A stretch of DNA of 64,000 bases, taken from contig NZ_JAVJSQ010000037.1 in the NCBI RefSeq assembly GCF_040219335.1, forward strand, positions 1 through 64,000. The letters are read 5' to 3'. The DNA is from Gimesia sp. (GTDB lineage Bacteria > Planctomycetota > Planctomycetia > Planctomycetales > Planctomycetaceae). The notes below the pieces were generated by a model. It was not told the origin of the DNA. It worked only from the letters and a program-made list of their open reading frames with translations, and did no database searches. Positions within the stretch are counted from its first letter, which is position 1; each line of letters starts with the position of its first letter. Positions 1 through 64,000 of this stretch are shown one piece after another. The translations under genes were made by a program, and so were the position numbers.

Positions 1-32
1 CTGGGCTACAGAGCCCCGGTACCGGAAGCGAA

Positions 33-83
33 GCTGTTCTGCTCGCCTGCTTCCGCTCCGCTCCAACAGGCGAGCAGAACAGC
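33..83. repeat. 17-bp perfect inverted repeat (strong hairpin)
   Basis: Arms at 33-49 (GCTGTTCTGCTCGCCTG) and 67-83 are perfectly complementary, with a 17-nt loop. The element lies just beyond the point where the M56 gene on the minus strand breaks off. It has no U-tract on either side, so it looks more like a palindromic intergenic repeat than a terminator. Part of it (CTGCTCGC) also occurs in the intergenic repeat at 15944. Confidence 0.7.
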
Positions 84-137
84 CATTGACACAAAAGAAC
101 ACTGAGTCTTGTGACTGGTGTCATTCGTGGGGGCACG

Positions 138-788
138 TCAAATCCGTTGAGATTCGAGTACACTGACCGGTTCCCGGAGCCCCGCCTGGCGAGACAGTCG
201 CTTGACGAGCGATCGTGTGTCTGGTGTTGTGACAGGCAGTCCTTCCAACCGTAAACGCCGCAACTGGCGGAGTTGATACAGAATCAGCATTCCCCCTGAG
301 AAACATGCTGTCAGAAAGATAAGACAGCAGACCGAGCGGATGATCCAGCCGTGCGCGGAACCCGAAGGTGACTGTCTGCTTGACGACTCCTGGGTTTTTG
401 CATCCACTGCTGCGAGTGCGGGGGCCGCGGTCGCGTTATCGCGGGAACCTCTCGCATATTTCCCCTGAGTTTCAGGCATCAAAGCTGAGTTCAATAAGTC
501 ATCCCTGTCCCGCTGATGATCGGTCTCAGCGGGTGAACTGGATGCTTCCGTTACAGAGGTGATCGACCATTGCCAGCCGAAGTGGGGTAAGTAGTCGAGT
601 GTGACGATCAGGCTGGAAAGCAGGGGGCCGAGCAGGGCGACTTTCAGGAACGTGACGCGGGTTTCCGTTCTGATGCGCGGCCCGTACTTGAAGGCCAATA
701 AAACCAGGAGACCCAGGAGGGTGGAATGAATCAGGTATGTGACCAGGAACGAGAACAGCCCGTTGGCAGCGGTCAGGAATTCTGTCAT
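138..788 (-). pseudogene. BlaR1-like M56 sensor, truncated N-terminal half
   Basis: The 216 residues match the membrane N-terminal half of M56 (BlaR1/MecR1-like) proteins. There are hydrophobic segments near residues 10-35, 45-65 and 150-170, then the short basic region and the VSVLESQRI stretch that normally precedes a V-P-x-x-G motif and the zinc-binding HExxH. A TGA stop follows at once, and neither the HExxH nor the rest of the protease appears in any frame as far as base 1. The start overlaps the stop of the BlaI gene (ATGA), so the pair was translationally coupled. The remnant cannot be a peptidase. It could be a frameshifted gene continuing beyond the window, but the frame-shifted sequence does not look like M56. 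Confidence 0.7.
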
Positions 789-1177
789 GAGCGATCCCCT
801 TTCTTTTTGGGTTTCGTTTTCTCATGTTTGGAGACCAGTCGTTTAATGCGGTCGAGTTCATCGGGGTCGACCTGATCGCTTTCCAGCAGATGGCTGACCA
901 GTGCAGAGGGACTGCCGCCAAAGATGCGATCGACGAGTTCATCGACGAGCGAAGTACCAATGCCATCCTCGGTGATTGCCGGCTGATAGTAGAACACGCG
1001 TCCCTGGGCCCGATGCCTGACCAGCCCTTTCTGTTCCATCCGCGAGAGCACTGTCGCCACGGTGGAATAGGCCAGCGGCCGTTCCAGATCCAGTGATTCC
1101 TGAACGTCCATGACCGTGGCTTCGCCACGATCCCACAACACACGCATAATGGCTAATTGCCGTCCACCGAGTTTCAC
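785..1177 (-). CDS. BlaI/MecI/CopY-family repressor (first copy)
   Basis: The product is a 130-residue winged-helix repressor of the BlaI/MecI family. The N-terminal 75 residues hold the helix-turn-helix and wing (LAYSTVATVLSRMEQKGLV is the recognition region). The C-terminal part is the dimerisation arm, ending in a lysine-rich tail. Such proteins bind TACA-TGTA dyads and are cleaved or released by the partner M56 sensor. Two such dyads lie 34-60 bp upstream of the start, so autoregulation is expected. It forms an operon with the following M56 gene, overlapping it by four bases. As that sensor is broken, the repressor may no longer receive a signal. Confidence 0.9.
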   Translation of the reverse strand: MKLGGRQLAIMRVLWDRGEATVMDVQESLDLERPLAYSTVATVLSRMEQKGLVRHRAQGRVFYYQPAITEDGIGTSLVDELVDRIFGGSPSALVSHLLESDQVDPDELDRIKRLVSKHEKTKPKKKGDRS

Positions 1178-1210
1178 GGAATGCTCCTCAATCAGGTCTA
1201 CTACAAAATC

Positions 1211-1236
1211 TACAAGTGTAATACTACAAATTGTAG
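1211..1236 (-). promoter_or_regulatory. Double BlaI-type operator
   Basis: TACAAGTGTA (1211-1220) is a perfect TACA-nn-TGTA dyad, and CTACAAATTGTAG (1224-1236) is a perfect 13-bp dyad around a central A. Both match the known BlaI/CopY operator core. They stand directly upstream of the minus-strand BlaI gene that starts at 1177, with no other gene between. Confidence 0.8.
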
Positions 1237-1349
1237 ATGAGAGGTCAAGCAGAAAATCGCCGCGGAAAAGATTTTTTGTGAGGCTTGATTTTTGTCTGAT
1301 TGAGGGACGGCTGTCTATTTTCTAGCAAGAAAAAGCTTGCCAGCGCGAT

Positions 1350-1375
1350 CAATGTGCAGTATTATCTGCACATTG
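1350..1375 (+). promoter_or_regulatory. Inverted repeat, probable operator of second BlaI gene
   Basis: CAATGTGCAG and CTGCACATTG form perfect 10-bp arms around a 6-bp spacer (1360-1365), ending at the ribosome-binding site (GGAGGGGG) of the gene that starts at 1390. The half site ATGTGCAG differs from the TACA/TGTA dyads of the neighbouring BlaI gene, so the two repressors probably have separate targets. In RNA it could also form a hairpin covering the ribosome-binding site. Confidence 0.65.
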
Positions 1376-1389
1376 GAGGGGGAAGTCCG

Positions 1390-1752
1390 ATGTCGCGTTT
1401 TACACCAGGCGAACTTGCTGTGATGCAGATCCTGTGGGAACAGGGTGAGCTGAAGCCGAGCGAGTTGCAGCAGCATTTTCCGGAGCCGATCAAAAATCCG
1501 GCGCTGCGTTCCTACCTTGCGATCCTCGTCGAGAAGGGGCACATCTCACGTCGCAAGGTCGGTAAGGCTTACTATTACAAGGCGATCACGCGTCGCAAGG
1601 CGGCGTTTCGTTCGACGATTCGTCAGATTGTCGATGCTTACTGCGAAGGTTCCGCCAGGAAACTCATTCTGGATCTGATTCGCGCAGAGAAGCTGAGCCA
1701 GGACGAGTTACTGGAACTCAAACGGCTGGCAGATGATCCCCAGCAAAAATGA
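1390..1752 (+). CDS. BlaI/MecI/CopY-family repressor (second copy)
   Basis: The product is a 120-residue winged-helix regulator of the BlaI/MecI family. It opens with MSRFTPGELAVMQILWEQG, typical of the family's first helix, continues with the recognition helix around KNPALRSYLAILVEKGHI and the wing (GKAYYYKA), and ends in a dimerisation helix. ATG 1390 is preferred over in-frame codons upstream because it follows GGAGGGGG by six bases. Its stop overlaps the next ORF, which encodes the M56 sensor, so the two form a regulator-protease operon. Its family partner logic is that proteolysis by the M56 protein relieves repression. The signal is unknown. Confidence 0.9.
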   Translation: MSRFTPGELAVMQILWEQGELKPSELQQHFPEPIKNPALRSYLAILVEKGHISRRKVGKAYYYKAITRRKAAFRSTIRQIVDAYCEGSARKLILDLIRAEKLSQDELLELKRLADDPQQK

Positions 1753-1766
1753 TTCGGGAGGCGAAG

Positions 1767-4700
1767 ATGTCATCCACCTTGAACTGGTTGATGGGCAGCA
1801 GTGATGCTTTACCAAATAGTGCCCTGCTGATTCTGATTCGATTGACGTTGATTCTGATGGTGGCCTGGCTCTGTCACTGTGCCTGCAGCCGCTGGAATCC
1901 CCGGCTGCGAATTTTACTCTGGCGGATGACGGCGGCCAGTCTGATAATCGTGACGGTCTTGAGTCTGTTTCCTTACCGATTGCAGCTGGCACTGCTGCCT
2001 GCGGCCTCCCCTGTTATGGAAGTGGATGAGGTCGTCGAACCTCCTGATCTGAATGTAACGGCTGCTGACATAGAGCTGACTGTGCCTTTGAGTGGTCCCT
2101 TATCCCGGGAGGTTGAACTCTCTGACACAGGATTAATACCGCTGAATGAACGGCCGCCGATCGAGGACACCGCCGCCACGCAGGCATCTATTGTTGAGAA
2201 TGCGGGGACGCAGGAGACGGCTCTCACAGCAGGTTGGTTTCCCACTGGTTTGTCGGGTTATGCCTGCGTTATCTGGGGCCTCGGCGTGGTGCTGCTTACA
2301 TTGAGCTGGTTGGGCGGCGTGCTCAGACTCGTGGCACTCTATCGACGTGCGACACCAGTGCCTGCCGCAATTCAGGATCAGGCCGATACGATTGCTGCAC
2401 AGCTCGGGTATCTGAAATCGATTGATGTCCGTTGCAGTGAGGAAGTGCAAACTCCCTTTATCGTAGGGGCATGGCGACCCGGGGTATTAATACCGGTGCA
2501 ACAATGCGCTGCTGCAGAACGCCAGGAATTACAGGCGTCTTTGGCACATGAGATCGCCCACTGCCGGGGGAATGACCTGCGCTGGCATCATCTTTTCACG
2601 CTGTTACAGATTCTGCTCTGGTTCCATCCGCTGATGTGGAGAACCCGCGTCGTGCATGCGGACGCCTGCGATGAACTGTGCGATTTAAAAGCCGCCGGCT
2701 ACCTGGGTGACGACAAATTGTATGGGCGTCTGCTGGCGGGGCTGGCGTTACGCGTGGCAGAGCGAAACAGGAGTGCCGCCCTGGCGATGGCCCGTCGATC
2801 ACAGGTGCGTAAACGAATTGAAGCCGTGAGTCGTAACCGGGCCAGCAGGGGATTGAACCGCTGGCAGGCGGGCAGCATGCTGACGACGGCGGTCGCGATG
2901 GTGGTTCTCCTGGGAGTGGTGCGCATCAGTCGCGCTCAGGAACAGCCGACGGAGGCTAAAGAACAACCACAGGCAGTGCAGGTCCAGGAGAGTGAGCAGG
3001 CTCAGGGTGTCAAAGAGACGCTCTCCGGAACCGGCGAACCGGGGGCGAGGGTGAAGCTTTATCGTTATCCCGAAGGGTATGCCAAGCCTGTCTTCCAGGG
3101 GGAGACAACCATTGATGACCGTGGTCACTTTAAATTTAAAGATGTGCAGATGCCTGGTGAGGGGGGCCGCCTGACCATGGTTGCCACCAAGGCTGGTTAT
3201 TCGTCGGCGATGTGGTCGATGTGGCCAGAGTACCAACGACCTAAGTTATCCTTGCGCATGAAATCAGACACCGCTGCCTTGAGCGGTACAATAACTGATG
3301 AAAACGGAAATCCGGTTGCTGATGCGGTGGTCACGCTGCAGCCAGATCAGTATCCAATACCGGACTTCCTGATGGCCAAAACCGACAGCCAGGGGCGGTA
3401 TACCATTAAGGACCTGGCTGCCTCGAATTCAGATAAGTCGAACACAAAGTCCCCGTCGAGCAAAAAAGGGTACACGGTCACGCGATGCTTGTTCCGGGTG
3501 CATCACGCAGATTATCCGATCACGATCGCGTCGTATTCGCAGCTTCCGCAAACCGTTGACGTTACATTGCATCCCCCGGCGATTGTGGAAGGGCAGGTGG
3601 TTGATCTGGTGACGGGAGAACCGCTGGCCGATGTTGAGGTTCATGCGCAAGGGATCGCCCGATATGGTGGTTTCACAACCAGGACGGATGCCAACGGAAA
3701 CTACAAACTCCGCATGACGACCGATTATTACAATATCTGGGCCGTCGCACCGGAGCGGATGCCCCTGGCGATCAAAGCCCTGAAAGTGATGGAGGGACAG
3801 CGGCAGGCGGGCAGAGATATCCCGATGGCCCGGGGTGGCTATGTGACCGGGAAAGTGATTGATCCGGCGACGGACCAACCCATTGATGGCGACAAGCTGA
3901 AGATGCAAGTGGCCCATCATGGGCCGGCGCGACCGATGACCGGGGCTGCAGTCACTAGCACCAGAGTACAGGCGGATGGAACCTATCGTCTGCACGTGGC
4001 TCCGGGACGAAACTACATTTACCTGATGAACGGGAGCTCTACCCCGGGTTATCTGAATGTCGGCGATGGTCAGACCGTGCACCGTGATATTGTCATCGGT
4101 GAGCTGGCGGAGAAGCCGCAGGTTCCTGACCCGGACCTGATGTTACGGAGTAAGTTAATGAGAGCCGCGTTAGTGGATGATCAAAGACAATCCCCACCTG
4201 TCGCTACCGAGGAGGATGAGGCAAAGTTGCCTTCCAATAAATCCGTTGAAAAACTACTGGCGGAACTCAAGGAGATGAATTCAGGGTCGGACCGGTTCAG
4301 CGATGAGTGGGCCAATCAACTGCGGAAGATCGCGGTCCTCGGACCTGACGTGGTGCCGGAACTGGTTGCTGAACTGGATCAGACATCGGATGATATGATG
4401 CTCCGTTGTCTCGGTTTTATCTTGCGTGCGATTGGTGACAAACGCGCGGTTCCCGGCCTGATCCGGGCAATTCCCAAAACGTTAATTCGCCCCGGTTCCG
4501 ATATGGGTTTGCAGATTCGGGAAACCGATGTCGCACTGCTCAAGTTCATGCAACAGCACGACCTGAGTCAGCAACACAGAGGCAGTGAATATGGATTTGG
4601 GCGGCCTGTCCGCGAAATCTTTGGTGCCCTGGAGTCGCTGACCGGTCAGAATTTTGGTGATCAGGAACTGAATCACATCTTTCTAAATGAGTACGATTTC

Positions 4701-5465
4701 CCCAGTCAGAAACAGGCCAAGGCGGCGCTGTTCCACCAGGTTGCCACACGTTGGGCGCAGTGGTGGGAGAAGCACGCACAGGAATTCACTGATGCCCCCG
4801 CGTTTTATCAAGTGAACCTGCCCCCGTTGCCTGCTCCGGCAGCGCCTGATTCCATTCCGTCCTCCGCGCTGTTGAAGACGGAGAGTGGCACGAGCGGCTG
4901 GGTGCTGCAGTCGATTCGTAGCGCACCGGAGGGGCTCGTGTTTTATGATCTCGATACCGGACGGGCGACCGCATTGCCGAAACGCTGGCGTGATCAGAAA
5001 CTGTCAGACGAGCTGTTGAAGGAAATCCGGGAATGGGCAGCCGGGCAGGGTTACGATATGCTGGGGGACGAAATCAAAGGAGAAGAGGGGCAGACTCAGT
5101 TTGTTCTGCGGCCCATCGGTCTCCGGACATGGGAGTTGCCCAAGTCGCGGTGGAAAGAAACCTTGGACCAGACTTCCATCGATGCACTGCGGGCGGAAGG
5201 ACGCGTCAACCAACAGGATCTGCTGGTGAGCTTCGATCCGGAGACCAGCAAAGCCAGACCGCTGGATACCGTCACGTTCTTCTACATCACGCGTGAAGGA
5301 ACGCCGGGGATTCTGTATGTGGGGATCGAAGTCCAGGACGACAGTCTGAAGCCGGGTGGTTTTATGACTGGCGATAATGAGTTGAACCCGGTTGCCTTCC
5401 GGAAAGGACGTCGGTTTGGACTGAATCGTCTGGTGACGGGAGCGAATTTATTCCGCGGGAGGTGA
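1767..5465 (+). CDS. Giant M56 (BlaR1-like) metallopeptidase with extracellular beta-sandwich and HEAT-like domains
   Basis: The product is about 1232 residues, two to three times the length of ordinary BlaR1/MecR1. Residues 15-75 hold two membrane helices and about 155-195 a third. The zinc site HEIAH lies at 261-265, followed by the helix around LLQILLWFHPLMW, and a last membrane helix lies near 370-390. After it come carboxypeptidase-regulatory-like (transthyretin-fold) repeats, about 400-790, with the DxxGxYxL pattern. A helical segment near 845-1000 resembles HEAT repeats, and the C-terminal 200 residues have no fold I recognise. Codon 1749 is also in frame, but ATG 1767 follows GGGAGG at good spacing. 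It is probably the sensor-protease for the BlaI gene just upstream. Its 3' end overlaps the convergent secretin-like gene by 18 bases. Confidence 0.85.
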   Translation: MSSTLNWLMGSSDALPNSALLILIRLTLILMVAWLCHCACSRWNPRLRILLWRMTAASLIIVTVLSLFPYRLQLALLPAASPVMEVDEVVEPPDLNVTAADIELTVPLSGPLSREVELSDTGLIPLNERPPIEDTAATQASIVENAGTQETALTAGWFPTGLSGYACVIWGLGVVLLTLSWLGGVLRLVALYRRATPVPAAIQDQADTIAAQLGYLKSIDVRCSEEVQTPFIVGAWRPGVLIPVQQCAAAERQELQASLAHEIAHCRGNDLRWHHLFTLLQILLWFHPLMWRTRVVHADACDELCDLKAAGYLGDDKLYGRLLAGLALRVAERNRSAALAMARRSQVRKRIEAVSRNRASRGLNRWQAGSMLTTAVAMVVLLGVVRISRAQEQPTEAKEQPQAVQVQESEQAQGVKETLSGTGEPGARVKLYRYPEGYAKPVFQGETTIDDRGHFKFKDVQMPGEGGRLTMVATKAGYSSAMWSMWPEYQRPKLSLRMKSDTAALSGTITDENGNPVADAVVTLQPDQYPIPDFLMAKTDSQGRYTIKDLAASNSDKSNTKSPSSKKGYTVTRCLFRVHHADYPITIASYSQLPQTVDVTLHPPAIVEGQVVDLVTGEPLADVEVHAQGIARYGGFTTRTDANGNYKLRMTTDYYNIWAVAPERMPLAIKALKVMEGQRQAGRDIPMARGGYVTGKVIDPATDQPIDGDKLKMQVAHHGPARPMTGAAVTSTRVQADGTYRLHVAPGRNYIYLMNGSSTPGYLNVGDGQTVHRDIVIGELAEKPQVPDPDLMLRSKLMRAALVDDQRQSPPVATEEDEAKLPSNKSVEKLLAELKEMNSGSDRFSDEWANQLRKIAVLGPDVVPELVAELDQTSDDMMLRCLGFILRAIGDKRAVPGLIRAIPKTLIRPGSDMGLQIRETDVALLKFMQQHDLSQQHRGSEYGFGRPVREIFGALESLTGQNFGDQELNHIFLNEYDFPSQKQAKAALFHQVATRWAQWWEKHAQEFTDAPAFYQVNLPPLPAPAAPDSIPSSALLKTESGTSGWVLQSIRSAPEGLVFYDLDTGRATALPKRWRDQKLSDELLKEIREWAAGQGYDMLGDEIKGEEGQTQFVLRPIGLRTWELPKSRWKETLDQTSIDALRAEGRVNQQDLLVSFDPETSKARPLDTVTFFYITREGTPGILYVGIEVQDDSLKPGGFMTGDNELNPVAFRKGRRFGLNRLVTGANLFRGR

Positions 5466-6782
5466 GACTGGTTCTTCCTCTTCTTGCTGGACGACGATTT
5501 TCGGGCGGAGCAGCAGGAAGGTTCGCGTCTGATCGGCGCTGGTCTGCTTGAAGACTTTCGCGTCGGCCGCATTGTCTGAAACGGGGACTCCTGTCTGGTT
5601 GGTCTTCTGCGCGACGAGTTCGATGAGGACGGCTTTGCCATCGGGGACGGTCGTGACGTAGGTCTGCAGATTCGAATCGGCTGACTGTTGATCGCTGACC
5701 CGCAGGTTGAGGCGGACTTCACGACGATCTGCGGAAATCACCGGCTGCAGATAGAAGGGACGCTGCAATGGGTGCGGCTTACCTCCCGCCTCATACTCGG
5801 TTACATGGGCGGTGTAGCCGTTCAACAAAGCAACTTCAGGCGGCTGGATCAGATTGGTCCGGCTGTGATTTTGTGCCGCTTCCAGAAGCGACTTGACCTC
5901 TTCGTCGTTGAGCAGGACTCCCCCCAGCGGACCTTTGTTTTGTTGAGTACGGGCAGTCAGACTGTTGGCATCCAGATCGAGGCCCAGACGTTCCCAGGCT
6001 TTGTCCGGCAGGTTTTCCAGGATGCGGGTTTCTATGGAAACGTGAAAATCCCGCTGCCGGCGGAGTTCTGTGAGTAGTGTTTCGATTTCCTGGTGCGCCT
6101 CTTTCGACTGCCGGATGACGAGGCACATCGTGGGATCAAACGCGCGAATCGAACCTGTGCCACCGATCCGCTCCCAATCGACAGGTTGCACCGAGGCTTC
6201 AATGACTTCGATCAGCGAGTTGAAGTCGACCGAGTTTCTGTTGACGACCGGAATTGGTTCATCAGCGGAAACCGGACCGGTCATGGGAATGGGGATCACT
6301 AAATCGGCGACGGGATAGGTGCGTGTGGTGCGCTCACCCTGGGCCCGCGTCTTGCTGGTAATGACGAGAACTTCATCTTTGACGGTATACGCGAGATCCA
6401 GTGGTAACAGCATCAGGTTGAGCACGCTCTTTAACTGGATGCCTTCGACTTCGATGGTGACGGGATTCTCAGGGATTATGCCGACTTCATTCAGACCCCG
6501 AGTATCGACGAAAACGTTGATGCCGAGATCCCGGGAGAGCGTAAGCAGCACGTCGGCCAGCGGTTTCTTTTCGGCCTTCAGTGTAACGGACTTTTTGAGT
6601 GCCTTCCGGATCGTTAATTCGGAGGGAGTGGCATTCGCTGGTGGATTCAAAGCCTGTGGTTGTGTCGCGAAGGATGCCTGTTTAATCGGCTTGTCCTGCG
6701 ACTGTTCTGCAGGATCGTTGGCGAGGGCAAAGCCCTGGATTAACAGGAGTGTCAGCAGGGTCAGCGTTAATTGATATCGCAT
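5448..6782 (-). CDS. Secretin-like protein with STN/N-type domains
   Basis: The product is 444 residues. A signal peptide ends near residue 20 (...FALA). Residues about 60-145 look like the STN/secretin N-terminal domain (KKPLADVLLTLSRDLGINVF..., EGIQLKSVLNLML..., YTVKDEVLVITSK). Then come a second secretin-N-like section (150-260), a stretch ending SRTNLIQPPEVALLNGYTA (about 310-330), and a beta-rich C-terminus resembling part of the secretin barrel. A glutamate run precedes the end. ATG 6782 follows GAAAGGAA and begins the signal peptide; the longer frame lacks these. Planctomycetes have many GspD-like proteins of this kind. Whether this one forms a pore is not clear, since it is shorter than GspD. 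No partner secretion genes adjoin it. Confidence 0.7.
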   Translation of the reverse strand: MRYQLTLTLLTLLLIQGFALANDPAEQSQDKPIKQASFATQPQALNPPANATPSELTIRKALKKSVTLKAEKKPLADVLLTLSRDLGINVFVDTRGLNEVGIIPENPVTIEVEGIQLKSVLNLMLLPLDLAYTVKDEVLVITSKTRAQGERTTRTYPVADLVIPIPMTGPVSADEPIPVVNRNSVDFNSLIEVIEASVQPVDWERIGGTGSIRAFDPTMCLVIRQSKEAHQEIETLLTELRRQRDFHVSIETRILENLPDKAWERLGLDLDANSLTARTQQNKGPLGGVLLNDEEVKSLLEAAQNHSRTNLIQPPEVALLNGYTAHVTEYEAGGKPHPLQRPFYLQPVISADRREVRLNLRVSDQQSADSNLQTYVTTVPDGKAVLIELVAQKTNQTGVPVSDNAADAKVFKQTSADQTRTFLLLRPKIVVQQEEEEPVSPPAE

Positions 6783-7133
6783 GGTTCGATTCCTTTCGCG
6801 AGAGCGCGGCCCCGGGTCGAGGCGATTGATTCCGTTCCTCATCAGCTCGATGAGGCGACAATTTCGGGGCCCGCAGGGGCACTGTCAGCCGGGGTGGGGC
6901 AGTGGCGTTTGCTGACAATTGTCTACTACCAGAGTCGCGGCACTCTAACTCGTAACCCCGAAATCTGTCAAGACGAACCAGTGGGGTGGCAGCGGGCCGA
7001 GGCGCATTCACACTGAAATGCAGACTCATCCTTGAAAAACGGCGAAGAATAAACGTAAATACACTATGTGGTTGCGGGTATTCTATCCGTCGCTTTTACG
7101 CCGATTTGATTCCAGACAAAAACGAGGTCGACC

Positions 7134-7508
7134 ATGGATGAGAAGTATTTTTCCCGTAAGGCGTGCTGGCATACGATGGAGGGGCAACTGGTGGTACACG
7201 ACAGCTTCAGTGAGCATGCGCCGCGGATGATCACGATGGAACCCTGGTATGCGGTGGTATTCATGTCTGCCGATGGCGAACATACGGTCGATGAATTTGT
7301 GATACAAATGGCTGCCCAGTACGAAGCGGGGGAACCGGCGGGGCTGCGGGAGCAGATTCACGAAATCATGGGCACCTTGATCGAGGAAGGAATTTTACGT
7401 CTGCATGAGGAACCAGAACCGTTGCCAACCTACTTTGCGGAGGAGTACTTCGAGCAGGATGCGGAAATCCGAAACCAACAGATGCAGGCGGATGGTCTGA
7501 TAGAGTAA
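7134..7508 (+). CDS. Small acidic PqqD-like protein
   Basis: The product is 124 residues. The pattern of residues 30-95 (PWYAVVFMSADGEHTVDEFV, a helix with many alanines, then LIEEGILRLHEE) fits the winged-helix fold of PqqD-type peptide chaperones: the turn DGxHTVxEF, and a final helix-strand ending in a GIL motif. The C-terminal 30 residues are strongly acidic. No radical SAM enzyme or peptide precursor lies nearby, so a role in peptide modification is not supported by context. It is read alone, with 91 bp to the next gene. The fold assignment is by eye and tentative. Confidence 0.55.
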   Translation: MDEKYFSRKACWHTMEGQLVVHDSFSEHAPRMITMEPWYAVVFMSADGEHTVDEFVIQMAAQYEAGEPAGLREQIHEIMGTLIEEGILRLHEEPEPLPTYFAEEYFEQDAEIRNQQMQADGLIE

Positions 7509-7599
7509 GCTCTTTTCCTGAAAATCAGTTCCTGCAGAGCTATCTCATGAATCATGCAATCTACTACAGTCTGTCATAACAGAAGCCGGAGGAAAGACG

Positions 7600-8322
7600 A
7601 TGCCTGACCGGCGGAATCATCGGGGCGCTCATCCCCAGGATCGGTTGCTGTTTGCGCGCGATGCGGAGCCTGATCTGTGCCGGGCGACGTCTGATCTGAA
7701 CTGGCTGTTGACCGGTGGGTATGCTTCGGTCTCTGCGCTCAAACTGGTGGGGGATCGCTATGCGTTGAACGCGCGGCAGCGGCTGGCGGTGGGCCGCTGT
7801 GCCTGTAGTGAGGAGGACGCGAACCGGCGGCAGATGTATCAGGTCGAGACGCCGGACCTTGCGGGAGCGGAACTGTGGATTGACGGGTATAACGTGTTGA
7901 CGTCGCTGGAGGCGGCGCTATCGGGCGGGGTCATTCTACTGGCCCGCGATGGCTGCCTGCGGGACATGGCCAGTATGCACGGCAGCTATCGTAAGGTAGC
8001 TGAGACGATCCCTGCGATTCAGATCCTGGGCGAACTGCTGGCAGAGTGGCAGGTGGCCGGTTGTCGCTGGCTGCTGGATCAGCCGGTCTCCAACAGTGGT
8101 CGTCTGAAGACGATGCTGCGGGAACTCAGTGAGGAGCGGGGCTGGAACTGGGAGATCGACCTCGTGCCTGACCCCGACCCTGTGTTGAGTGCCGCCGACC
8201 AGATCGTGGCTTCCGCGGACAGCCAGATTCTCAACCAGGCCGGGCGGTGGTTCAACCTGGCGCGGACCGCTGTCGAAGAGCGGGTACCCGAAGCGTGGGT
8301 GGTCGATCTATCGGGTTGCTGA
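7600..8322 (+). CDS. DUF434 / DUF5616 family protein
   Basis: The product is 240 residues. The first 60 residues (HPQDRLLFA..., DLNWLLTGGYASVSALKLVG, NARQRLAVGRCACS) match the DUF434 family closely. The rest (WIDGYNVLTSLEAALSGG, LLARDGCLRDMASMHGSYR, WLLDQPVSNSGRL) matches the associated DUF5616 domain, whose conserved acidic residues recall PIN-like nucleases. The family occurs in bacteria and archaea, and I know of no demonstrated function. It starts just after GGAGGAAAG. Its 3' end is 109 bp before the GYF-DUF1559 gene. Cytoplasmic, with no signal peptide. Confidence 0.8.
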   Translation: MPDRRNHRGAHPQDRLLFARDAEPDLCRATSDLNWLLTGGYASVSALKLVGDRYALNARQRLAVGRCACSEEDANRRQMYQVETPDLAGAELWIDGYNVLTSLEAALSGGVILLARDGCLRDMASMHGSYRKVAETIPAIQILGELLAEWQVAGCRWLLDQPVSNSGRLKTMLRELSEERGWNWEIDLVPDPDPVLSAADQIVASADSQILNQAGRWFNLARTAVEERVPEAWVVDLSGC

Positions 8323-8431
8323 TTTTTTCGTATCGGGTCGGGTGCGGATCTGTTAGACTGGTGTTCGTACTTCTACTGCTGAGTTTTGGACCTGACTCTG
8401 TCCCAGAGTCTCCAGCGAGAAAGAGACCATC

Positions 8432-9379
8432 ATGGCCAACTGGTATGTGAAACGTGGTGACCAGACAGCAGGACCCTTAACCCGGGAACGGCTGATTGAA
8501 CTGGCGGCGCAGGGCAAAGTGCAGGAGTCGGATCTGGTGAGAGAAGGGGAGGCGGGTGAATTCCGACCTGCGGGTCAGATACCGGGGCTCTTGCCGGCGG
8601 AGACAGTCAGCAGTGGGGGCTTCGACTTTGAACAGACGAGTTCCGCTTCCGCCAGCCCGAAGAAAAACAACACAACGCTGATTCTGGTCCTCGCGATTCT
8701 GGGAGGCGGGGGCATTCTCGTCGTCCTGGTGCTGGTGGCTCTGCTGCTACCTGCCGTTGAGCAGGCGCGCGAAGCTGCCCGGCGGTCGACTTCCAAAAAC
8801 CATCTGAAGCAGATCGGCCTGGCGATGCATAACTACCATGACACGTTCGGAGTGTTTACCCCGGGGGGGACAACCAACGTGGAAGGCAAGCCGAACCACA
8901 GCTGGCAGACGTTCATTCTGCCCTTTATGGATCAGGCGGTGTTGTACAATCGGATTGACATGGATCAACCCTGGACGACGCCGGAAAATCGGAAGCATTT
9001 TACCCAGGTCATTCCAGACTATCTGCATCCATCCGTTGAGGAAACCGTTTCTCCAGACGGGTTGGCGCTGTCGCATTACATCGGAAACGAACTGTTGCTG
9101 GAGACCAACGGGAACACACGGTTTCGTGATATCACCGATGGCGCCTCGACTACGATCATGGCGATTGAATCGGGAGAGGGCTTCAAGCCGTGGGGCGATC
9201 CGACCAATATCGATCATCCTGCCAATGTGATGCGAGAGGGGAGGAAGACGTCGATGGTGGGCGGTAATCATGTGCTGCTCTCCGACGGGGCGGTGCGATT
9301 TGTTTCGGAGAATATTGATCCGGAAGTGTTAAAAGCGATGAGTACCCCCAACGGTGGTGAAGCCATCGGTGAATTTTGA
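8432..9379 (+). CDS. GYF_2 domain fused to a membrane-anchored DUF1559 domain
   Basis: The product is 315 residues. Residues 1-56 are a GYF_2 (DUF4339) domain: WYVKRGDQTAGPLTRERL, then a hydrophobic LIELAAQGKV helix and GQIPGLLP. A membrane helix follows (about 88-108), then the DUF1559 core [16 protein letters not shown] and the usual KQIGLAMHNYHD. The C-terminus has the typical [19 protein letters not shown] block and ends GEF. Unlike the other DUF1559 proteins here it lacks the prepilin cleavage signal (G-FTLIE), so it should stay membrane-anchored with the GYF domain in the cytoplasm. A strong terminator follows 34 bp downstream. Confidence 0.9.
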   Translation: MANWYVKRGDQTAGPLTRERLIELAAQGKVQESDLVREGEAGEFRPAGQIPGLLPAETVSSGGFDFEQTSSASASPKKNNTTLILVLAILGGGGILVVLVLVALLLPAVEQAREAARRSTSKNHLKQIGLAMHNYHDTFGVFTPGGTTNVEGKPNHSWQTFILPFMDQAVLYNRIDMDQPWTTPENRKHFTQVIPDYLHPSVEETVSPDGLALSHYIGNELLLETNGNTRFRDITDGASTTIMAIESGEGFKPWGDPTNIDHPANVMREGRKTSMVGGNHVLLSDGAVRFVSENIDPEVLKAMSTPNGGEAIGEF

Positions 9380-9412
9380 GCGAACGTCAGACAACCAGCA
9401 AAAGAAGAATGG

Positions 9413-9447
9413 GGCAGGTCTCAACTTAATGAGACCTGCCTTTTTTT
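9413..9447 (+). terminator. Rho-independent terminator
   Basis: A perfect 11-bp stem GGCAGGTCTCA (9413-9423) / TGAGACCTGCC (9430-9440) with a 6-nt loop is followed by seven T residues. It ends the GYF-DUF1559 transcript. Confidence 0.93.
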
Positions 9448-9647
9448 ATTTCAACGCTGTTACGAATGCCTGTTTGATAATCGCTGGTTCTGGCCTCTCC
9501 TTTTTTCGGAATTGTGCATTTCCGCCGCCAAGTTTGCGCCGTGCTGTCGCTTGAGAGGTTGAGCACTGTTCGTCAACTGACGTCAGTATTCCCTCTTTTG
9601 TCTTTGTCTGACACATGGTTTTGCAGTTTGAATAATGAGGTATCTCT

Positions 9648-10463
9648 ATGAATTCCAGTGATTTATGTCAGAGGTTGCGCGTTTCGGAATCGCAGTTTCG
9701 CAAAATCTGCCAGCACCTGAAGATTGCGGCCGCCGATGATAATCAGAGGACCTTTACGCCCCGGGAGATTCAACGGCTGCAGCATTTTGTAGAGACGCGG
9801 CGGTCTGCGGCCGGGAAAAAGAATGCGACAAAGATCCAAAGCGGAACATCGACCCGCGATTCAACAACGCCCCCCAAACCGAAGTCATCTGAGAAACCAC
9901 GGGTTGTTGAGCAGACCGCGTCAACGAAACCTGCCCCCGCTGAAAAGCCGGTTGAGAGCACCGCGTTACCAGCCCGGACCAGCACTGAGCCAGAGTCGAA
10001 GACGCCTGAAGTGGTTGCCGGTCTGCCGGAATCCGAGACGGCTCCGGTTCTGCTGCGGGCGATCGCTTATGTGATCGATGCGTTGCTGACGCTGATCCTG
10101 GGGCCGCTGGTGTTGATTCCGATCCTGGGGCAGATTCTGATCGGCCTGATGCTGTGCTGCTACTGGCTGTTCCGCGATGCGGCAGGCGCCAGCCCCGGGA
10201 AACTGCTGCTGGGATTACAGGTGTCAAATAACAGTGCCGACCCTGCAAGGGTCGGACCGCGAATCTTGCGAAACATTCCGTTGTGTATCGGGCCGTTCCT
10301 GTTTTGTATTCCGATAATCGGATTCGTGATTGGCGTGCCGGTCGCCATTCTGGTGGTGCTGACCGAAGTGGGGATGTTGCTGGTTACAGGGAGACGGATC
10401 GGCGATTTGCTGGGTGATACTTCGATCAAAACCGTTCCCAAGGTCAGACTGGTCAGTGAATAG
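9648..10463 (+). CDS. RDD membrane protein with N-terminal helix-turn-helix-like segment
   Basis: The product is 271 residues. The C-terminal half (about 130-270) is an RDD domain with hydrophobic helices (VIDALLTLILGPLVLIPIL, LIGLMLCCYWLF) and the family's AGASPGKLLLGLQV and GRRIGDLLGDTSI motifs. Residues 1-50 (LCQRLRVSESQFRKICQHLKI ... FTPREIQRLQHFV) look like a small MerR- or IF2N-type helical domain. The link (50-125) is rich in Pro, Thr, Glu and Lys and should be disordered. RDD proteins are membrane proteins of mostly unknown transport or sensing role. No operon partner is obvious; an ECF sigma factor follows after 146 bp. Confidence 0.85.
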   Translation: MNSSDLCQRLRVSESQFRKICQHLKIAAADDNQRTFTPREIQRLQHFVETRRSAAGKKNATKIQSGTSTRDSTTPPKPKSSEKPRVVEQTASTKPAPAEKPVESTALPARTSTEPESKTPEVVAGLPESETAPVLLRAIAYVIDALLTLILGPLVLIPILGQILIGLMLCCYWLFRDAAGASPGKLLLGLQVSNNSADPARVGPRILRNIPLCIGPFLFCIPIIGFVIGVPVAILVVLTEVGMLLVTGRRIGDLLGDTSIKTVPKVRLVSE

Positions 10464-10609
10464 CAGGCAGCCCGTCGACTGTTGACTGCTGGCTATGCAG
10501 TCTGGTTAAGAAATCGTTGAGAATCAGTTTTATTCCGGGGTGCAGATGTGCATAATGAGAGAGACTCTTCCAATTCTGTCTACCGATCGAGATCTCTCAG
10601 GATACGGGC

Positions 10610-11194
10610 ATGCGCAACTCGGAATACCAGCGACTTCTCAACGAATCGCTACAGGGCAACCAGGAGGCGATCGGACAATTACTGGATCGCCACCGGCCCT
10701 ATTTGAAAATCATCACGCAACGGGCGCTGGACGGTCGGCTGCAGGCACGCGTGGATGATTCGGATATCGTGCAGCAGACCTGTCTGTCGGCGCTACGGAA
10801 CTTTCAGCAGTTCGACGGGAAAGAAGAGGCGCAGTTTGTTGCCTGGTTGCAGAAAATCCATGAACGGAATATTCAGGATACGATACGTCGACACGCGGGC
10901 GCAGAGAAGCGGGCCGTTGGTAATGAAGTCGCGGGCTCGCGTCTGGAGGGGCTGTTTCACCTGGAAACCCTGAGTCCCTCACAAAGGGTGATGCAGGCCG
11001 AGGATGCGGTGCGGCTGGCTGAAGTGCTGGCGTCGATTCCCGCAGACCAGGGGGAAGCGGTGCGGTTAAGGCACATTGAAGGCTGGTCGCTGGCGGATCT
11101 GGAGCAACACTTCGGTCGTTCGGAAACGGCGGTGGCCTCCCTGATCAAACGCGGACTCGAAAATTTACGCAAACGACTCAACGGGGATGCCTGA
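10610..11194 (+). CDS. ECF-type RNA polymerase sigma factor
   Basis: The product is 194 residues. Region 2 covers about residues 10-100 (LDGRLQARVDDSDIVQQTCL, FVAWLQKIHERNIQDTIRRH), and region 4 about 138-190 (LAEVLASIPADQGEAVRLRH, WSLADLEQHFGRSETAVASL) with its helix-turn-helix. The R-x-D-x-S-D-I-V-Q-Q-T motif is typical of the ECF groups expanded in planctomycetes. It should redirect RNA polymerase to a dedicated promoter set. No anti-sigma gene or FecR-like partner lies beside it, and the PAP2 gene downstream begins 85 bp later, so the target genes are not shown by context. Confidence 0.92.
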   Translation: MRNSEYQRLLNESLQGNQEAIGQLLDRHRPYLKIITQRALDGRLQARVDDSDIVQQTCLSALRNFQQFDGKEEAQFVAWLQKIHERNIQDTIRRHAGAEKRAVGNEVAGSRLEGLFHLETLSPSQRVMQAEDAVRLAEVLASIPADQGEAVRLRHIEGWSLADLEQHFGRSETAVASLIKRGLENLRKRLNGDA

Positions 11195-11278
11195 GTCCGT
11201 GAGAGAGTCGGCCCTCTACCGTCGATAGAAGAGGTGTAAGCATAGAGTTTTCTTCGTGCTTTCTGCTAAACTGAAATC

Positions 11279-12064
11279 ATGTCTGAAACCGGATGGATGA
11301 AATTGTTCTCTCGGCGGCTGCTGAAATGGATCGAGTTTGCGATGAACTGGCTCAAAGGTCGCGAACCGGTGCTGCTGGTCTTTTTTCTGATCCTGGCCGG
11401 CTCTACCTGGGCGTTCATTGAGCTCACCGACGAGGTGCTGGAACAGGAGACCCAGGCGTTCGACAAGTGGGTCATCCGTTCCATGCGACGGGCCGACGAT
11501 CCGTCGATTCCCATCGGGGCACCCTGGGTACAGGAGATGGGCCGCGATCTGACTGCGCTGGGGGGCGTGGCGACGCTGGTTTTCTTTACGACGGTTGTGG
11601 CAGGCTATCTCTGGATCGAAGGAAAAAAACGGGTGATTCTGTTATTGCTGTTCGCTTCCCTCGGAGGGCTGCTGCTCAGTTCTGCGCTCAAGCATTTCAT
11701 CAGCCGTCCCCGCCCGGATGTGGTGCCGCATCTTTCGTATGTTTATACCAGCAGCTTCCCCAGTGGCCACTCGATGCTTTCCGCGGTGATCTATCTCACG
11801 CTGGGGGCACTGCTGGCGTCGGTGATCCAGCAGACCCGGGTGAAGATTTATGTGCTCTGCGTGGCGCTGCTGCTGACGCTGTTGATCGGGCTCAGTCGGA
11901 TTTACCTCGGCGTGCATTACCCGACCGATGTGATTGCCGGCTGGACCGCGGGGCTGGCGTGGGCGCTGTTCTGCTGGATTCTTGCCCGCTGGTTACAACA
12001 GCGGCACCGGATTGAAGCTGCCAGCCCGACCTCGGAATCTGCTGCTGCCGACTCCGAGGTCTGA
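11279..12064 (+). CDS. PAP2-family membrane phosphatase
   Basis: The product is 261 residues, with about five or six membrane helices. The three PAP2 signature motifs are complete: K-x6-R-P in KHFISRPRP, P-S-G-H in SSFPSGHSM, and S-R-x5-H-x3-D in SRIYLGVHYPTDV. These residues form the phosphohistidine active site of lipid and undecaprenyl pyrophosphate phosphatases. The N-terminal region (residues 30-75) resembles the extra periplasmic segment of PgpB- and BcrC-like enzymes. The likely substrate is a lipid phosphate at the outer face of the cytoplasmic membrane, but it cannot be chosen from sequence. The start is uncertain; ATG 11297 is an alternative. Confidence 0.9.
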   Translation: MSETGWMKLFSRRLLKWIEFAMNWLKGREPVLLVFFLILAGSTWAFIELTDEVLEQETQAFDKWVIRSMRRADDPSIPIGAPWVQEMGRDLTALGGVATLVFFTTVVAGYLWIEGKKRVILLLLFASLGGLLLSSALKHFISRPRPDVVPHLSYVYTSSFPSGHSMLSAVIYLTLGALLASVIQQTRVKIYVLCVALLLTLLIGLSRIYLGVHYPTDVIAGWTAGLAWALFCWILARWLQQRHRIEAASPTSESAAADSEV

Positions 12065-12075
12065 CTGTCAGTCGA

Positions 12076-12537
12076 TCAGGCGACATCCGGAATGCCTGCG
12101 TGCATCAGTGGCCGGGGACCGGAGGTGGGCCAGTGAAAACGGCGCTGGTCTGCGGGGATGGGGACGTCGTTGATGCTGGCTTCGCGGCGGCGCATGAGTC
12201 CTGCTTCGTCAAACTCCCAGAGTTCATTTCCGTAGGCGCGAAACCATTGGCCGTCTGCATCGTGATACTCGTACTGAAAGCGAACGCCGATGCGGTTTTC
12301 CGAATAGCTCCACAGCGATTTGACGAGCCGGTAATCGAGTTCCCGCTCCCATTTGCCAGCGAGGAATTCCCGGATCTGATCGCGTCCCTGCAGAAACTGA
12401 TCGCGGTTCCGCCACTCGGAATCCGGGGAGTAGGCCAGGGAGACCGTTTCAGGGTCGCGGCTGTTCCAGGCATCTTCCGCAGCACGAACTTTGGCGGTAG
12501 CGGTGGCGAAATTGAACGGGGGTTTGATGGCAGTCAT
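12076..12537 (-). CDS. DUF1348 / SnoaL-like nuclear transport factor 2 fold protein
   Basis: The product is 153 residues, matching DUF1348 over its length: a first helix ([19 protein letters not shown]), then [20 protein letters not shown], the strand [20 protein letters not shown], and [20 protein letters not shown]. It is a small alpha+beta cone fold of the SnoaL/NTF2 type; I know of no defined function for the family. It is often controlled by TetR-type repressors, and here two near-identical TetR-like dyads lie in the 240 bp upstream. SD AGGAG lies about eight bases before the start. It converges with the PAP2 gene, 11 bp apart. Confidence 0.85.
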
Positions 12538-12570
12538 GTGTGTCTCCTGTGTTGGGTTGAAGCTGTTATA

Positions 12571-12588
12571 AACAGACAGGTCTGTATA
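12571..12588 (-). promoter_or_regulatory. TetR-like operator, proximal copy
   Basis: On the minus strand this reads TATACAGACCTGTCTGTT, with ACAGAC and GTCTGT arms (12572-12585). It lies 34 bp upstream of the DUF1348 start and next to a TATAAC -10-like box. The distal copy at 12752-12769, in the opposite orientation on the plus strand, matches it at 16 of 18 positions. Confidence 0.65.
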
Positions 12589-12688
12589 ATATGTCCTAAA
12601 AAAGAGAACGAGGCGGACCTCATTCGATGGCGTGTGACTCTGGTACCAGTTAGTTCGTATTTATTACGATTATCAGCGAAGACACCTG

Positions 12689-12716
12689 ACCGGGGCGAAT
12701 ACCCTGCGGCTGATTT
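12689..12716. repeat. Dispersed intergenic repeat, copy A
   Basis: ACCGGGGCGAATACCCTGCGG with the following GCTGATTT matches the copy at 16056-16083 with three differences over the 27-base core. It contains a short direct repeat (GGCGAAT/GGCTGAT, GGCTAAT in the other copy). Both copies lie in gene-free stretches. Confidence 0.65.
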
Positions 12717-12749
12717 GTCTTTGCAGTTGTCACATGTCTGAATAATATA

Positions 12750-12777
12750 AGTATACAGATCTGTCTATTTCTGTCAA
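12750..12777 (-). promoter_or_regulatory. Leftward promoter overlapped by second TetR-like operator
   Basis: On the minus strand TTGACA (12777-12772) and TATACT (12755-12750) stand 16 bases apart, a close match to the sigma-70 consensus. The dyad TATACAGATCTGTCTATT on the plus strand (12752-12769) fills the spacer and most of the -10, so a bound repressor would block the promoter. It points toward the DUF1348 gene about 210 bp away. Confidence 0.65.
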
Positions 12778-12952
12778 GGGGGTGAATTCGGGTTTCCTGT
12801 GGAGATTATTTTCGTGGAGCCCTGCTCATTGGGATTATGATTCTGTTCTGCTGGTTTTCTGAGCTTAGAACGCGTCCCCAGAGCCTGAATCTGTCCCCCT
12901 CTTTGCTTACCGTAACAAATATGCATAGAATTATTTCACTTGATCGGGGTTG

Positions 12953-13201
12953 ATGATGAATCATTCAGAGTCGAATTTATTCTCAAGTGGATGTGTTGTT
13001 GAAAGTATGATGCTAACTCTGTATCGCGTCCAACTGACCGATGGACGCATTCTGGAGGCAGTTTTAGCTCCCGAGTTTCGACGTGCCGTTTCAAGAATCA
13101 GAAAACCTCTTAAGATCAACCCCGGTCAGAAAGTTGAAGTGGAACTGAGTCCCGATTGGGAAGAGGATAACCGCTGCCGAATAATCAAACTCATTGATTA
13201 A
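12953..13201 (+). CDS. IF-1-like single OB-fold protein
   Basis: The product is 82 residues. Residues 14-80 follow the IF-1/S1 OB-fold pattern: GCVVESMMLTLYRVQLTDGR for the first strands, then an A-x-L-A-P-E-F-R-R-A segment where IF-1 has the A-H-I-S-G-K-M-R-x3-I region, then GQKVEVELSPDW and the closing strand RCRIIKLI. The E-L-S-P-(D/Y) motif is characteristic of IF-1. The N-terminal dozen residues are extra compared with the usual 72-residue infA product. It is probably a paralogue; the true infA would normally sit with ribosomal protein genes, none of which are here. ATG 12956 or TTG 12950 are alternative starts. Confidence 0.7.
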   Translation: MMNHSESNLFSSGCVVESMMLTLYRVQLTDGRILEAVLAPEFRRAVSRIRKPLKINPGQKVEVELSPDWEEDNRCRIIKLID

Positions 13202-13252
13202 GAATCAAGAGCCCGGTTGCAACTGGGCCTGCCTCCTTTTCAGCAGAAACCA

Positions 13253-13747
13253 ATGATTAGAACTCAAGAAGACCTGCTTCAGGTTATTGACCAGTTTTCA
13301 TTCCCTGAAGTCTTCCGAGAGATCATTTCAGGTTCAATCCCGGAAGGATTGTCAGGTATTTGCGATCCCCCACTGGAATTTTCATATCCCATTTTTTTCA
13401 GACATCCAGAAGCATTTCCTGAGCCAGGGCAGTTATTGATTTTGTGGGACACGAATCAGTCCTCCATAACGGGGTTCTTAATGGATGATCAAATCTTTAT
13501 CAAATCATACTTAGAGGACGGACCTGAAGTTGATTCCGTGATTGCTGATAATTATCAACAGTTTGCCTGTCATATTATTCGGCAGTATTTCAATTCTTTT
13601 TCAAGTGTTGAAACCGCTGGGCTGCTAGCTCAACGATTTGAATTTAAATACTGGGAGGAAATGCTGCAGGTTTATACTGAAGCGGCGCATCACCCCGTCA
13701 GTGAATTGACAGAACAACTCGATCTATTTTCAGCCTCGCTCAAATAA
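13253..13747 (+). CDS. Hypothetical protein
   Basis: I do not recognise this 164-residue protein. It is acidic and has no signal peptide or membrane helix. A proline-rich part (residues 30-65) is followed by a strand-rich centre (GQLLILWDTNQSSITGF) and two long amphipathic helices. The overall size and the pattern of an early helix plus strands recall SMI1/KNR4 (SUKH)-type immunity proteins, but no diagnostic motif is visible. It lies 51 bp after the IF-1-like gene, with a small hairpin (13211-13228) between them. The base composition is more AT-rich than the neighbours, which suggests an accessory gene. ATG 13253 was chosen; TTG 13217 is possible. Confidence 0.55.
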   Translation: MIRTQEDLLQVIDQFSFPEVFREIISGSIPEGLSGICDPPLEFSYPIFFRHPEAFPEPGQLLILWDTNQSSITGFLMDDQIFIKSYLEDGPEVDSVIADNYQQFACHIIRQYFNSFSSVETAGLLAQRFEFKYWEEMLQVYTEAAHHPVSELTEQLDLFSASLK

Positions 13748-13829
13748 AACAGAGAACGGTTCTGCACACCTTGGGCTACACCGGCTTTGAGAGAAGTGGT
13801 TATCAAGATGACCGAAGAACTCTAGCCGC

Positions 13830-13857
13830 TTGTCCCGGCGGATGTGGGGCTTATAAT
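13830..13857 (+). promoter_or_regulatory. Promoter of the guanidinium exporter
   Basis: TTGTCC (13830-13835) and TATAAT (13852-13857) are 16 bases apart. The predicted start, near 13864, falls about ten bases before the first riboswitch hairpin, so the leader is just long enough to hold both hairpins. Confidence 0.65.
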
Positions 13858-13874
13858 GCCGGGAACACTCCCAT

Positions 13875-13921
13875 TGCAGGACGACCTGCATGTTTTTCCC
13901 GTCGGCGGGGACGACCCTGCC
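13875..13921 (+). promoter_or_regulatory. Guanidine-II (mini-ykkC) riboswitch
   Basis: Two hairpins each close an ACGA tetraloop. P1 is TGCAGG-ACGA-CCTGCA (13875-13890), a perfect 6-bp stem. P2 is GGCGGGG-ACGA-CCCTGCC (13904-13921), seven pairs including one G-U. The two loops can kiss through their CG bases. This is the known architecture of the mini-ykkC/guanidine-II class (paired hairpins with ACGR loops, just ahead of the start codon of guanidine-related genes). P2 ends nine bases before the weak ribosome-binding site (ACAGG) of the exporter that follows. Regulation at translation initiation is likely, as no terminator is visible. Confidence 0.88.
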
Positions 13922-13941
13922 ATAGCAGTGACAGGTGCGTT

Positions 13942-14259
13942 ATGGCATGGGTGATTCTTTTGGTGGCGGCGGTGCTGGAGATCGGCTGGGCGGTCGGGAT
14001 GAAATACACGGACGGTTTCACACGGTTGTGGCCCAGCGTGCTGACCATTGGCATGATGGCGGCGAGCATGTTCCTGCTGGCCCTGGCGGTCCGCACGATT
14101 CCGGTGGGCACCGGTTACGCGGTCTGGACGGGGATCGGCGCATTAGGGACGGCGGTGCTGAGTGCCTTCCTGTTTGGTGAACCGGTCACGATCTGGCGCG
14201 GGCTCTGTCTGGTGTTGATCGTGGGTGGCGTGCTGGGGTTGAAGCTTTCGGCTTCGTGA
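13942..14259 (+). CDS. gdx: SMR-family guanidinium exporter (Gdx/SugE)
   Basis: The product is 105 residues with four membrane helices, the standard SMR size. The invariant membrane glutamate is E13 (VLEIGWAVGMKY). The Gdx-type motifs G-M-K-Y-T-D-G-F-T-R-L-W-P-S and YAVWTGIGALGTAVLS distinguish it from the QacE/EmrE drug-export branch. Gdx proteins work as dual-topology dimers exchanging guanidinium for protons. The start at ATG 13942 is set by the family N-terminus (MAWVILLVAA) and by the riboswitch; the frame is open further upstream, but that part is leader RNA. Control by guanidine through the riboswitch fits the transport role exactly. Confidence 0.92.
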   Translation: MAWVILLVAAVLEIGWAVGMKYTDGFTRLWPSVLTIGMMAASMFLLALAVRTIPVGTGYAVWTGIGALGTAVLSAFLFGEPVTIWRGLCLVLIVGGVLGLKLSAS

Positions 14260-14295
14260 GTGGCGGGAGGTATCCTGCAAGCAGAGATTCTCTTT

Positions 14296-14325
14296 TTGAC
14301 ATCTCAGCAAACTTCATGGTATGAT
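14296..14325 (+). promoter_or_regulatory. Promoter of parD-like gene
   Basis: A perfect -35 TTGACA (14296-14301) and -10 TATGAT (14320-14325) are separated by 18 bases, 36 bases ahead of the parD-like start codon. The palindrome ATGATCAT (14321-14328) overlaps the -10 and is a candidate autoregulatory site. Confidence 0.75.
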
Positions 14326-14360
14326 CATGTGATCGCTACTTTCCCAGTCAGGAGACAGTC

Positions 14361-14597
14361 ATGTCAACCGGTTATCCCCCAGAGATTCTCAAGTTCATCG
14401 AAGAAGAAATGGCCAGCGGTCATTATGAAGATGAAAGCGCCCTGGTTACAGAAGCGCTGGAGGTCTTTCGGGAGTTGAAGCAGAGACACGCCGAGCTGAA
14501 GCAGCAGATTCAGCAGTCTCTGGAAGCCGAGAGAGCAGGCCGGGTGATGCCCCTTGATATCGATGCAATCGTTTCAGAGCTGGAATCGTGTAGTTAA
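14361..14597 (+). CDS. Orphan ParD-like type II antitoxin
   Basis: The product is 78 residues. The N-terminal half has the ribbon-helix-helix pattern of ParD antitoxins (LKFIEEEMASGHYEDESALV, TEALEVFRELKQR). The C-terminal tail (SLEAERAGRVMPLDIDAIVS) is the toxin-wrapping segment, of the kind found in planctomycete and proteobacterial ParD pairs. It has its own consensus promoter and SD (AGGAGAC). The ParE/RelE toxin that normally overlaps or follows is absent: after 14597 come 60 bases without a fitting start, then an intergenic repeat. It may be a free-standing regulator or what is left of a pair. Confidence 0.8.
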   Translation: MSTGYPPEILKFIEEEMASGHYEDESALVTEALEVFRELKQRHAELKQQIQQSLEAERAGRVMPLDIDAIVSELESCS

Positions 14598-14660
14598 CGC
14601 TGATTGGCTTTCGGTTTTCAGTGTTGTATCGTTTCAGATGTTCGCAAGAGTGCTCTGGGA

Positions 14661-14708
14661 CCTCCTGTTCGCTGCGCTCACCCCGAATTGCATTCGGGGT
14701 TACCCGGT
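14661..14708. repeat. Dispersed intergenic repeat B, copy 1
   Basis: The block starts CCTCCTGTTCGCTGCGCTC and continues GAATTGCATTCGGGGTTACC. It matches 15944-15991 with about eight differences over 48 bases. It contains the palindrome CCCGAATTGCATTCGGGG-like core (CGAAT/ATTCG). It lies directly after the orphan ParD gene. Confidence 0.7.
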
Positions 14709-14742
14709 TAATTTGGATTTGACTTCTGATATCACTCCGGGT

Positions 14743-14973
14743 TTAAGTACCTCCAAACGCCTGGCCGTCTTCGCGGAGGTTTTGCAGTGCGCGGTCGACG
14801 ATGCGGCGGAACTACTGTTCCAGTTCGTCGATATTGCGTTTGTCATCAGGGAGCATCATCCAGCACAACATCAGTGCCTGACGGACGGACTGGTCTACCT
14901 GCGCCGGGCTGAAGAGATCGCGCATTTTGTCGAACGATTCCTCGTCGTCGGGGTTGAATGCCTGAAAGACCAT
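14743..14973 (-). pseudogene. Small conserved-looking protein interrupted by an in-frame TAG
   Basis: Reading from ATG 14973, after a good AGGAAG site, gives 53 residues beginning MVFQAFNPDDEESFDKMRDL, then TAG at 14814-14812, then 22 more residues in the same frame (FRRIVDRALQNLREDGQAFG) ending in TAA. Both halves have the same helical, acidic/basic character and make one sensible 76-residue protein (or similar) if the TAG is a mutated CAG codon. I know of no name for the protein; no homologue was searched. It could be a point nonsense mutation, sequencing error, or a genuine stop with chance continuation. It is not a known site of recoding. Confidence 0.55.
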
Positions 14974-15043
14974 GGGGGTTCTTCCTACTAAATAGTTGAG
15001 GTGTAAAGTGCCGGCGCTGCTGTCACAGTTTGCAACCTGTGTT

Positions 15044-15595
15044 TTACTGTTCAGAAATGGGAGGAGTCTCCTGATCCAATAACTCCAGGGCTTTAGAACA
15101 ATTGGGATATAAATTGACCAGATCTTTGATCAGTTCTCGAATGCTTTCCGTTTTGTCGGCTTTCTCCAGAATGTATTCCGGGATGATTTCGAGATAGTCA
15201 AAGGCGGTTGACATTCTCCTGTCACCAGCCATACCTGCATTGTTTTCCATCGAGACAAAAAATACGTGAAGCGCATACATGGCATGCCGGTATTTATCTT
15301 CTCTGATCATGGCATCCCTCTCGATCTGACCCAACTTCAATAAAGGTGGTTCCTCTTCGTCAAATGCGTCCAATGCCCTGGTGCTCATGCAGTCTACCTG
15401 TACGGCATTGATGATGAGCTGCCGAATGGCCTCTGTTTCATCTTGATTACTCGCTAGAAGAAGGGGGAGGTCTTCAAAAGTCTTCAAGAAATCCGCGAGT
15501 TCCCTGTGATTCGTTTGAGTCGCTTCCGATTTCATTTGAACGATTATTGTATGCAGCGCATACATAAGTTGCGGGAGTTTCTTACTGTCGAACAT
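15044..15595 (-). CDS. Hypothetical helical protein with an internal tandem repeat
   Basis: The 183 residues consist of two similar halves, about 10-85 and 105-180. Each starts with (L/A)MYALHxxxVxM, has a central D/E-rich helix, then (T/S)E(A/S)IR(Q/E)LIxxxV, and ends DxExPP. An internal duplication of about 75 residues is therefore clear. It is acidic, has no signal peptide or membrane segment, and I do not recognise the family. The downstream broken small gene lies on the same strand 70 bp away, but no operon is evident. The start codon lacks a strong SD. It resembles nothing in the rest of the window. Confidence 0.65.
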   Translation of the reverse strand: MFDSKKLPQLMYALHTIIVQMKSEATQTNHRELADFLKTFEDLPLLLASNQDETEAIRQLIINAVQVDCMSTRALDAFDEEEPPLLKLGQIERDAMIREDKYRHAMYALHVFFVSMENNAGMAGDRRMSTAFDYLEIIPEYILEKADKTESIRELIKDLVNLYPNCSKALELLDQETPPISEQ

Positions 15596-15943
15596 CGGTC
15601 ACAGCCTCAGACATCAGAATCCTTGAGATGGGGTACGGGTTCTAAAGGAAGTTGCCATCTGCTTACAGCGTGTCGGCATCACCAGGAGAGTGCGCTTTCC
15701 TACAGCTTAACGATTTTCAGCTACGGGGGTGAGTTTCTTTTTTGTAAAATGGGGGGATTGGTTTTCTTGGAAGACGCTGAGTTGATCTACCACGAAAGAC
15801 ACGAAAGAGGATGGCGGATGGAATCCGGTATTGCCGGAGGCGACAGGAGGTCGATGTGTGGTGGCTGGCTGGTGATGCGTTGTGACTGGTTCGGTTCGTT
15901 GTTCATGAAGAGTTGTTGCTGAGATTGGGGGCATGCGTTGTGT

Positions 15944-15991
15944 CCTCCTGCTCGCTGCGCTCGGCTTGAATTGCATTCGGGCTCACCCGAT
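15944..15991. repeat. Dispersed intergenic repeat B, copy 2
   Basis: CCTCCTGCTCGCTGCGCTC followed by TGAATTGCATTCGGGCTCAC. Matches copy 1 at 14661. It stands 65 bases before repeat A copy 2, so both repeat families meet here. Confidence 0.7.
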
Positions 15992-16055
15992 TCTGTTCGT
16001 GGAATATCATAGAACATGTTTCTTCATTCGGATGTTTTATACCAAACTCGTTTCA

Positions 16056-16083
16056 ACCGGGGCTAATGCCCTGCGGCTAATTT
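16056..16083. repeat. Dispersed intergenic repeat A, copy 2
   Basis: ACCGGGGCTAATGCCCTGCG followed by GCTAATTT. It contains a direct repeat GGCTAAT (16061-16067 and 16075-16081). The first copy lies at 12689-12716. Confidence 0.7.
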
Positions 16084-16984
16084 CTTTTCTGCTTTGACGC
16101 TGGTTAGCAATGGGACGATTCTGATTTTTAAGTATGGATATCGGCGGCTGGTGGCTGGCTGCTTATTTTTATTGGGGGTGGTGATGTTGATGTTGGATTT
16201 TGTTGAACGGCGTGTGGGGGTCAAGGGGAATGCTTGCTTTGAGTTTGTTGCGAGTTCCTCTGAGATGGGGGCGAGTGGTCTCTCAAATGCTGTGAGAGTG
16301 CTCCGAAATGATTTGAAATTATACGGGACATGTGGAACCGGTTCATTTTGTTTCAGTGAAAACCGGGGGAAATCGACGGCGATTCAGGTGCTGCTGTGTT
16401 ACTGGTGGGCGGTGTTCCAGTGCTCGGATCATCCGCCTCGCGCGCAAAGCACAATTGCGACAATTTATGATTCGGGAGGCACGGATCAAGGGCAATCTTT
16501 TCAGTGAAAACAGGTGATGGTCAGTCGTGCACAAAGCGCACCAGTGATGATGGACGCGGGACGCGACCTGTCTCATGATGGCGGACGGGGTCCGGGAAAA
16601 TTATCTCAAAAAAATCCGGAGTGGGTTCCCGGCGGGACGGCCGATTTTCTTAAGTTTGTATATATATGACATAAGTATCTTGATTACAGGATGTTAGTAG
16701 AGATGAATGACAGACCAGGGGGCTCAGGAGAGATTAATCGGCCCCAACTCGTTTCTGGGTTTCAGATTAGAACAAGTGCAGAGACTCAATTGACGGTCCC
16801 CTGCAGGGCTCGCTATTGTGGAAGAAAACGCCTGGATGTTGAGACGCGGGCGACCACTGCTCCGCGTCTGGCGTACTCGCTCTACTACAAAGTTTCTGAA
16901 ATATCGGAAACGATTTCCCGCCTCGTATCGTAGTAAAACGGTACCACTCCCCACGAAGCTAATCAAACTGAAAAGGAAGATGGA

Positions 16985-19900
16985 ATGCGACTTTGTCTGG
17001 TAATTGCCGCTCTGATTCTGTGCAATCTGCATTCGACAGTAAGGGCCGACAAACCTTTTGAACTCAAGAAAAACGAACGCATCGTGGCGGTCGGAAACGC
17101 GCTGGCAGAACGGATGAATCTGTTCGGGCAGTTCGAGACCCTGATGCAGACCCGGTACCCCGAGAAGGAAATCATCTTCCGGAACTTCGGCTGGCCTGCA
17201 GATGAAGTGGGAATTCAGCAGCGTCCGAGTAACTACACCACGATCGATGATCCGCTGGAAGTCTTCGGACCGGAAACGTTTTTCTGTTTCTTCGGTTTCA
17301 ACGAATCGTTCGCCGGGGATTCGAAAGAGAGCCTGGACGCCTTCAAGCAGAACTACCGGAACTACATCGCCGAACAGACAAAGCGTTTCACCAAAGATGG
17401 CAAACAGCCGCGGTTTGTGCTGATCAGCCCGATTGCCTTTGAATCGACGGGCGATCCGCTGCAGCCTTCCGGTGAAGAAGAGAACAAGAATCTGGCCGCT
17501 TATACGGCTGCCATCAAAGAACTGGCGGAAGAAGACGGTCACCGTTTCGTCGACCTGTTTACGGAAACGAAAGCCAAATTCGGTGCAAAGCCGGGTAACC
17601 AGTATACGGTTAACGGAGCGCATGCGAATGAGCAGGGTTACCGGGTCATTGGCCAGCTGCTGGACGGCAGCCTGTTCGTGTCAGAGCATCCGCTGGGGAT
17701 GGGGACGTCGAAGTTCAACGAGATCCTCAAATGGGTGAATGACAAATCGTGGTTCCACGCACAGGACTACCGGATGCTGAATGGCTGGTATGTCTATGGG
17801 GGCCGCCGTACCTGGGACATGGAAACCTTCCCGGGCGAATATCAGAAGATTCGTAAGATGGTCGCCGTGCGTGACCGCTATATCTGGGAGATGGCTGCGG
17901 GGGGTGAAGTACCCGATCAGCCGGACGATTCGAAGACGGGTGAAGTATTCATTCCCGAAACGATGTTCGGCAGCCGCGATGAACGCTTCCGCGAAATGCG
18001 CGAGCCGAAAGAGCTGAAGTATCCGACGCCGGAAGAGTCGATCGAGATGATGACCGTTCCCGAAGGGTTCAAGGTCGAGCTGTTCGCGTCGGAGCGGGAG
18101 TATCCCGAACTGGCGAATCCGAACCAGATTGCCTTCGATAACAAGGGCCGTCTGTGGGTTTCCTGCATGGCAAACTATCCACAGTGGATGCCCGGTGCAG
18201 GGAGACCCAGCGACCGTCTGCTGATTTTTGAAGATACCAACGGCGACGGTAAAGCCGATAATTGTACTACGTTCTACGACAAACTGATCTGCCCGACCGG
18301 ATTTGAATTCTGGAACGGCGGCGTACTGGTAGTTGATGAGCCGCGAATTCTGTTCCTGAAAGACACCGATGGCGACGACAAGGCCGATGTGGTCCAGCAG
18401 ATTGTCGACGGGATTGCGACCGACGACACGCACCATACGGTGGGTGCCTGGGAATATTCAAACGGCGGACTGTTACACATGCTGGAAGGTGTTTCGCTGT
18501 CGACGACGCTGGAAACACCATATGGTGCCTTCCGCAATAAAGATACCGCCGGCTGCTATACGCTGGATCCCCGTACGTTGAAATTCCGTCACTTCCGCAC
18601 ACCCGGCTACGGAAACCCGTGGTGTCTGGTGTTCGATCAGTGGGGTAACGGGATGGTTGGTGATGGAACCAACGCCAAGCAGCACTGGACGAGTCCGCTC
18701 TCCGGTCTGGAAGTCAACACGCGGCGTACGCTGGAGCCCAACTTCGATAACCAGGGAATGCGTCCCGCGGTAGGGAACGAATTCCTGATTTCGCGCCATC
18801 TGCCTGAAGACGTGCAGGGCCAGTTCATCTATGCCTGCGTGATCAACATGCACGGCATGCCGCGATTCAATCTTCGTGATCAGAAAGATGGTTCGGGTTT
18901 CGAAGGGGAACGTGTGGAAGACCTGCTGTCTTCGACCGACATGATTTTCCGTCCCGTCGATCCGAAGATCGGTCCGGATGGCGCGGTTTGGTTTGGGGAC
19001 TGGTGTAACGCGTTGATTGGTCACATGCAGTACTCACAGCGTGACCCGAACCGCGATCACAAGCATGGCCGCGTTTATCGTCTGGTCAATACAAAGAAAC
19101 CACTGCTCAAGCCGGTGACACAGGCCGATAAGTCGATTGAAGAACTGCTGGAGCAGTTGAACGCCTACGAACTGCGGACCCGTTATCGTGCCCGTCGCGA
19201 ATTGTGGGACCGTGATCGGGATCAGGTCCTGGCGGCTGTGAACAAGTGGGTTGAAGGTGTGGATGATCCGAAGCAGCTCTGCGAAGCGATGTGGCTGCAG
19301 GAGAGCTTCCGGGCCGTGGATACCAAGCTGGTCGATCGGATTCTGGCGAGCGATGTTTACCAGGCACGTGCTGCCGCGATTCATACGCTGGTCAATGAAA
19401 AGGATCGTCAGCCCCAGTTGAAAGAATACCTGGCGAAAGCAGTTAACGACCCGAACCCGCGGGTACGACTGGAAGCCGTCCGTGGTCTGAGCTTCTTCGG
19501 AACCGTGGATGCGACTCAACTGGCACTGCAGGCTGCCAATCATGAGATGGATTACTGGATCGATTACACGCTGGAGCACACGCTGCATGCGTTGAAGCCG
19601 GCCTGGGAAGTGGCAGAATCGAAGCCCGATTTCCTGGAAGGTTCATCCACGGCCGCGAAGAAATATCTCGACCGTTATAAGAAGATGACCGGACCGGGCG
19701 GAGCGGCTGTGAAACCGCTGGAGATTGCCGGTTCCGAGGAAGCTTCGGAAAGCAAACGTAAAGCAGCGATTCGTGATCTGGCCAAGATGAGTGGCGGTAA
19801 TTACGAGCGGGGCGAAGGCGTGTTCAAGCAGGTCTGCTCTGCCTGTCATATGGTGGGTGACCTCGGCAAGAAGTTCGGTCCGGACCTGAGCGACATTGGT

Positions 19901-20692
19901 CAGCGGGTGAGCAAGATCGAAATGATGACTTCGATCCTGATGCCCAATGATAAAATTTCCAAAGGTTTCGAGACAGTCGCGATTGTGACGATCGAAGGTG
20001 AAGTGCATACCGGCTTCATCCTGGCCGAAGACGAGAAAATGATTTCACTCGGTCTGGCGAAGGGGAAGAAGATCGACATTCTCAAAGACGACATCGAACT
20101 GCGTAAGCCGATGAAGTCGAGTTCAATGCCCGAGGGATTGATCAAGACGATTGCCCCGATCGAGTTTCTGGACCTGGTGGCCTATCTTTCCCGGCAGCGG
20201 CAGATCGCCGCGGTAGAGGATCAGGAGGGCTGGATCAGTGCGAAGCAGAAAACGGTCAAGCTGCGGAAGAAGAATGGCTTCAAAGAGATCTCCCGCGATG
20301 CTGCTCTCAAGTTTGGCGGTAAGTTCGGGAACAAGACCTGGAACAAGGACGCGTATCTGTTTCTGACCGATGTTCCTGCGGAGCGGTTTGATTTCGCGTT
20401 CCATTCCGATCTGGATTCCGAGTCGCCTTACGTCACGATTCGGCTGAAGGACGATTCTGAAATCCGTTCGATCTGGTTGAAGAACCGGAAGGGACTGCAG
20501 GAGCGGGCCGCAGGTCTGACGGTCTGGATCTCTTCTGACGGGACGAATTTCGAGAAGGTCTGGACGGCTGAAAAAGTGCAGCCCGAGTGGACCATCGATC
20601 TGCCCGAAGGGACACGTGCGAAATTCGTCCGCGTGGGCCTGGAAGGGGAAGGGACGCTCCACCTGCATCAGGGCGCGATTTTCGGTCGATAA
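16985..20692 (+). CDS. SGNH hydrolase fused to PVC-type haem-binding CxxCH protein
   Basis: The product is 1235 residues. A signal peptide (1-21, ending VRA) is followed by an SGNH/GDSL-like domain (about 30-235) with the block GDPLQPSGEEENKN and a late NGAHANEQGYRVI. The second block (about 340-700) is the large beta-propeller dehydrogenase-like domain typical of PVC haem proteins (NQIAFDNKGRLWVSCMANYP, ISRHLPEDV, WFGDWCNALIGHMQYS). HEAT-like repeats follow (about 700-900), then the cytochrome c motif CSACH at 951-955, with M-containing ligand region MPNDKISKGFE. The C-terminal 130 residues resemble an F5/8-type discoidin domain. Secreted, probably periplasmic, likely in polysaccharide or sugar oxidation; the substrate is not shown. 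Confidence 0.88.
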   Translation: MRLCLVIAALILCNLHSTVRADKPFELKKNERIVAVGNALAERMNLFGQFETLMQTRYPEKEIIFRNFGWPADEVGIQQRPSNYTTIDDPLEVFGPETFFCFFGFNESFAGDSKESLDAFKQNYRNYIAEQTKRFTKDGKQPRFVLISPIAFESTGDPLQPSGEEENKNLAAYTAAIKELAEEDGHRFVDLFTETKAKFGAKPGNQYTVNGAHANEQGYRVIGQLLDGSLFVSEHPLGMGTSKFNEILKWVNDKSWFHAQDYRMLNGWYVYGGRRTWDMETFPGEYQKIRKMVAVRDRYIWEMAAGGEVPDQPDDSKTGEVFIPETMFGSRDERFREMREPKELKYPTPEESIEMMTVPEGFKVELFASEREYPELANPNQIAFDNKGRLWVSCMANYPQWMPGAGRPSDRLLIFEDTNGDGKADNCTTFYDKLICPTGFEFWNGGVLVVDEPRILFLKDTDGDDKADVVQQIVDGIATDDTHHTVGAWEYSNGGLLHMLEGVSLSTTLETPYGAFRNKDTAGCYTLDPRTLKFRHFRTPGYGNPWCLVFDQWGNGMVGDGTNAKQHWTSPLSGLEVNTRRTLEPNFDNQGMRPAVGNEFLISRHLPEDVQGQFIYACVINMHGMPRFNLRDQKDGSGFEGERVEDLLSSTDMIFRPVDPKIGPDGAVWFGDWCNALIGHMQYSQRDPNRDHKHGRVYRLVNTKKPLLKPVTQADKSIEELLEQLNAYELRTRYRARRELWDRDRDQVLAAVNKWVEGVDDPKQLCEAMWLQESFRAVDTKLVDRILASDVYQARAAAIHTLVNEKDRQPQLKEYLAKAVNDPNPRVRLEAVRGLSFFGTVDATQLALQAANHEMDYWIDYTLEHTLHALKPAWEVAESKPDFLEGSSTAAKKYLDRYKKMTGPGGAAVKPLEIAGSEEASESKRKAAIRDLAKMSGGNYERGEGVFKQVCSACHMVGDLGKKFGPDLSDIGQRVSKIEMMTSILMPNDKISKGFETVAIVTIEGEVHTGFILAEDEKMISLGLAKGKKIDILKDDIELRKPMKSSSMPEGLIKTIAPIEFLDLVAYLSRQRQIAAVEDQEGWISAKQKTVKLRKKNGFKEISRDAALKFGGKFGNKTWNKDAYLFLTDVPAERFDFAFHSDLDSESPYVTIRLKDDSEIRSIWLKNRKGLQERAAGLTVWISSDGTNFEKVWTAEKVQPEWTIDLPEGTRAKFVRVGLEGEGTLHLHQGAIFGR

Positions 20693-20753
20693 GGCTGAAA
20701 AGGCGATATCAAACACGCTTTTTCGGAGCGATGGTAAAGGAGTGATTTTCTAA

Positions 20754-21668
20754 GTGGTTGCAGTCAATATCTTAAGACTGAGATTCAAACAACTGGGGGA
20801 TTACTCCTTTTCTCTCGCATTCTGTCTCTTGCTGGTAGCGGGGTGTGCCGAAAACTCCTCTTCCTCATCGAAACCTGAGGAAGTAGTGGATGAAAAAAGT
20901 GGCACTCCCGCGAAAATCAGAGATTTCTGTCCAAGGGATAAGTCATACGATTTTCTTGAATATCGTATCGCAGGCGTACCTGACGAAGAAGTAGTCTGGT
21001 CAGGCGAAGAGATGGTGGAAGCAGTTCGCGGACTTTATTCACTGAATCTGACGAACACTGAGAGGTTGCCGCGATATGAGAGCGAGATGTCTGGAGAGGT
21101 GTTTTCCCGACTGACGGCGAGCGAAAATCTCAAAATGTACCAAGACCAAAGTTTGTCTCTCGATCAACGTTTGTCTGATGCATTGAAGCATTTGAAATCT
21201 GTGAATGAGATCATGGAACTTTATGTGATTGCGTTTGAAGAGCAGGCCGTCGGTGACAATGAAATGATCGAATTGTTTGGGGCACAATTGCGGGTGATGA
21301 CTACAACCCTCGATCTATTAATCGAGTTCCTTGCCACCATCGACAAGGATGATCCTACCTATGATGTTCGAGTGCAAGGTATGGTACGAGCCAAGGAAGG
21401 TGCTTACGGAATGGTGGAAACACTTCTGGAATTATTAGAGGATTCTCAGGACTATCGGCCTGATGTCCGCAAGCGCCTGTTAGGGTATATGCAGGACAGT
21501 CTACCACTTCTGATACCGTTACTGACACAGGAGCAACAGGCTCACTTGCAGGAGCTCATGCACGCTTGTCAGAAGGATCCCCAATTACAAGAATTGCAGC
21601 CTGAACTGGGGGATTTGCTGAAGGCTCTTGAGGAGCCGAACGAGGTGATTCCGTCTGAGAAACGTTGA
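20754..21668 (+). CDS. Hypothetical lipoprotein
   Basis: The product is 304 residues and of a family I do not recognise. The N-terminus is a lipoprotein signal with lipobox LVAGC (Cys31), then a serine-rich linker. The rest is helical and acidic (residues 110-290), with no known catalytic motif. The GTG at 20754 has AAAGGAG eleven bases upstream, and no nearer ATG fits the signal peptide. It lies 61 bp after the haem protein on the same strand and could be co-transcribed with it. Membrane-anchored on the periplasmic side is the likely location. The coiled-coil-like leucine pattern near 140-260 suggests a bundle. Confidence 0.65.
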   Translation: MVAVNILRLRFKQLGDYSFSLAFCLLLVAGCAENSSSSSKPEEVVDEKSGTPAKIRDFCPRDKSYDFLEYRIAGVPDEEVVWSGEEMVEAVRGLYSLNLTNTERLPRYESEMSGEVFSRLTASENLKMYQDQSLSLDQRLSDALKHLKSVNEIMELYVIAFEEQAVGDNEMIELFGAQLRVMTTTLDLLIEFLATIDKDDPTYDVRVQGMVRAKEGAYGMVETLLELLEDSQDYRPDVRKRLLGYMQDSLPLLIPLLTQEQQAHLQELMHACQKDPQLQELQPELGDLLKALEEPNEVIPSEKR

Positions 21669-22047
21669 TGGTTCAGCTCAAAATGCCTGTCTGGGGGGTA
21701 AATCTCTGCAGCATGACCTTTGAGAATGTCGGGGAATGTGAACAAAATGCATCTCAACTTTAAATTTCCCCCACGCTTGCGCTGAATTTTACCTTTTCTT
21801 TTTCGGGTGACTGCCGTTAGTATGTGTGGTATATACTTGTATTGCATGGAGGCGAAAAACAGACACATCTGATGGTAAAGCAGGGAAAAAACGGATCTCA
21901 CTGTTAAAAAGTGGAGAATGTTGTTCCTTCCGCATTACTTTTTGACTAAATTCAAGTCCCTATCGTATCTCATTTTAGCATTATTTCAGGCCAGATATTC
22001 GGGTCTTTCCTGTCGCAGGATCAGTCCCGGTTTTGAGGTGCAACAGC
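21669..22047. other. 379-bp intergenic region
   Basis: I see no gene here. It is AT-rich in the second half and must hold the promoter of the GspE-like gene. TATGTGTGGTATATAC (21819-21834) contains -10-like boxes, without a good -35. Confidence 0.5.
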
Positions 22048-23862
22048 GTGAAATCTTTCTGGGCATATTTATTGATTCTGTTGAGCGTGTTATGCGTCTC
22101 GGCAGAGTTGCAGGCTCAACCCGTTGTCGAGGGCGATAACGGGAACGATTCTGCAGCGCGGACACCTGCGAATACAGGGCAGGTAGGAAAGTATCCCCCG
22201 ATCCCGATCCGGTTCTTCAGGGGCAACGGGCCTGCGACCTCCTCTCAGGGTTTCTATTTTAACTTCTGGAAGATGCTGTTCGTCTGCCTGCTGTTTCTGT
22301 TGTGGGCGAAAACATCTTACTGGGTGGACGATGACAGCAGGGCGTTGAAGTGTAACACGGAATTCTGGAGTTCGCTGATTCTGGTAGCCGGTGCGCTCGG
22401 ATTTCTCCTGGTGTTCTGCATGCCGAATTTCATTGTCGGTTTTCTGGTTCTGGCAGCCGCCTATGCGGCGCCGCTGGGGTTCTATATCAATGAGCGGAAT
22501 GCCAAAGTGCCTGCTTCCAGCAAAGTGATGACGCCCGATCATATTCGCAAGCTGACTTTACGTTACCTGGCACGGATGGGAATCCGCGTGGGGGGCAAGA
22601 AGACCCAGGAAGCCGCGATGGGCCCCGATATCCGTTTCATCGGGAAATCAGCGACGGGGCGGGGTGACGATCCCAGCAGTTCGCGTCGGGTGGAGAATTC
22701 GCGTGGGTTCCTGGCAGCGAAAGAGCTGATTCACGATGCGATCATGCGTCGCGCCACCGACGTGCACCTGGAGCCGAAAGAGGATGAATACGGCGTCCGT
22801 CTGCGTATCGACGGGGTGATGTATCCCACCGAAGGCTTTGACCGTTCGATCGGCGAAGCGGTACTGAATATTTTCAAAGTGCTTGGTGCCATGGACATCA
22901 CGGAGAAACGTCGTCCCCAGGATGGTAGTTTCCGTGCGATCATGCCAGACCGGGAGATCGATTTTCGTCTTGCCAGCCAGGGGACCCGTTACGGCGAAAA
23001 GATGAGTCTGCGTATTTTGGACCAGACGAACTCAATCGCTTCACTTTCGGAACTGGGGCTGCGGAAACAGATCGTCGACAAGATGAGCTCAATTGTCAAG
23101 CAGCCGCACGGCCTGTTCCTCTGCTGTGGTCCTACCGGTGCCGGTAAATCGACGACCCTGTATGCCGCTTTGCACGAAATTGACCCTTACCAGCGAAATA
23201 TCATTACGATTGAAGATCCGGTGGAGTACCGGATTGAGAATGTTTCGCAGATTGAAATCAACCAGAAAGCCGGCCAGACCTTTGCCGAGTCGCTACGGAG
23301 TATTCTGCGTCAGGACCCGGACGTGGTCATGATCGGCGAAATTCGAGATGCCGAAACCGCGCGGATTGCCTGTCAGGCTGCGAATACCGGTCACATGGTG
23401 TTCTCCACGGTTCACGCCAACGATACCTTTACTGCTTTGTACCGTCTGATCGACTTGGAAGTCGAGCCGTTCATGCTGGCCAGTTCGCTGTCGGCACTGC
23501 TGGCTCAGCGTCTGGCGCGACGTCTGTGTCCGGACTGTAAAGAGGCATATCAGCCCAATCCGGAGTTCCTGAAAAAGGCGAATCTGCCACCGGACAAGGT
23601 GAAAAGTTTTTATCGTCAGCCGAAGAATCCGGAGATTGTCTGTCCAACCTGCGGTGGTCTGGGCTACTTCGGACGTATCAGCGTGGTGGAGCTGCTGGAA
23701 TTCAATGAGCGGATGCGGGATATGATTCGCGACGACGTCGGCATGTCCCAGTTGAAAGCACAGGCCCGTAAGAACGGGATGCTGTATATGAAAGAAGAAG
23801 GCCTGCGGCTGGTGGTCAAAGGCATTACCTCGATTGATGAATTACTGCGTGTCGTGAAGTGA
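22048..23862 (+). CDS. GspE/PilB-family secretion ATPase with N-terminal membrane segments
   Basis: The product is 604 residues. The ATPase core is complete: Walker A GPTGAGKST at about 361-369, the Asp box TIEDPVEYRIE, Walker B DPDVVMIGEIRD, the His box STVHANDTFTAL, and a tetracysteine (CPDC ... CPTC) late in the protein. Before it comes the N2-like domain with ATDVHLEPKEDEYGVRLRIDG. Unusual are the first 140 residues: a signal-like helix, then two or three more hydrophobic helices (about 75-95, 105-125, 125-145), which soluble GspE and PilB lack. GTG 22048 follows GAGGTG. It likely powers a type II secretion or type IV pilus-like assembly. A CvpA-like gene follows 75 bp downstream. Confidence 0.9.
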   Translation: MKSFWAYLLILLSVLCVSAELQAQPVVEGDNGNDSAARTPANTGQVGKYPPIPIRFFRGNGPATSSQGFYFNFWKMLFVCLLFLLWAKTSYWVDDDSRALKCNTEFWSSLILVAGALGFLLVFCMPNFIVGFLVLAAAYAAPLGFYINERNAKVPASSKVMTPDHIRKLTLRYLARMGIRVGGKKTQEAAMGPDIRFIGKSATGRGDDPSSSRRVENSRGFLAAKELIHDAIMRRATDVHLEPKEDEYGVRLRIDGVMYPTEGFDRSIGEAVLNIFKVLGAMDITEKRRPQDGSFRAIMPDREIDFRLASQGTRYGEKMSLRILDQTNSIASLSELGLRKQIVDKMSSIVKQPHGLFLCCGPTGAGKSTTLYAALHEIDPYQRNIITIEDPVEYRIENVSQIEINQKAGQTFAESLRSILRQDPDVVMIGEIRDAETARIACQAANTGHMVFSTVHANDTFTALYRLIDLEVEPFMLASSLSALLAQRLARRLCPDCKEAYQPNPEFLKKANLPPDKVKSFYRQPKNPEIVCPTCGGLGYFGRISVVELLEFNERMRDMIRDDVGMSQLKAQARKNGMLYMKEEGLRLVVKGITSIDELLRVVK

Positions 23863-23937
23863 TCTTCGACGAGCAGAGGTTGATCCCGGGTTGAGTACCC
23901 GTTGAAACGCGATTCAGTTCAGTTTGGATTTAAAACC

Positions 23938-24597
23938 ATGATTGATATTCTATTGCTGGCGATTCTGGGAATCGTAACCTGGTGTGTTGCCAGCGAAGGC
24001 GCCTGGGGAGCGGGGTTCATTTTTGTCTCCGTGCTGTTGTCCGGGCTGCTGGCAATGAATTTCTTTGAACCGCTGGCCACGTTCATGTCCGGCAATGTGA
24101 TTGGCTCTGGTGCCTGGCAGCAGCGGTGGGACAGTATTGCGCTGATCGGGTTGTTTGTCGGATTCATATTCCTGTTCCGCGAGGTAACCGTGCGGATTGC
24201 GCCCGCGTATATGCAGGTCCATCCCCTGGTGCACGAGATTGGTCGCTGGGGTTTCGCAGCACTCACCGGTTACATCACGATGGCATTTCTGTTGACGGCT
24301 TTGCATACCACGGCGTTGCCGCGAGAATTTATCGGTTTTACTCCAGAACGTCAGAACCTGTTTGGAGTGGTTGCCCCCGACCGCCAGTGGCTGGGTTTCA
24401 CGCAGTACGTATCTGAGAAGTCGATGCGGAACGGTGCTTTGGGGCACATCTTCGATGGTCCCGAGTACTCGCTGCCGAATCATCAGAATCGGGTCTGGCC
24501 TTCATTTCCGATTCGCTACGCTTCACGCCGGGCCAGTGGGACGGGGGCTGTTGCTCCACCGCCGGTCTCCAAAGATAAAGCAGATCGCTCCTTCTAG
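23938..24597 (+). CDS. CvpA-like integral membrane protein
   Basis: The product is 219 residues with four hydrophobic helices in the first 130 (MIDILLLAILGIVTWCVASE, GFIFVSVLLSGLLAMNFFEP, IALIGLFVGFIFLFREV, GFAALTGYITMAFLLTAL). The order and spacing resemble CvpA (colicin V production) membrane proteins, which are widespread in planctomycetes near secretion genes. The C-terminal 80 residues are soluble and low in complexity at the end. ATG 23938 starts the first helix; TTG 23902 is in frame but less likely. It is probably co-transcribed with the ATPase gene. The assignment is by topology rather than a diagnostic motif. Confidence 0.5.
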   Translation: MIDILLLAILGIVTWCVASEGAWGAGFIFVSVLLSGLLAMNFFEPLATFMSGNVIGSGAWQQRWDSIALIGLFVGFIFLFREVTVRIAPAYMQVHPLVHEIGRWGFAALTGYITMAFLLTALHTTALPREFIGFTPERQNLFGVVAPDRQWLGFTQYVSEKSMRNGALGHIFDGPEYSLPNHQNRVWPSFPIRYASRRASGTGAVAPPPVSKDKADRSF

Positions 24598-24640
24598 CCG
24601 GAGGCTTCAGGGCTGAGCGTGATCTGAACGGTGCGGGGAC

Positions 24641-25261
24641 TTAATCATCCAGCTTGTGGAAGAGGTCGACCAGCTGCGGGATGAAGCGTTCAAAAGCTCG
24701 AGCGCGGTGACTGAGGTGCTGCTTGACGATGGGGGCCAGCTCGCCGAACGTTTTGTGCAGCTCGATGATCTCGAAATAAGGATCATAGCCGAAGCCGTTC
24801 TCGCCGCGTGCTTCGTCCGTCATTCGTCCCCGACAACGGGCTTCGACCTGCAGGCAGATCTCCCCCTGGGGATTAGAGAGGGCCACGTTACAGATGTAGG
24901 CGGCAGTCCGTTCGGGCAGGGGAACGTCTTTGAGTTCCTCCAGCATTTTGGCGTTGTTTTTTTCGTCGGTCGCATTCTCACCACTATAGCGGGCCGAATA
25001 GATTCCGGGAGCTCCGTCTAACGCGTCGATCATCAGGCCGCTGTCTTCGCCGATGGTCCATTCAGAGATTGCCTGTGCCGTCTCATATGCTTTCTTCGCA
25101 GCGTTCTCTGCGAAGGACTGGCCGTCTTCAACGACCTCTTTTGCCTGGGGGAAGTCGGCGACACTCTGAACTTCGATGCCGTGTGGTTTAAGCAGCTCGG
25201 CGATTTCGCCTGCTTTTTTCTGGTTACGACTGGCGAGCACGATGCGGGGGTAGTGAGACAT
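24641..25261 (-). CDS. rdgB: XTP/dITP pyrophosphatase (RdgB/HAM1)
   Basis: The product is 206 residues, the usual family length. The motifs are complete: ASRNQKKAGEIAELL at the N-terminus (substrate-binding lysine), GEDSGLMIDALDGAPGIYSA with its catalytic acidic residues, the YSGENATDEKNN loop, GENGFGYDPYFE, and SHRARAFERF near the end. The enzyme hydrolyses non-canonical purine triphosphates (ITP, dITP, XTP) to the monophosphate, keeping them out of nucleic acid. It stands alone on this strand, and converges with the CvpA-like gene 43 bp away. Confidence 0.95.
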   Translation of the reverse strand: MSHYPRIVLASRNQKKAGEIAELLKPHGIEVQSVADFPQAKEVVEDGQSFAENAAKKAYETAQAISEWTIGEDSGLMIDALDGAPGIYSARYSGENATDEKNNAKMLEELKDVPLPERTAAYICNVALSNPQGEICLQVEARCRGRMTDEARGENGFGYDPYFEIIELHKTFGELAPIVKQHLSHRARAFERFIPQLVDLFHKLDD

Positions 25262-25345
25262 GGGTGAGCTGGATTTCGCTGCTGGAACGGAATAAGAAAA
25301 CGTTGTCCGGCTGATTCTGCCTGCGGTTCCTGGGAACCTCTGCGC

Positions 25346-25404
25346 AAAAAAGAAGCCTTCCCGATGTCTGGCACTTTAGCAGGCCTGACGGACAGAGGGA
25401 AGGC
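25346..25404 (-). terminator. Rho-independent terminator (minus strand)
   Basis: GCCTTCCC (25355-25362) and GGGAAGGC (25397-25404) pair as an 8-bp stem with a 34-nt loop containing a smaller hairpin. On the minus strand the stem is followed by TTCTTTTTT. It ends the transcript of the SPOR-like gene. Confidence 0.75.
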
Positions 25405-25434
25405 AACAGGATGAATCGATTGTCCGTTGTTTCG

Positions 25435-26505
25435 TTAGCGGGACTTGGGGGTCTGCATCAGCATCGGTTTGGGATCGAAGACCCAGGAAGCCGACGGTGG
25501 TGCAGAGGGGGTGCTGCCGGGAATCACGAAGTATTCCGCGGTCATGGTCTCCACACCGGTTTCCGGGTGCGGCTTCATTTTAGAGCCGAAGAGTTTGGCG
25601 TATTCCTTGATCCGGGGATCATCAGCAGAGTCAAACGAACCGACGGTCACAATGGAACGATACTTTTCGTGTAAAACGTAGGCATCGATATTTCGGGGGG
25701 CACCCGCAGGGAAGCCATAGCTTTTCGCGTTACGTAACGCTTTGGCCAGTGACCAGGCATTTTCAGCAGCCCGGTCCAGGGCGTTGCTGACTTTCAGAGT
25801 ATCGTTCGCATTTTGAAAGCGGGAAGTCGCGGTCTGGGTGACGGAGTTCCCGTAGAACGAAGCCACGACCAGCGAATATTTACCCTGATTCTTCAGCAGC
25901 GAATATTCGATACCTGAGTTCAGTTTGGCGATCAGTGGATCCTGTTTCCGCTGAGCAACTTCCTGTGGAGAGAGCAGCGGATTGATCGTGAGGAACGCAC
26001 CGCTTAACGGTCCGGGCTGGCCGGGAGTCTTTTTATAAACGCCGTTTTCGGTGATGACTTTAGGATGGAAGTTCTTGATGTACTTCAGAGTTTTCTGAGC
26101 GACATCGTCTTCGCTGTCGGAATAGTTACCCGCGATCACGGAGATCATGGCCCGCTGGGCAGCGTAGCTGCGGCGTTCTTCCCGACCGAGACGATCCAGC
26201 GTATTGAAACGCTGAATAACGGCTTCCTGGCTGAAGGTATAAGCGGGAATTCCCCGTTTACGCAGTTCGAAGACCAGCTCGTCGGCTGCTTCCTGGGCAG
26301 ACAAACCTTTGGAACGCCTGCTCTCAGGAATATCACGCAGGCTGGCGACCATGATCATCCAGGGCCCGTGCCGTTTGGTGAGCTTGTACTTCTTGCCTTT
26401 CTCAGCTTCAATCCGGGCGTGCGCTTCCGGCATGATGGCTGTCGAACAGACAATGGCGGTGAGTAAAATGATCAGGCTTTTGCAAAGCAGTTGCGTGGTC
26501 CGCAT
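25435..26505 (-). CDS. Exported protein with SPOR-like segments
   Basis: The product is 356 residues. ATG 26505 follows AGAAGGGA and starts a signal peptide of about 30 residues (ending near EAHA). Three stretches have the SPOR-like strand pattern: GPWMIMVASL (about 50), GKYSLVVASFYG (about 215) and YRSIVTVGSFDSADDPRI (about 295), each followed by a helix, as in peptidoglycan-binding SPOR domains. Between them lie helix-rich links. The resemblance is at pattern level and the family is uncertain. It lies alone between an rdgB-type gene and a metallophosphatase on the other strand. Confidence 0.5.
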   Translation of the reverse strand: MRTTQLLCKSLIILLTAIVCSTAIMPEAHARIEAEKGKKYKLTKRHGPWMIMVASLRDIPESRRSKGLSAQEAADELVFELRKRGIPAYTFSQEAVIQRFNTLDRLGREERRSYAAQRAMISVIAGNYSDSEDDVAQKTLKYIKNFHPKVITENGVYKKTPGQPGPLSGAFLTINPLLSPQEVAQRKQDPLIAKLNSGIEYSLLKNQGKYSLVVASFYGNSVTQTATSRFQNANDTLKVSNALDRAAENAWSLAKALRNAKSYGFPAGAPRNIDAYVLHEKYRSIVTVGSFDSADDPRIKEYAKLFGSKMKPHPETGVETMTAEYFVIPGSTPSAPPSASWVFDPKPMLMQTPKSR

Positions 26506-26873
26506 ATCAGTATCCCTTCTGAAAGCGTCCGAACCGGTTGGAATTTTAAGGCTAGCGGGCAGAGATTCCACTGCATCCTGAGCGCGAATCGGTACCCGTG
26601 TTACAGACTTTGGTCGTGAAGATGTTGAGATGACTCAGACATGTGCGGGGGAGTCTAGCACTTCTGCAAAATTGAGTCCAGAGCTGATTTCTCTCGTCTT
26701 TCAGGGGGCTGGTTCTTGAGAGAATCGGCGGGATTTCACTCACAAAGTCAGAAAAAGATTCCCCTGCCTGCCCGAAGAAACATATAATCTAAGTGTAAAC
26801 AAGATAATAAGATAAGGTAGAGGGTAAGGGGCACAGAGCCTCACTGTGGCGGCGTCTTAGCAGGAAAGCAGAC
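26506..26873. other. 368-bp divergent intergenic region
   Basis: Between two divergent genes. No gene seen. The AT-rich AAGATAATAAGATAAGG (26800-26816) is the best candidate for promoter sequence of the metallophosphatase gene. Confidence 0.4.
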
Positions 26874-27587
26874 ATGCGTGTACTCGTGATTTCGGACATT
26901 CATTCCAACTGGGCGGCTTTGTCTTCGCTTAAGGAAGAATTCGATTATTGTCTCTGTATCGGCGATCTTGTGGACTATGGTACGGACCCGGTACCGTGCA
27001 TCGAATGGGTGAAGCAGCACGCGACCGCCTGTGTGCGGGGGAACCACGATCACGCCGTCGCCCAACGAGTGGAAGCCAAGGGTTCGACCGGATTTCGAAA
27101 GCTGGCCTGTTTCACGCGTCCGCTGCACTGGGACCTGCTGGATCGGGTACGGATGAAATACCTGGCGCGGCTGCCAATCTCACAGCAGATCACAATTGAA
27201 GGGGTGACTTTCTACCTGGTACACGGAACCCCCCGCGATCCTCTGGATGAATATCTGGGTGAAAACGAAGCGGGCTGGACATCTCGGCTGCAGGGAATCA
27301 ATGCGAACTTTGTCTGCGTGGGGCACACCCATCTTCCGTTCCATCTCGATCTGGGAGACAAGCAGGTGATTAACCCGGGCAGCGTGGGACAGCCTCGCGA
27401 CGGGGATCCGCGTTGTTCCTATGCGATCATTGAGGACGGTAAGGTGACTCTCAAGCGGCAGGAATACGATATCGAGGCCGCGATTCGTCAGATGGAAGCA
27501 GCCGGCCTCTCCGGAGAATCACTGGAACTGGGCGCCAGCGTTCTCCGGAATGGACGAATGACTGCAGAAGCGAGTCAGAAAGAGTGA
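26874..27587 (+). CDS. Metallophosphoesterase (calcineurin-like)
   Basis: The product is 237 residues. All metal-binding motifs are present: D8-x-H10 (SDIHSN), G-D31 (CIGDLVDYG), G-N57-H58-D59-H (RGNHDH), H117-G (VHGTP) and G-H151-T-H153 (VGHTHLPF). This fits the YfcE/MPP class that holds a dimetal centre and hydrolyses phosphomono- or diesters. The C-terminal part (SVGQPRDGDPRCSYAI) is shared by the widespread family of soluble phosphoesterases in bacteria. The cytoplasmic enzyme has no partner in the context, and its substrate is unknown. The start ATG matches the beta strand MRVLVISDIH. Confidence 0.9.
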   Translation: MRVLVISDIHSNWAALSSLKEEFDYCLCIGDLVDYGTDPVPCIEWVKQHATACVRGNHDHAVAQRVEAKGSTGFRKLACFTRPLHWDLLDRVRMKYLARLPISQQITIEGVTFYLVHGTPRDPLDEYLGENEAGWTSRLQGINANFVCVGHTHLPFHLDLGDKQVINPGSVGQPRDGDPRCSYAIIEDGKVTLKRQEYDIEAAIRQMEAAGLSGESLELGASVLRNGRMTAEASQKE

Positions 27588-27591
27588 CCGC

Positions 27592-29016
27592 TTAAGCCTG
27601 AGGCTCGGTCATGCTCATCGGGTCGAGGGCTTCTTTCAGAGTCTCTGCGGGCAGGATTTCCTGCTCGGTGCAGAGCTCGCGAATTGTCTTGCCTGACTTG
27701 AAAGCTTCTTTGGCAAGCGCAGATGCTTTCTCGTAGCCGATGTGTGGGTTCAGGCTGGTCACCATCGACAGGCTGTTTTCCACGGCCGCGTTGCAGGCCT
27801 CTTCGTTGGCTTCCATGTTATCCAGACAGAGCTTCACGAATTCATTGCAGGAATTCGCCAGCAGGTGCACGCTTTCCAGAGCCGTGAAGCCCATGACGGG
27901 CATCATGATATTCAACTGGAACTGGCCGCCGGCGGCTCCCGACATGGTAATGGTCTGGTCATTGCCGATCACGCGGGTGGTGGCCTGCATCATGCTTTCG
28001 CACATGACCGGGTTAACCTTGCCCGGCATGATCGAGCTGCCCGGCTGCAGGTCGGGGATCTTGACTTCATAGAATCCGCAGCGCGGACCCGAGCCGAGCC
28101 AGCGAATGTTGTTGGAAACGTTGAACAGGGTAGTGGCGATGGTTTTCAGTTCGGCGTGGCATTCAACCAGACCGTCGCGCTGGGCATTGCCTTCGAAATG
28201 GTCGACAGCTTCGACGAAGGCGATCCCCGTCAGCTTCGCCAGTTCTTCGCTGACCCGTTTGCCGAATTCGGGATGCGTGTTGATTCCGGAACCAACCGCC
28301 GTTCCACCGACGGGCAGTTCATAGACAGCTTCCGCGGCTCGTTTGGCTCGACCGATGCTCAGTTCCAGCTGACGGGCGAAGCCGCCAAATTCCTGGCCGA
28401 GTCGCAGAGGTGTGGCGTCTGCCAGGTGAGTCCGTCCGATCTTGATGATCTGGTCCCAGGCTTTCGCTTTTTCTTTCAGGCTGGCAGCCATCTTTTCCAG
28501 ACCGGGGATCAGCTGTTCGTGAATGCTGGTCGCGACGGCGACGTGAATGGCGGTCGGGAAGGTGTCGTTGGTGCTCTGACCCATATTCACGTGATCGTTG
28601 GGATGCACGGATTTGTCTGCAGCGAAGCGGTCTTCCCCCAGAATTTCAATCGCCCGGTTGCTGATCACTTCGTTGACGTTCATGTTGCTCGAGGTTCCCG
28701 AACCGGTCTGGTAGACGTCGATCGGGAACTGATCGTCGTATTTGCCTTCGGAGACTTCGGTGGCAGCTGAGACCAGGGCCTTGATCTGTTCGTCGTTGAG
28801 GGGATTCTTGCCTGTGCCTGAGAGTTTTCCCAGATCGCGATTCGCATGCGCGGCGGCCAGCTTGACCTTGCCCATGGCGTGGATCAGGCTGGGAGGCAAT
28901 GTGTTCCCGGAGATCTGAAAATTCTCAACGGCCCGCTGCGTCTGTGCGCCATAATACGCTTCTGCGGGAACCTGCACTTCGCCCATTGAATCACGTTCGG
29001 TTCGAAACCCCGACAT
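27592..29016 (-). CDS. fumC: Fumarate hydratase, class II
   Basis: The product is 474 residues, the family length. The superfamily signature GSSIMPGKVNP (about 318-328) is perfect. RTHLADATPLRLGQEFGGFA, the SGSGTSSNMNVNEVISNRA stretch and the HPNDHVNMGQSTNDTFPTA block are those of the fumarase/aspartase superfamily. Fumarase is favoured over aspartase by the close FumC match of the N-terminus (TERDSMGEVQVPAEAYYGAQ) and the GTAVGSGINTHPEF region. The enzyme hydrates fumarate to malate in the citric acid cycle. A homotetramer is expected. It converges with the metallophosphatase gene, four bases apart. Confidence 0.92.
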   Translation of the reverse strand: MSGFRTERDSMGEVQVPAEAYYGAQTQRAVENFQISGNTLPPSLIHAMGKVKLAAAHANRDLGKLSGTGKNPLNDEQIKALVSAATEVSEGKYDDQFPIDVYQTGSGTSSNMNVNEVISNRAIEILGEDRFAADKSVHPNDHVNMGQSTNDTFPTAIHVAVATSIHEQLIPGLEKMAASLKEKAKAWDQIIKIGRTHLADATPLRLGQEFGGFARQLELSIGRAKRAAEAVYELPVGGTAVGSGINTHPEFGKRVSEELAKLTGIAFVEAVDHFEGNAQRDGLVECHAELKTIATTLFNVSNNIRWLGSGPRCGFYEVKIPDLQPGSSIMPGKVNPVMCESMMQATTRVIGNDQTITMSGAAGGQFQLNIMMPVMGFTALESVHLLANSCNEFVKLCLDNMEANEEACNAAVENSLSMVTSLNPHIGYEKASALAKEAFKSGKTIRELCTEQEILPAETLKEALDPMSMTEPQA

Positions 29017-29061
29017 GGTTTGTTTCCTGTCACTAAGAGAGTGTAAATATTGTCTTCACGT

Positions 29062-29095
29062 AAAAAAGCCGGTGATCTGTCAGCAGAACACCGGC
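29062..29095 (-). terminator. Terminator downstream of haem protein gene
   Basis: GCCGGTG (29068-29074) and CACCGGC (29089-29095) pair, and on the minus strand the stem is followed by a T-run (29067-29062). It ends the transcript of the 1000-residue haem protein and shields fumC, whose start is only 46 bp away. Confidence 0.7.
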
Positions 29096-29155
29096 CTCAA
29101 TTTTAGCAAGTTGTACCGTTTTCTCAATTGCCCCGCCACCTGGGCGGGAATTTGC

Positions 29156-32100
29156 TTACGGCAGCGGCTGGGAGCTGCGGAGGTAGCTGAACAGGTCCTG
29201 GATTTCCTGATCCGAGAGCTTGTCGAGCAGCCCCTCGGGCATCAGCGATTTTTTCTGCGGCAGCATTTCGTCGATGTTGTCGCGTTCGACGGTGATGCTC
29301 TGGCCGTCCGCACTGCGAATGACGATCACATTGTTGTCCTGGTCCGCCAGGAAGCCGTTCACTACCCGTCCGTCATCGGTGACAACCAGATACGTTTCGA
29401 AACCTTCCCGGATTTCATTGGACGGATTGACAATGTTGACCAGCATGCGGCCCACGTCGTCCCGTTTGAAGGAAGTCAAATCGGGGCCGATCTCACCGCC
29501 ATCGCCGAACAGTTTATGGCATTTACCACAGTGCTTCTGGAAGAGCTTTTCACCGGCGTAGCGATCGGGTTCTGCCTGGCTGGCGAGCAGCATCTTCTGG
29601 TGTGCTGCGATCTGTTGCTGCATCTGTTCGGTGGTCGCACCCGCGATTGAGCCGAAGTGCTTCTGAATCAGATTGCTGATGCCATCATCACTGAAGACAG
29701 TCATCTTGCGGGCGGTTTCGACGGGAACTGTGGTCTTGTTAATCTTGCCGGCATCGATGGCCTGCAGGAAATCCTTCGCCCATGCTTTACGAATCGTAAG
29801 CAGGGTCTGGGCGGCACTCCGCAGATCGTCTGACATGTTAGGATAGAGGGCAGTTACCGTTTTGCCGATGGCGTCATCCGGGTACTGCTGCAGGGCACTG
29901 ATGGCAGCGATCTGCATCTGCAGGTCACTTGAGTTGGAAATGATATCCAGCAGTACGGGAACGCAGGCAGGAACTTTGACTTCACCAAAGATCTGAATCA
30001 GGTCGAGTCGCTTCTGGTTGTCTGCTTTGGAATCTGCGACGATCTTCAGCGCTTTCTGGATGGCCTCTTTGTCACCCTGTCGCAGACCCAGGGAGATCGA
30101 CTGTCCGCCATACTTCGACATGGCGGCGACCAGTTCTTTGGGGAAGCTGGCCGTGGAGCGTCCCTTCATGGCGGTTTCGAAGCCGGACATCAGGATTTCG
30201 GCGTGTGATTTTTCAGGAGCCAGCTCGAGTAGTTTCGCACAGACCAGTAGATCGTTGCGCGAGCCGGTTGCAGCGAAGCGGCGCATGATCCGCTCCAGGA
30301 TGTATTTCTCCACGAGTGGCGACTGCCAGACTTCCGGTTTGGCGAAGTAAGCCAGCAGGGCGTCCCGGTCTTCGTTGACCCGTTTTTCCAGCGACCACCA
30401 GAGGATCAGCGGGATATGTACGTCGTCCAGATCTTCCGAGCGAGTGAGCAGGTTAAAGGCGATCGGCAGTCCCGGATCGGCGGGAAGCCGTTTCGATGAA
30501 CTGGCCAGCTGGCTGCGGACCTGAACGTGAGGCTCGGTCAGTGCCAGGGCGATCAACTGTTGTCCGATTTCGGGAGAGACCCGGTGGTCATCGCAGAGCA
30601 GGCGAATCGTCCAGGCCCGGACGAAGGGATCTGAGTGTTTAAGTGACTTCGCTGCGACCGCTTCATCAAAGCCACCACTGAGGTTCAACGCCCAGAGTGC
30701 TTCCAGGGCAGACTGACCGTCGGTTTCGAACAGCTTCTGTTTCAAGGCGGGGATCACCGAGGCATCCTTGCGGTCGCCGAACAGGCGCAATGCCTGTTGA
30801 CGGAACCAGCGGTTGGGATGATCGAGCACCGCGATCAGTTCTTGAGATGACTTCTTGCCCAGGTCAAACGGTGCCAGCGGCTTCGCATCTTTCGCCGTCA
30901 GCCGATAGATGCGGCCATCCCCTTTTTCGACCTGCCCCGAGTAATGCTGTCCGTGGGCAATCTGATGTTCGTACATGTCGCAGAAATAGATCGCACCGTC
31001 CGGGCCGAGTTTAATGTCGACGGGGCGGAAGCGTTTGTCGGTGGTCGCGACCGGACGTTGCAGGTCTTCGGTCTGGTAGGATGAACCGTCAGCAGTGACT
31101 GCGCTTTCTACCACGCGGCCCTGCAGAGGTTCGATGCCAAACAGGTGCCCCCAGTACTTTTTGGGCAGTGTCTCGGCTTCGTAGATAATGAAGTTATGCG
31201 TGAAGCGGGGAACCTTGGCGTGCTTCATGGCCTGAAAGTAGCCGAAGGCGTAAGGGTTCGAGAGGGGGCCGTGTTTGCCGAACCCTTTCTGGTAGTAGCT
31301 TCCCTGGGTGTAGTGGAAGCCGCGTGTGTTACCGCCGTTATGGCCGGAGTAGAGACGTCCCTTATCGTCGATCTCCACACCGAACGCATTGCCGCCACCT
31401 TCCGCGAAGATCTCGTAAATTTTCTTTTCGGGATGATAACGCCAGATCAGCTGGCCGAGCGTCTGGATGGCTTCGCTGTCCTTCTGCCCCGGCTTTTTCA
31501 CTTTACCGGAGACGGTACTCCCCTGAGAGGAATAGAGCCAGCCGTCCGGTCCCCAACGGAGACTGTTGACGACCGAGTGGGTATCTTCCAGACCGAAACC
31601 TTCGAGGTGTACAACGGGATCGCCGTCCGGTACATCGTCATTGTTTTTATCCGGATAGAACAGCAGGTAAGGCGGGTTCAAGACCCAGACGCCGCCCCGG
31701 CCTTTAACGAACGAAGAGGCGATGTTCAAATCGTCGAGGAACACGGAATGCTTGTCGTACTTGCCGTCACCGTTGGTATCTTCATGAATGGTGATCTGGT
31801 CGTCTCCCTTGTCGCCATGTGGGGGAGGCAGGGGGACTTTGTCGTAGACGGCGCGGTGATGTTTATCTTTACTGAGAATCCGCAGTCCTTCGGGATAAGG
31901 GTACTGCAGATAGTTGATGACCCACATCCGTCCCCGTTCATCAAAGTTGAGGAAAATCGGTTGTTTGACATTTGGCTCGGCCAGCACCTGTTCGAGTTTG
32001 AGATCGTCCGGAACGGTGAACTGTTTCAGTGAGTCGGCGGGACTGAAAAATTCGCCTCCCGTATTATTAGGCGGCGGTGTTGGAGGGGCCGCCTGGCTGA

Positions 32101-32158
32101 CGACGTAGAGAGAACCGGAGGCGAGGATGGTGAGCAGTAAGAACAATTGCAGTTTCAT
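29156..32158 (-). CDS. PVC-type haem-binding CxxCH protein with propeller and HEAT repeats
   Basis: The product is 1000 residues. A signal peptide (about 1-23, ending SQA) leads into a proline-rich linker and then the propeller dehydrogenase-like domain (about 45-410: QPIFLNFDERGRMWVINYLQ, SAVTADGSSYQTEDLQRPVA, DGAIYFCDMYEHQIAHGQHY). HEAT-like repeats span about 420-800. The haem c motif CGKCH lies at 877-881, followed by GEIGPDLTSFKRDDVGRMLV and IVNPSNEIREGFETYLV. The final residues QEIQDLFSYLRS close the family domain. It is related to, but not a duplicate of, the gene at 16985, which carries extra N- and C-terminal domains. Exported, probably periplasmic. Confidence 0.9.
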   Translation of the reverse strand: MKLQLFLLLTILASGSLYVVSQAAPPTPPPNNTGGEFFSPADSLKQFTVPDDLKLEQVLAEPNVKQPIFLNFDERGRMWVINYLQYPYPEGLRILSKDKHHRAVYDKVPLPPPHGDKGDDQITIHEDTNGDGKYDKHSVFLDDLNIASSFVKGRGGVWVLNPPYLLFYPDKNNDDVPDGDPVVHLEGFGLEDTHSVVNSLRWGPDGWLYSSQGSTVSGKVKKPGQKDSEAIQTLGQLIWRYHPEKKIYEIFAEGGGNAFGVEIDDKGRLYSGHNGGNTRGFHYTQGSYYQKGFGKHGPLSNPYAFGYFQAMKHAKVPRFTHNFIIYEAETLPKKYWGHLFGIEPLQGRVVESAVTADGSSYQTEDLQRPVATTDKRFRPVDIKLGPDGAIYFCDMYEHQIAHGQHYSGQVEKGDGRIYRLTAKDAKPLAPFDLGKKSSQELIAVLDHPNRWFRQQALRLFGDRKDASVIPALKQKLFETDGQSALEALWALNLSGGFDEAVAAKSLKHSDPFVRAWTIRLLCDDHRVSPEIGQQLIALALTEPHVQVRSQLASSSKRLPADPGLPIAFNLLTRSEDLDDVHIPLILWWSLEKRVNEDRDALLAYFAKPEVWQSPLVEKYILERIMRRFAATGSRNDLLVCAKLLELAPEKSHAEILMSGFETAMKGRSTASFPKELVAAMSKYGGQSISLGLRQGDKEAIQKALKIVADSKADNQKRLDLIQIFGEVKVPACVPVLLDIISNSSDLQMQIAAISALQQYPDDAIGKTVTALYPNMSDDLRSAAQTLLTIRKAWAKDFLQAIDAGKINKTTVPVETARKMTVFSDDGISNLIQKHFGSIAGATTEQMQQQIAAHQKMLLASQAEPDRYAGEKLFQKHCGKCHKLFGDGGEIGPDLTSFKRDDVGRMLVNIVNPSNEIREGFETYLVVTDDGRVVNGFLADQDNNVIVIRSADGQSITVERDNIDEMLPQKKSLMPEGLLDKLSDQEIQDLFSYLRSSQPLP

Positions 32159-32447
32159 TGTTCCCGTTCCTTTGATTACAAATTTCGCGGATCCTGATTC
32201 ACAGGGAATGAACAGGGCAGGAGTTCAGGTGAGAAGATTCCGGGATTTTTAAAGGAAATTCAGAATCTGACTATCAGTCTGAGGGGAGAACAGGCCAAAA
32301 TCAAGTAAACCATGGTGATTCCCCGGGGATTCTCTGATTCTCACAAGGGAACGCCGGTCGTCATACTTTCATTACGACGAATCTCCCTGTTTGTTGAATC
32401 ACGGTCCGTTCTTTTTTGAAAAACATTCGCACCAGGAACCTGCTGCC

Positions 32448-33374
32448 ATGCTGAAATCTGTGACGTCGATACTGCTGTTGTGCCTGCTCGTCTGTGACAC
32501 GCTCCCGCTTTCTGGAGCAGAGCCGAAAGAAGCACACCCGGTCCCCCGGACTGTGGCTCCCGGTGCCGAGTTAGAGGAAGAGTATGCTGCGAAAGCCTTC
32601 TTTGAGGGCCCCGTCTGGGATCCCGTGGGGAAGAAGTGGTACTTCACTTCGTTTGTGGACAAAGACACCAAGATCCTCCGTCTGGACGGGGAAGGGCAGG
32701 CGCGCATCTGGCTGGATAATACCAAAGGCATCAACGGCACCTATCTCTCCAACGAGGGAAACATGCTGGGAGCACAGGCCTACGGTCAGCATGTGATGAG
32801 CTACGGCTTTGGTGAATCGGGGCCGAGTGAGACAACCGTGATTGCCGCGAACCCGAAATGGAATCAGCCCAATGATGTCTGTCAGACTCCGAATGGAAAT
32901 ATCTATTTTACCGACCCGGATTTCAAGAACCGGAAAACGAGCGCTGTCTACGTCAGAACAATCGATGGTGCTGTGAAGAAAATCATTACCGAGATGCCGG
33001 TGCCGAACGGAATTATCGCGTCGAATGACGGCAAGACTTTGTATGTCGGCGACAGTCATGAGAAATTGTGGCGGAGCTATCCCATTCTGGAAGACGGCAC
33101 CGTTGGTGAGGGCAAGGTCTTTTTCAATCCGGAGACCGCACGCCAGGATTCGCCCGACGGGATGAGCATCGATGCTGAGGGGAATCTGTATCTGTCTGGG
33201 CGGGGCGGTGTCTGGGTGGCGAGCCCTGAGGGGAAATCGCTGGGACTGATTCCCGTGCCTGTCTTCTGTTCGAACGTCAGCTTCGGTGGCGTGGATGGCA
33301 AGACTTTGCTGCTGACCTGTTCCAATAAGGTTTACAGCCTGAAAATGAACGTCCCGGGTGGCCAGTACCGTTGA
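32448..33374 (+). CDS. SMP-30/gluconolactonase-type sugar lactonase, exported
   Basis: The product is 308 residues. A signal peptide (1-24, ending SGA) starts at ATG 32448. The domain is a six-bladed propeller of the SMP-30/gluconolactonase family: FEGPVWDPVGKKWYFTSF (with the metal-binding E), NQPNDVCQTPNGNIYFTDPD (N and D ligands), EMPVPNGIIASNDGKTLYVG, and SPDGMSIDAEGNLYLSG (D ligand). It opens sugar lactones or related rings outside the cytoplasm. It is divergent from the haem protein gene, 289 bp away, a pairing that fits sugar oxidation followed by lactone hydrolysis. The substrate is inferred only. Confidence 0.87.
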   Translation: MLKSVTSILLLCLLVCDTLPLSGAEPKEAHPVPRTVAPGAELEEEYAAKAFFEGPVWDPVGKKWYFTSFVDKDTKILRLDGEGQARIWLDNTKGINGTYLSNEGNMLGAQAYGQHVMSYGFGESGPSETTVIAANPKWNQPNDVCQTPNGNIYFTDPDFKNRKTSAVYVRTIDGAVKKIITEMPVPNGIIASNDGKTLYVGDSHEKLWRSYPILEDGTVGEGKVFFNPETARQDSPDGMSIDAEGNLYLSGRGGVWVASPEGKSLGLIPVPVFCSNVSFGGVDGKTLLLTCSNKVYSLKMNVPGGQYR

Positions 33375-33386
33375 GCTTGAAACAAC

Positions 33387-33418
33387 ACAGGGTGCTGCCT
33401 GGTGAGACAGCACCCTGT
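33387..33418. terminator. Stem-loop between convergent genes
   Basis: ACAGGGTGCTG (33387-33397) and CAGCACCCTGT (33408-33418) form a perfect 11-bp stem with a 10-nt loop, between the SMP-30 and pilT genes. No T-run is present, so termination efficiency is doubtful. Confidence 0.55.
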
Positions 33419-33449
33419 AGTCTGGTCTGATTGATGATGCAGCCGGCGA

Positions 33450-34604
<1,155 letters not shown>

Positions 34605-34844
34605 TAACAAACTCCACTAATCTCATATTCGATTTCACTGCAAGAGCCTGCAGCATTGTTGACAGGAATGACTGTTCTGACATGTGGTCACGATTTCAGG
34701 CCAACGGGCCAAAAACAGTGGCTGGAGCAGAAGCCGCTATTACTATTTTGAAGACTCTCAAGGAACATGCAAGCTCCTTTTATCGTGATACCGGTAAATT
34801 TGTCACTCTGATCAGGCCAACGGTTGATCTGGAACGGCTGTCGG

Positions 34845-35639
34845 TTACGACCGCGTGAGTGAAACTTCGCTTTTGAAACGGATCGGAATTCCCCGTTCAG
34901 CCAGGTAGTGTTTGGTTTCGTCAACAGGATGGGTGCCATAATGGAAAATACTGGCGGCCAGCGCTGCACTGGCTTTCCCTTCGGTTAAGATTTGATATAA
35001 GTGTTCAGGGCAGCCAGCTCCACCACTGGCGACGACCGGGATGGAAACCGCTTCCGCAACGGCCTTGGTCATCGGTAAATCGTAGCCGTCTTTCGTGCCA
35101 TCTGCGTCCATCGATGTGAGGACGATTTCTCCCGCACCCAGTTCTTCAACTTTTTTTGCCCACTCGATCGCTTCCAGTCCGGTGGGAACACGTCCGCCGT
35201 TAACGTGTACTTCCCAGAATTCCTTTCCGTCTTTCTGTACACGCTTGGGATCGATATTCACTACGATACACTGGCTGCCGAATCGCAGGGCCGCCTCGCG
35301 GATCAGGTCCGGATTTTTCACAGCCGAAGAATTGATGGAAACCTTATCACAGCCCGCATTCAGCAGGGCGCGAATGTCTTCCAGCGTGCGGATCCCCCCG
35401 CCTACGGTGAGTGGCATGAAGATAACTTCGGACGTGCGACGCACGATATCCAGGATGATCTCACGTTCTTCGTGGCTGGCGGTAATATCCAGGAAGACCA
35501 GTTCGTCGGCTCCCTGTTCTTCGTAGCGGGCAGCGACCTCGACCGGATCGCCGGCGTCCTGCAGATTAACGAAGTTGACCCCTTTGACGACCCGTCCCGC
35601 ATGCACATCGAGACACGGAATAATGCGTTTAGCCAGCAT
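34845..35639 (-). CDS. hisF: Imidazole glycerol phosphate synthase, cyclase subunit
   Basis: The product is 264 residues, a (beta-alpha)8 barrel. The N-terminal [20 protein letters not shown] holds catalytic Asp11, and NIDPKRV holds the second catalytic Asp near position 130. The phosphate loops [12 protein letters not shown] and [12 protein letters not shown] are intact. The subunit converts PRFAR with ammonia from HisH to imidazole glycerol phosphate and AICAR in histidine synthesis. HisH, the partner glutaminase, is not in the window, so this is a single his gene outside an operon. The start is the family's usual M-L-A-K. Confidence 0.95.
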
Positions 35640-35895
35640 GAAATTACCTGGAATGATTCAGACAGTTGAGGTGGGAACTGACAGGTTTTGTTCCCTTTGC
35701 AATGTAGATTAAACGACTGTGCCCCGTTTCGGTAGCCTGCAGAAGCGAATAAGCCACTGACTCATCAGTATCAGTTCTCTCTGAAACTGTCATCTCAATG
35801 TTACTGGTGGTGCTGATTCTCTGACTTTTTCCCACTCGTCCGCTTTCGGGTAATCGCTGTTTCACGCCACGATGGCAGCAGGTTTTCTAAACATA

Positions 35896-35928
35896 CTATA
35901 CAAACGACGGTTGTCTGAATTTGTATAG
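35896..35928. promoter_or_regulatory. Inverted repeat upstream of DUF1559 promoter
   Basis: CTATACAAA (35896-35904) and TTTGTATAG (35920-35928) are perfect 9-bp arms about two helical turns apart. They end nine bases before the -35 box of the DUF1559 gene at 36153, the position expected for an activator site. Confidence 0.55.
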
Positions 35929-35936
35929 ATAAGAGA

Positions 35937-35966
35937 TTGACAGGCTGAGTTCACGGTCTCTAAACT
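35937..35966 (+). promoter_or_regulatory. Promoter of first DUF1559 gene
   Basis: TTGACA (35937-35942) and TAAACT (35961-35966) lie 18 bases apart. The leader to ATG 36153 would be about 180 nt. TTGACA boxes lie at similar places upstream of the genes at 39385 and 41570. Confidence 0.6.
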
Positions 35967-36152
35967 AAACCTTATTAATCATTTGTATATTAATGTACTT
36001 ATGGTTGATTTCGTTCGCCGCTGCGGCAGTATGCCCCCGCGACTTCCTTTCATGAGATCTTTCGATCCGAAGCCGAGGCCTGGTGAATTCAATCAGGTCT
36101 CAGTTGTTCGACCGTCCTTTCATTTTCTTTATCTAAAAAAAGGAGCAAAGAC

Positions 36153-37211
36153 ATGAGACGTCATCAATGGCAGAGACGAGGTTTTACCCTGATTGAGTTG
36201 CTGGTGGTGATTGCCATCATCGCGATCCTGATTGCCCTGTTGCTACCGGCAGTCCAGCAGGCGCGCGAGGCGGCACGCAGAAGCACCTGTAAAAACAATC
36301 TGAAACAGATGGGCCTGGCACTCCATAATTATCATGAAGCCTTTGGTTGTTTTCCTCCGGGACAGATTCGCGGCTGGAATGGTACTGTCGAACTGGGAAG
36401 TGGTGCTTCCTGGGGGGCCTTGATACTTCCCTACATGGATCAGGCACCGCTGTATAACAAACTCAATTTTAACATCGGAATCTATGAAGGAACCAACAAA
36501 ACCGCGATCAACGCTGTTTCTGGTTTAAGTATTGTGCTGTGTCCCAGTGATACCGACCGGGCTCCGACACGCAGCATTCATTCTTCGAGTACGCCCAACT
36601 ATATGAGCTCAATCCCGAGCACCAGTTATTTCGGCAGCATCGGGGGGTTCCAGAACGGAGACAGTACAGACCCCCGGCTTTCCGGAGGGTTTTTCACCTA
36701 TGATCGGGCGCGGCCCACCAAGATTGCCTCCATCAGTGATGGGACCTCGAACACGATTGCTGTGGGTGAAAAGTCTTACCAGGTCTGGACTGGTGGCTCG
36801 TGGCTGGGCGTGCAGCACAACACCTACCAGACTTCCAGTCCGGGGAATGATACTGCCTGCTGTCAGGACTGGTACCTGGGAGCGGGGATCTATCCGATGA
36901 CCAACCAGCTCACTCCTGGTCTGGGTAGCACGAACTGGCGGTATGGCAGTGTGCATACGGGCGGCGCACATTTCCTGATGGCTGATGGAGCCGTACGGTT
37001 CATTTCCGAAAACATTCAGCACATCGTTTCCACCCGCAGCGCTTCTACCTGTTCCACGAATAACTGTGGCTGTGAATGGAGCAATGACGCCAATGCTTGC
37101 GCGCCAGGTGCTCCGGGGGGCTGGAATGACAAAGCTTATCTCGGTAATCACTTTGGCATCTATCAGCGGCTGCATCATAGAAATGATGGATTGACCCTCG
37201 GCGATTTTTAA
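36153..37211 (+). CDS. DUF1559 prepilin-like protein (member 1 of cluster)
   Basis: The product is 352 residues. The N-terminus has the type IV prepilin signal: basic leader, then [19 protein letters not shown] with cleavage after the Gly, giving a methylated Phe and the conserved E5. The DUF1559 core [20 protein letters not shown] follows. The C-terminus has the [11 protein letters not shown] block and ends GDF. Such proteins number in the dozens in planctomycete genomes and are thought to be pseudopilins; their role is unknown. SD AAAGGAG. A 56-residue lipoprotein gene follows 47 bp later, so the pair is one transcription unit. A perfect inverted repeat precedes its promoter. Confidence 0.93.
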
Positions 37212-37258
37212 TCAGGAACTGACTAACACGAGGAGTACCTGTTTCGAAAGGAGAAACC

Positions 37259-37429
37259 ATGCATCTGAAAAAAATCAAACGCAGCTGGAATCTGATTCCC
37301 CTGAGTCTGTTCTGTCTCTGTCTGTCGCTTTCAGCGTGTGCTGACAAAACGACTGCAGAATACACCCAGCCTGATCCCGGACTGAATGCTGAAGAGTCCA
37401 GCGTCCAGATGGATCAGGGGGGCAAATAG
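37259..37429 (+). CDS. Small lipoprotein paired with DUF1559 gene
   Basis: A 56-residue product. The signal peptide has lipobox LSAC (Cys27), after basic KKIKRSW and a leucine-rich core; the mature part is only about 30 residues, rich in Asp, Glu, Gln and Thr. AAAGGAGAAACC precedes the ATG, a good ribosome-binding site. I know of no named family. Membrane-anchored with an acidic exposed tail is the likely state. It directly follows the DUF1559 gene (47 bp) and is followed by a hairpin at 37506, so it closes a two-gene unit. Confidence 0.75.
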   Translation: MHLKKIKRSWNLIPLSLFCLCLSLSACADKTTAEYTQPDPGLNAEESSVQMDQGGK

Positions 37430-38064
37430 CAGAATTCGATCTGCGGAGCGTTTCCGTTTTGCAGCAGATTCCGGAATGGCTCCTACAGTTATTATGATGA
37501 TTTGTCGGGGAGAGTGAGATGATCATTTCACTCTCCCCGCTGCTTTACCATCACAGACTTTCTGGCCTCCATGCTGGTGATGTCATTCGCCATACACCCT
37601 CTCTCGATCTATCGTCTTTGTTCTCTCAGCGCAGACAAACTTTTCCGACTGCAGCGATCAGGGGTTTTGTCATGATCGACCGCGCAGTGATCAGCGTTAA
37701 TTAGTATTCCATTCTAATTAGCAAGATATTACGTCGATCGGGATTGACTCACTTTCCATTCAGGGTAACCTGAAAGTAATTCGAATCTCAGATGACTGGT
37801 GAATAGTTGATTCGAAGACCATCCATAACCCACCTTCGGGGCGCTCCTGAACTATCGTTTCTACATAATACAGGACCGATGCCCTGACTACTAGTTCCTC
37901 CGCTACACATTGCATTCTCTATTCCTGCGCTGAAAGAAAATGCCTGCACGGAACGACCCAGAAACGAGTCACCCTATGCTGCATGACGCTCCAGGCAAAA
38001 TCTTGATCATTGTCTGGCTGCGACTTCATACCATTTCTTGATAGATCCGAGACTGGAGACCGAC
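37430..38064. other. 635-bp intergenic region
   Basis: It holds the terminator at 37506 and the leader of the next DUF1559 gene. No gene is visible, and I found no good -35/-10 pair, unlike the other DUF1559 genes here. Confidence 0.5.
37506..37539 (+). terminator. Terminator-like hairpin
   Basis: CGGGGAGAGTGA (37506-37517) and TCACTCTCCCCG (37528-37539) make a perfect 12-bp stem with a 10-nt loop. The following sequence (CTGCTTTACC) has only a weak T-run, so termination may be incomplete. Confidence 0.65.
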
Positions 38065-39048
38065 ATGAAACAACGCACAACCTTGCGCGGTTTTACTCTG
38101 ATTGAACTTCTGGTGGTGATTGCCATCATCGCGATTCTGATTGCCTTGTTACTCCCCGCTGTTCAACAGGCCCGGGAAGCAGCCCGTCGCTCTACCTGTA
38201 AAAATAATCTGAAGCAGATCGGACTGGCTCTGCATAACTATCACGACACACACCAGCTCTTCCCGTATGCAACCGCGAACCCCGGTAACTGTATCCCAGC
38301 AGACCCGAATGCCACGATCACCAATCATACCGGCTGGCTCTACCTGCTCCCTTTCATGGATCAGGCAAACCTCTACAACCAGTTCAATTTCAGTGCTGCA
38401 ACCGGGCAGCATAACAAAACCTCGAATACACTGGCCGGCGGTAGCTCGATCACTACCGGGAATGCCCAGCTGGGAACGAACATCATTCCGATTCTGCTTT
38501 GTCCCTCAGATGATGGCGGCTCGACCTATCCGGGGGCTGATACGAATTATGGCACCGGCGTAGCTAACTCGGCCCGCACCAGTTACGGGTTCAGTGTGAC
38601 CACTGGTGAGTACTGGGGGGGGAACTGTACCTACTGGGTGAATGAAAGCAAAACCAACCGCACCATGTTTGGTGCGAATTCCAAGTGCAAAATCCGCGAT
38701 ATCAAAGATGGAACCAGCAACACCGTCGCGGTTGCCGAGACAACCCTGGATGTCGATGACGGCGAGTGTCAGATCTGGGCTGCCTCTTCACATGTGGGGA
38801 TGGGGGTCATGCTGAAAGCCAGCCGGGGCATCAATGAATTTCGCTGCTGCACCTGGCGAACTCCCCCTAATGCTCAGTTTCAACCAGGACGCCTGGGAGA
38901 ATGGGGAGAGCCGGGCAGTACCCATACCGGCGGAATGCACGTTCTGCTGGCGGATGGTGCAGTCCGGTTTATCAGCGAAAATATCGACACCAACACGCGC
39001 CTCAATCTGGCCAATATCTCCGATGGCAATCCCCTGGGAGAATTTTAA
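38065..39048 (+). CDS. DUF1559 prepilin-like protein (member 2)
   Basis: The product is 327 residues with the prepilin signal [20 protein letters not shown], the DUF1559 core [20 protein letters not shown], and the C-terminal [20 protein letters not shown] block, ending GEF. It is a close paralogue of the next gene: the two share long identical stretches such as [15 protein letters not shown] and [17 protein letters not shown] (K or S at one site), so the pair arose by tandem duplication. Unlike its neighbours it has no lipoprotein gene of its own. ATG 38065 follows GGAG; TTG 38038 is not needed. A hairpin (39068-39100) ends the unit. Confidence 0.93.
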
Positions 39049-39067
39049 GAGTGATTAAAGCTGATTT

Positions 39068-39100
39068 CGACGGGCCGGTTGATTCCAATCCGGCCCGTCG
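39068..39100 (+). terminator. Hairpin after DUF1559 gene 2
   Basis: CGACGGGCCGG (39068-39078) and CCGGCCCGTCG (39090-39100) form a perfect 11-bp stem with an 11-nt loop. It lacks a T-run, so it may stabilise the 3' end as much as terminate. Confidence 0.6.
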
Positions 39101-39158
39101 TGATGCATAGGCCAAGTTACATGTGTTCTCATTTCTGACGCGGGTTACACAAATCTGG

Positions 39159-39187
39159 TTGACAGGGTGTTCTCCCGCACTTAATAA
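39159..39187 (+). promoter_or_regulatory. Promoter of DUF1559 gene 3
   Basis: TTGACA (39159-39164) and TAATAA (39182-39187) are 17 bases apart. The leader would be roughly 190 nt of very AT-rich sequence before SD GGAG and ATG 39385. Confidence 0.65.
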
Positions 39188-39384
39188 TTACTAAATCTAA
39201 ATATCAAAAGGTATTTCCCTTTCGGGTAATTAATTGAGATTTTAAATTTCCTTTATTTTTGATCGCTACATCAACACCTGACGAGTGTTTATTTAATTGC
39301 CTTCTTCAATTCGACTCCGAATTGTAGTCATCACATTTAGTCGTTTTTTTTCGTTCCTTTCTCTTATTTAACTGGAGACACCCT

Positions 39385-40362
39385 ATGCGACAGCAATTAT
39401 TCAAGCGGGGCTTCACCTTGATCGAACTGTTGGTGGTGATTGCCATCATCGCGATCCTGATTGCTCTGCTCTTGCCGGCGGTACAGCAGGCGCGTGAAGC
39501 AGCCCGCAGGTCAACCTGCAAAAACAACCTGAAGCAGATCGGTCTGGCACTGCACAACTACCATGACACCCATCGCGTGTTCCCCTATGCCACTGCTAAT
39601 CCTGGTACCTGTACGACCGCAGGTGGAGCCACAATCACTAATCATGCCGGCTGGCTTTATCTGCTGCCTTTCATGGATCAGGCAAACCTGTATAACCAGT
39701 ACAATTTCAGTGCCGCCACAGGATCGCGAAACGATGTCGGCGGGACGCTGGCAGGTGGAGGTGCGATCGCCAGCGGGAATGCGGTTCTTGGTACGAATGT
39801 CATTCCTATTCTGATCTGCCCTTCTGATGACGGCGGGGCTCAGTATGCTCCCGCCAGTACGGCCTACGGAACCGGAGTTGCCAATTCCGCACGCACCAGC
39901 TATGGCTTTAGTGTGACGAATGCCCACGACACGGGGGCCTGTAATCTCTGGACTCTGGAAGGTAAAACTTCACGTGCCATGTTCGGGATCAGCTCAAACT
40001 GTCAGGTTCGTGATGTCAAGGATGGTACCAGTAACACAGTCGCTGTCGTAGAGACCACTCTGGACGTCGATGACGGCGAATGCCAGTCCTGGGCCGCAGC
40101 TTCACACGTGGGGCTGGGAACAAATTTCAAGTCGAGCCGGGGTATTAATGAATTCCGTTGCTGCACCTGGAGAACACCGCCTATGCAACAGTTTCAGCCA
40201 GGCCGCCTTGGTGAATGGGGCGATCCTGGCAGTACCCATGTGGGCGGGTTGCATGTGTTGATGGGCGATGGTGCAGTTCGATTCGTCAGCGAAAACATCG
40301 ACTCGACGACGCGTAATAATCTGGCGAATATCTCTGACGGAAACGTTCTGGGAGAATTCTAA
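39385..40362 (+). CDS. DUF1559 prepilin-like protein (member 3)
   Basis: The product is 325 residues, tandem paralogue of member 2. It has the leader MRQQLFKR, then [19 protein letters not shown], the [20 protein letters not shown] core, and the C-terminal [20 protein letters not shown] block, ending GEF. Compared with member 2, most changes lie in the middle variable part (residues 75-175), around the segment [22 protein letters not shown] precedes the ATG by eight bases. It is followed by a carboxypeptidase-regulatory-like lipoprotein gene, 173 bp downstream on the same strand. Confidence 0.93.
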
Positions 40363-40535
40363 TAACAAATCCCAGAGTCAGACCTGGTCGTTCTCCTTCG
40401 TTCCGCAACCGGGCGAAGGGGGACTGGCTTTTTCTCCCTCTCCAGAGCGAAAATTAGATGAGCTGGATCTGAAGCAGCAGTGTGACTGAGTAACCAACTT
40501 CGAATTCCCATCTGACAAGATTGAAAGAAAGATGC

Positions 40536-40994
40536 ATGTTGAAATTGAATAGACAGATTGCCGTTCTGCTGATGACTGTCGGCTTAGTGAGTGGTTGTGG
40601 TGGTCACACTTCAGAAGTTCCCGATGACCTTGTTCCTGTTACAGGAACCGTGAAACTGGATGGTGAACCGAAAGCAAATATTACGGTTATCTTTAATCCC
40701 GGAAAAAAAACCGCTGGAACGGGTGGGTATGGTGTGACCGATCAAGATGGTAAGTACACGCTGACTCATCGCAGCAATAAGCCTGGAGTAGAACCGGGAG
40801 AGTATGTTGTCACTTTCTCTATGATGGGCCTGCCCGACGGAAGCCCGATTCCTGAAGGGAAAGATGCGGCCGATGTGGGTGCAGTGCAGTTGCTGCCTGA
40901 GCAATACACGAATCCCAACCGTGAGATGAATCTGACCATCGCCACGGTGAAAGCGCCCTCCGCAACTCTGGATTACGAAATTAAATCAAAATAA
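40536..40994 (+). CDS. Transthyretin-like lipoprotein (carboxypeptidase-regulatory fold)
   Basis: The product is 152 residues. Lipobox VSGC gives Cys21. Residues 35-150 match the carboxypeptidase-regulatory-like / transthyretin-like fold: VTGTVKLDGEPKANITVIFN, then GGYGVTDQDGKYTLTHRS, then VEPGEYVVTF. The motif AADVGAVQLLPEQYTNP is shared with the lipoprotein at 42713. ATG 40536 begins the signal peptide; TTG 40521 is also in frame. It belongs to the DUF1559 gene upstream as a pair. Surface-anchored in the outer membrane or periplasm is expected. A strong terminator (41062) closes the unit. Confidence 0.85.
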   Translation: MLKLNRQIAVLLMTVGLVSGCGGHTSEVPDDLVPVTGTVKLDGEPKANITVIFNPGKKTAGTGGYGVTDQDGKYTLTHRSNKPGVEPGEYVVTFSMMGLPDGSPIPEGKDAADVGAVQLLPEQYTNPNREMNLTIATVKAPSATLDYEIKSK

Positions 40995-41061
40995 AGTTCG
41001 CAATCAGAAATACCTCAGTTCCTAAAGGCCTGGGGTCAGTTTAGATTGAACAATGAATTTC

Positions 41062-41090
41062 AGGGAGGTTGGTTCCAACCTCCCATTTTT
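41062..41090 (+). terminator. Rho-independent terminator
   Basis: GGGAGGTTG (41062-41070) and CAACCTCCC (41075-41083), with a GTTC loop, are followed by ATTTTTT. It terminates the DUF1559-3/lipoprotein unit. Confidence 0.88.
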
Positions 41091-41256
41091 TATGGCTTTA
41101 GAAAATTATTTCTATGCACCAGCAGGCGTTATCGCCTGGGGTACTGGCTGTTCTGTATGCGAGCAGGCAAGGCTGGTTGACTTTGAGTCCAGGGGGATGC
41201 GTTTCACACTTCTGTCAACGAAATGTCGAAAAAGTTAACGAACCTCAGAAAAATGA

Positions 41257-41286
41257 TTGACATATTGAAAGCCCCAATAACATAAT
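41257..41286 (+). promoter_or_regulatory. Promoter of DUF1559 gene 4
   Basis: TTGACA (41257-41262) and CATAAT (41281-41286) are 18 bases apart. The leader to ATG 41570 is about 280 nt and AT-rich. Confidence 0.65.
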
Positions 41287-41569
41287 AAGAATTATTAATC
41301 ATCTCTTCATATCTAGTTTCAGAGATGAAATTCCCTTCTGACTTTAAAATCGTCTAATCATAAATTCGTTTTGTGTTGTTTCAGTATTCACTAAGTTCTT
41401 AGTGTCGGCACATACAATTTCATGCTGTGTGATTGTTGATTCGTCGTTCTTTTCAGCTTCTATTTCATGTCCAGAATCAGTTAGACAATTGCGCATTTTA
41501 AAATCTGTTTGAGCCCGCACTTAAGCGTATTTATACCTCATTTCTTTTTCTTTTTTCCGGAGGTGGAAA

Positions 41570-42574
41570 ATGCTGCAGCTCAAAAAAAGGCGTGCGTTCA
41601 CACTGATCGAATTGCTGGTCGTCATCGCGATTATCGCAATTCTGATCGCTCTCTTGTTACCTGCCGTGCAGCAGGCGCGTGAAGCAGCCCGTCGCTCAAC
41701 CTGTAAGAACAATCTGAAACAGATTGGTCTCGCCTTGCACAACTACCATGATGCACACAAATGCTTTCCGTACTCAGTTTCACATGCCCACAGTATCACG
41801 TCGGGTTCTGCAAGCCATGCCTTTGGCCTGAACCATCGTGGCTGGTTGCTGGTCCTGCCTTACATTGATCAGGCGAACCTCTACAATCAGTTCAACTTCA
41901 GCCTGGCTGCCAGTACAGGGGCTCCCAGTGCGAAGCCTGTTCCGGGTAACCTGCTGCCGGGGTCTGCCGGTAATGCGAACGATCAGGTGATCTCGAAAAT
42001 CATTCCCGCGTTCATGTGTCCTTCAGACGATAACGACACACACTATCGCTCTACCACCAGTGCTCACTACGCTATCGCTCCTGGTAGCTCCAGTGAGTAT
42101 GCGGCTTACACAAATTACGATTTTAGTACTCGGAGAACATCCAGTTCTGCCAGTATCTGGAATACAGAAAGCCGCTCCTCACGCCGCATGTTCGGGATCG
42201 ATGGTTGTTCTCAGATTCGTGATGTCAAAGACGGTATGAGTAACACGGTGGCCGTTGCTGAGACTCTGCGCTGGACCTACAACGGTGTTTCCCAGACCTG
42301 GGGTCATGCGAAATGGGTGGGCCACGGGGTCGACCTGACTTACTCACGTGGAATTAACTGGTGGCCCTGCTGCTCCTGGGACTCTCCCCCATTCGCTCGT
42401 CCTACCGGACCTGGTCGTCTGGGTGACTGGTCTACCGTGGGCAGTCTGCACACCGGTGGTGCTCATGTGCTGATGGGTGATGGAGCCGTTCGTTTCATCA
42501 GTGAAAACATCGACGCCACAACCCGCAACAACCTGGCTTACATCTCTGACGGTAACCCGATCGGAGAATTCTAA
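41570..42574 (+). CDS. DUF1559 prepilin-like protein (member 4)
   Basis: The product is 334 residues. The leader MLQLKKRRA is followed by [18 protein letters not shown], with Ala in place of Gly before the Phe at the cleavage site. The DUF1559 core and the C-terminal [20 protein letters not shown] block, ending GEF, are present. The central part (residues 70-230) is rich in Ser, Thr and Asn, more diverged from members 2 and 3 than they are from each other. SD GGAGG stands seven bases before the ATG. A hairpin lies between it and the lipoprotein gene downstream. Confidence 0.92.
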
Positions 42575-42610
42575 TCTCTGCAGCGCCGATGCGCTGCTGG
42601 CATAACTGCA

Positions 42611-42643
42611 AGACCACGGGTGAGGTGATGTCGCCCGTGGTCT
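42611..42643 (+). terminator. Hairpin between DUF1559 gene 4 and its lipoprotein gene
   Basis: AGACCACGGG (42611-42620) and CCCGTGGTCT (42634-42643) form a perfect 10-bp stem followed by GTCTCTT. It is inside the likely operon, so it may reduce read-through to the lipoprotein gene at 42713. Confidence 0.55.
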
Positions 42644-42712
42644 GTCTCTTCACGTCTGCTTTTACGGGTCTTTCATTCTTTTGATTTACTGACAGGACAG
42701 GATCTCAAGTCA

Positions 42713-43156
42713 ATGCGTTACAATCGACTACTTTTGTGTTGTTTATTTCTCGGTCTGGTGGGCTGTGGTGGAGGCGGTAGCGAAAACACGCTGGAAGTCT
42801 ACCCGGTCAGTGGAACAGTTACCGTTGATGGTGAAGCCGTCCAGGGGATCTCGGTCACCTTTTTCCCGGAAGGGACGACCAAAGGCAATGGTGGTTTCGG
42901 GGCGACAGATGCTTCCGGTCAGTTTACACTGAAAGACCGGGATCAACGTGACGGCGTTGCCGAGGGCACTTATCGCGTCCTGCTGACACGCCTGGTCAAG
43001 CCGGATGGCAGCCCCATTGGTGGCGAAGAGATGGCAGCCGACGTGGGTGCTGTCAATCAACTTCCCGAGGTTTACAACGATCCCAAAGGGTCACCTCTCA
43101 CGGCGACCGTTGGGCAAACCAACGAACCATTCAAATTTGAAATCAAGGGTAAATAA
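42713..43156 (+). CDS. Transthyretin-like lipoprotein, second copy
   Basis: The product is 147 residues. Lipobox LVGC gives Cys18, followed by a glycine run. The mature part is a carboxypeptidase-regulatory-like fold (VSGTVTVDGEAVQGISVTFF, GGFGATDASGQFTLKD, VAEGTYRVLL), and has EMAADVGAVNQLPEVYNDP in common with the gene at 40536. It is a paralogue of that gene, next to a DUF1559 gene in the same order. SD AGGACAGGA. A terminator (43225) ends the unit 68 bp later. Anchored in the envelope, function unknown. Confidence 0.85.
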   Translation: MRYNRLLLCCLFLGLVGCGGGGSENTLEVYPVSGTVTVDGEAVQGISVTFFPEGTTKGNGGFGATDASGQFTLKDRDQRDGVAEGTYRVLLTRLVKPDGSPIGGEEMAADVGAVNQLPEVYNDPKGSPLTATVGQTNEPFKFEIKGK

Positions 43157-43224
43157 GAAAGCTTTCCTGAATCACAGGCGGAACTATTACCGTCTGCAAA
43201 AAAAATGCACTGGTCCCTATTATG

Positions 43225-43257
43225 AACAGGGCAATCCCATTTGGGATTGCCCTGTTT
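43225..43257 (+). terminator. Rho-independent terminator
   Basis: AACAGGGCAATCCCA (43225-43239) and TGGGATTGCCCTGTT (43242-43256) form a perfect 15-bp stem, the longest in the cluster, followed by a short T-rich tail. Confidence 0.85.
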
Positions 43258-43514
43258 CTGTTTCTATCGATCTCTATCAACCGAAAGTAAAGATGAGTTC
43301 ATTGCTTTTCGGGAGTTGCCGGAGAGTTTTCGGAGTTCGATACGTGATCGTTAGAGGCACATGTCAACTTCATGTAGACCATATTGAAATGGACGAAGCT
43401 GATTTCAGAAGGCGAGGCTAGGAGAATCAGATTGAACTGAATGAAGAGAGCCAGCAGTGACCGGAACTGCAGCTAACTATTGAGGTTCCGAAAGTGTATT
43501 CTCAGAAACGGCAA

Positions 43515-44042
43515 CTAATCGATCGACAGATCAAAGTCGATGACATTGTCCCCATCAGTGACATCTGCCTGGAGCTCCGTCTTGGTATTGTACCTGGCGG
43601 GGATCACTTCTTTGCCGGTTTTTTTCGGCTTGGGGCGGGCGCGTCTCATGGTGACATCGGCTTCAGATTCGGCCGGAGGGGTGGAAATATCAATAGTATC
43701 AGCTGAATCCATACTGGCGAAATCAGTGTCAGCATTGACTCCCTCCATTTCTCCCAGGGGTTGTCCCGTGGTGATCCTGACGGAATGTTTGCCCACGATA
43801 GCGCCGGGCGAATTTCCCAGATAAGTCAGGTCGTAATTTCCATTGCTGTCCGTTCTTCCTGTCGAAGGATTACCCTCTGCCGGCTTGAACACCACGATGG
43901 CATCAGCCAGGGGCTCTCCATTCATTGTGATCAGCCCGGTCACTTTGCCTAGTTCTACATCAGATCCACCAGAGCATCCCATGCAGCAGGTTAAGATAAG
44001 CAACAGGCAGGGTTTTAGTGACATCCTTAGAATGCAGGTCAT
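43515..44042 (-). CDS. Lipoprotein with transthyretin-like domain
   Basis: The product is 175 residues. Lipobox CMGC places Cys23 after a leucine-rich core. Residues 30-95 have the regulatory-like fold (LGKVTGLITMNGEPLADAIV, SNGNYDLTYLG, GAIVGKHSVRI). A low-complexity acidic and basic tail follows (PAESEADVTMRRARPKPKKT). The last 35 residues (IPARYNTKTELQADV) recall the C-terminal strand of the other lipoproteins in this cluster. ATG 44042 follows GAGGGAAG. It lies downstream of the DUF1559 gene at 44178-45119 on the same strand, beyond a strong terminator-like hairpin. Confidence 0.8.
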   Translation of the reverse strand: MTCILRMSLKPCLLLILTCCMGCSGGSDVELGKVTGLITMNGEPLADAIVVFKPAEGNPSTGRTDSNGNYDLTYLGNSPGAIVGKHSVRITTGQPLGEMEGVNADTDFASMDSADTIDISTPPAESEADVTMRRARPKPKKTGKEVIPARYNTKTELQADVTDGDNVIDFDLSID

Positions 44043-44112
44043 GTTGTCTTCCCTCGTAAGTTCGCTGAAAGTCTTATACTTGTGTTGGGGCGTAATGGTG
44101 AAAAAAAGAAGT

Positions 44113-44140
44113 CCCGGTTTTACCCTCAGGTAAAACCGGG
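44113..44140 (-). terminator. Hairpin between DUF1559 gene 5 and its lipoprotein gene
   Basis: CCCGGTTTTACC (44113-44124) and GGTAAAACCGGG (44129-44140) form a perfect 12-bp stem with a 4-nt loop. On the minus strand a T-rich tract (ACTTCTTTTTTT) follows. It should end most DUF1559-5 transcripts 70 bp before the lipoprotein start. Confidence 0.85.
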
Positions 44141-44177
44141 CGCTGGATCGTCTTTCATTACATCGTCAGTGAAACGC

Positions 44178-45119
44178 TTAGAATTCCCCAATCACATTTT
44201 TGTCGTTGATGCCTGCCAGATAGACGAGCAGATTTCCATCAATGTTTTCACTGATAAATCTGACACCGCCATCTCCCAGAAGGAAGTGACAACCACCTTC
44301 ATGAGAACTGCTCAATGTCCAGGCGTAACGCAGACCATCGTTGTTGTTGATCCCGTTGATCAGATAAATTGTAGATGGGTCTGGTGTTGCAGAAGAACCC
44401 TGCCAGGTACGCACCAGGGCGGTATGCCAGGGCCAGTTGCCATAATTGCCTGCACTGGCATTCGTAGTGACTACAGAAGTCCCCATCCAGACCCCTCCTG
44501 ATCCCCGGTCTTCCGTGGTGCGTTCGCCAACCATAATGACGTTACTGGGACCATCCGTAAAATCACGCAGGCGTCGGGCTGTATGATTGTTGAATGCGCC
44601 GTTATAGCATCGTCCTGTGCCGCTGGTGGGGTTGATGTCGCAGGGAGAGTAAATTCCCGGATAGTTGCTCTTGCCGTAGGAACCAATGTTGGTATTGATA
44701 CCGTTATCCATCGGGTCAGAAGGGCAGTTGAGGGGGGGGATCGATGTCTTGACCAACGTGGGTTGCAGTAATGTTCCTGAGGAATCACGCCAGGCGGCAT
44801 CGAAGTTGATCTTGTTGTACAAGGGGGTCTGGTCCATGAATGGGAGTAGCATTACGGTCCAGGCCAGATAGCTTTCCGTGGGGATGTCATCCGCCGCGGT
44901 ACGACGACTTTCGACGTGCATCTGTGGGAAGATACGGTGTGTGTCGTGGTAGTTATGCAGCGCCAGTCCAATCTGCTTGAGATTGTTTTTACAGGTCGAG
45001 CGACGGGCAGCTTCACGGGCCTGTTGAACTGCAGGGAGCAGTAGTGCGATCAGGATCGCGATAACAACCAGCAATTCAATCAGGGTAAAACCTCGTTTCC
45101 TTTGTGTGAGCCGTTTCAT
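44178..45119 (-). CDS. DUF1559 prepilin-like protein (member 5, shortened signal helix)
   Basis: The product is 313 residues with the leader MKRLTQRKR, then [20 protein letters not shown]. The other four cluster members have [15 protein letters not shown]; here three residues of the membrane helix are missing. The core [20 protein letters not shown] follows, and the C-terminus has HEGGCHFLLGDGGVRFISEN, ending GEF. SD GGAGG. It reads opposite to members 1-4 and pairs with the lipoprotein gene at 43515. A shortened helix may alter membrane register or depth, but the protein is otherwise intact. Confidence 0.9.
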   Translation of the reverse strand: MKRLTQRKRGFTLIELLVVIAILIALLLPAVQQAREAARRSTCKNNLKQIGLALHNYHDTHRIFPQMHVESRRTAADDIPTESYLAWTVMLLPFMDQTPLYNKINFDAAWRDSSGTLLQPTLVKTSIPPLNCPSDPMDNGINTNIGSYGKSNYPGIYSPCDINPTSGTGRCYNGAFNNHTARRLRDFTDGPSNVIMVGERTTEDRGSGGVWMGTSVVTTNASAGNYGNWPWHTALVRTWQGSSATPDPSTIYLINGINNNDGLRYAWTLSSSHEGGCHFLLGDGGVRFISENIDGNLLVYLAGINDKNVIGEF

Positions 45120-45825
45120 CTTTACCTCCGGAGATTAAGTGGATTAAGAGAAATATAGGACTTCTCTTACTCTTATCCGGAGCTCATCCAGTCTCAGAGT
45201 GATGCGAAAATCAGCGCACACAACGCGACATACGAAAGAAAGGAAATCAACCTATGCGAACGCAATTTTCAGACAGGAATTAAGAGCGACTTGAGAGTTC
45301 AGACAAGAGTAAAGAATAATATATTACGCCACATTAACTGCCAGAATTGACAGGAAAAGTCTCACTGTATAAGGAGCGATTGCCCTGATGAATGGAATAT
45401 AGGTCCGTTCATTAAAGAACAGATTAAAAATTTGTCAACAATTTTTTGAAAATTCAAAAACACTCATTCCATATCGAGACTGCTATCTTATGTGATTACA
45501 TGCGTTTATAAATCGTCGATTTTTTTTGAGGTTTTCTCCTCAGCGGTAAGGATGTGCCGGATTGCATTTTATCTTGCATGTTTCTCATCGACATTCAAAG
45601 CAGACACGGAGTGCAATCCATTGAGAACACAAATGTCTCTACAGGATTGATCACGAGCGATCGGTCATTTGTCTGGAAAACTACAAATTCAAAAGCACTC
45701 CGCTTGAACAGGCAATCTGCTTCGAGTCCAATCGAAGATAGTAAAACAGACGCCGGTAAAAAATTAACAACATTGAATAATGTCTGGCCGAAAAAATAAA
45801 CAACGATTAGAAAGCAGGGATAACA
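45120..45825. other. 706-bp divergent intergenic region
   Basis: It separates the leftward DUF1559-5 unit from the rightward sialidase gene. No gene seen; very AT-rich between 45300 and 45560, with a promoter and dyad for the leftward unit. Confidence 0.5.
45410..45460 (-). promoter_or_regulatory. Candidate promoter and adjacent dyad for DUF1559 gene 5
   Basis: Minus-strand TTGACA (45438-45433) and a weak TTAATG -10 (45415-45410) are 17 bases apart. Just upstream, TTTTTGAA and TTCAAAAA (45443-45450 and 45453-45460) form a dyad around AA. The leader would be about 290 nt. Confidence 0.45.
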
Positions 45826-46992
45826 ATGAGTAGTCGCACAGTGATCTGGAAGTTTGTAATGGCAGGTCTGTTACCGATCTCATTTTTGAGTGCTACTGAG
45901 CAATCAGCTGATTCGCTTGTGAAGCAAGGCAAAGCCACACGTGCGCTGCAGCTGCCTCCTGCGAAGGACAATCCCCGTAACAGTGAAGGGGACTTCATCA
46001 CCCTCAAAGATGGTCGCATTCTGTTTGTCTACACCCATTTTACCGATGGGGCCGCCGATCACTCTTCCGCTTTCCTGGCCGGACGTTACTCCTCTGATGG
46101 CGGCAAGACCTGGACCAAACAGGATAAAACGATCATGCCGAACGACGCGCAGCAGAACATCATGTCTGTTTCACTGCTGCGGCTGCAGGATGGTACGATC
46201 GCGCTGTTCTATCTGCGGAAGAACTCCATTCATGATCTCCGACCGGTGATGCGGATCAGCCGCGATGAAGGAGCTACCTGGAGTGAAGCGACCGAAATCA
46301 TTCCTGTATCAGAAGTCGGTTACTATGTCATGAATAATGATCGGGTGATTCAGTTAAAGAATGGTCGACTGGTACTGCCTTTAGCGTTGCACCAGAATCT
46401 GTCTGGTTCGAACCGCTTCAATCCCAATGCCCGTTTTCTCTGTTACTATTCTGATGACCTGGGGAAGAGCTGGCACCGCGGCCAGGCAGCTGAAGTCGAG
46501 ACGCAACCTGGCAAGAAACAGCCCTACATGCAGGAACCGGGAATCGTTCAGCTTAAAGACGGAACGGTCATGGGGTTCTGCCGGACGAATGGTGGCAGTC
46601 AGTACATCGCCACATCGAAAGATGGTGGTAAAACATTCTCCACACTCAAACCTTCGCAGATCATTTCTCCTGTATCACCCGCGTCGATTGAGCGTATCCC
46701 CTCTACCGGGGATCTGTTGCTGGTCTGGAACAACCATCAGGACATTCAACCGGCATTGCGCGGGAAACGGACTCCCCTGACAATCGCCATCTCAAAGGAT
46801 GAGGGGCAGACCTGGGAACTCGTCCAGAATGTGGAAGACAATCCAAACGGGTGGTATTGCTATACCGCGATAGAATTTACAAAGGATGGCGTGCTGCTCG
46901 GACATTGTGCTGGAGACCGAACAAAGAACAACGGTCTGGCAGAATCACAGATTACCTTGATTCCCCTCTCGGCGATTTACGGAAAAGATTAA
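45826..46992 (+). CDS. Exo-sialidase-like BNR/Asp-box protein, exported
   Basis: The product is 388 residues. A signal peptide (about 1-24) precedes a sialidase-type six-bladed propeller. Five Asp-box motifs (S-x-D-x-G-x-T-W) are visible: SSDGGKTWTK, SRDEGATWSE, SDDLGKSWHR, SKDGGKTFST and SKDEGQTWEL. The R-rich first strand around NPRNSEGDFITLKDG has an arginine where sialidases bind the carboxylate. It likely removes acidic sugars from glycans, though BNR proteins include other glycosidases and lyases. It is followed by a beta-helix protein gene 172 bp downstream, which supports glycan breakdown. Confidence 0.85.
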   Translation: MSSRTVIWKFVMAGLLPISFLSATEQSADSLVKQGKATRALQLPPAKDNPRNSEGDFITLKDGRILFVYTHFTDGAADHSSAFLAGRYSSDGGKTWTKQDKTIMPNDAQQNIMSVSLLRLQDGTIALFYLRKNSIHDLRPVMRISRDEGATWSEATEIIPVSEVGYYVMNNDRVIQLKNGRLVLPLALHQNLSGSNRFNPNARFLCYYSDDLGKSWHRGQAAEVETQPGKKQPYMQEPGIVQLKDGTVMGFCRTNGGSQYIATSKDGGKTFSTLKPSQIISPVSPASIERIPSTGDLLLVWNNHQDIQPALRGKRTPLTIAISKDEGQTWELVQNVEDNPNGWYCYTAIEFTKDGVLLGHCAGDRTKNNGLAESQITLIPLSAIYGKD

Positions 46993-47164
46993 CGGTGCTT
47001 AGCAGGGCCAGTTGTCTGAAAGTGACAGGCGGCTGGCCGATAGCGCAAGCACACTCAGGCGATTCCTGATTTAGGTCGAATTTCTCTTGAACTGACAGGC
47101 TGCTTACGGGAGACTGATTGTTTAAGAGTGTTTATTAATTCCCTGTATCGTTTCGGAGTTCATC

Positions 47165-48511
47165 ATGCCTGCATCGTCCGTATCCCGCCGTCAGTTTCTC
47201 GGAGCCGCACTCGCTACTGGACTGGGGTCAGCTGCGACTGGAAAGCTGGTCGCAGGTCAGAAGCCAGCGGTAAACGATCCGCGGGCCACCGACGGTGATC
47301 AACGGTTTGAACCGAACTGGGACGAGCAGCTGTCGATCTCTGTGGGAACCGACAAAGGAGATATCGTAGGCAGCAGCGATAAAGCGTTGCAGGCCGCGAT
47401 TGACTATATCGCCGGCAAAGGGGGCGGTACGGTTCAGATTCTGCCCGGCACGTTCACCTTGCGTAATGCCCTGCATCTCCCTTCTCATATCCGTCTGCTG
47501 GGAAGTGGCCCCGAGACGATCATCACCAAAGGTCCCTCGGAAACGGTGGCGATTTCTGAAGACTCGGACTGGTACGATCAAGAGATCACACTGGAGAAGT
47601 CGGCCGGTTTCCAGGTAGGCGATGGTGTCGTACTGGTGACAAAGAATCCGAGCACCGGCGGACAGGATGTTATTAAACGCACACTCGTGGCTCGCTCGGG
47701 AAATCGTTTCAAGTTGAATGATGGGCTGCGGAAAAATGTCTGGCTTTCCGGGAAGCCGACGGTTGCTTCGCTGTTCCCGCTGCTGACCAGCGAATATACC
47801 CGCGACGTTGTGATCGAAAATCTGACGCTGGATGGCAATCGGAAAAACAATACCAACCTCAACGGCAACTACGGGGGTTGCATCTTTCTGCAGGATTGCA
47901 ATCGCTACTCAATTCGGAATGTCACCGCGCGCAACTACAACGGGGACGGCATCAGTTTCCAGATCTGTCACGATGTGAAAGTCGAAAACTGCCACAGTCA
48001 TGATCATGAGGGACTGGGCGTGCATCCGGGCTCCGGTTCACAGCGCCCCCTGATTCAGAATAACCGCTTCGAGAACAATCATATTGGACTGTTCTGGTGC
48101 TGGGGTGTGAAATACGGATTGGCCGAAAAGAATCAGCTCACGGGAAATGATATCGGCATCTCAATCGGTCACAACGATACCGATAATGTGATGCGTGAGA
48201 ATATTGTCGCCGACAGCAAGCAGGTGGGAATTCTGTTCCGCAACGACGCCCGCGGCAAGAACTTCTGGGCGAACCGGAATACCGTGGTCAAAAATCAGAT
48301 CCTCAACAGCGGTGCCGCGAATGGAGTGGCCATCGATATCACGGGCCGGACTTCGGATCTGGTCATCAAAGAAAATCTGATCCGTGAACAACGACAGCCG
48401 ATGCAGCGGACCGGAATTCGCATTGGTCCGGAGGCAGGCAAAATTGAGCTGGCTGATAACAAGATAGAGGGCTTCATGAAGTCGATTGACGATCAACGTC
48501 AGGCGACCTGA
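47165..48511 (+). CDS. Tat-exported right-handed parallel beta-helix protein
   Basis: The product is 448 residues. The N-terminus has a twin-arginine signal (SRRQFLGAALATGLGSAATG). Residues 70-430 are made of repeated beta-helix coils with N-rich turns (NYGGCIFLQDCNRYSIRNVT, NNHIGLFWCWGVKYG, DNVMRENIVADSKQVGI). Such proteins are typically pectate lyases, polysaccharide lyases or related glycosidases; the active-site residues cannot be assigned here. An AlaC-like gene follows convergently. The pair with the sialidase may work on one polysaccharide outside the cell. Confidence 0.85.
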   Translation: MPASSVSRRQFLGAALATGLGSAATGKLVAGQKPAVNDPRATDGDQRFEPNWDEQLSISVGTDKGDIVGSSDKALQAAIDYIAGKGGGTVQILPGTFTLRNALHLPSHIRLLGSGPETIITKGPSETVAISEDSDWYDQEITLEKSAGFQVGDGVVLVTKNPSTGGQDVIKRTLVARSGNRFKLNDGLRKNVWLSGKPTVASLFPLLTSEYTRDVVIENLTLDGNRKNNTNLNGNYGGCIFLQDCNRYSIRNVTARNYNGDGISFQICHDVKVENCHSHDHEGLGVHPGSGSQRPLIQNNRFENNHIGLFWCWGVKYGLAEKNQLTGNDIGISIGHNDTDNVMRENIVADSKQVGILFRNDARGKNFWANRNTVVKNQILNSGAANGVAIDITGRTSDLVIKENLIREQRQPMQRTGIRIGPEAGKIELADNKIEGFMKSIDDQRQAT

Positions 48512-48553
48512 GCACTCTGATCCCCGCTGGAACCAGAGTGCGCGGCCCGTTGT

Positions 48554-49792
48554 TTACTTGTTGGCGGCGATTTCTTCCGACTTCATGACTTTGCCGATCT
48601 GCTTGACGGCCTGTCGCAGTCGCTGAGAATTCTCGACGATGGCCATCCGCAGGTAGCCTTCGCCGTCTTCACCGAATCCACGTCCGGGGCTGACAGCGAC
48701 GCCTCCCTCGTCCAGCAGTTTCATGGCGAAATCGATCGAGCCCATCTGTGCCCAGGGTTCCGGAATCTTGGCCCAGACGAACATACCAGCCTTGGGGCGG
48801 TCAATTTCCCAGCCCAGGCGTTCCAGGCCATCACAAAAGATGTTCCGTCGCTGCTGGTATTCGGCGGCGATACTGTCGACGGCAGCTTCACAGTGCCGCA
48901 TCGCGACGATGGCGGCAATCTGAACCGGTTGAAACAGGCCGTAATCGTAGTAGCCTTTAATGGTGGAGAGTGCCCGCACCATTTCAGAGTTGCCTGAGCA
49001 GAAGCCGATACGCCAGCCGGCCATGCTGAAGCCTTTACTCATGGTCGTAAATTCGACGCCGACTTCCGATGCACCGGGAGTCGCGAGGAAGCTGGGGGCC
49101 TTGTAGCCATCGAAGCAGATGTCGGCGTAGGCGAAGTCGCTGATCACCATGAACGAGTACTTGCGGGCCAGGCGAACCAGCTCGACATAGAAATCCTGTT
49201 CAATGACGGTTGCACTCGGATTGTGGGGGAAATTGACCACAACGACCTTGGGCTTGGGATACAGGTGTTCGCAAGTATAAGCGATGTTTGAGAGGAACTG
49301 GTCTGGCTCGCGGACGTCGAGTTCAATCACGTTACCTGCAGCCAGCATCACGGCATACACGTGGACCGGGAACGAGGGAGAGGGAACGATGGCAGTGTCT
49401 CCGGGGCCCATCAGTGCCAGACAAAGGTGGCTGAAGCCCTCTTTAGATCCGATACAGGTCACGACTTCGGAGTCGGGATCGAGTCGGACACCATATTTTT
49501 TCCAGTAACGGGCCGTCACTTCTTTTCTCAGGTTGGCAATCCCGTTGGCGACCGAATAGCGGTGGTTCCGCGGATCAGCGAGTGCTTCGGACATTTTCTC
49601 AACGATCAGCGGATCCGGCGGGTCTGTGGGATTCCCCATACCCAGATCGATGACATCGATTCCCGCCACCCTTTTCTGGTATTTCAGCTTGTTGATTTTT
49701 CCGAAAAGGTATGGGGGTAAACGCTTTACTCGTTCAGCAACCGGGATGGTAAAACCGTCATCTGAAGAGGGAACTTCGGATTCGCCACGCAT
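48554..49792 (-). CDS. AlaC-like class I/II aminotransferase
   Basis: The product is 412 residues. The fold type I PLP motifs are complete: [13 protein letters not shown] near the N-terminus, the PLP-binding loop with [27 protein letters not shown], the lysine region [13 protein letters not shown] (Schiff-base Lys in the [10 protein letters not shown] motif) and the C-terminal arginine. [20 protein letters not shown] matches E. coli AlaC-type alanine transaminases rather than AspC. It probably makes alanine from pyruvate and glutamate, but related enzymes act on other 2-oxo acids. Cytoplasmic, a dimer by family. It converges with the beta-helix protein gene. Confidence 0.82.
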
Positions 49793-49971
49793 AATGAAAA
49801 CACTACCTGTAATACATGGAATATTTGTCTACTGTCATCCAGGGGCTGTCTGTTCCATTCGCTTCCACCGGAGGCGATGGCCCTGGCCTGACCTCTGCCA
49901 TTTTACGCGATTGTCCTGAAAAATGCGCCTGCGGAATATGAGTAATTTTTCACAGAACGCAGCAGGACACG

Positions 49972-50007
49972 AAAAAACGCGTGTCAGTAAGGCAGGACTG
50001 ACACGCG
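49972..50007 (-). terminator. Rho-independent terminator (minus strand)
   Basis: CGCGTGTCAGT (49978-49988) and ACTGACACGCG (49997-50007) form a perfect 11-bp stem; on the minus strand six T residues follow. It ends the parvulin transcript. Confidence 0.88.
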
Positions 50008-50057
50008 CCGGGGTGAACTGGTTCTCTTACAGGAGAATATTCAGGCCGAATCCACTC

Positions 50058-51158
50058 TTAGCGAGTCGGACGGTTCAGTCCCTGTGTGGGGCTGGGAATG
50101 GCCTGCTGTACCGGAGACTGTCCGAAGTTGGTCCCTGATGTCTGGGATACACCACCGGTCACGGTGTTGGTGATGTAGTTGTCGACACGGGTTTCTTCTT
50201 TCAGCTTGGCGAAGACCCGGGCAACAGCTTCCTGAGTCTGTTCTTCAGTCAGCTGTTCGATCAGCTGGCTTTTGACTTCCTCGATGTTGGTGACAACCGG
50301 ATCGGTGTGTCCTTCGCACATCAGGATGGCATACCGGCTGGGACCGATCTGAATGATTCCGGAGATTTCGCCTTCTTTCAGTTTGAAGGCTGCTTTCCAG
50401 AGACTTTCATTGTCGGAGTACTGTGGGATCGGCTGGATAGCACCACCCAGGGCACGGCTGTTAGGTTCGATGGAGAAATCGCGGGCTTTGCGTTCAAAGT
50501 CGGCAGGGTTCCGTTTCACGTCATCCCAGACTTTCTGAGCGCGGTGCAGGTTGTCCATCATGATCATGCGGGCTTTGACCCGGGGACCGTAATCGCGAAC
50601 GAAGGCTTTTTGGACTTCAGCCTGTGTCAGGTGAGTCTGCTGTCCAGCCAGTTTCCGCAGGGCCAGCATCGGCCAGATAACATTACGGCGATACTGATTG
50701 GGATTCATTTTCCGTTCTGCCTGCAGCATGTCGTACCAGGTTTTGGTATCCAGGTTGAAACGCTTGGCGATTTTCTCGACTTCAGCGTGGACTTCAGCCT
50801 GTTCAACGGTCACGCCGGCTTTTTGACAAGCCTGTTCGATGACGGCACGGTTAATTACGTTTTCCAGAACTTCCGGACCATACAGGGCGATACATTCGCG
50901 GGCCAGTTCATCTTCAGTGATAACGACACTGCCGACTTTCGCAACGGGCTGGCTGCGAACGGCGGGCTGGTTACCTGAGAGGCGTACTTTGCCAGCGGAT
51001 TTGTCTTCTCCGGCAGAACCGGTTTTGGCGTTGAAGGTCTGGAAAAAGAGGACGCCAGCGAGAAGAACCAGTCCGGTACCGGCTGCGAAAAAGATGATTT
51101 TCCGTTTTGATTTAGTCTTGGTCTGGGTCGCATGCGGGTTTGGGGTTGGTTCGCCCAT
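50058..51158 (-). CDS. Parvulin-type peptidyl-prolyl isomerase / SurA-like foldase
   Basis: The product is 366 residues. A basic cytoplasmic tail is followed by one membrane helix (about 22-40), then a SurA-N-like helical domain (about 70-190: VGSVVITEDELARECIALYG, VTVEQAEVHAEVEKIAKRF). The parvulin domain (about 190-300) has ARDFSIEPNSRALGGAIQPI, IIQIGPSRYAILMCEGHTDP. The last 60 residues are rich in Gln, Thr and Asn. Anchored with the folding domains facing the periplasm, it would help fold exported proteins, of which this window encodes many. It is followed by a strong terminator. Confidence 0.85.
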   Translation of the reverse strand: MGEPTPNPHATQTKTKSKRKIIFFAAGTGLVLLAGVLFFQTFNAKTGSAGEDKSAGKVRLSGNQPAVRSQPVAKVGSVVITEDELARECIALYGPEVLENVINRAVIEQACQKAGVTVEQAEVHAEVEKIAKRFNLDTKTWYDMLQAERKMNPNQYRRNVIWPMLALRKLAGQQTHLTQAEVQKAFVRDYGPRVKARMIMMDNLHRAQKVWDDVKRNPADFERKARDFSIEPNSRALGGAIQPIPQYSDNESLWKAAFKLKEGEISGIIQIGPSRYAILMCEGHTDPVVTNIEEVKSQLIEQLTEEQTQEAVARVFAKLKEETRVDNYITNTVTGGVSQTSGTNFGQSPVQQAIPSPTQGLNRPTR

Positions 51159-51741
51159 TGCTTAAAATCTCCATTTTTGTATCCGACGCGAGTGGATCAT
51201 GTGATTGCCTGAGTTCACCCCCACCGGCTCTCCTGGCCGGGTTCCAGGATCCTTTGGGTCTGCGGATCGCGAGGAAACGTTTGCGGAGTCATCAATCACG
51301 TTGATACTGATTCGTCAGAAGATTTACGAAACTTCCTTGTCTCAAGCTCTACCATAAGAGCGCGGCGGAAATGTAAAACTTTCAACGAAACAGGTCAACA
51401 GCAATTTATTGGAGCGGAAAAGCAGTTGTTTTTTCACCTTTTTCACCAGAATTATCGCTGTTTTTTGAGCCGAAAGTCACCGGTTTGCGTTTTTCTGCAC
51501 AGGCACTGCTGGAGTCGATTCCAGTCTCATAATCAGGGCGAGAACAACATCGGGCAGGATTTTTGCTCGGTGAAGCGCCTGATTCGAGAATATTCAGTCG
51601 GTCAGCGATTTCTTTGATTGCGGGCCAAGTTGACAGAGGGGTACAATCAGTTGAGCGGCACATTCGTGGCCCGCGATTCTCATTGACCTTTCAACCGATC
51701 AGATAAATTAAACAGCGAGAGAGCAGACAGGGGAGATCGAT
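51159..51741. other. 583-bp divergent intergenic region
   Basis: It lies between the parvulin and SPFH genes. I see no gene, and no clear promoter pair. Confidence 0.45.
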
Positions 51742-52851
51742 ATGGGATTCTGGATGGATAAATTACGGGGAGAGCTGGTCGATATCATCGAGTGGATCGA
51801 TGATTCCAAGCATACCCTGACCTGGCGTTTTCCCCGGTATCAGAATGAAATCAAAAATGGGGCCGAACTGATCGTACGACCGGGGCAGATGGCCCTGTTT
51901 GTGCATCGCGGACAGGTGGCCGACGTCTTCGAGCCAGGCCATTACCAGCTCACCACAGACAACCTGCCGATTCTGGCAACGCTGCAGGGCTGGAAGCATG
52001 GCTTCAACAGCCCGTTTCGATCCGAAGTCTACTTTGTCAACACGACCCAGGTCACAGATCTGAAGTGGGGAACTCCCAATCCGATCATGCTGCGTGATCC
52101 GGAATTCGGCCCCATCCGCCTGCGGGCATTCGGGAATTATTCGCTCAAGGCCAACGATCCCCGGATTCTGGTCAAGGAACTGGTGGGCACCGATTCCGAG
52201 TTTCATTCCAACGAAATCAATGAGCTCCTGCGGTCGATCATCATCAGTTCCTTCGCTGATCTGCTGGGAGAGTCGAAATACGCGGCACTGGATCTGGCTT
52301 CCAAATACACCGAAATTTCGCTCGAGTTGAAAAAGCTGGTCAACGAACGCATCGACGATGAATACGGGCTGGAAGTGCCCCAGATGCTGATCGTGAATAT
52401 CTCCCTGCCCGAAAGCGTCGAGAAGGCGCTCGATACGCGAACCAGCATGGGAGTCATCGGCGATATGAACCAGTTCCAGCAGTACCAGATGGGGCAGGCG
52501 ATGCTCTCTGCTGCAGAGAACCCCGCCGGAGGCGGCGCTGCAGACGGTATGGGACTGGGCATGGGCTTTGCGATGGCCAACCGGATGATGCAGCCCGGAG
52601 GAGCGGGCGCACCCGGACCAATGTCGCCACCCCCTCCACCGCCGGCAGCCTGGCATATCGCCGCGAACGGGCAGTCTCAAGGGCCATTTGCGCTGGAAGT
52701 CATTTCGGACGGAATCGCCAAAGGACAGATTACTGCTAATACCCAGGTCTGGTCGGCCGGCATGTCGGGCTGGTTACCGGCGGGACAGGTTCCCCAACTG
52801 GCGGCACTCTTCCAGGCAGCCACACCTCCTCCACCGCCGCCAGCCAGTTAG
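51742..52851 (+). CDS. SPFH domain protein with C-terminal GYF_2 domain
   Basis: The product is 369 residues. The SPFH (band 7) domain covers about residues 20-260 (GAELIVRPGQMALFVHRGQV, ADVFEPGHYQLTTDNLPILA, LVNERIDDEYGLEVPQMLIV). The linker (about 265-300) is rich in Gly, Ala and Met, and poly-proline. Residues 305-360 are a GYF_2 domain (WHIAANGQSQGPFALEV, QVWSAGMSGWLPAGQVPQ), like the one at the N-terminus of the DUF1559 protein at 8432. YdjI-like SPFH proteins of this kind form membrane-associated cages. No signal peptide, so cytoplasmic or membrane-attached. SD GGGGAG. Confidence 0.87.
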   Translation: MGFWMDKLRGELVDIIEWIDDSKHTLTWRFPRYQNEIKNGAELIVRPGQMALFVHRGQVADVFEPGHYQLTTDNLPILATLQGWKHGFNSPFRSEVYFVNTTQVTDLKWGTPNPIMLRDPEFGPIRLRAFGNYSLKANDPRILVKELVGTDSEFHSNEINELLRSIIISSFADLLGESKYAALDLASKYTEISLELKKLVNERIDDEYGLEVPQMLIVNISLPESVEKALDTRTSMGVIGDMNQFQQYQMGQAMLSAAENPAGGGAADGMGLGMGFAMANRMMQPGGAGAPGPMSPPPPPPAAWHIAANGQSQGPFALEVISDGIAKGQITANTQVWSAGMSGWLPAGQVPQLAALFQAATPPPPPPAS

Positions 52852-52940
52852 TAGAGAAGGTGCAGTCAGCAGGCCATGCATTGTAGATCCCACAGGCACG
52901 GGAATGATTCCGAGCCGCGAGACCGGAGGCGGGTGTTCGC

Positions 52941-54110
52941 GTGAGAGTAGCACACATTATCACGCGAATGATCATCGGCGGTGCGCAGCAGAATACGCTT
53001 TACACAGTGGAAGATCAGTATCGGGATTACGGCGACGAGGTTTCGCTGATCACCGGACCGACCACCGGTCCGGAAGGTACACTGATCCCACGAGCCGAGC
53101 AGGCGGGCTTTGATTTACAGATCATCCCGCATCTCTTGCGCAGCATCAGTCCGCTGAATGACTGGCGGGCTTATCGGGAATTGATCGCCGCGTTGCGTGA
53201 GTATCAGCCGGACCTGGTCCATACACACAGTTCGAAAGCAGGCATCCTGGGACGCGCTGCCGCCTGGCACCTGAAGCTGCCCTGCGTGCATACGATTCAT
53301 GGCGCCGCCTTTCACTTCGGTCAGTCCCCTTTGAATTATCACGCTTACATTGCTGCAGAGAAGTGGGCGGCCCGTCGCTGCGATCGATTGATCAGCGTCT
53401 GTGATGCGATGACCGACCAGTATGTCGCCGCCGGTATTACAACGCCTGAACTATGCGATACCGTTTACAGTGGGATGGAAGTCGAACCGTTTCTCACTCC
53501 TCCGCGTCTACCAGAAGAGGTCAGGCGGGAATTGGGAATTGAACCCGAACATATTGTGATCGGCAAGGTCGCGCGGCTGTTCCATCTAAAGGGGCACAAG
53601 TACCTGATTGAAGCGGCCCGGCAGGTGGTCGATGCGCAGCCGCAGGTTCGGTTTCTATTGGTCGGGGATGGAATCTTGCGATCAGAATTCGAACAGCGTA
53701 TCGCCGAACTGGGGCTGACCGAGAACTTTATCTTCGCCGGTCTGGTTCCCCCGGAACGGGTTCCTGAGCTGATTCATGCGATGGATATCGTGGTGCATAC
53801 CAGCGTCTGGGAAGGACTGGCGCGGGTGTTGCCTCAGGGGCTGATTGCCGGTAAGCCGGTGGTCTCTTATGACGTGGACGGGGCGCGGGAAGTGGTGATT
53901 CCGGAACAGACCGGCTACCTGTTACCTGCAGAATCGATTGAGCCGCTGGCCCAGGCGTTAACGGAACTGGCTGCAGATCCTGAGAAACGCGTCCGCTTCG
54001 GACAGACGGGACGGGAGCGATTCACGGATCAGTTCCGTCACGAGACGATGACCCGCCGATTGCGTGAAATCTATCAGCGGGTCCTCGATGATCGTGAGCA
54101 AAAGAAGTAG
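52941..54110 (+). CDS. Glycosyltransferase family 4 (GT-B fold)
   Basis: The product is 389 residues, from GTG 52941. Motifs are the N-terminal HIITRMIIGGAQQNTL, HTHSSKAGILGRAAAWHLKL, IGKVARLFHLKGHKYLIEAA, FLLVGDGILRSEFEQRI and the C-terminal WEGLARVLPQGLIAGKPVVS. In the classic E-x7-E motif the second Glu is Gln here (EGLARVLPQ), as in many planctomycete members, so a retaining role is less certain. The acceptor and sugar are unknown. The start GTG lies near the end of the SPFH gene (89 bp), so they may share a transcript. Cytoplasmic, perhaps at the membrane. Confidence 0.88.
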   Translation: MRVAHIITRMIIGGAQQNTLYTVEDQYRDYGDEVSLITGPTTGPEGTLIPRAEQAGFDLQIIPHLLRSISPLNDWRAYRELIAALREYQPDLVHTHSSKAGILGRAAAWHLKLPCVHTIHGAAFHFGQSPLNYHAYIAAEKWAARRCDRLISVCDAMTDQYVAAGITTPELCDTVYSGMEVEPFLTPPRLPEEVRRELGIEPEHIVIGKVARLFHLKGHKYLIEAARQVVDAQPQVRFLLVGDGILRSEFEQRIAELGLTENFIFAGLVPPERVPELIHAMDIVVHTSVWEGLARVLPQGLIAGKPVVSYDVDGAREVVIPEQTGYLLPAESIEPLAQALTELAADPEKRVRFGQTGRERFTDQFRHETMTRRLREIYQRVLDDREQKK

Positions 54111-54117
54111 TTGGCGA

Positions 54118-55335
54118 CTACTTCTGAATCAGCACATTGACACCTTTTTTGTTAGACAGCACGATATCGGGCCGTCCGTCGCCGTTGAGGTCGGACATGG
54201 AGAACTGGGTGCCGACACCGGTGTCATTTCCAGCTTCAATTTTGTGCGGAATGAACTGAGGAGCTTTGTTCTTTTCACGCTTGATCTCATACCAGTACAT
54301 TACGACCGGCTCCTTACCACCCGGATCTTTGCCGTTATGTGCGAAGAAGCGTTTTCCGGTCACCATATCTTTCTGGCCATCACCATTCATGTCGATGAAA
54401 TGCATGGCGTGGGTCTGTGAATAGCTTTTGTCGATCAGGTGCGCCTTGAACTTGGGTGAGTCACCACCGTCCAGGTTTTCGAACCACCAGACGCCGAACG
54501 CATGGGCAGAGCTGCCGATGATGTCGTTGTCGCCATCCATGTCGAGGTCCTGCACGTACAGGTCAGCCATCTTTTCCGGGGCTTCTCCGGTCGCGGTAAG
54601 ATTGAAGGGATGGAATTCCCAGAGGCCTTCGCCCAGTGTCTCCGGGGCTTCCCACCAGCCGTGAGGGATGAGCACATCCTGGCGACCGTCGTTGTTGAAA
54701 TCACCGACACCCAGACCGTGGTAGTATTTGAAGGTTCCGTTGACCATCGGGTCGCCGGGTTTGCTGATCGGAATGAAATCCCACTTTTTGGTCGCCTGGT
54801 CGGGGGAGGGAATCTCGATGTAGCCCATCTGTTTTTCCGGCTGTGAACCGAAGATGAGTTCGGGTTTTCCATCGCCTGTGAGGTCGGTGAACTTGGGGGT
54901 TTCATTACAGATACTGTGCCAGATCAGGTGTTCTTTCCAGTGACCGGGTTTGTTCTTCGGGTTTTCGTACCAGTAGAACTCCTTGCCGGGAAAGCTGACG
55001 TAGATGAAGTCGGTCCAGCCATCCTGGTTGATGTCATAGGCGAAGTTGCAGAAGCTGTCGCTGTAGCCGACGCCCGCAACGAATTTACCGGGCTTGCGGA
55101 CTTCATGCATTTTCCAGTCGGGGGCTTCATACCAGACATCACCGGCGATGACATCCATCTTACCGTCTTTGTTGACGTCAGCCGCGGCAGAGCCTTCCGA
55201 ACGGAATGCCGCATCGAGTTCCTGACGCTGCCAGGTTTCCCCGGCTGACAGACCGGTCGTGCCTGTCAACACGACCAGCAGGGCGGCGACAGAAACGTAA
55301 TTCCAATGACGATAGACTGGCTGAAGCATGTGCAT
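54118..55335 (-). CDS. FG-GAP / VCBS repeat protein, exported
   Basis: The product is 405 residues. A signal peptide (about 1-30) is followed by seven D-x-N/D-x-D-G-type calcium loops: DVNKDGKMDVIAGD, DINQDGWTDFIYVS, DLTGDGKPELIFGS, DFNNDGRQDVLIPH, DLDMDGDNDIIGSS, DMNGDGQKDMVTGK and DLNGDGRPDIVLSN. This is the FG-GAP/VCBS propeller, as in integrin alpha chains and bacterial adhesins. It overlaps the stop of the preceding NHL gene (TAATG), so the two are translationally coupled. The pair is read together on the minus strand; its partner or ligand is unknown. A second in-frame Met is at codon 3. Confidence 0.9.
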   Translation of the reverse strand: MHMLQPVYRHWNYVSVAALLVVLTGTTGLSAGETWQRQELDAAFRSEGSAAADVNKDGKMDVIAGDVWYEAPDWKMHEVRKPGKFVAGVGYSDSFCNFAYDINQDGWTDFIYVSFPGKEFYWYENPKNKPGHWKEHLIWHSICNETPKFTDLTGDGKPELIFGSQPEKQMGYIEIPSPDQATKKWDFIPISKPGDPMVNGTFKYYHGLGVGDFNNDGRQDVLIPHGWWEAPETLGEGLWEFHPFNLTATGEAPEKMADLYVQDLDMDGDNDIIGSSAHAFGVWWFENLDGGDSPKFKAHLIDKSYSQTHAMHFIDMNGDGQKDMVTGKRFFAHNGKDPGGKEPVVMYWYEIKREKNKAPQFIPHKIEAGNDTGVGTQFSMSDLNGDGRPDIVLSNKKGVNVLIQK

Positions 55336-56441
55336 TATTGTTTTCCCGTTGTTAACTTGCGAACGCGATAAGTTTCACTGTCACCAATATAGACATTGCC
55401 TTGAGGGCCGACATAAACGCCGTGTGGACGCGCCATGCGGCAGTTGGCGGGATCTCCATCTGGGCCATCTCCCCGTTTGCCGTCGCCGGCAGCGGTTTCA
55501 ATCGTTCCATCTTTTTTACGAATGACGCGGATGGTGTGACTCTCTGTATCCGCCAGGTAGATATCTCCATTGGGGGCGACAGAAATTCCTTTGGGACCAG
55601 AGAGGGTGGCTTTTTTCGCCGGTCCGCCGTGTCCCGTATATCCTTTTTTACCAGTGCCTGCAATGTGATGTAAAGTCCCATTGTCCAGATCGATGCGGTA
55701 AACCATATTCCCTTCCCGCAACGCGAGATACAGTGAACCTTTGCCTTTCCCGTCTGCAAAAAAGTCCAGTGCGCGAGGACCATTCAGCGGTGTGCCTGAG
55801 ACCGGTGCTCCATCGGGAGTCGGCTTGCGTGCTCCCGTTCCGGAGAACGTGGACACAATGCCTGTCTTCAGGTCGACGCGACGAATGCGATGATTGCCGA
55901 TGTCGCAGATATACAGGTTGTCATTGTTATCCAGGGCGATCGAATGGGGGCGGGAGAAGGTGGCTTTGGTGGCAGGGCCTCCATCGCCTGAGAAACCTTT
56001 TTCACCTGTTCCAGCAACGGTCGAGATTTTGCCGGTTTTTGCATCAACGCGACGGACAATGTTGTTGACCATTTCCACGAAGTACATGTTGCCCGCTTTG
56101 TCAAAACGCACTTCATAGGGCTCATTCAGTTTGGCTTCCAGGGCGGGGCCGCCGTCTCCGCTGTAGCCTTTCTTGGTTGAACCGGCGACGGTTGAGATCT
56201 TGCCTGTCTCTTCGTCGATGCGGCGGATGACATGCCCTTTGATTTCACAGACATAGAGAGCCCCGTCCGGACCAAGCGTCAGTCCGTAGGGTTCTCCCAC
56301 CTGTGCTTTGACTGCGGGGCCACCATCGCCCGAGTGTCCGAGCTTGCCGGTTCCGGCGATGGTTTTGATGGTCTGAGCAGACAGCGGTGCTGCGGCGACG
56401 CAGAACAGCACGAGCAGTGGAATGAGGTGCAATCGTTTCAT
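55335..56441 (-). CDS. NHL-repeat beta-propeller protein, exported
   Basis: The product is 368 residues. ATG 56441 starts the signal peptide (LLVLFCVAAAPLSA). Six NHL-type repeats are visible, each with G-(D/G)-G-P-A and a turn of D-x(3)-G (GKLGHSGDGGPAVKAQVGEP, SGDGGPATKATFSRPHSIAL, TPDGAPVSGTPLNGPRALDF). They form a propeller for protein or glycan binding. It ends at the FG-GAP start (TAATG) and is translationally coupled with it. The longer frame upstream (to 56537) is not needed. Its gene is 19 bp after the small lipoprotein gene, so four genes (prepilin-like, lipoprotein, NHL, FG-GAP) may form one operon. Confidence 0.88.
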   Translation of the reverse strand: MKRLHLIPLLVLFCVAAAPLSAQTIKTIAGTGKLGHSGDGGPAVKAQVGEPYGLTLGPDGALYVCEIKGHVIRRIDEETGKISTVAGSTKKGYSGDGGPALEAKLNEPYEVRFDKAGNMYFVEMVNNIVRRVDAKTGKISTVAGTGEKGFSGDGGPATKATFSRPHSIALDNNDNLYICDIGNHRIRRVDLKTGIVSTFSGTGARKPTPDGAPVSGTPLNGPRALDFFADGKGKGSLYLALREGNMVYRIDLDNGTLHHIAGTGKKGYTGHGGPAKKATLSGPKGISVAPNGDIYLADTESHTIRVIRKKDGTIETAAGDGKRGDGPDGDPANCRMARPHGVYVGPQGNVYIGDSETYRVRKLTTGKQ

Positions 56442-56460
56442 GGTGTCGTTTCCTGGATGT

Positions 56461-56799
56461 TTAATTTGAAGCGCCCGGCAGGTCATCAAACGGACGCTCC
56501 GGGTCATCGTGTTTGAAAACAAGATATCGACCGGCATTCGGGTTCTGTTGCAACAGTTCTGCCGGCGGGATCAGGGCCTGCTGTCGGGTCTGTTTATCCA
56601 CGACCACAACTTTTGTGCCCTCAGGGTGCTGTCCCTTTTTAAAAAACTGTTCCATCAGCATATTGTCCGGTTTCCCTGCCGGGTCCACAATGACCACGTA
56701 CTCTGCAGAAGGCTGAGGCACAAAGGGACGCTCTTCTGCACACCCGGTGATCAGCAGGCAGAGTGCCAGCAGAGAAAACAGGCGACGCGGGATACGCAT
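56461..56799 (-). CDS. Small lipoprotein downstream of prepilin-like gene
   Basis: The product is 112 residues with lipobox ITGC (Cys20). The mature part has no family I recognise; PSAEYVVIVDPAGKPDNMLM and GTKVVVVDKQTRQQALIPP suggest a short mixed fold. Its start overlaps the stop of the upstream prepilin-like gene (TAATG), so the two are translationally coupled. This is the same gene order (prepilin-like, then lipoprotein) as in the 36-45 kb cluster, but the lipoprotein is unrelated in sequence and the coupling is tighter. Confidence 0.8.
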   Translation of the reverse strand: MRIPRRLFSLLALCLLITGCAEERPFVPQPSAEYVVIVDPAGKPDNMLMEQFFKKGQHPEGTKVVVVDKQTRQQALIPPAELLQQNPNAGRYLVFKHDDPERPFDDLPGASN

Positions 56800-57713
56800 T
56801 ACTGGACGCCTCCCATGTCTGCCTCCAGCTTATCTTTATTGGTAAACAATACATTACTGTCCATGGGACCGAACCAGCCGATCTGGAATTTCTTGGGATC
56901 CCCGCCGTAGGCCGAAGTACCTGTACCCGACATGACAGTTGAGGTCACGCGGCCATCGGCCCAGCCGATGTTGGCAACGGTTCCCGTATGTCGGAAATGA
57001 ATTGAAGGATCGGGCCGCCAGGGAGCTTCTTCGAAAGTGGGGGTCCAGTTATCAACGAAGAAGGGTGGTTCAATGAAACTGTATTCGATGATATGCAGAT
57101 CCGGGAATCCCTGGGCCAGTGCAGAATCGGCGAAGGCGACGGTGCGGGCCAGGCTGCCGATTTCCCGCATGTTGGTGGCGATCATATTGCAGGTGGGATA
57201 AGTATATTTCCAGGATGTTCCTCCCAGATAAGCCTGGTTATAACCATAACCTCCGGTGCCCCCTTCGAAGGCATTGGAAACGGTTCCGTGAGCAGCAAAG
57301 TTCCCGAAGGTGGGGCATTTTTTGATTTCTGCATTCTGTTCGAGGAACGGAGCCAATGGTCCGAGATGTGCTTGGAATTTAGATGTGGCGTCAGTTGTTG
57401 TCCGTTCGCCGTGCCAGCGTTTTTTACCACCGAAACCGACATGTTGATCGGGTGCCGCCCGGGGCCAGTAACCGCTGTTGGAATCCGCATACATATGACA
57501 GGCCAGTACGATCTGACGCAGATTGTTTTTACATTGGGCCATGCGGGCCGCTTCGCGCGCCTGCTGGACGGCGGGCAGGAGCAGGGCCACCAGAACAGCG
57601 ATGATGGCAATCACGACTAAGAGCTCAATCAGAGTAAAGCCGCGTTTGTGTGCGTGCAGCGCAGATTGAGGAGTTTGCGGTGAGTAAGGTGAGCGGAATT
57701 GGGGAAACAGCAT
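56799..57713 (-). CDS. Prepilin-like protein with H-X-DG C-terminus
   Basis: The product is about 304 residues from ATG 57713. It has a long leader, then [20 protein letters not shown], and [20 protein letters not shown]. The C-terminus has the H-x(10)-DG motif ([17 protein letters not shown]), in place of the DUF1559-type DGAVRF block, so it belongs to the H-X9-DG group of prepilin-like proteins. It is coupled to the lipoprotein gene by TAATG. GTG 57767 is a possible earlier start; neither has a clear ribosome-binding site. Exported and assembled as a pseudopilin by inference. Confidence 0.85.
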
Positions 57714-57868
57714 TCGTTCGGTTACTTTTTGGTTGGAGTGAAAGTGAGAATCGTTCAAAACAGTCACTCACATTCTAACCGACTCAGGCCGTAAAAGTCT
57801 TGTCAGTGGGCAGACTTCAGGCGCAGTAAACCGATTTTTTCGGGATTACGCAGAGCGAGGGGCGGGAA

Positions 57869-58060
57869 TTATTCCGTTCCGGCGTCGGTCTGGTTCTGTT
57901 TCGCGATGATTTCGCGCTCTTTCTTGAGGCACATAAAGATGAATGTCCCCGAGATGGCGGCCTGGGCGATCAGGTAGACCAGAATGTCAGGTCCGTTCAG
58001 AACAATACAGGCTCCGAAGGCGATCACGAAAAGAGCGATTAATCGATGAAGCAGAGACAT
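57869..58060 (-). CDS. Small two-helix membrane protein
   Basis: The product is 63 residues from ATG 58060 (AGGTTGG upstream); the longer frame to 58162 has no site and is not needed. Two hydrophobic helices (LIALFVIAFGACIVLNG, ILVYLIAQAAISGTFIFMCL) precede a charged tail (KKEREIIAKQNQTDAGTE). I know of no family name. It may be a small integral membrane protein or assembly factor. It is divergent from the Nif3-like gene. Confidence 0.55.
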   Translation of the reverse strand: MSLLHRLIALFVIAFGACIVLNGPDILVYLIAQAAISGTFIFMCLKKEREIIAKQNQTDAGTE

Positions 58061-58233
58061 AGTCCAACCTTGCTTAAATTCGCAGAATGGAAACGCGTGG
58101 CTTTGGTTCTGGTTAAGTATAGTGCTGTATGATACATTGATCAATTCAGATTTGATAAGCAAAACAAGGAACTTTGCTGAACACAGCCAGGTTCGGAACA
58201 GGGGATTCCCCTATCGTTTGGGAGCAGGAGCAC

Positions 58234-59052
58234 ATGACCAGCGTCGCGGACATTCAGGATTATTTGATCAACCTGGCACCACCAGAACTGGGCGAAAGCT
58301 GGGATAACGTCGGTTTACTGACGGGGGATCCCACTTTCAAGGTCGAGAAAATCCTGACCTGTCTGACACTCACACCGGATGTCGCTGCCGAAGCGATTTC
58401 CGCTGGAGCCAATCTGATCGTCAGCCACCACCCGATTCTGTTTCGTCCTGTACAGCAGATCACCGCGGCGACTGTCGAGGGAAAAATGCTGCTCGATCTG
58501 ATCCAGTCACGAATCTCGGTTTACAGCCCGCATACCTGCTATGACAGTGCAGAACGCGGCATCAACTGGCAACTGGCCAGTCTGCTGGGGCTGGAACAGA
58601 TCGGGATTCTGAGACCACAACCCGGCCCGGAACCAGCAGCAGAAGAGCAGGGAGCGGGGCGGTTTGGTGATTTGCCCGCTGAATTCTCGCTGGCCCAACT
58701 CAATCAGTTGATCAAACAGGCTTTGAAGGTTGAGAATCTGCAGTTTGTAGGAGATCCGGAGATGCGGGTCAGCCGACTGGGAATTGCCTGTGGTGCGGCT
58801 GCTGAGTTCCTCAAAGATGCACATAAACATGAATGTCAGGCGCTATTAACAGGAGAAGCCCGGTTTCATGCCTGCCTGGAGGCCCGTTCCCGTGGGATGG
58901 CTCTGATTCTGCCGGGACATTACGCCACTGAGCGTCCCGCGATGGAGCAGATGGCCGAACTCCTGCAGAAGCAGTTCGGGGATCTGAAAATCTGGGCCAG
59001 TGAAGTGGAGTCGGATCCGCTTGGCTGGGACTGCGACGGAGAGTCGGCCTGA
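58234..59052 (+). CDS. Nif3-like dinuclear metal centre protein
   Basis: The product is 272 residues. Nif3/DUF34 motifs are present: WDNVGLLTGDPTFKVEKILT, GANLIVSHHPILFRPVQQIT (metal-binding HH), SVYSPHTCYDSAERGINWQL (H and D ligands), GEARFHACLEARSRGMALIL and GHYATERPAM near the C-terminus, all ligands of a dimetal site in a hexameric ring. The exact reaction is not settled; suggested roles include GTP cyclohydrolase type 1. ATG 58234 follows AGGAG and removes a 20-residue extension that lacks the fold. It precedes lysS. Confidence 0.92.
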   Translation: MTSVADIQDYLINLAPPELGESWDNVGLLTGDPTFKVEKILTCLTLTPDVAAEAISAGANLIVSHHPILFRPVQQITAATVEGKMLLDLIQSRISVYSPHTCYDSAERGINWQLASLLGLEQIGILRPQPGPEPAAEEQGAGRFGDLPAEFSLAQLNQLIKQALKVENLQFVGDPEMRVSRLGIACGAAAEFLKDAHKHECQALLTGEARFHACLEARSRGMALILPGHYATERPAMEQMAELLQKQFGDLKIWASEVESDPLGWDCDGESA

Positions 59053-59260
59053 CAGAAATACTTGATTTCGCTTACTCTCGGTGGTGGTTTGTATATTCGG
59101 GGTGGGTTGCCATTGACCTGATCGGCAGATTTCGCCATTATCCCACCTCTCTCTGTCGTACAAATTCTCTTATTTGACACACTTGATGAACGGGAAACCG
59201 TTCGCCTGTGTCCTGATATCAATAAAACTCGCTTACATAGACCCAAGTAATTCAATTTCA

Positions 59261-60742
59261 ATGTCCAAAGAGAAACCCAACCGTTTTGAAGCAGAACGGA
59301 TCAAAAAATTAGAGAAAATTCAGTCCCTCGGACTCGATCCCTGGGGACAGCGGTTTGACGGTCACCTTCCGATTGCAGACGCACGCGACCAGGCTCCCGC
59401 CGAATCGGGCGTCGATGGCGAAGACGTGCGGATCGCCGGGCGGATCATGCTGCGGCGTAAAGCCGGTAAACTGCGGTTTTACGATATCAAAGACTGGACA
59501 GGAAAAATCCAGTTGCTGTTCTCGCGGGGCGACCTGAGCGAAGAACAGTGGGAGTTGATGGGCCAGCTCGACCTGGGCGACCTGATCGGCGTCGATGGCT
59601 GTCTGCGCCGGACTGAGACCGGAGAAATCTCCGTGTTCGTCAAAGAGTTGACGGTGCTCTGTAAATCGCTGGCGCAGCCCCCGGAAAAACATCACAGTGT
59701 CAAAGACGTCGAACTCCTGCTGCGACAGCGTTCGCTCGATCTGATCTATACCGAAGGCGTGCTGGAAAAGATGCTGAAGCGGAGTCAGATCATCGATTCC
59801 GTCCGTCAGACACTCCGCAGTCATAAGTTTCATGAAGTGGAAACACCCGTGCTGCACGCGGTTGCCGGTGGTGCAGCGGCTCGTCCCTTCATTACGCATC
59901 ATAATACGCTGGACATCGAGCTTTACATGCGGATCGCCCTCGAACTGCATCTCAAGCGACTGATGGTTGGTGGCGTGGAACGTGTGTATGAAATCGGGCG
60001 GGTGTTCCGCAATGAAGGGATTGACGCCACTCATAATCCTGAATTCACCATGATCGAAATTTACCAGGCGTACGGTAATTACGAAACGATGATGGATTTG
60101 ACCGAAGCCATCGTCACCGACGCCGTCAAAACGATCAGCGAGACCATGGTACTGCCCTGGGGCGAAGACAAGACCATCGACTTCAGTGGTCCCTGGGAAC
60201 GGAAAAAATACCACGACCTGGTTCGTGAGCATGCAGGCTGTGATCCCCATGATCCAGCTGCAGTAGCAGCGGTCGCGAAGCAGCATGGCATTGATACAGA
60301 GAACGTGCACCCGGATGTGGTGCTGAATGAAGTGTTTGAAGCAACCTGCGAAGAACATCTGACCGGTCCGGTCTTCGTGATCGACTACCCGGCTTCCATC
60401 TGTCCGCTGACCAAGCGGCAGAAGGATAACCCGGAGATCGCAGAGCGGTTTGAGCTGTTTGTCCACGGTATGGAACTGGCCAACGCTTATACCGAGCTGA
60501 ACGATCCCCTGCTGCAGGAAGAACTGTTTAAAACACAGCTGTCGGGACTTTCCGAAGAAGACTCGATGGCGAAAATGGATACAGATTTTATTAAGGCGTT
60601 GAAAGTCGGTATGCCGCCGGCCGGAGGATTGGGAATTGGCATCGATCGCCTCGTGATGTTGTTGACCAACAGTCACAGCATTCGCGATGTGATCTACTTC
60701 CCGCTGCTCCGACCCGAAGGACAGCCGGCACCGAAAGAGTAA
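59261..60742 (+). CDS. lysS: Lysine--tRNA ligase, class II
   Basis: The product is 493 residues. The OB-fold anticodon domain (about 45-150: [20 protein letters not shown]) precedes the catalytic domain: motif 1 at [20 protein letters not shown], motif 2 [20 protein letters not shown] and motif 3 [16 protein letters not shown] near the end, all intact. ATG 59261 starts the usual M-S-K-E-K leader; the longer frame to 59174 is not family-like. It charges tRNA-Lys. The ABC transporter genes for lipoprotein release follow (64 and 78 bp apart), an order often seen in bacteria. Confidence 0.95.
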
Positions 60743-60806
60743 ACCAGGGATGTGACCGGCACCAGCGTATTGAGTGTCGGCGAGAACCAGCCAAAGGATT
60801 GGCCCG

Positions 60807-62411
60807 ATGTATAAATCATTACTTTGCCTGCGATATTTGAAAACGCGCTACATTGCGCTGGCCAGCATCATCAGTATGACGCTCGGCGTCGCGACGATGA
60901 TTGTCGTCAACAGCGTCATGGATGGTTTCAGCACCGACATGCGAACCCGCTTACGGGGGATCCTGGCGGATGTCATCGTGGAAACCAACTCGCTCGATGG
61001 CGAAGAGAACACGCAGGAGCTTAAAGACCGCATTCAACGCGCGGTGGGTAACGACATCGAAGGCATGACAGCCACGGTGGAAATTTACGCTATGCTCAGC
61101 GTGCAGTACGGTTCCCAGTGGCAGAGTAAGCCGGTCACCCTGATCGGCATCGACCCGGCGACGAAAGCCACGGTCGGTCCGCTGGCCAAATACCTGATGC
61201 ATACCAAAGAGGGGACGGTACCTGACTGGAATCTGTCTCCCGAGGCGATGGCCTACCGTAAAGAGTGGACCACCCGGGCCCAGTGGATGGTCGATCGCTG
61301 GAATCACAATCCCCCACCACTGGAAGAAGCAGATGAGGGCAACGAGCAGGTCTCCTTCGAGGAGTCCGTCCCCCTCGAGCCGGAGCCGGAACCGAAGTTT
61401 GCCCAGGATTCCGGAGAGTCCCCCTTCGATGCGGCTGCTGAGCCAAAGGGCAGTGCACCCCAGTTTGCGGAGCAGCAGGGGAAAGCCATCAATCCTTTCA
61501 GCCAGTTCGATAAAAAAGAAGATCGGGATCCGAGCGAACCTTTGAAGGCCCGCGTTTATATTGGTTACGGTCTGGTGAGTTTCCCTTACGAAGATCCAGA
61601 GACCGGCGAAACGAAAATGTTTCAGATCGTCAAGCCGGGCGATGATATCAAAATCAGTACCGTTACCGCCGGACATCCACCTGAGCCAACACACTTTAAT
61701 GCGACCGTGGTCGACCTGTTTAAGAGTGACATGAGCGAGCACGACAGCAGTCTGGTGTTCTGCAACCTGGAATACCTGCAGGAAGCCCGCGGGATGATTT
61801 CTCCTGAGAGCGGCGAACGGTCGATTACATCGATTCAGATCAAGCTGAAAAACCAGGACGATGCGGCGATGGTCGTCAGCAAGCTGGAAGAAGCCCTGCC
61901 TGCCAGTCAGTTCAGGATACGCACCTGGGAAGACAAGCAGGGACCACTGCTGGCCGCTGTAGAGGTGGAATCGGCGATTCTGAATGTGCTGCTGTTCCTG
62001 ATTATTGCCGTTGCCGGTTTCGGCATCCTGGCGATCTTCTTCATGATCACGATTGAGAAGACTCGGGATATCGGCATTCTCAAAGCGCTGGGTGCCAGCT
62101 CGAACGGTATCATGTCGATCTTCCTGTCTTACGGCCTGGCGTTAGGTCTGGTGGGCAGTGGTGTCGGTGTGATCGTGGGGCTGCTGTTTGTTGAATATAT
62201 CAATGAGATAGAAGGGTTTATCACGTGGCTCACCGGGAGGAAGGTCTTCGATCAGCGGATCTATTACTTCCCGGAAATTTCGACTCACGTCGAGCCGATG
62301 ATGGTCTTCTGGGTGGCGATCGGGGCGATGGTAATCGCGGTTCTGGCAAGTATCCTGCCGGCCCGCAAAGCGGCCCGCTTCCATCCGGTCGAGTCGCTGC
62401 GTTACGAATAG
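60807..62411 (+). CDS. LolC/LolE-like ABC transporter permease with long insert
   Basis: The product is 534 residues, longer than usual LolC (about 400). It has the FtsX-type arrangement: one helix near the N-terminus (IALASIISMTLGVATMIVVN), a large periplasmic part, and three helices at the C-terminus (about 405-425, 450-475, 500-520). Residues about 165-260 are an acidic, proline-rich insert (EEADEGNEQVSFEESVPLEP and others) that ordinary members lack. It likely releases lipoproteins from the cytoplasmic membrane together with the ATPase encoded next. This fits a window with many lipoproteins. SD AAAGGA is rather far. Confidence 0.85.
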   Translation: MYKSLLCLRYLKTRYIALASIISMTLGVATMIVVNSVMDGFSTDMRTRLRGILADVIVETNSLDGEENTQELKDRIQRAVGNDIEGMTATVEIYAMLSVQYGSQWQSKPVTLIGIDPATKATVGPLAKYLMHTKEGTVPDWNLSPEAMAYRKEWTTRAQWMVDRWNHNPPPLEEADEGNEQVSFEESVPLEPEPEPKFAQDSGESPFDAAAEPKGSAPQFAEQQGKAINPFSQFDKKEDRDPSEPLKARVYIGYGLVSFPYEDPETGETKMFQIVKPGDDIKISTVTAGHPPEPTHFNATVVDLFKSDMSEHDSSLVFCNLEYLQEARGMISPESGERSITSIQIKLKNQDDAAMVVSKLEEALPASQFRIRTWEDKQGPLLAAVEVESAILNVLLFLIIAVAGFGILAIFFMITIEKTRDIGILKALGASSNGIMSIFLSYGLALGLVGSGVGVIVGLLFVEYINEIEGFITWLTGRKVFDQRIYYFPEISTHVEPMMVFWVAIGAMVIAVLASILPARKAARFHPVESLRYE

Positions 62412-62489
62412 CCGATGATTTGATTTTCCTTCTGTCAGTGACAGGTTCTGAACCAGAGTTACTAATCTGTTTTAATCGAGTATGAACTC

Positions 62490-63236
62490 ATGACCGAGAC
62501 GATTTCCATGCCTCATCCACAGTTATCAGCAATCGCCATCGAAAAAGCATACCGGAAAGACAAGCATAAAGTGCCTGTGCTGCGGGGCATCGATGTCGAC
62601 GTGCAGAAGGCCGAGTTCCTGTCGATCGTGGGGCAGTCCGGTTCCGGTAAAAGTACCCTGATGCATCTGTTCGGTCTGCTCGATTCCCCGGATATCGGGG
62701 AAATTCACCTCGAAGGTCAGCGGATTGACGATCTGCCCGATCACGCCCGCGACCAGATCCGTAACCGTGTTTTCGGCTTCATTTTCCAGTTTTATCATCT
62801 GCTGCCCGAGCTGAACCTGCTGGAAAATGTGCTCTCGCCGCTGATGATCCGCTATTCCACCTGGGAATACTGGAAGCAGAAAAAACAGTTCAAACAGGAT
62901 GCGCTGGAGATCATCGAAAAAGTCGGTCTCTCGCACCGTATCAAGCACCGTCCCTCGGAAATGTCGGGCGGGGAAATGCAGCGGGCCGCGATTGCCCGGG
63001 CCCTGATTGCCAAGCCTCAGATCCTGCTGGCCGATGAACCGACGGGAAATCTGGACAGCAGCACCGGCAAAGAAATTATGGACCTGCTCACCAGCTTGAA
63101 TGAGCAGGATCAGCTCACTATTATCATGGTTACGCACGACAACGCGATCGCCGCCCAGGCGCATCGAACAGTTCGTCTGACGGAAGGCCAGATCGAGGTT
63201 CTGGGCAAATCTCATCCCACCTCGGCATCAGCCTAG
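62490..63236 (+). CDS. LolD-like ABC transporter ATP-binding protein
   Basis: The product is 248 residues. Motifs: Walker A GQSGSGKST, Q-loop FQFYHLLPELNLLENV, signature SGGEMQRAAIARAL (MSGGEM in place of LSGGQ), Walker B ILLADEPTGNLDS, and the H-loop VTHD. The MacB/LolD-type spacing after the Q-loop and the E-P-T-G-N-L-D-S motif point to the lipoprotein-release or macrolide/peptide efflux class. It pairs with the permease just upstream. A QKKQFKQDALEI insert follows the Q-loop. Cytoplasmic. Confidence 0.93.
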   Translation: MTETISMPHPQLSAIAIEKAYRKDKHKVPVLRGIDVDVQKAEFLSIVGQSGSGKSTLMHLFGLLDSPDIGEIHLEGQRIDDLPDHARDQIRNRVFGFIFQFYHLLPELNLLENVLSPLMIRYSTWEYWKQKKQFKQDALEIIEKVGLSHRIKHRPSEMSGGEMQRAAIARALIAKPQILLADEPTGNLDSSTGKEIMDLLTSLNEQDQLTIIMVTHDNAIAAQAHRTVRLTEGQIEVLGKSHPTSASA

Positions 63237-63421
63237 ATACAAACGGTCAGTATTTACTGTTCGGGTTGAACCGCTGTCGCCTGCGTAGTGTCTATGGCAT
63301 ACGCACAGCGTATGATGCTTCTGTCTGAAATGGATTTCGCCGATTCCCCACACAGGATGGAAAGTCCGCCAAAACCTGCCAGCTGCGTTCTGGCCCAGTT
63401 TGAGAATGGTACCCGAGTCAC

Positions 63422-64000
63422 ATGTCGCTCCAAGTTTATATTGACGGAAAACTGCTTCCCAAGGAAGAGGCGAAAATCAGTGTCTTCGATCATGGTCTGC
63501 TCTACGGCGACGGTGTCTTTGAGGGGATTCGGGTTTACGGTAAAAAAGTCTTCCTGATGCAGGAGCACATCGACCGTCTCTATGAGAGCGCACTGGCGAT
63601 CCGCCTGGAGATTCCGCTCTCCAAGGAAGAGATGATCAAAGCCGTCAATGAGACTGTGGCCGCCAACGGCATTGAAGATGGTTACGTGCGACTGGTGATC
63701 ACACGCGGCGCGGGTTCTCTAGGGCTCGATATTCGCCGTACCAGCAACCCGCAGGTGATTATCATCGCCGACAATATCTCCCTGTACGATCCGCAGCTGT
63801 ATATCGACGGTCTGAAGATCATCACCGCAGCGACGATCCGCAACCATCCGGCAGCGCTTTCCTCACGCGTGAAGTCGCTGAACTACCTGAATAACATCCT
63901 CGCCAAGATTGAAGGGACTGACGCCGGCTGTATCGAAGCTTTGATGCTCAATCACAAAGGGGAAGTGGCGGAGTGTACCGGCGATAATATTTTCATCATC
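63422..64000 (+). CDS. ilvE: Branched-chain amino acid aminotransferase (partial, runs off right edge)
   Basis: The first 193 residues are present, and the window ends in frame. Fold type IV PLP aminotransferase motifs are complete as far as shown: VYIDGKLLPKEEAKISVFDH, LLYGDGVFEGIRVYGKKVFL, HIDRLYESALAIRLE, and the PLP lysine region SSRVKSLNYLNNILAKIEG (Schiff-base Lys in the V-K-S-L-N-Y motif). It then reaches EVAECTGDNIFII at the edge. This fits IlvE, acting in the last step of Val, Leu and Ile synthesis. D-amino acid aminotransferase is the main alternative. The upstream 185 bp hold a small hairpin (63298-63314). Confidence 0.88.
   Translation, partial: MSLQVYIDGKLLPKEEAKISVFDHGLLYGDGVFEGIRVYGKKVFLMQEHIDRLYESALAIRLEIPLSKEEMIKAVNETVAANGIEDGYVRLVITRGAGSLGLDIRRTSNPQVIIIADNISLYDPQLYIDGLKIITAATIRNHPAALSSRVKSLNYLNNILAKIEGTDAGCIEALMLNHKGEVAECTGDNIFII

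Follow-up and report, generated by a model that had tools for sequence, protein, structure and literature searches.

A guanidine-II riboswitch with its own promoter ahead of a predicted Gdx-type exporter gene in a planctomycete, and a possible exchange of riboswitch class within its family

Guanidine-II RNAs are defined by two GC-rich hairpins, each closed by an ACGR tetraloop (PMC5486947), which are separated by a linker known to range from 7 to 40 nt (PMC7544219). The class is generally regarded as a translational ON switch (PMC12186494, PMC5486947), and the proposed model places an anti-Shine-Dalgarno sequence in the linker (PMC9094411, PMC7544219). In simulations of one such RNA, the first hairpin (P1) was kept at high magnesium while the second (P2) opened against the linker (PMC9094411). 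Among the transporters associated with guanidinium, Gdx proteins conserve a tryptophan at position 16, where Qac proteins have glycine or alanine, and Gdx-Clo also carries substituted guanidinium compounds (PMC7695847). Guanidine-III was described in 2010 from Actinobacteria and delta-Proteobacteria (PMC2864571).

A literature search, which says little about subscription journals, returned no printed report pairing Planctomycetes with guanidine riboswitches; the texts that it found on ykkC and Planctomycetes draw, in the portions available, no link to guanidine riboswitches, and one of them lists SMR proteins in Planctomycetacia. The locus described here thus places predicted guanidine sensing in a lineage for which we found no such report. 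We analyzed a 64,000-nucleotide stretch of a contig from a Gimesia species (hereafter, “the window”), in which the following features are relevant.

13825-14292, + strand: conserved block of promoter, riboswitch and gene, delimited by comparison of same-genus genomes
13830-13857, + strand: sigma-70-like promoter (TTGTCC at 13830-13835, 16-nt spacer, TATAAT at 13852-13857), 10/12 consensus bases
13873-13919, + strand: match to RF01068 (Guanidine-II), 39.7 bits, model positions 1-48, single in the genome
13875-13890, + strand: P1 hairpin TGCAGG-ACGA-CCTGCA, 6 bp with an ACGA loop, from sequence check and cmscan
13891-13903, + strand: linker of 13 nt, whose bases 13896-13901 pair with 13906-13911 (P2 5' arm) in the minimum-energy fold of 13864-13962
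13904-13921, + strand: P2 hairpin GGCGGGG-ACGA-CCCTGCC, 7 bp including one G-U, with an ACGA loop, from sequence check and cmscan
13919-13924, + strand: 5' arm GCCAUA of a predicted start-codon hairpin, overlapping the P2 3' arm and exclusive with P2; pair probability 0.62-0.66 in the 99-nt fold and 0.93-1.0 in the 127-nt fold
13931-13937, + strand: Shine-Dalgarno-like ACAGGTG (putative SD, from sequence)
13941-13946, + strand: 3' arm UAUGGC of the predicted start-codon hairpin, containing the AUG, from folding
13942-14259, + strand: Gdx-type SMR exporter gene, 105 aa, from PF00893, structure alignment and residues; export function predicted

An initial annotation of this DNA had described two ACGA-looped hairpins, with P2 ending nine bases before the ribosome-binding site. 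The positions and stems prove exact, and the SD-like motif does begin nine bases after P2. The covariance-model search that the annotation had put forward as a check gives 39.7 bits over the full model, for which gathering is set at 32 (2 kb scanned by cmscan with all 4227 Rfam families, E 6.3e-6), and a one-model search of the 7.93 Mb genome returns this site as its sole match (E 5.9e-6). The score above gathering, the two GC-rich hairpins with ACGR tetraloops and the 13-nt linker agree with the definition of the class. Members also lie close to the ribosome-binding sites of genes for efflux or guanidine metabolism, and here the ATG of the SMR gene, at 13942, comes 22 bases past the end of the match. 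Across 50 Guanidine-II leaders of gdx genes, picked by a pattern rule, the pair types in both stems are compensatory: among 28 distinct P1 stems, pairs 3-6 are paired in 25-28 of 28 with four to five types each, and among 27 distinct P2 stems, pair 4 is paired in all 27 with four types, the outer pairs 5 and 6 being weaker (17 and 20 of 27). The element is well formed and unexceptional for its class, although the class is uncommon in this lineage, and it is predicted to sense guanidine.

The downstream gene was also correctly named as a Gdx-type SMR gene. Its 105-aa product scores 96.4 bits against PF00893, and the best solved relative is PDB entry 6wk5, which we take to be Gdx-Clo; residues 1-104 align to 1-104 without gaps, and E13, W16, S42, Y59 and W62 are all kept. 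From PF00893 together with W16, E13, S42 and W62, the product is assigned to the SMR family, Gdx subtype. It misses the cut-off of the NCBIfam SugE equivalog NF008512 (120.7 versus 126 bits) and is therefore filed as Gdx subtype only, not as a SugE equivalog. The three best named homologues include two from Planctomycetota MAGs (L089, L091), which are also the nearest named rows on the gdx tree, an indirect pointer to planctomycete origin. The same genome encodes a second, distant SMR protein (L184), 33% identical, with G16 and A42, and its 901-base locus contains no Rfam match over gathering. The annotation had further suggested a tie to free guanidine as a stress or nitrogen compound. Its use as a nitrogen source finds no support: no DUF1989 (PF09347) protein, the sole degradation gene searched for, was found in the window's genome, and guanidinium export alone is the simpler reading, though not a proven one.

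The TTGTCC/TATAAT promoter stands as well. In addition to its ten consensus bases, both boxes are unchanged in all four same-genus copies of the locus (the window included), and a promoter scan finds two promoter-like sites in 801 bases against a mean of 0.3 in shuffles. The 117-nt leader has exactly five variable sites among these four copies (13836, 13851, 13868, 13894 and 13923), all of them outside the two hairpins, the promoter boxes, the SD and the ATG. Similarity to the three relatives restarts at 13825 in each, and the DNA preceding this position differs: the window has about 1 kb (from 12800 or 12862 to 13824), G238 and G411 have in common some 740 bases of a different sequence, and G350 joins directly. 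Because the DNA before 13825 differs and the block is shared, promoter, switch and gene make up a unit of their own, next to a site prone to indels. Blocks adjacent to it are 94-97% identical in same-genus genomes, one farther block in G238 being 87% identical.

We also considered a recent mobile insertion of gdx and rejected it: three same-genus genomes have the block in the same position on the chromosome, and as the difference is confined to the segment immediately upstream, no independent insertion is shown. Five same-genus genomes with no close gdx (G181, G389, G299, G416, G069) offer no clean empty site by the downstream anchor gene, the region being variable. None of the 35 frames of the window that are longer than about 250 aa has a GC3 as high as the 0.81 of gdx (their median is 0.63 and their maximum 0.74). 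This is a hint of foreign origin, in a gene that is short and encodes membrane helices. The GC content over 12950-13747 is 43%, versus 53.6% for the window; this segment holds two AT-rich frames, one weakly similar to the translation initiation factor IF-1 (27-29 bits, under both curated cut-offs), and the three closest genomes either lack it or differ there. Past the gene, 14296-14325 contains a strong promoter-like site (TTGACA-18-TATGAT, 11/12) ahead of a ParD-like antitoxin frame at 14361-14597. A stretch of about 50 bases, at about 14656-14715 and at 15944-15992, matches several places in the relatives' loci at about 83% and is possibly a dispersed repeat.

We consider it highly probable that the locus has its own promoter and a Guanidine-II riboswitch that turns on translation of an SMR guanidinium exporter, with ligand binding, kissing of the loops, direction of control and guanidinium export being the inferred parts. 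Without ligand, P2 would tend to be open, its 3' arm GCCAUA (13919-13924) pairing with UAUGGC (13941-13946) at the start codon, and its 5' arm could pair with the linker; with the start-codon region covered, ribosomes would initiate poorly. RNAs of this class bind two guanidinium ions through kissing loops; here, binding would bring the two ACGA loops into a kissing contact that holds P1 and P2 closed, leaving the SD and start codon open so that the exporter is made.

The predicted folds of the window agree with control at translation, with mixed backing from relatives. P2 and the start-codon hairpin are mutually exclusive because they share bases. When 13864-13990 is folded alone, P1 forms at near 1.0 (outermost pair 0.80), P2 is at 0 and the start-codon hairpin is formed; the shorter fold of 13864-13962 splits about 2:1 between the start-codon hairpin and the P2 state. 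Opening the SD and start codon costs 10.3 kcal/mol in the free RNA versus 6.4 with P1 and P2 forced, a gain of 3.9 kcal/mol that 3 of 60 spacer shuffles match. Pairing of the start region with the P2 arm reaches 0.99 in the window, against a shuffle mean of 0.46 and with none of 40 shuffles reaching it. In the three other same-genus copies, which carry C at 13923, it is 0.63, 0.40 and 0.04, so the modeled start-codon pairing is unstable across close relatives. Among the 50 leaders, which are related and so do not provide independent tests, the opening gain exceeds the leader's own shuffle mean in 38 and not in 12 (median 1.49 versus 0.36), and start-region pairing is above 0.5 in only 19 and above the shuffle mean in only 26, the shuffles having kept base composition only. 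The initial annotation's suggestion of control at the level of translation agrees with the folding energetics, while the OFF hairpin that we propose for it is weak in some close relatives. Control at translation is likely on the modeled energies, and our confidence in the full mechanism is slightly lowered because the relatives' folding results are mixed.

The same riboswitch could instead rest mainly in an OFF state in which the 3' arm side of P1 (13884-13888) sequesters the SD (13932-13936). This pairing has a probability of about 0.33 in the 99-nt fold, an opening gain of 2.0-3.1 kcal/mol persists in the three relatives with C at 13923, and masking of the SD by the linker is the model proposed for the class (PMC9094411, PMC7544219). 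However, the SD pairing is absent from the 127-nt fold, in which the start-codon hairpin stands at 0.93-1.0, and the published anti-SD sits in the linker rather than in P1, and we regard SD sequestration as the less likely form of the OFF state, if a credible one. It is quite improbable that the hairpin pair is now unresponsive or senses a guanidine-like compound in place of guanidine: Gdx-Clo carries substituted guanidinium compounds too (PMC7695847), but stems and loops are unchanged in all four same-genus copies (the window included) and both loops are the canonical ACGA. Transcriptional control, with P1 and the T run following it as a weak terminator, seems more doubtful still. A terminator scan does flag 13875-13890 with its T-rich tail (2 sites found versus a mean of 0.8 in shuffles), but the stem has only six pairs and a P1 stabilized by ligand would switch the exporter off. 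Moreover, the T run is broken at 13894 in one same-genus copy (L034) and missing from a number of further Guanidine-II leaders of gdx genes (L010, L014 and L021 among them), and on this ground we rejected attenuation. That the hairpins arose by chance in GC-rich DNA is close to inconceivable, for although the phylum has matches to RF01068 that are probably due to chance (such as L023, at 32.1 bits in a stop-free frame of 1015 codons), this one has a genome-wide E of 5.9e-6, lies directly before gdx and is conserved in relatives.

The initial annotation had left open how common the class is in planctomycetes. Counted now, it is uncommon and patchy. RF01068 is found in 27 of 392 genomes of the phylum at E <= 1e-3 and over its cut-off in 22; of the latter, the window's family accounts for nine and family f14 for ten, with three outside both. 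In two of these three, gdx comes next (L005, L007), and the third is L023, so at least one of the 22 is probably a chance match. For their positions we treat as probable chance L023, inside an open frame, and likewise the weak matches L026 (680 codons) and L027 (874 codons, one strand), also in open frames, and L035, an acidic repeat in a 159-codon open frame; L022, L024 and L025 are under the cut-off. Within the window's family, 13 of 170 genomes exceed the cut-off, with gdx directly after the match in 12. The thirteenth (L020:1050-1549, - strand, 35.2 bits) precedes the gene of a 143-aa transporter of the chlorhexidine-efflux type (PF05232). Used as a query, this protein was found in only 1 of 170 family genomes. 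The survey missed L036 (29.5 bits) and L061 (unlisted), each with two ACGA hairpins before gdx. The window-type locus is present in four of the 17 genomes of the window's genus; in three, Guanidine-II accompanies a different gdx whose location is unrelated. Guanidine-I occurs in none of the 170 family genomes.

Two side observations may be added. Outside the genus, the closest relative in the family is L041 (G526), with a 70% identical Gdx. Its gene has no recognizable riboswitch in front, although others in the clade do, and a tRNA gene is found about 260 bases upstream. NMT1-like and DUF1989 genes serve guanidine uptake and degradation. All 13 fetched f14 loci hold a homologue of one or the other, the queries having been taken from two of those loci (L002, L013). 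Seven f14 loci (L002, L006, L009, L011, L017, L018, L019) contain opposed pairs of Guanidine-II matches, some 130-430 bases apart, adjoining NMT1-like and/or DUF1989 homologues.

Inspecting the leaders of gdx homologues without Guanidine-II, we found Guanidine-III (RF01763) in 15 of 170 family genomes, each time before a gdx homologue (L042, L048, L050, L053, L055, L057-L060, L062-L066, L169); across the phylum it is present in 12 of 392 genomes, and it has no match in the window's genome or the other 16 of its genus. In a quick 137-row gdx tree, all 24 genes with class III fall into a single group (96 SH-aLRT, starred), and the clade joining them with six class II rows reaches only 83 and 86 SH-aLRT and is not starred. 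A more careful 68-row tree was drawn from these rows, dropping as long or odd L184, L181, L182, L183, L187 (class III), L005 and L061 (class II) and L172, and also leaving out 61 named genome-contig rows. There, 23 class III genes make one clade (100/97), nested in class II clades (98/87 with two, 97/89 with six); both trees have 106 columns and many unresolved forks and, being unrooted, do not prove the direction of exchange. Class labels follow the pattern rule. Each of the 15 class III rows given to cmscan was confirmed, the other nine coming from the RF01763 search, and on 20 of 80 named loci cmscan confirmed 7 of 11 rule-called class II rows, leaving L093, L094, L099 and L136 under gathering, as are L036 and L061, which we counted as class II. 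One genus (g2) holds both classes, with class II in G024 and class III in G137 and G194. Since the class III clade is nested among class II genes, the trees fit replacement of one riboswitch class by another, and a single replacement of Guanidine-II by Guanidine-III ahead of gdx would be the simplest account.

A further change may have affected P1 itself. The P1 pattern GAGG-C[CA]ACGA-CCTC followed by a canonical P2 has exact matches in 3 of 170 family genomes (reversed control pattern, 0), and its six-base loop amounts to two extra bases 5' of ACGA. The leaders carrying it (L170, L171, L180; also L194-L196) precede Gdx-type genes, and the leaders of those three genomes score under Rfam gathering. 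The three variants and a doubtful fourth row (L179) form a clade in the 68-row tree (100/99), which lacks L172; in the 137-row tree L172, with no motif and no clear hairpin pair, falls among the variant rows, and the variant group then needs two changes. All four proteins of the clade keep E13, W16, S42, Y59 and W62. From sequence, we describe these leaders as a Guanidine-II-like variant in a related group.

A bolder reading is that planctomycete gdx retained its function through a change of its whole sensor: Guanidine-III, structurally unrelated, took the place of an older Guanidine-II on one occasion, a related lineage evolved the six-base-loop variant, and in the window's lineage the switch works by covering the start codon with the 3' arm of P2. 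We put it forward tentatively, with somewhat less than even confidence. The added interest comes from the family-wide comparison and not from the window alone. The family provides a clean case, with genus g2 holding both classes, for studying how one riboswitch class replaces another before the same gene.

Compared with known systems, the window's RNA shares with Guanidine-II (mini-ykkC) the two GC-rich ACGR-loop hairpins, a 13-nt linker, a downstream SMR exporter gene and a nearby ribosome-binding site. It differs from the published model in that its predicted OFF state uses the 3' arm of P2 to hide the start codon, and not a linker anti-SD to hide the SD. As in the simulated Guanidine-II RNA (PMC9094411), its 99-nt minimum-energy fold pairs the linker with the P2 5' arm. 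Guanidine-III (ykkC-III) also precedes gdx in the same family, presumably with ligand and target in common, and its fold is unrelated. Against Gdx-Clo, the 104-residue ungapped alignment shows E13, W16, S42, Y59, W62 and K101 identical in the window's protein, which has A10 where Gdx-Clo has G10, and its predicted substrate is guanidinium.
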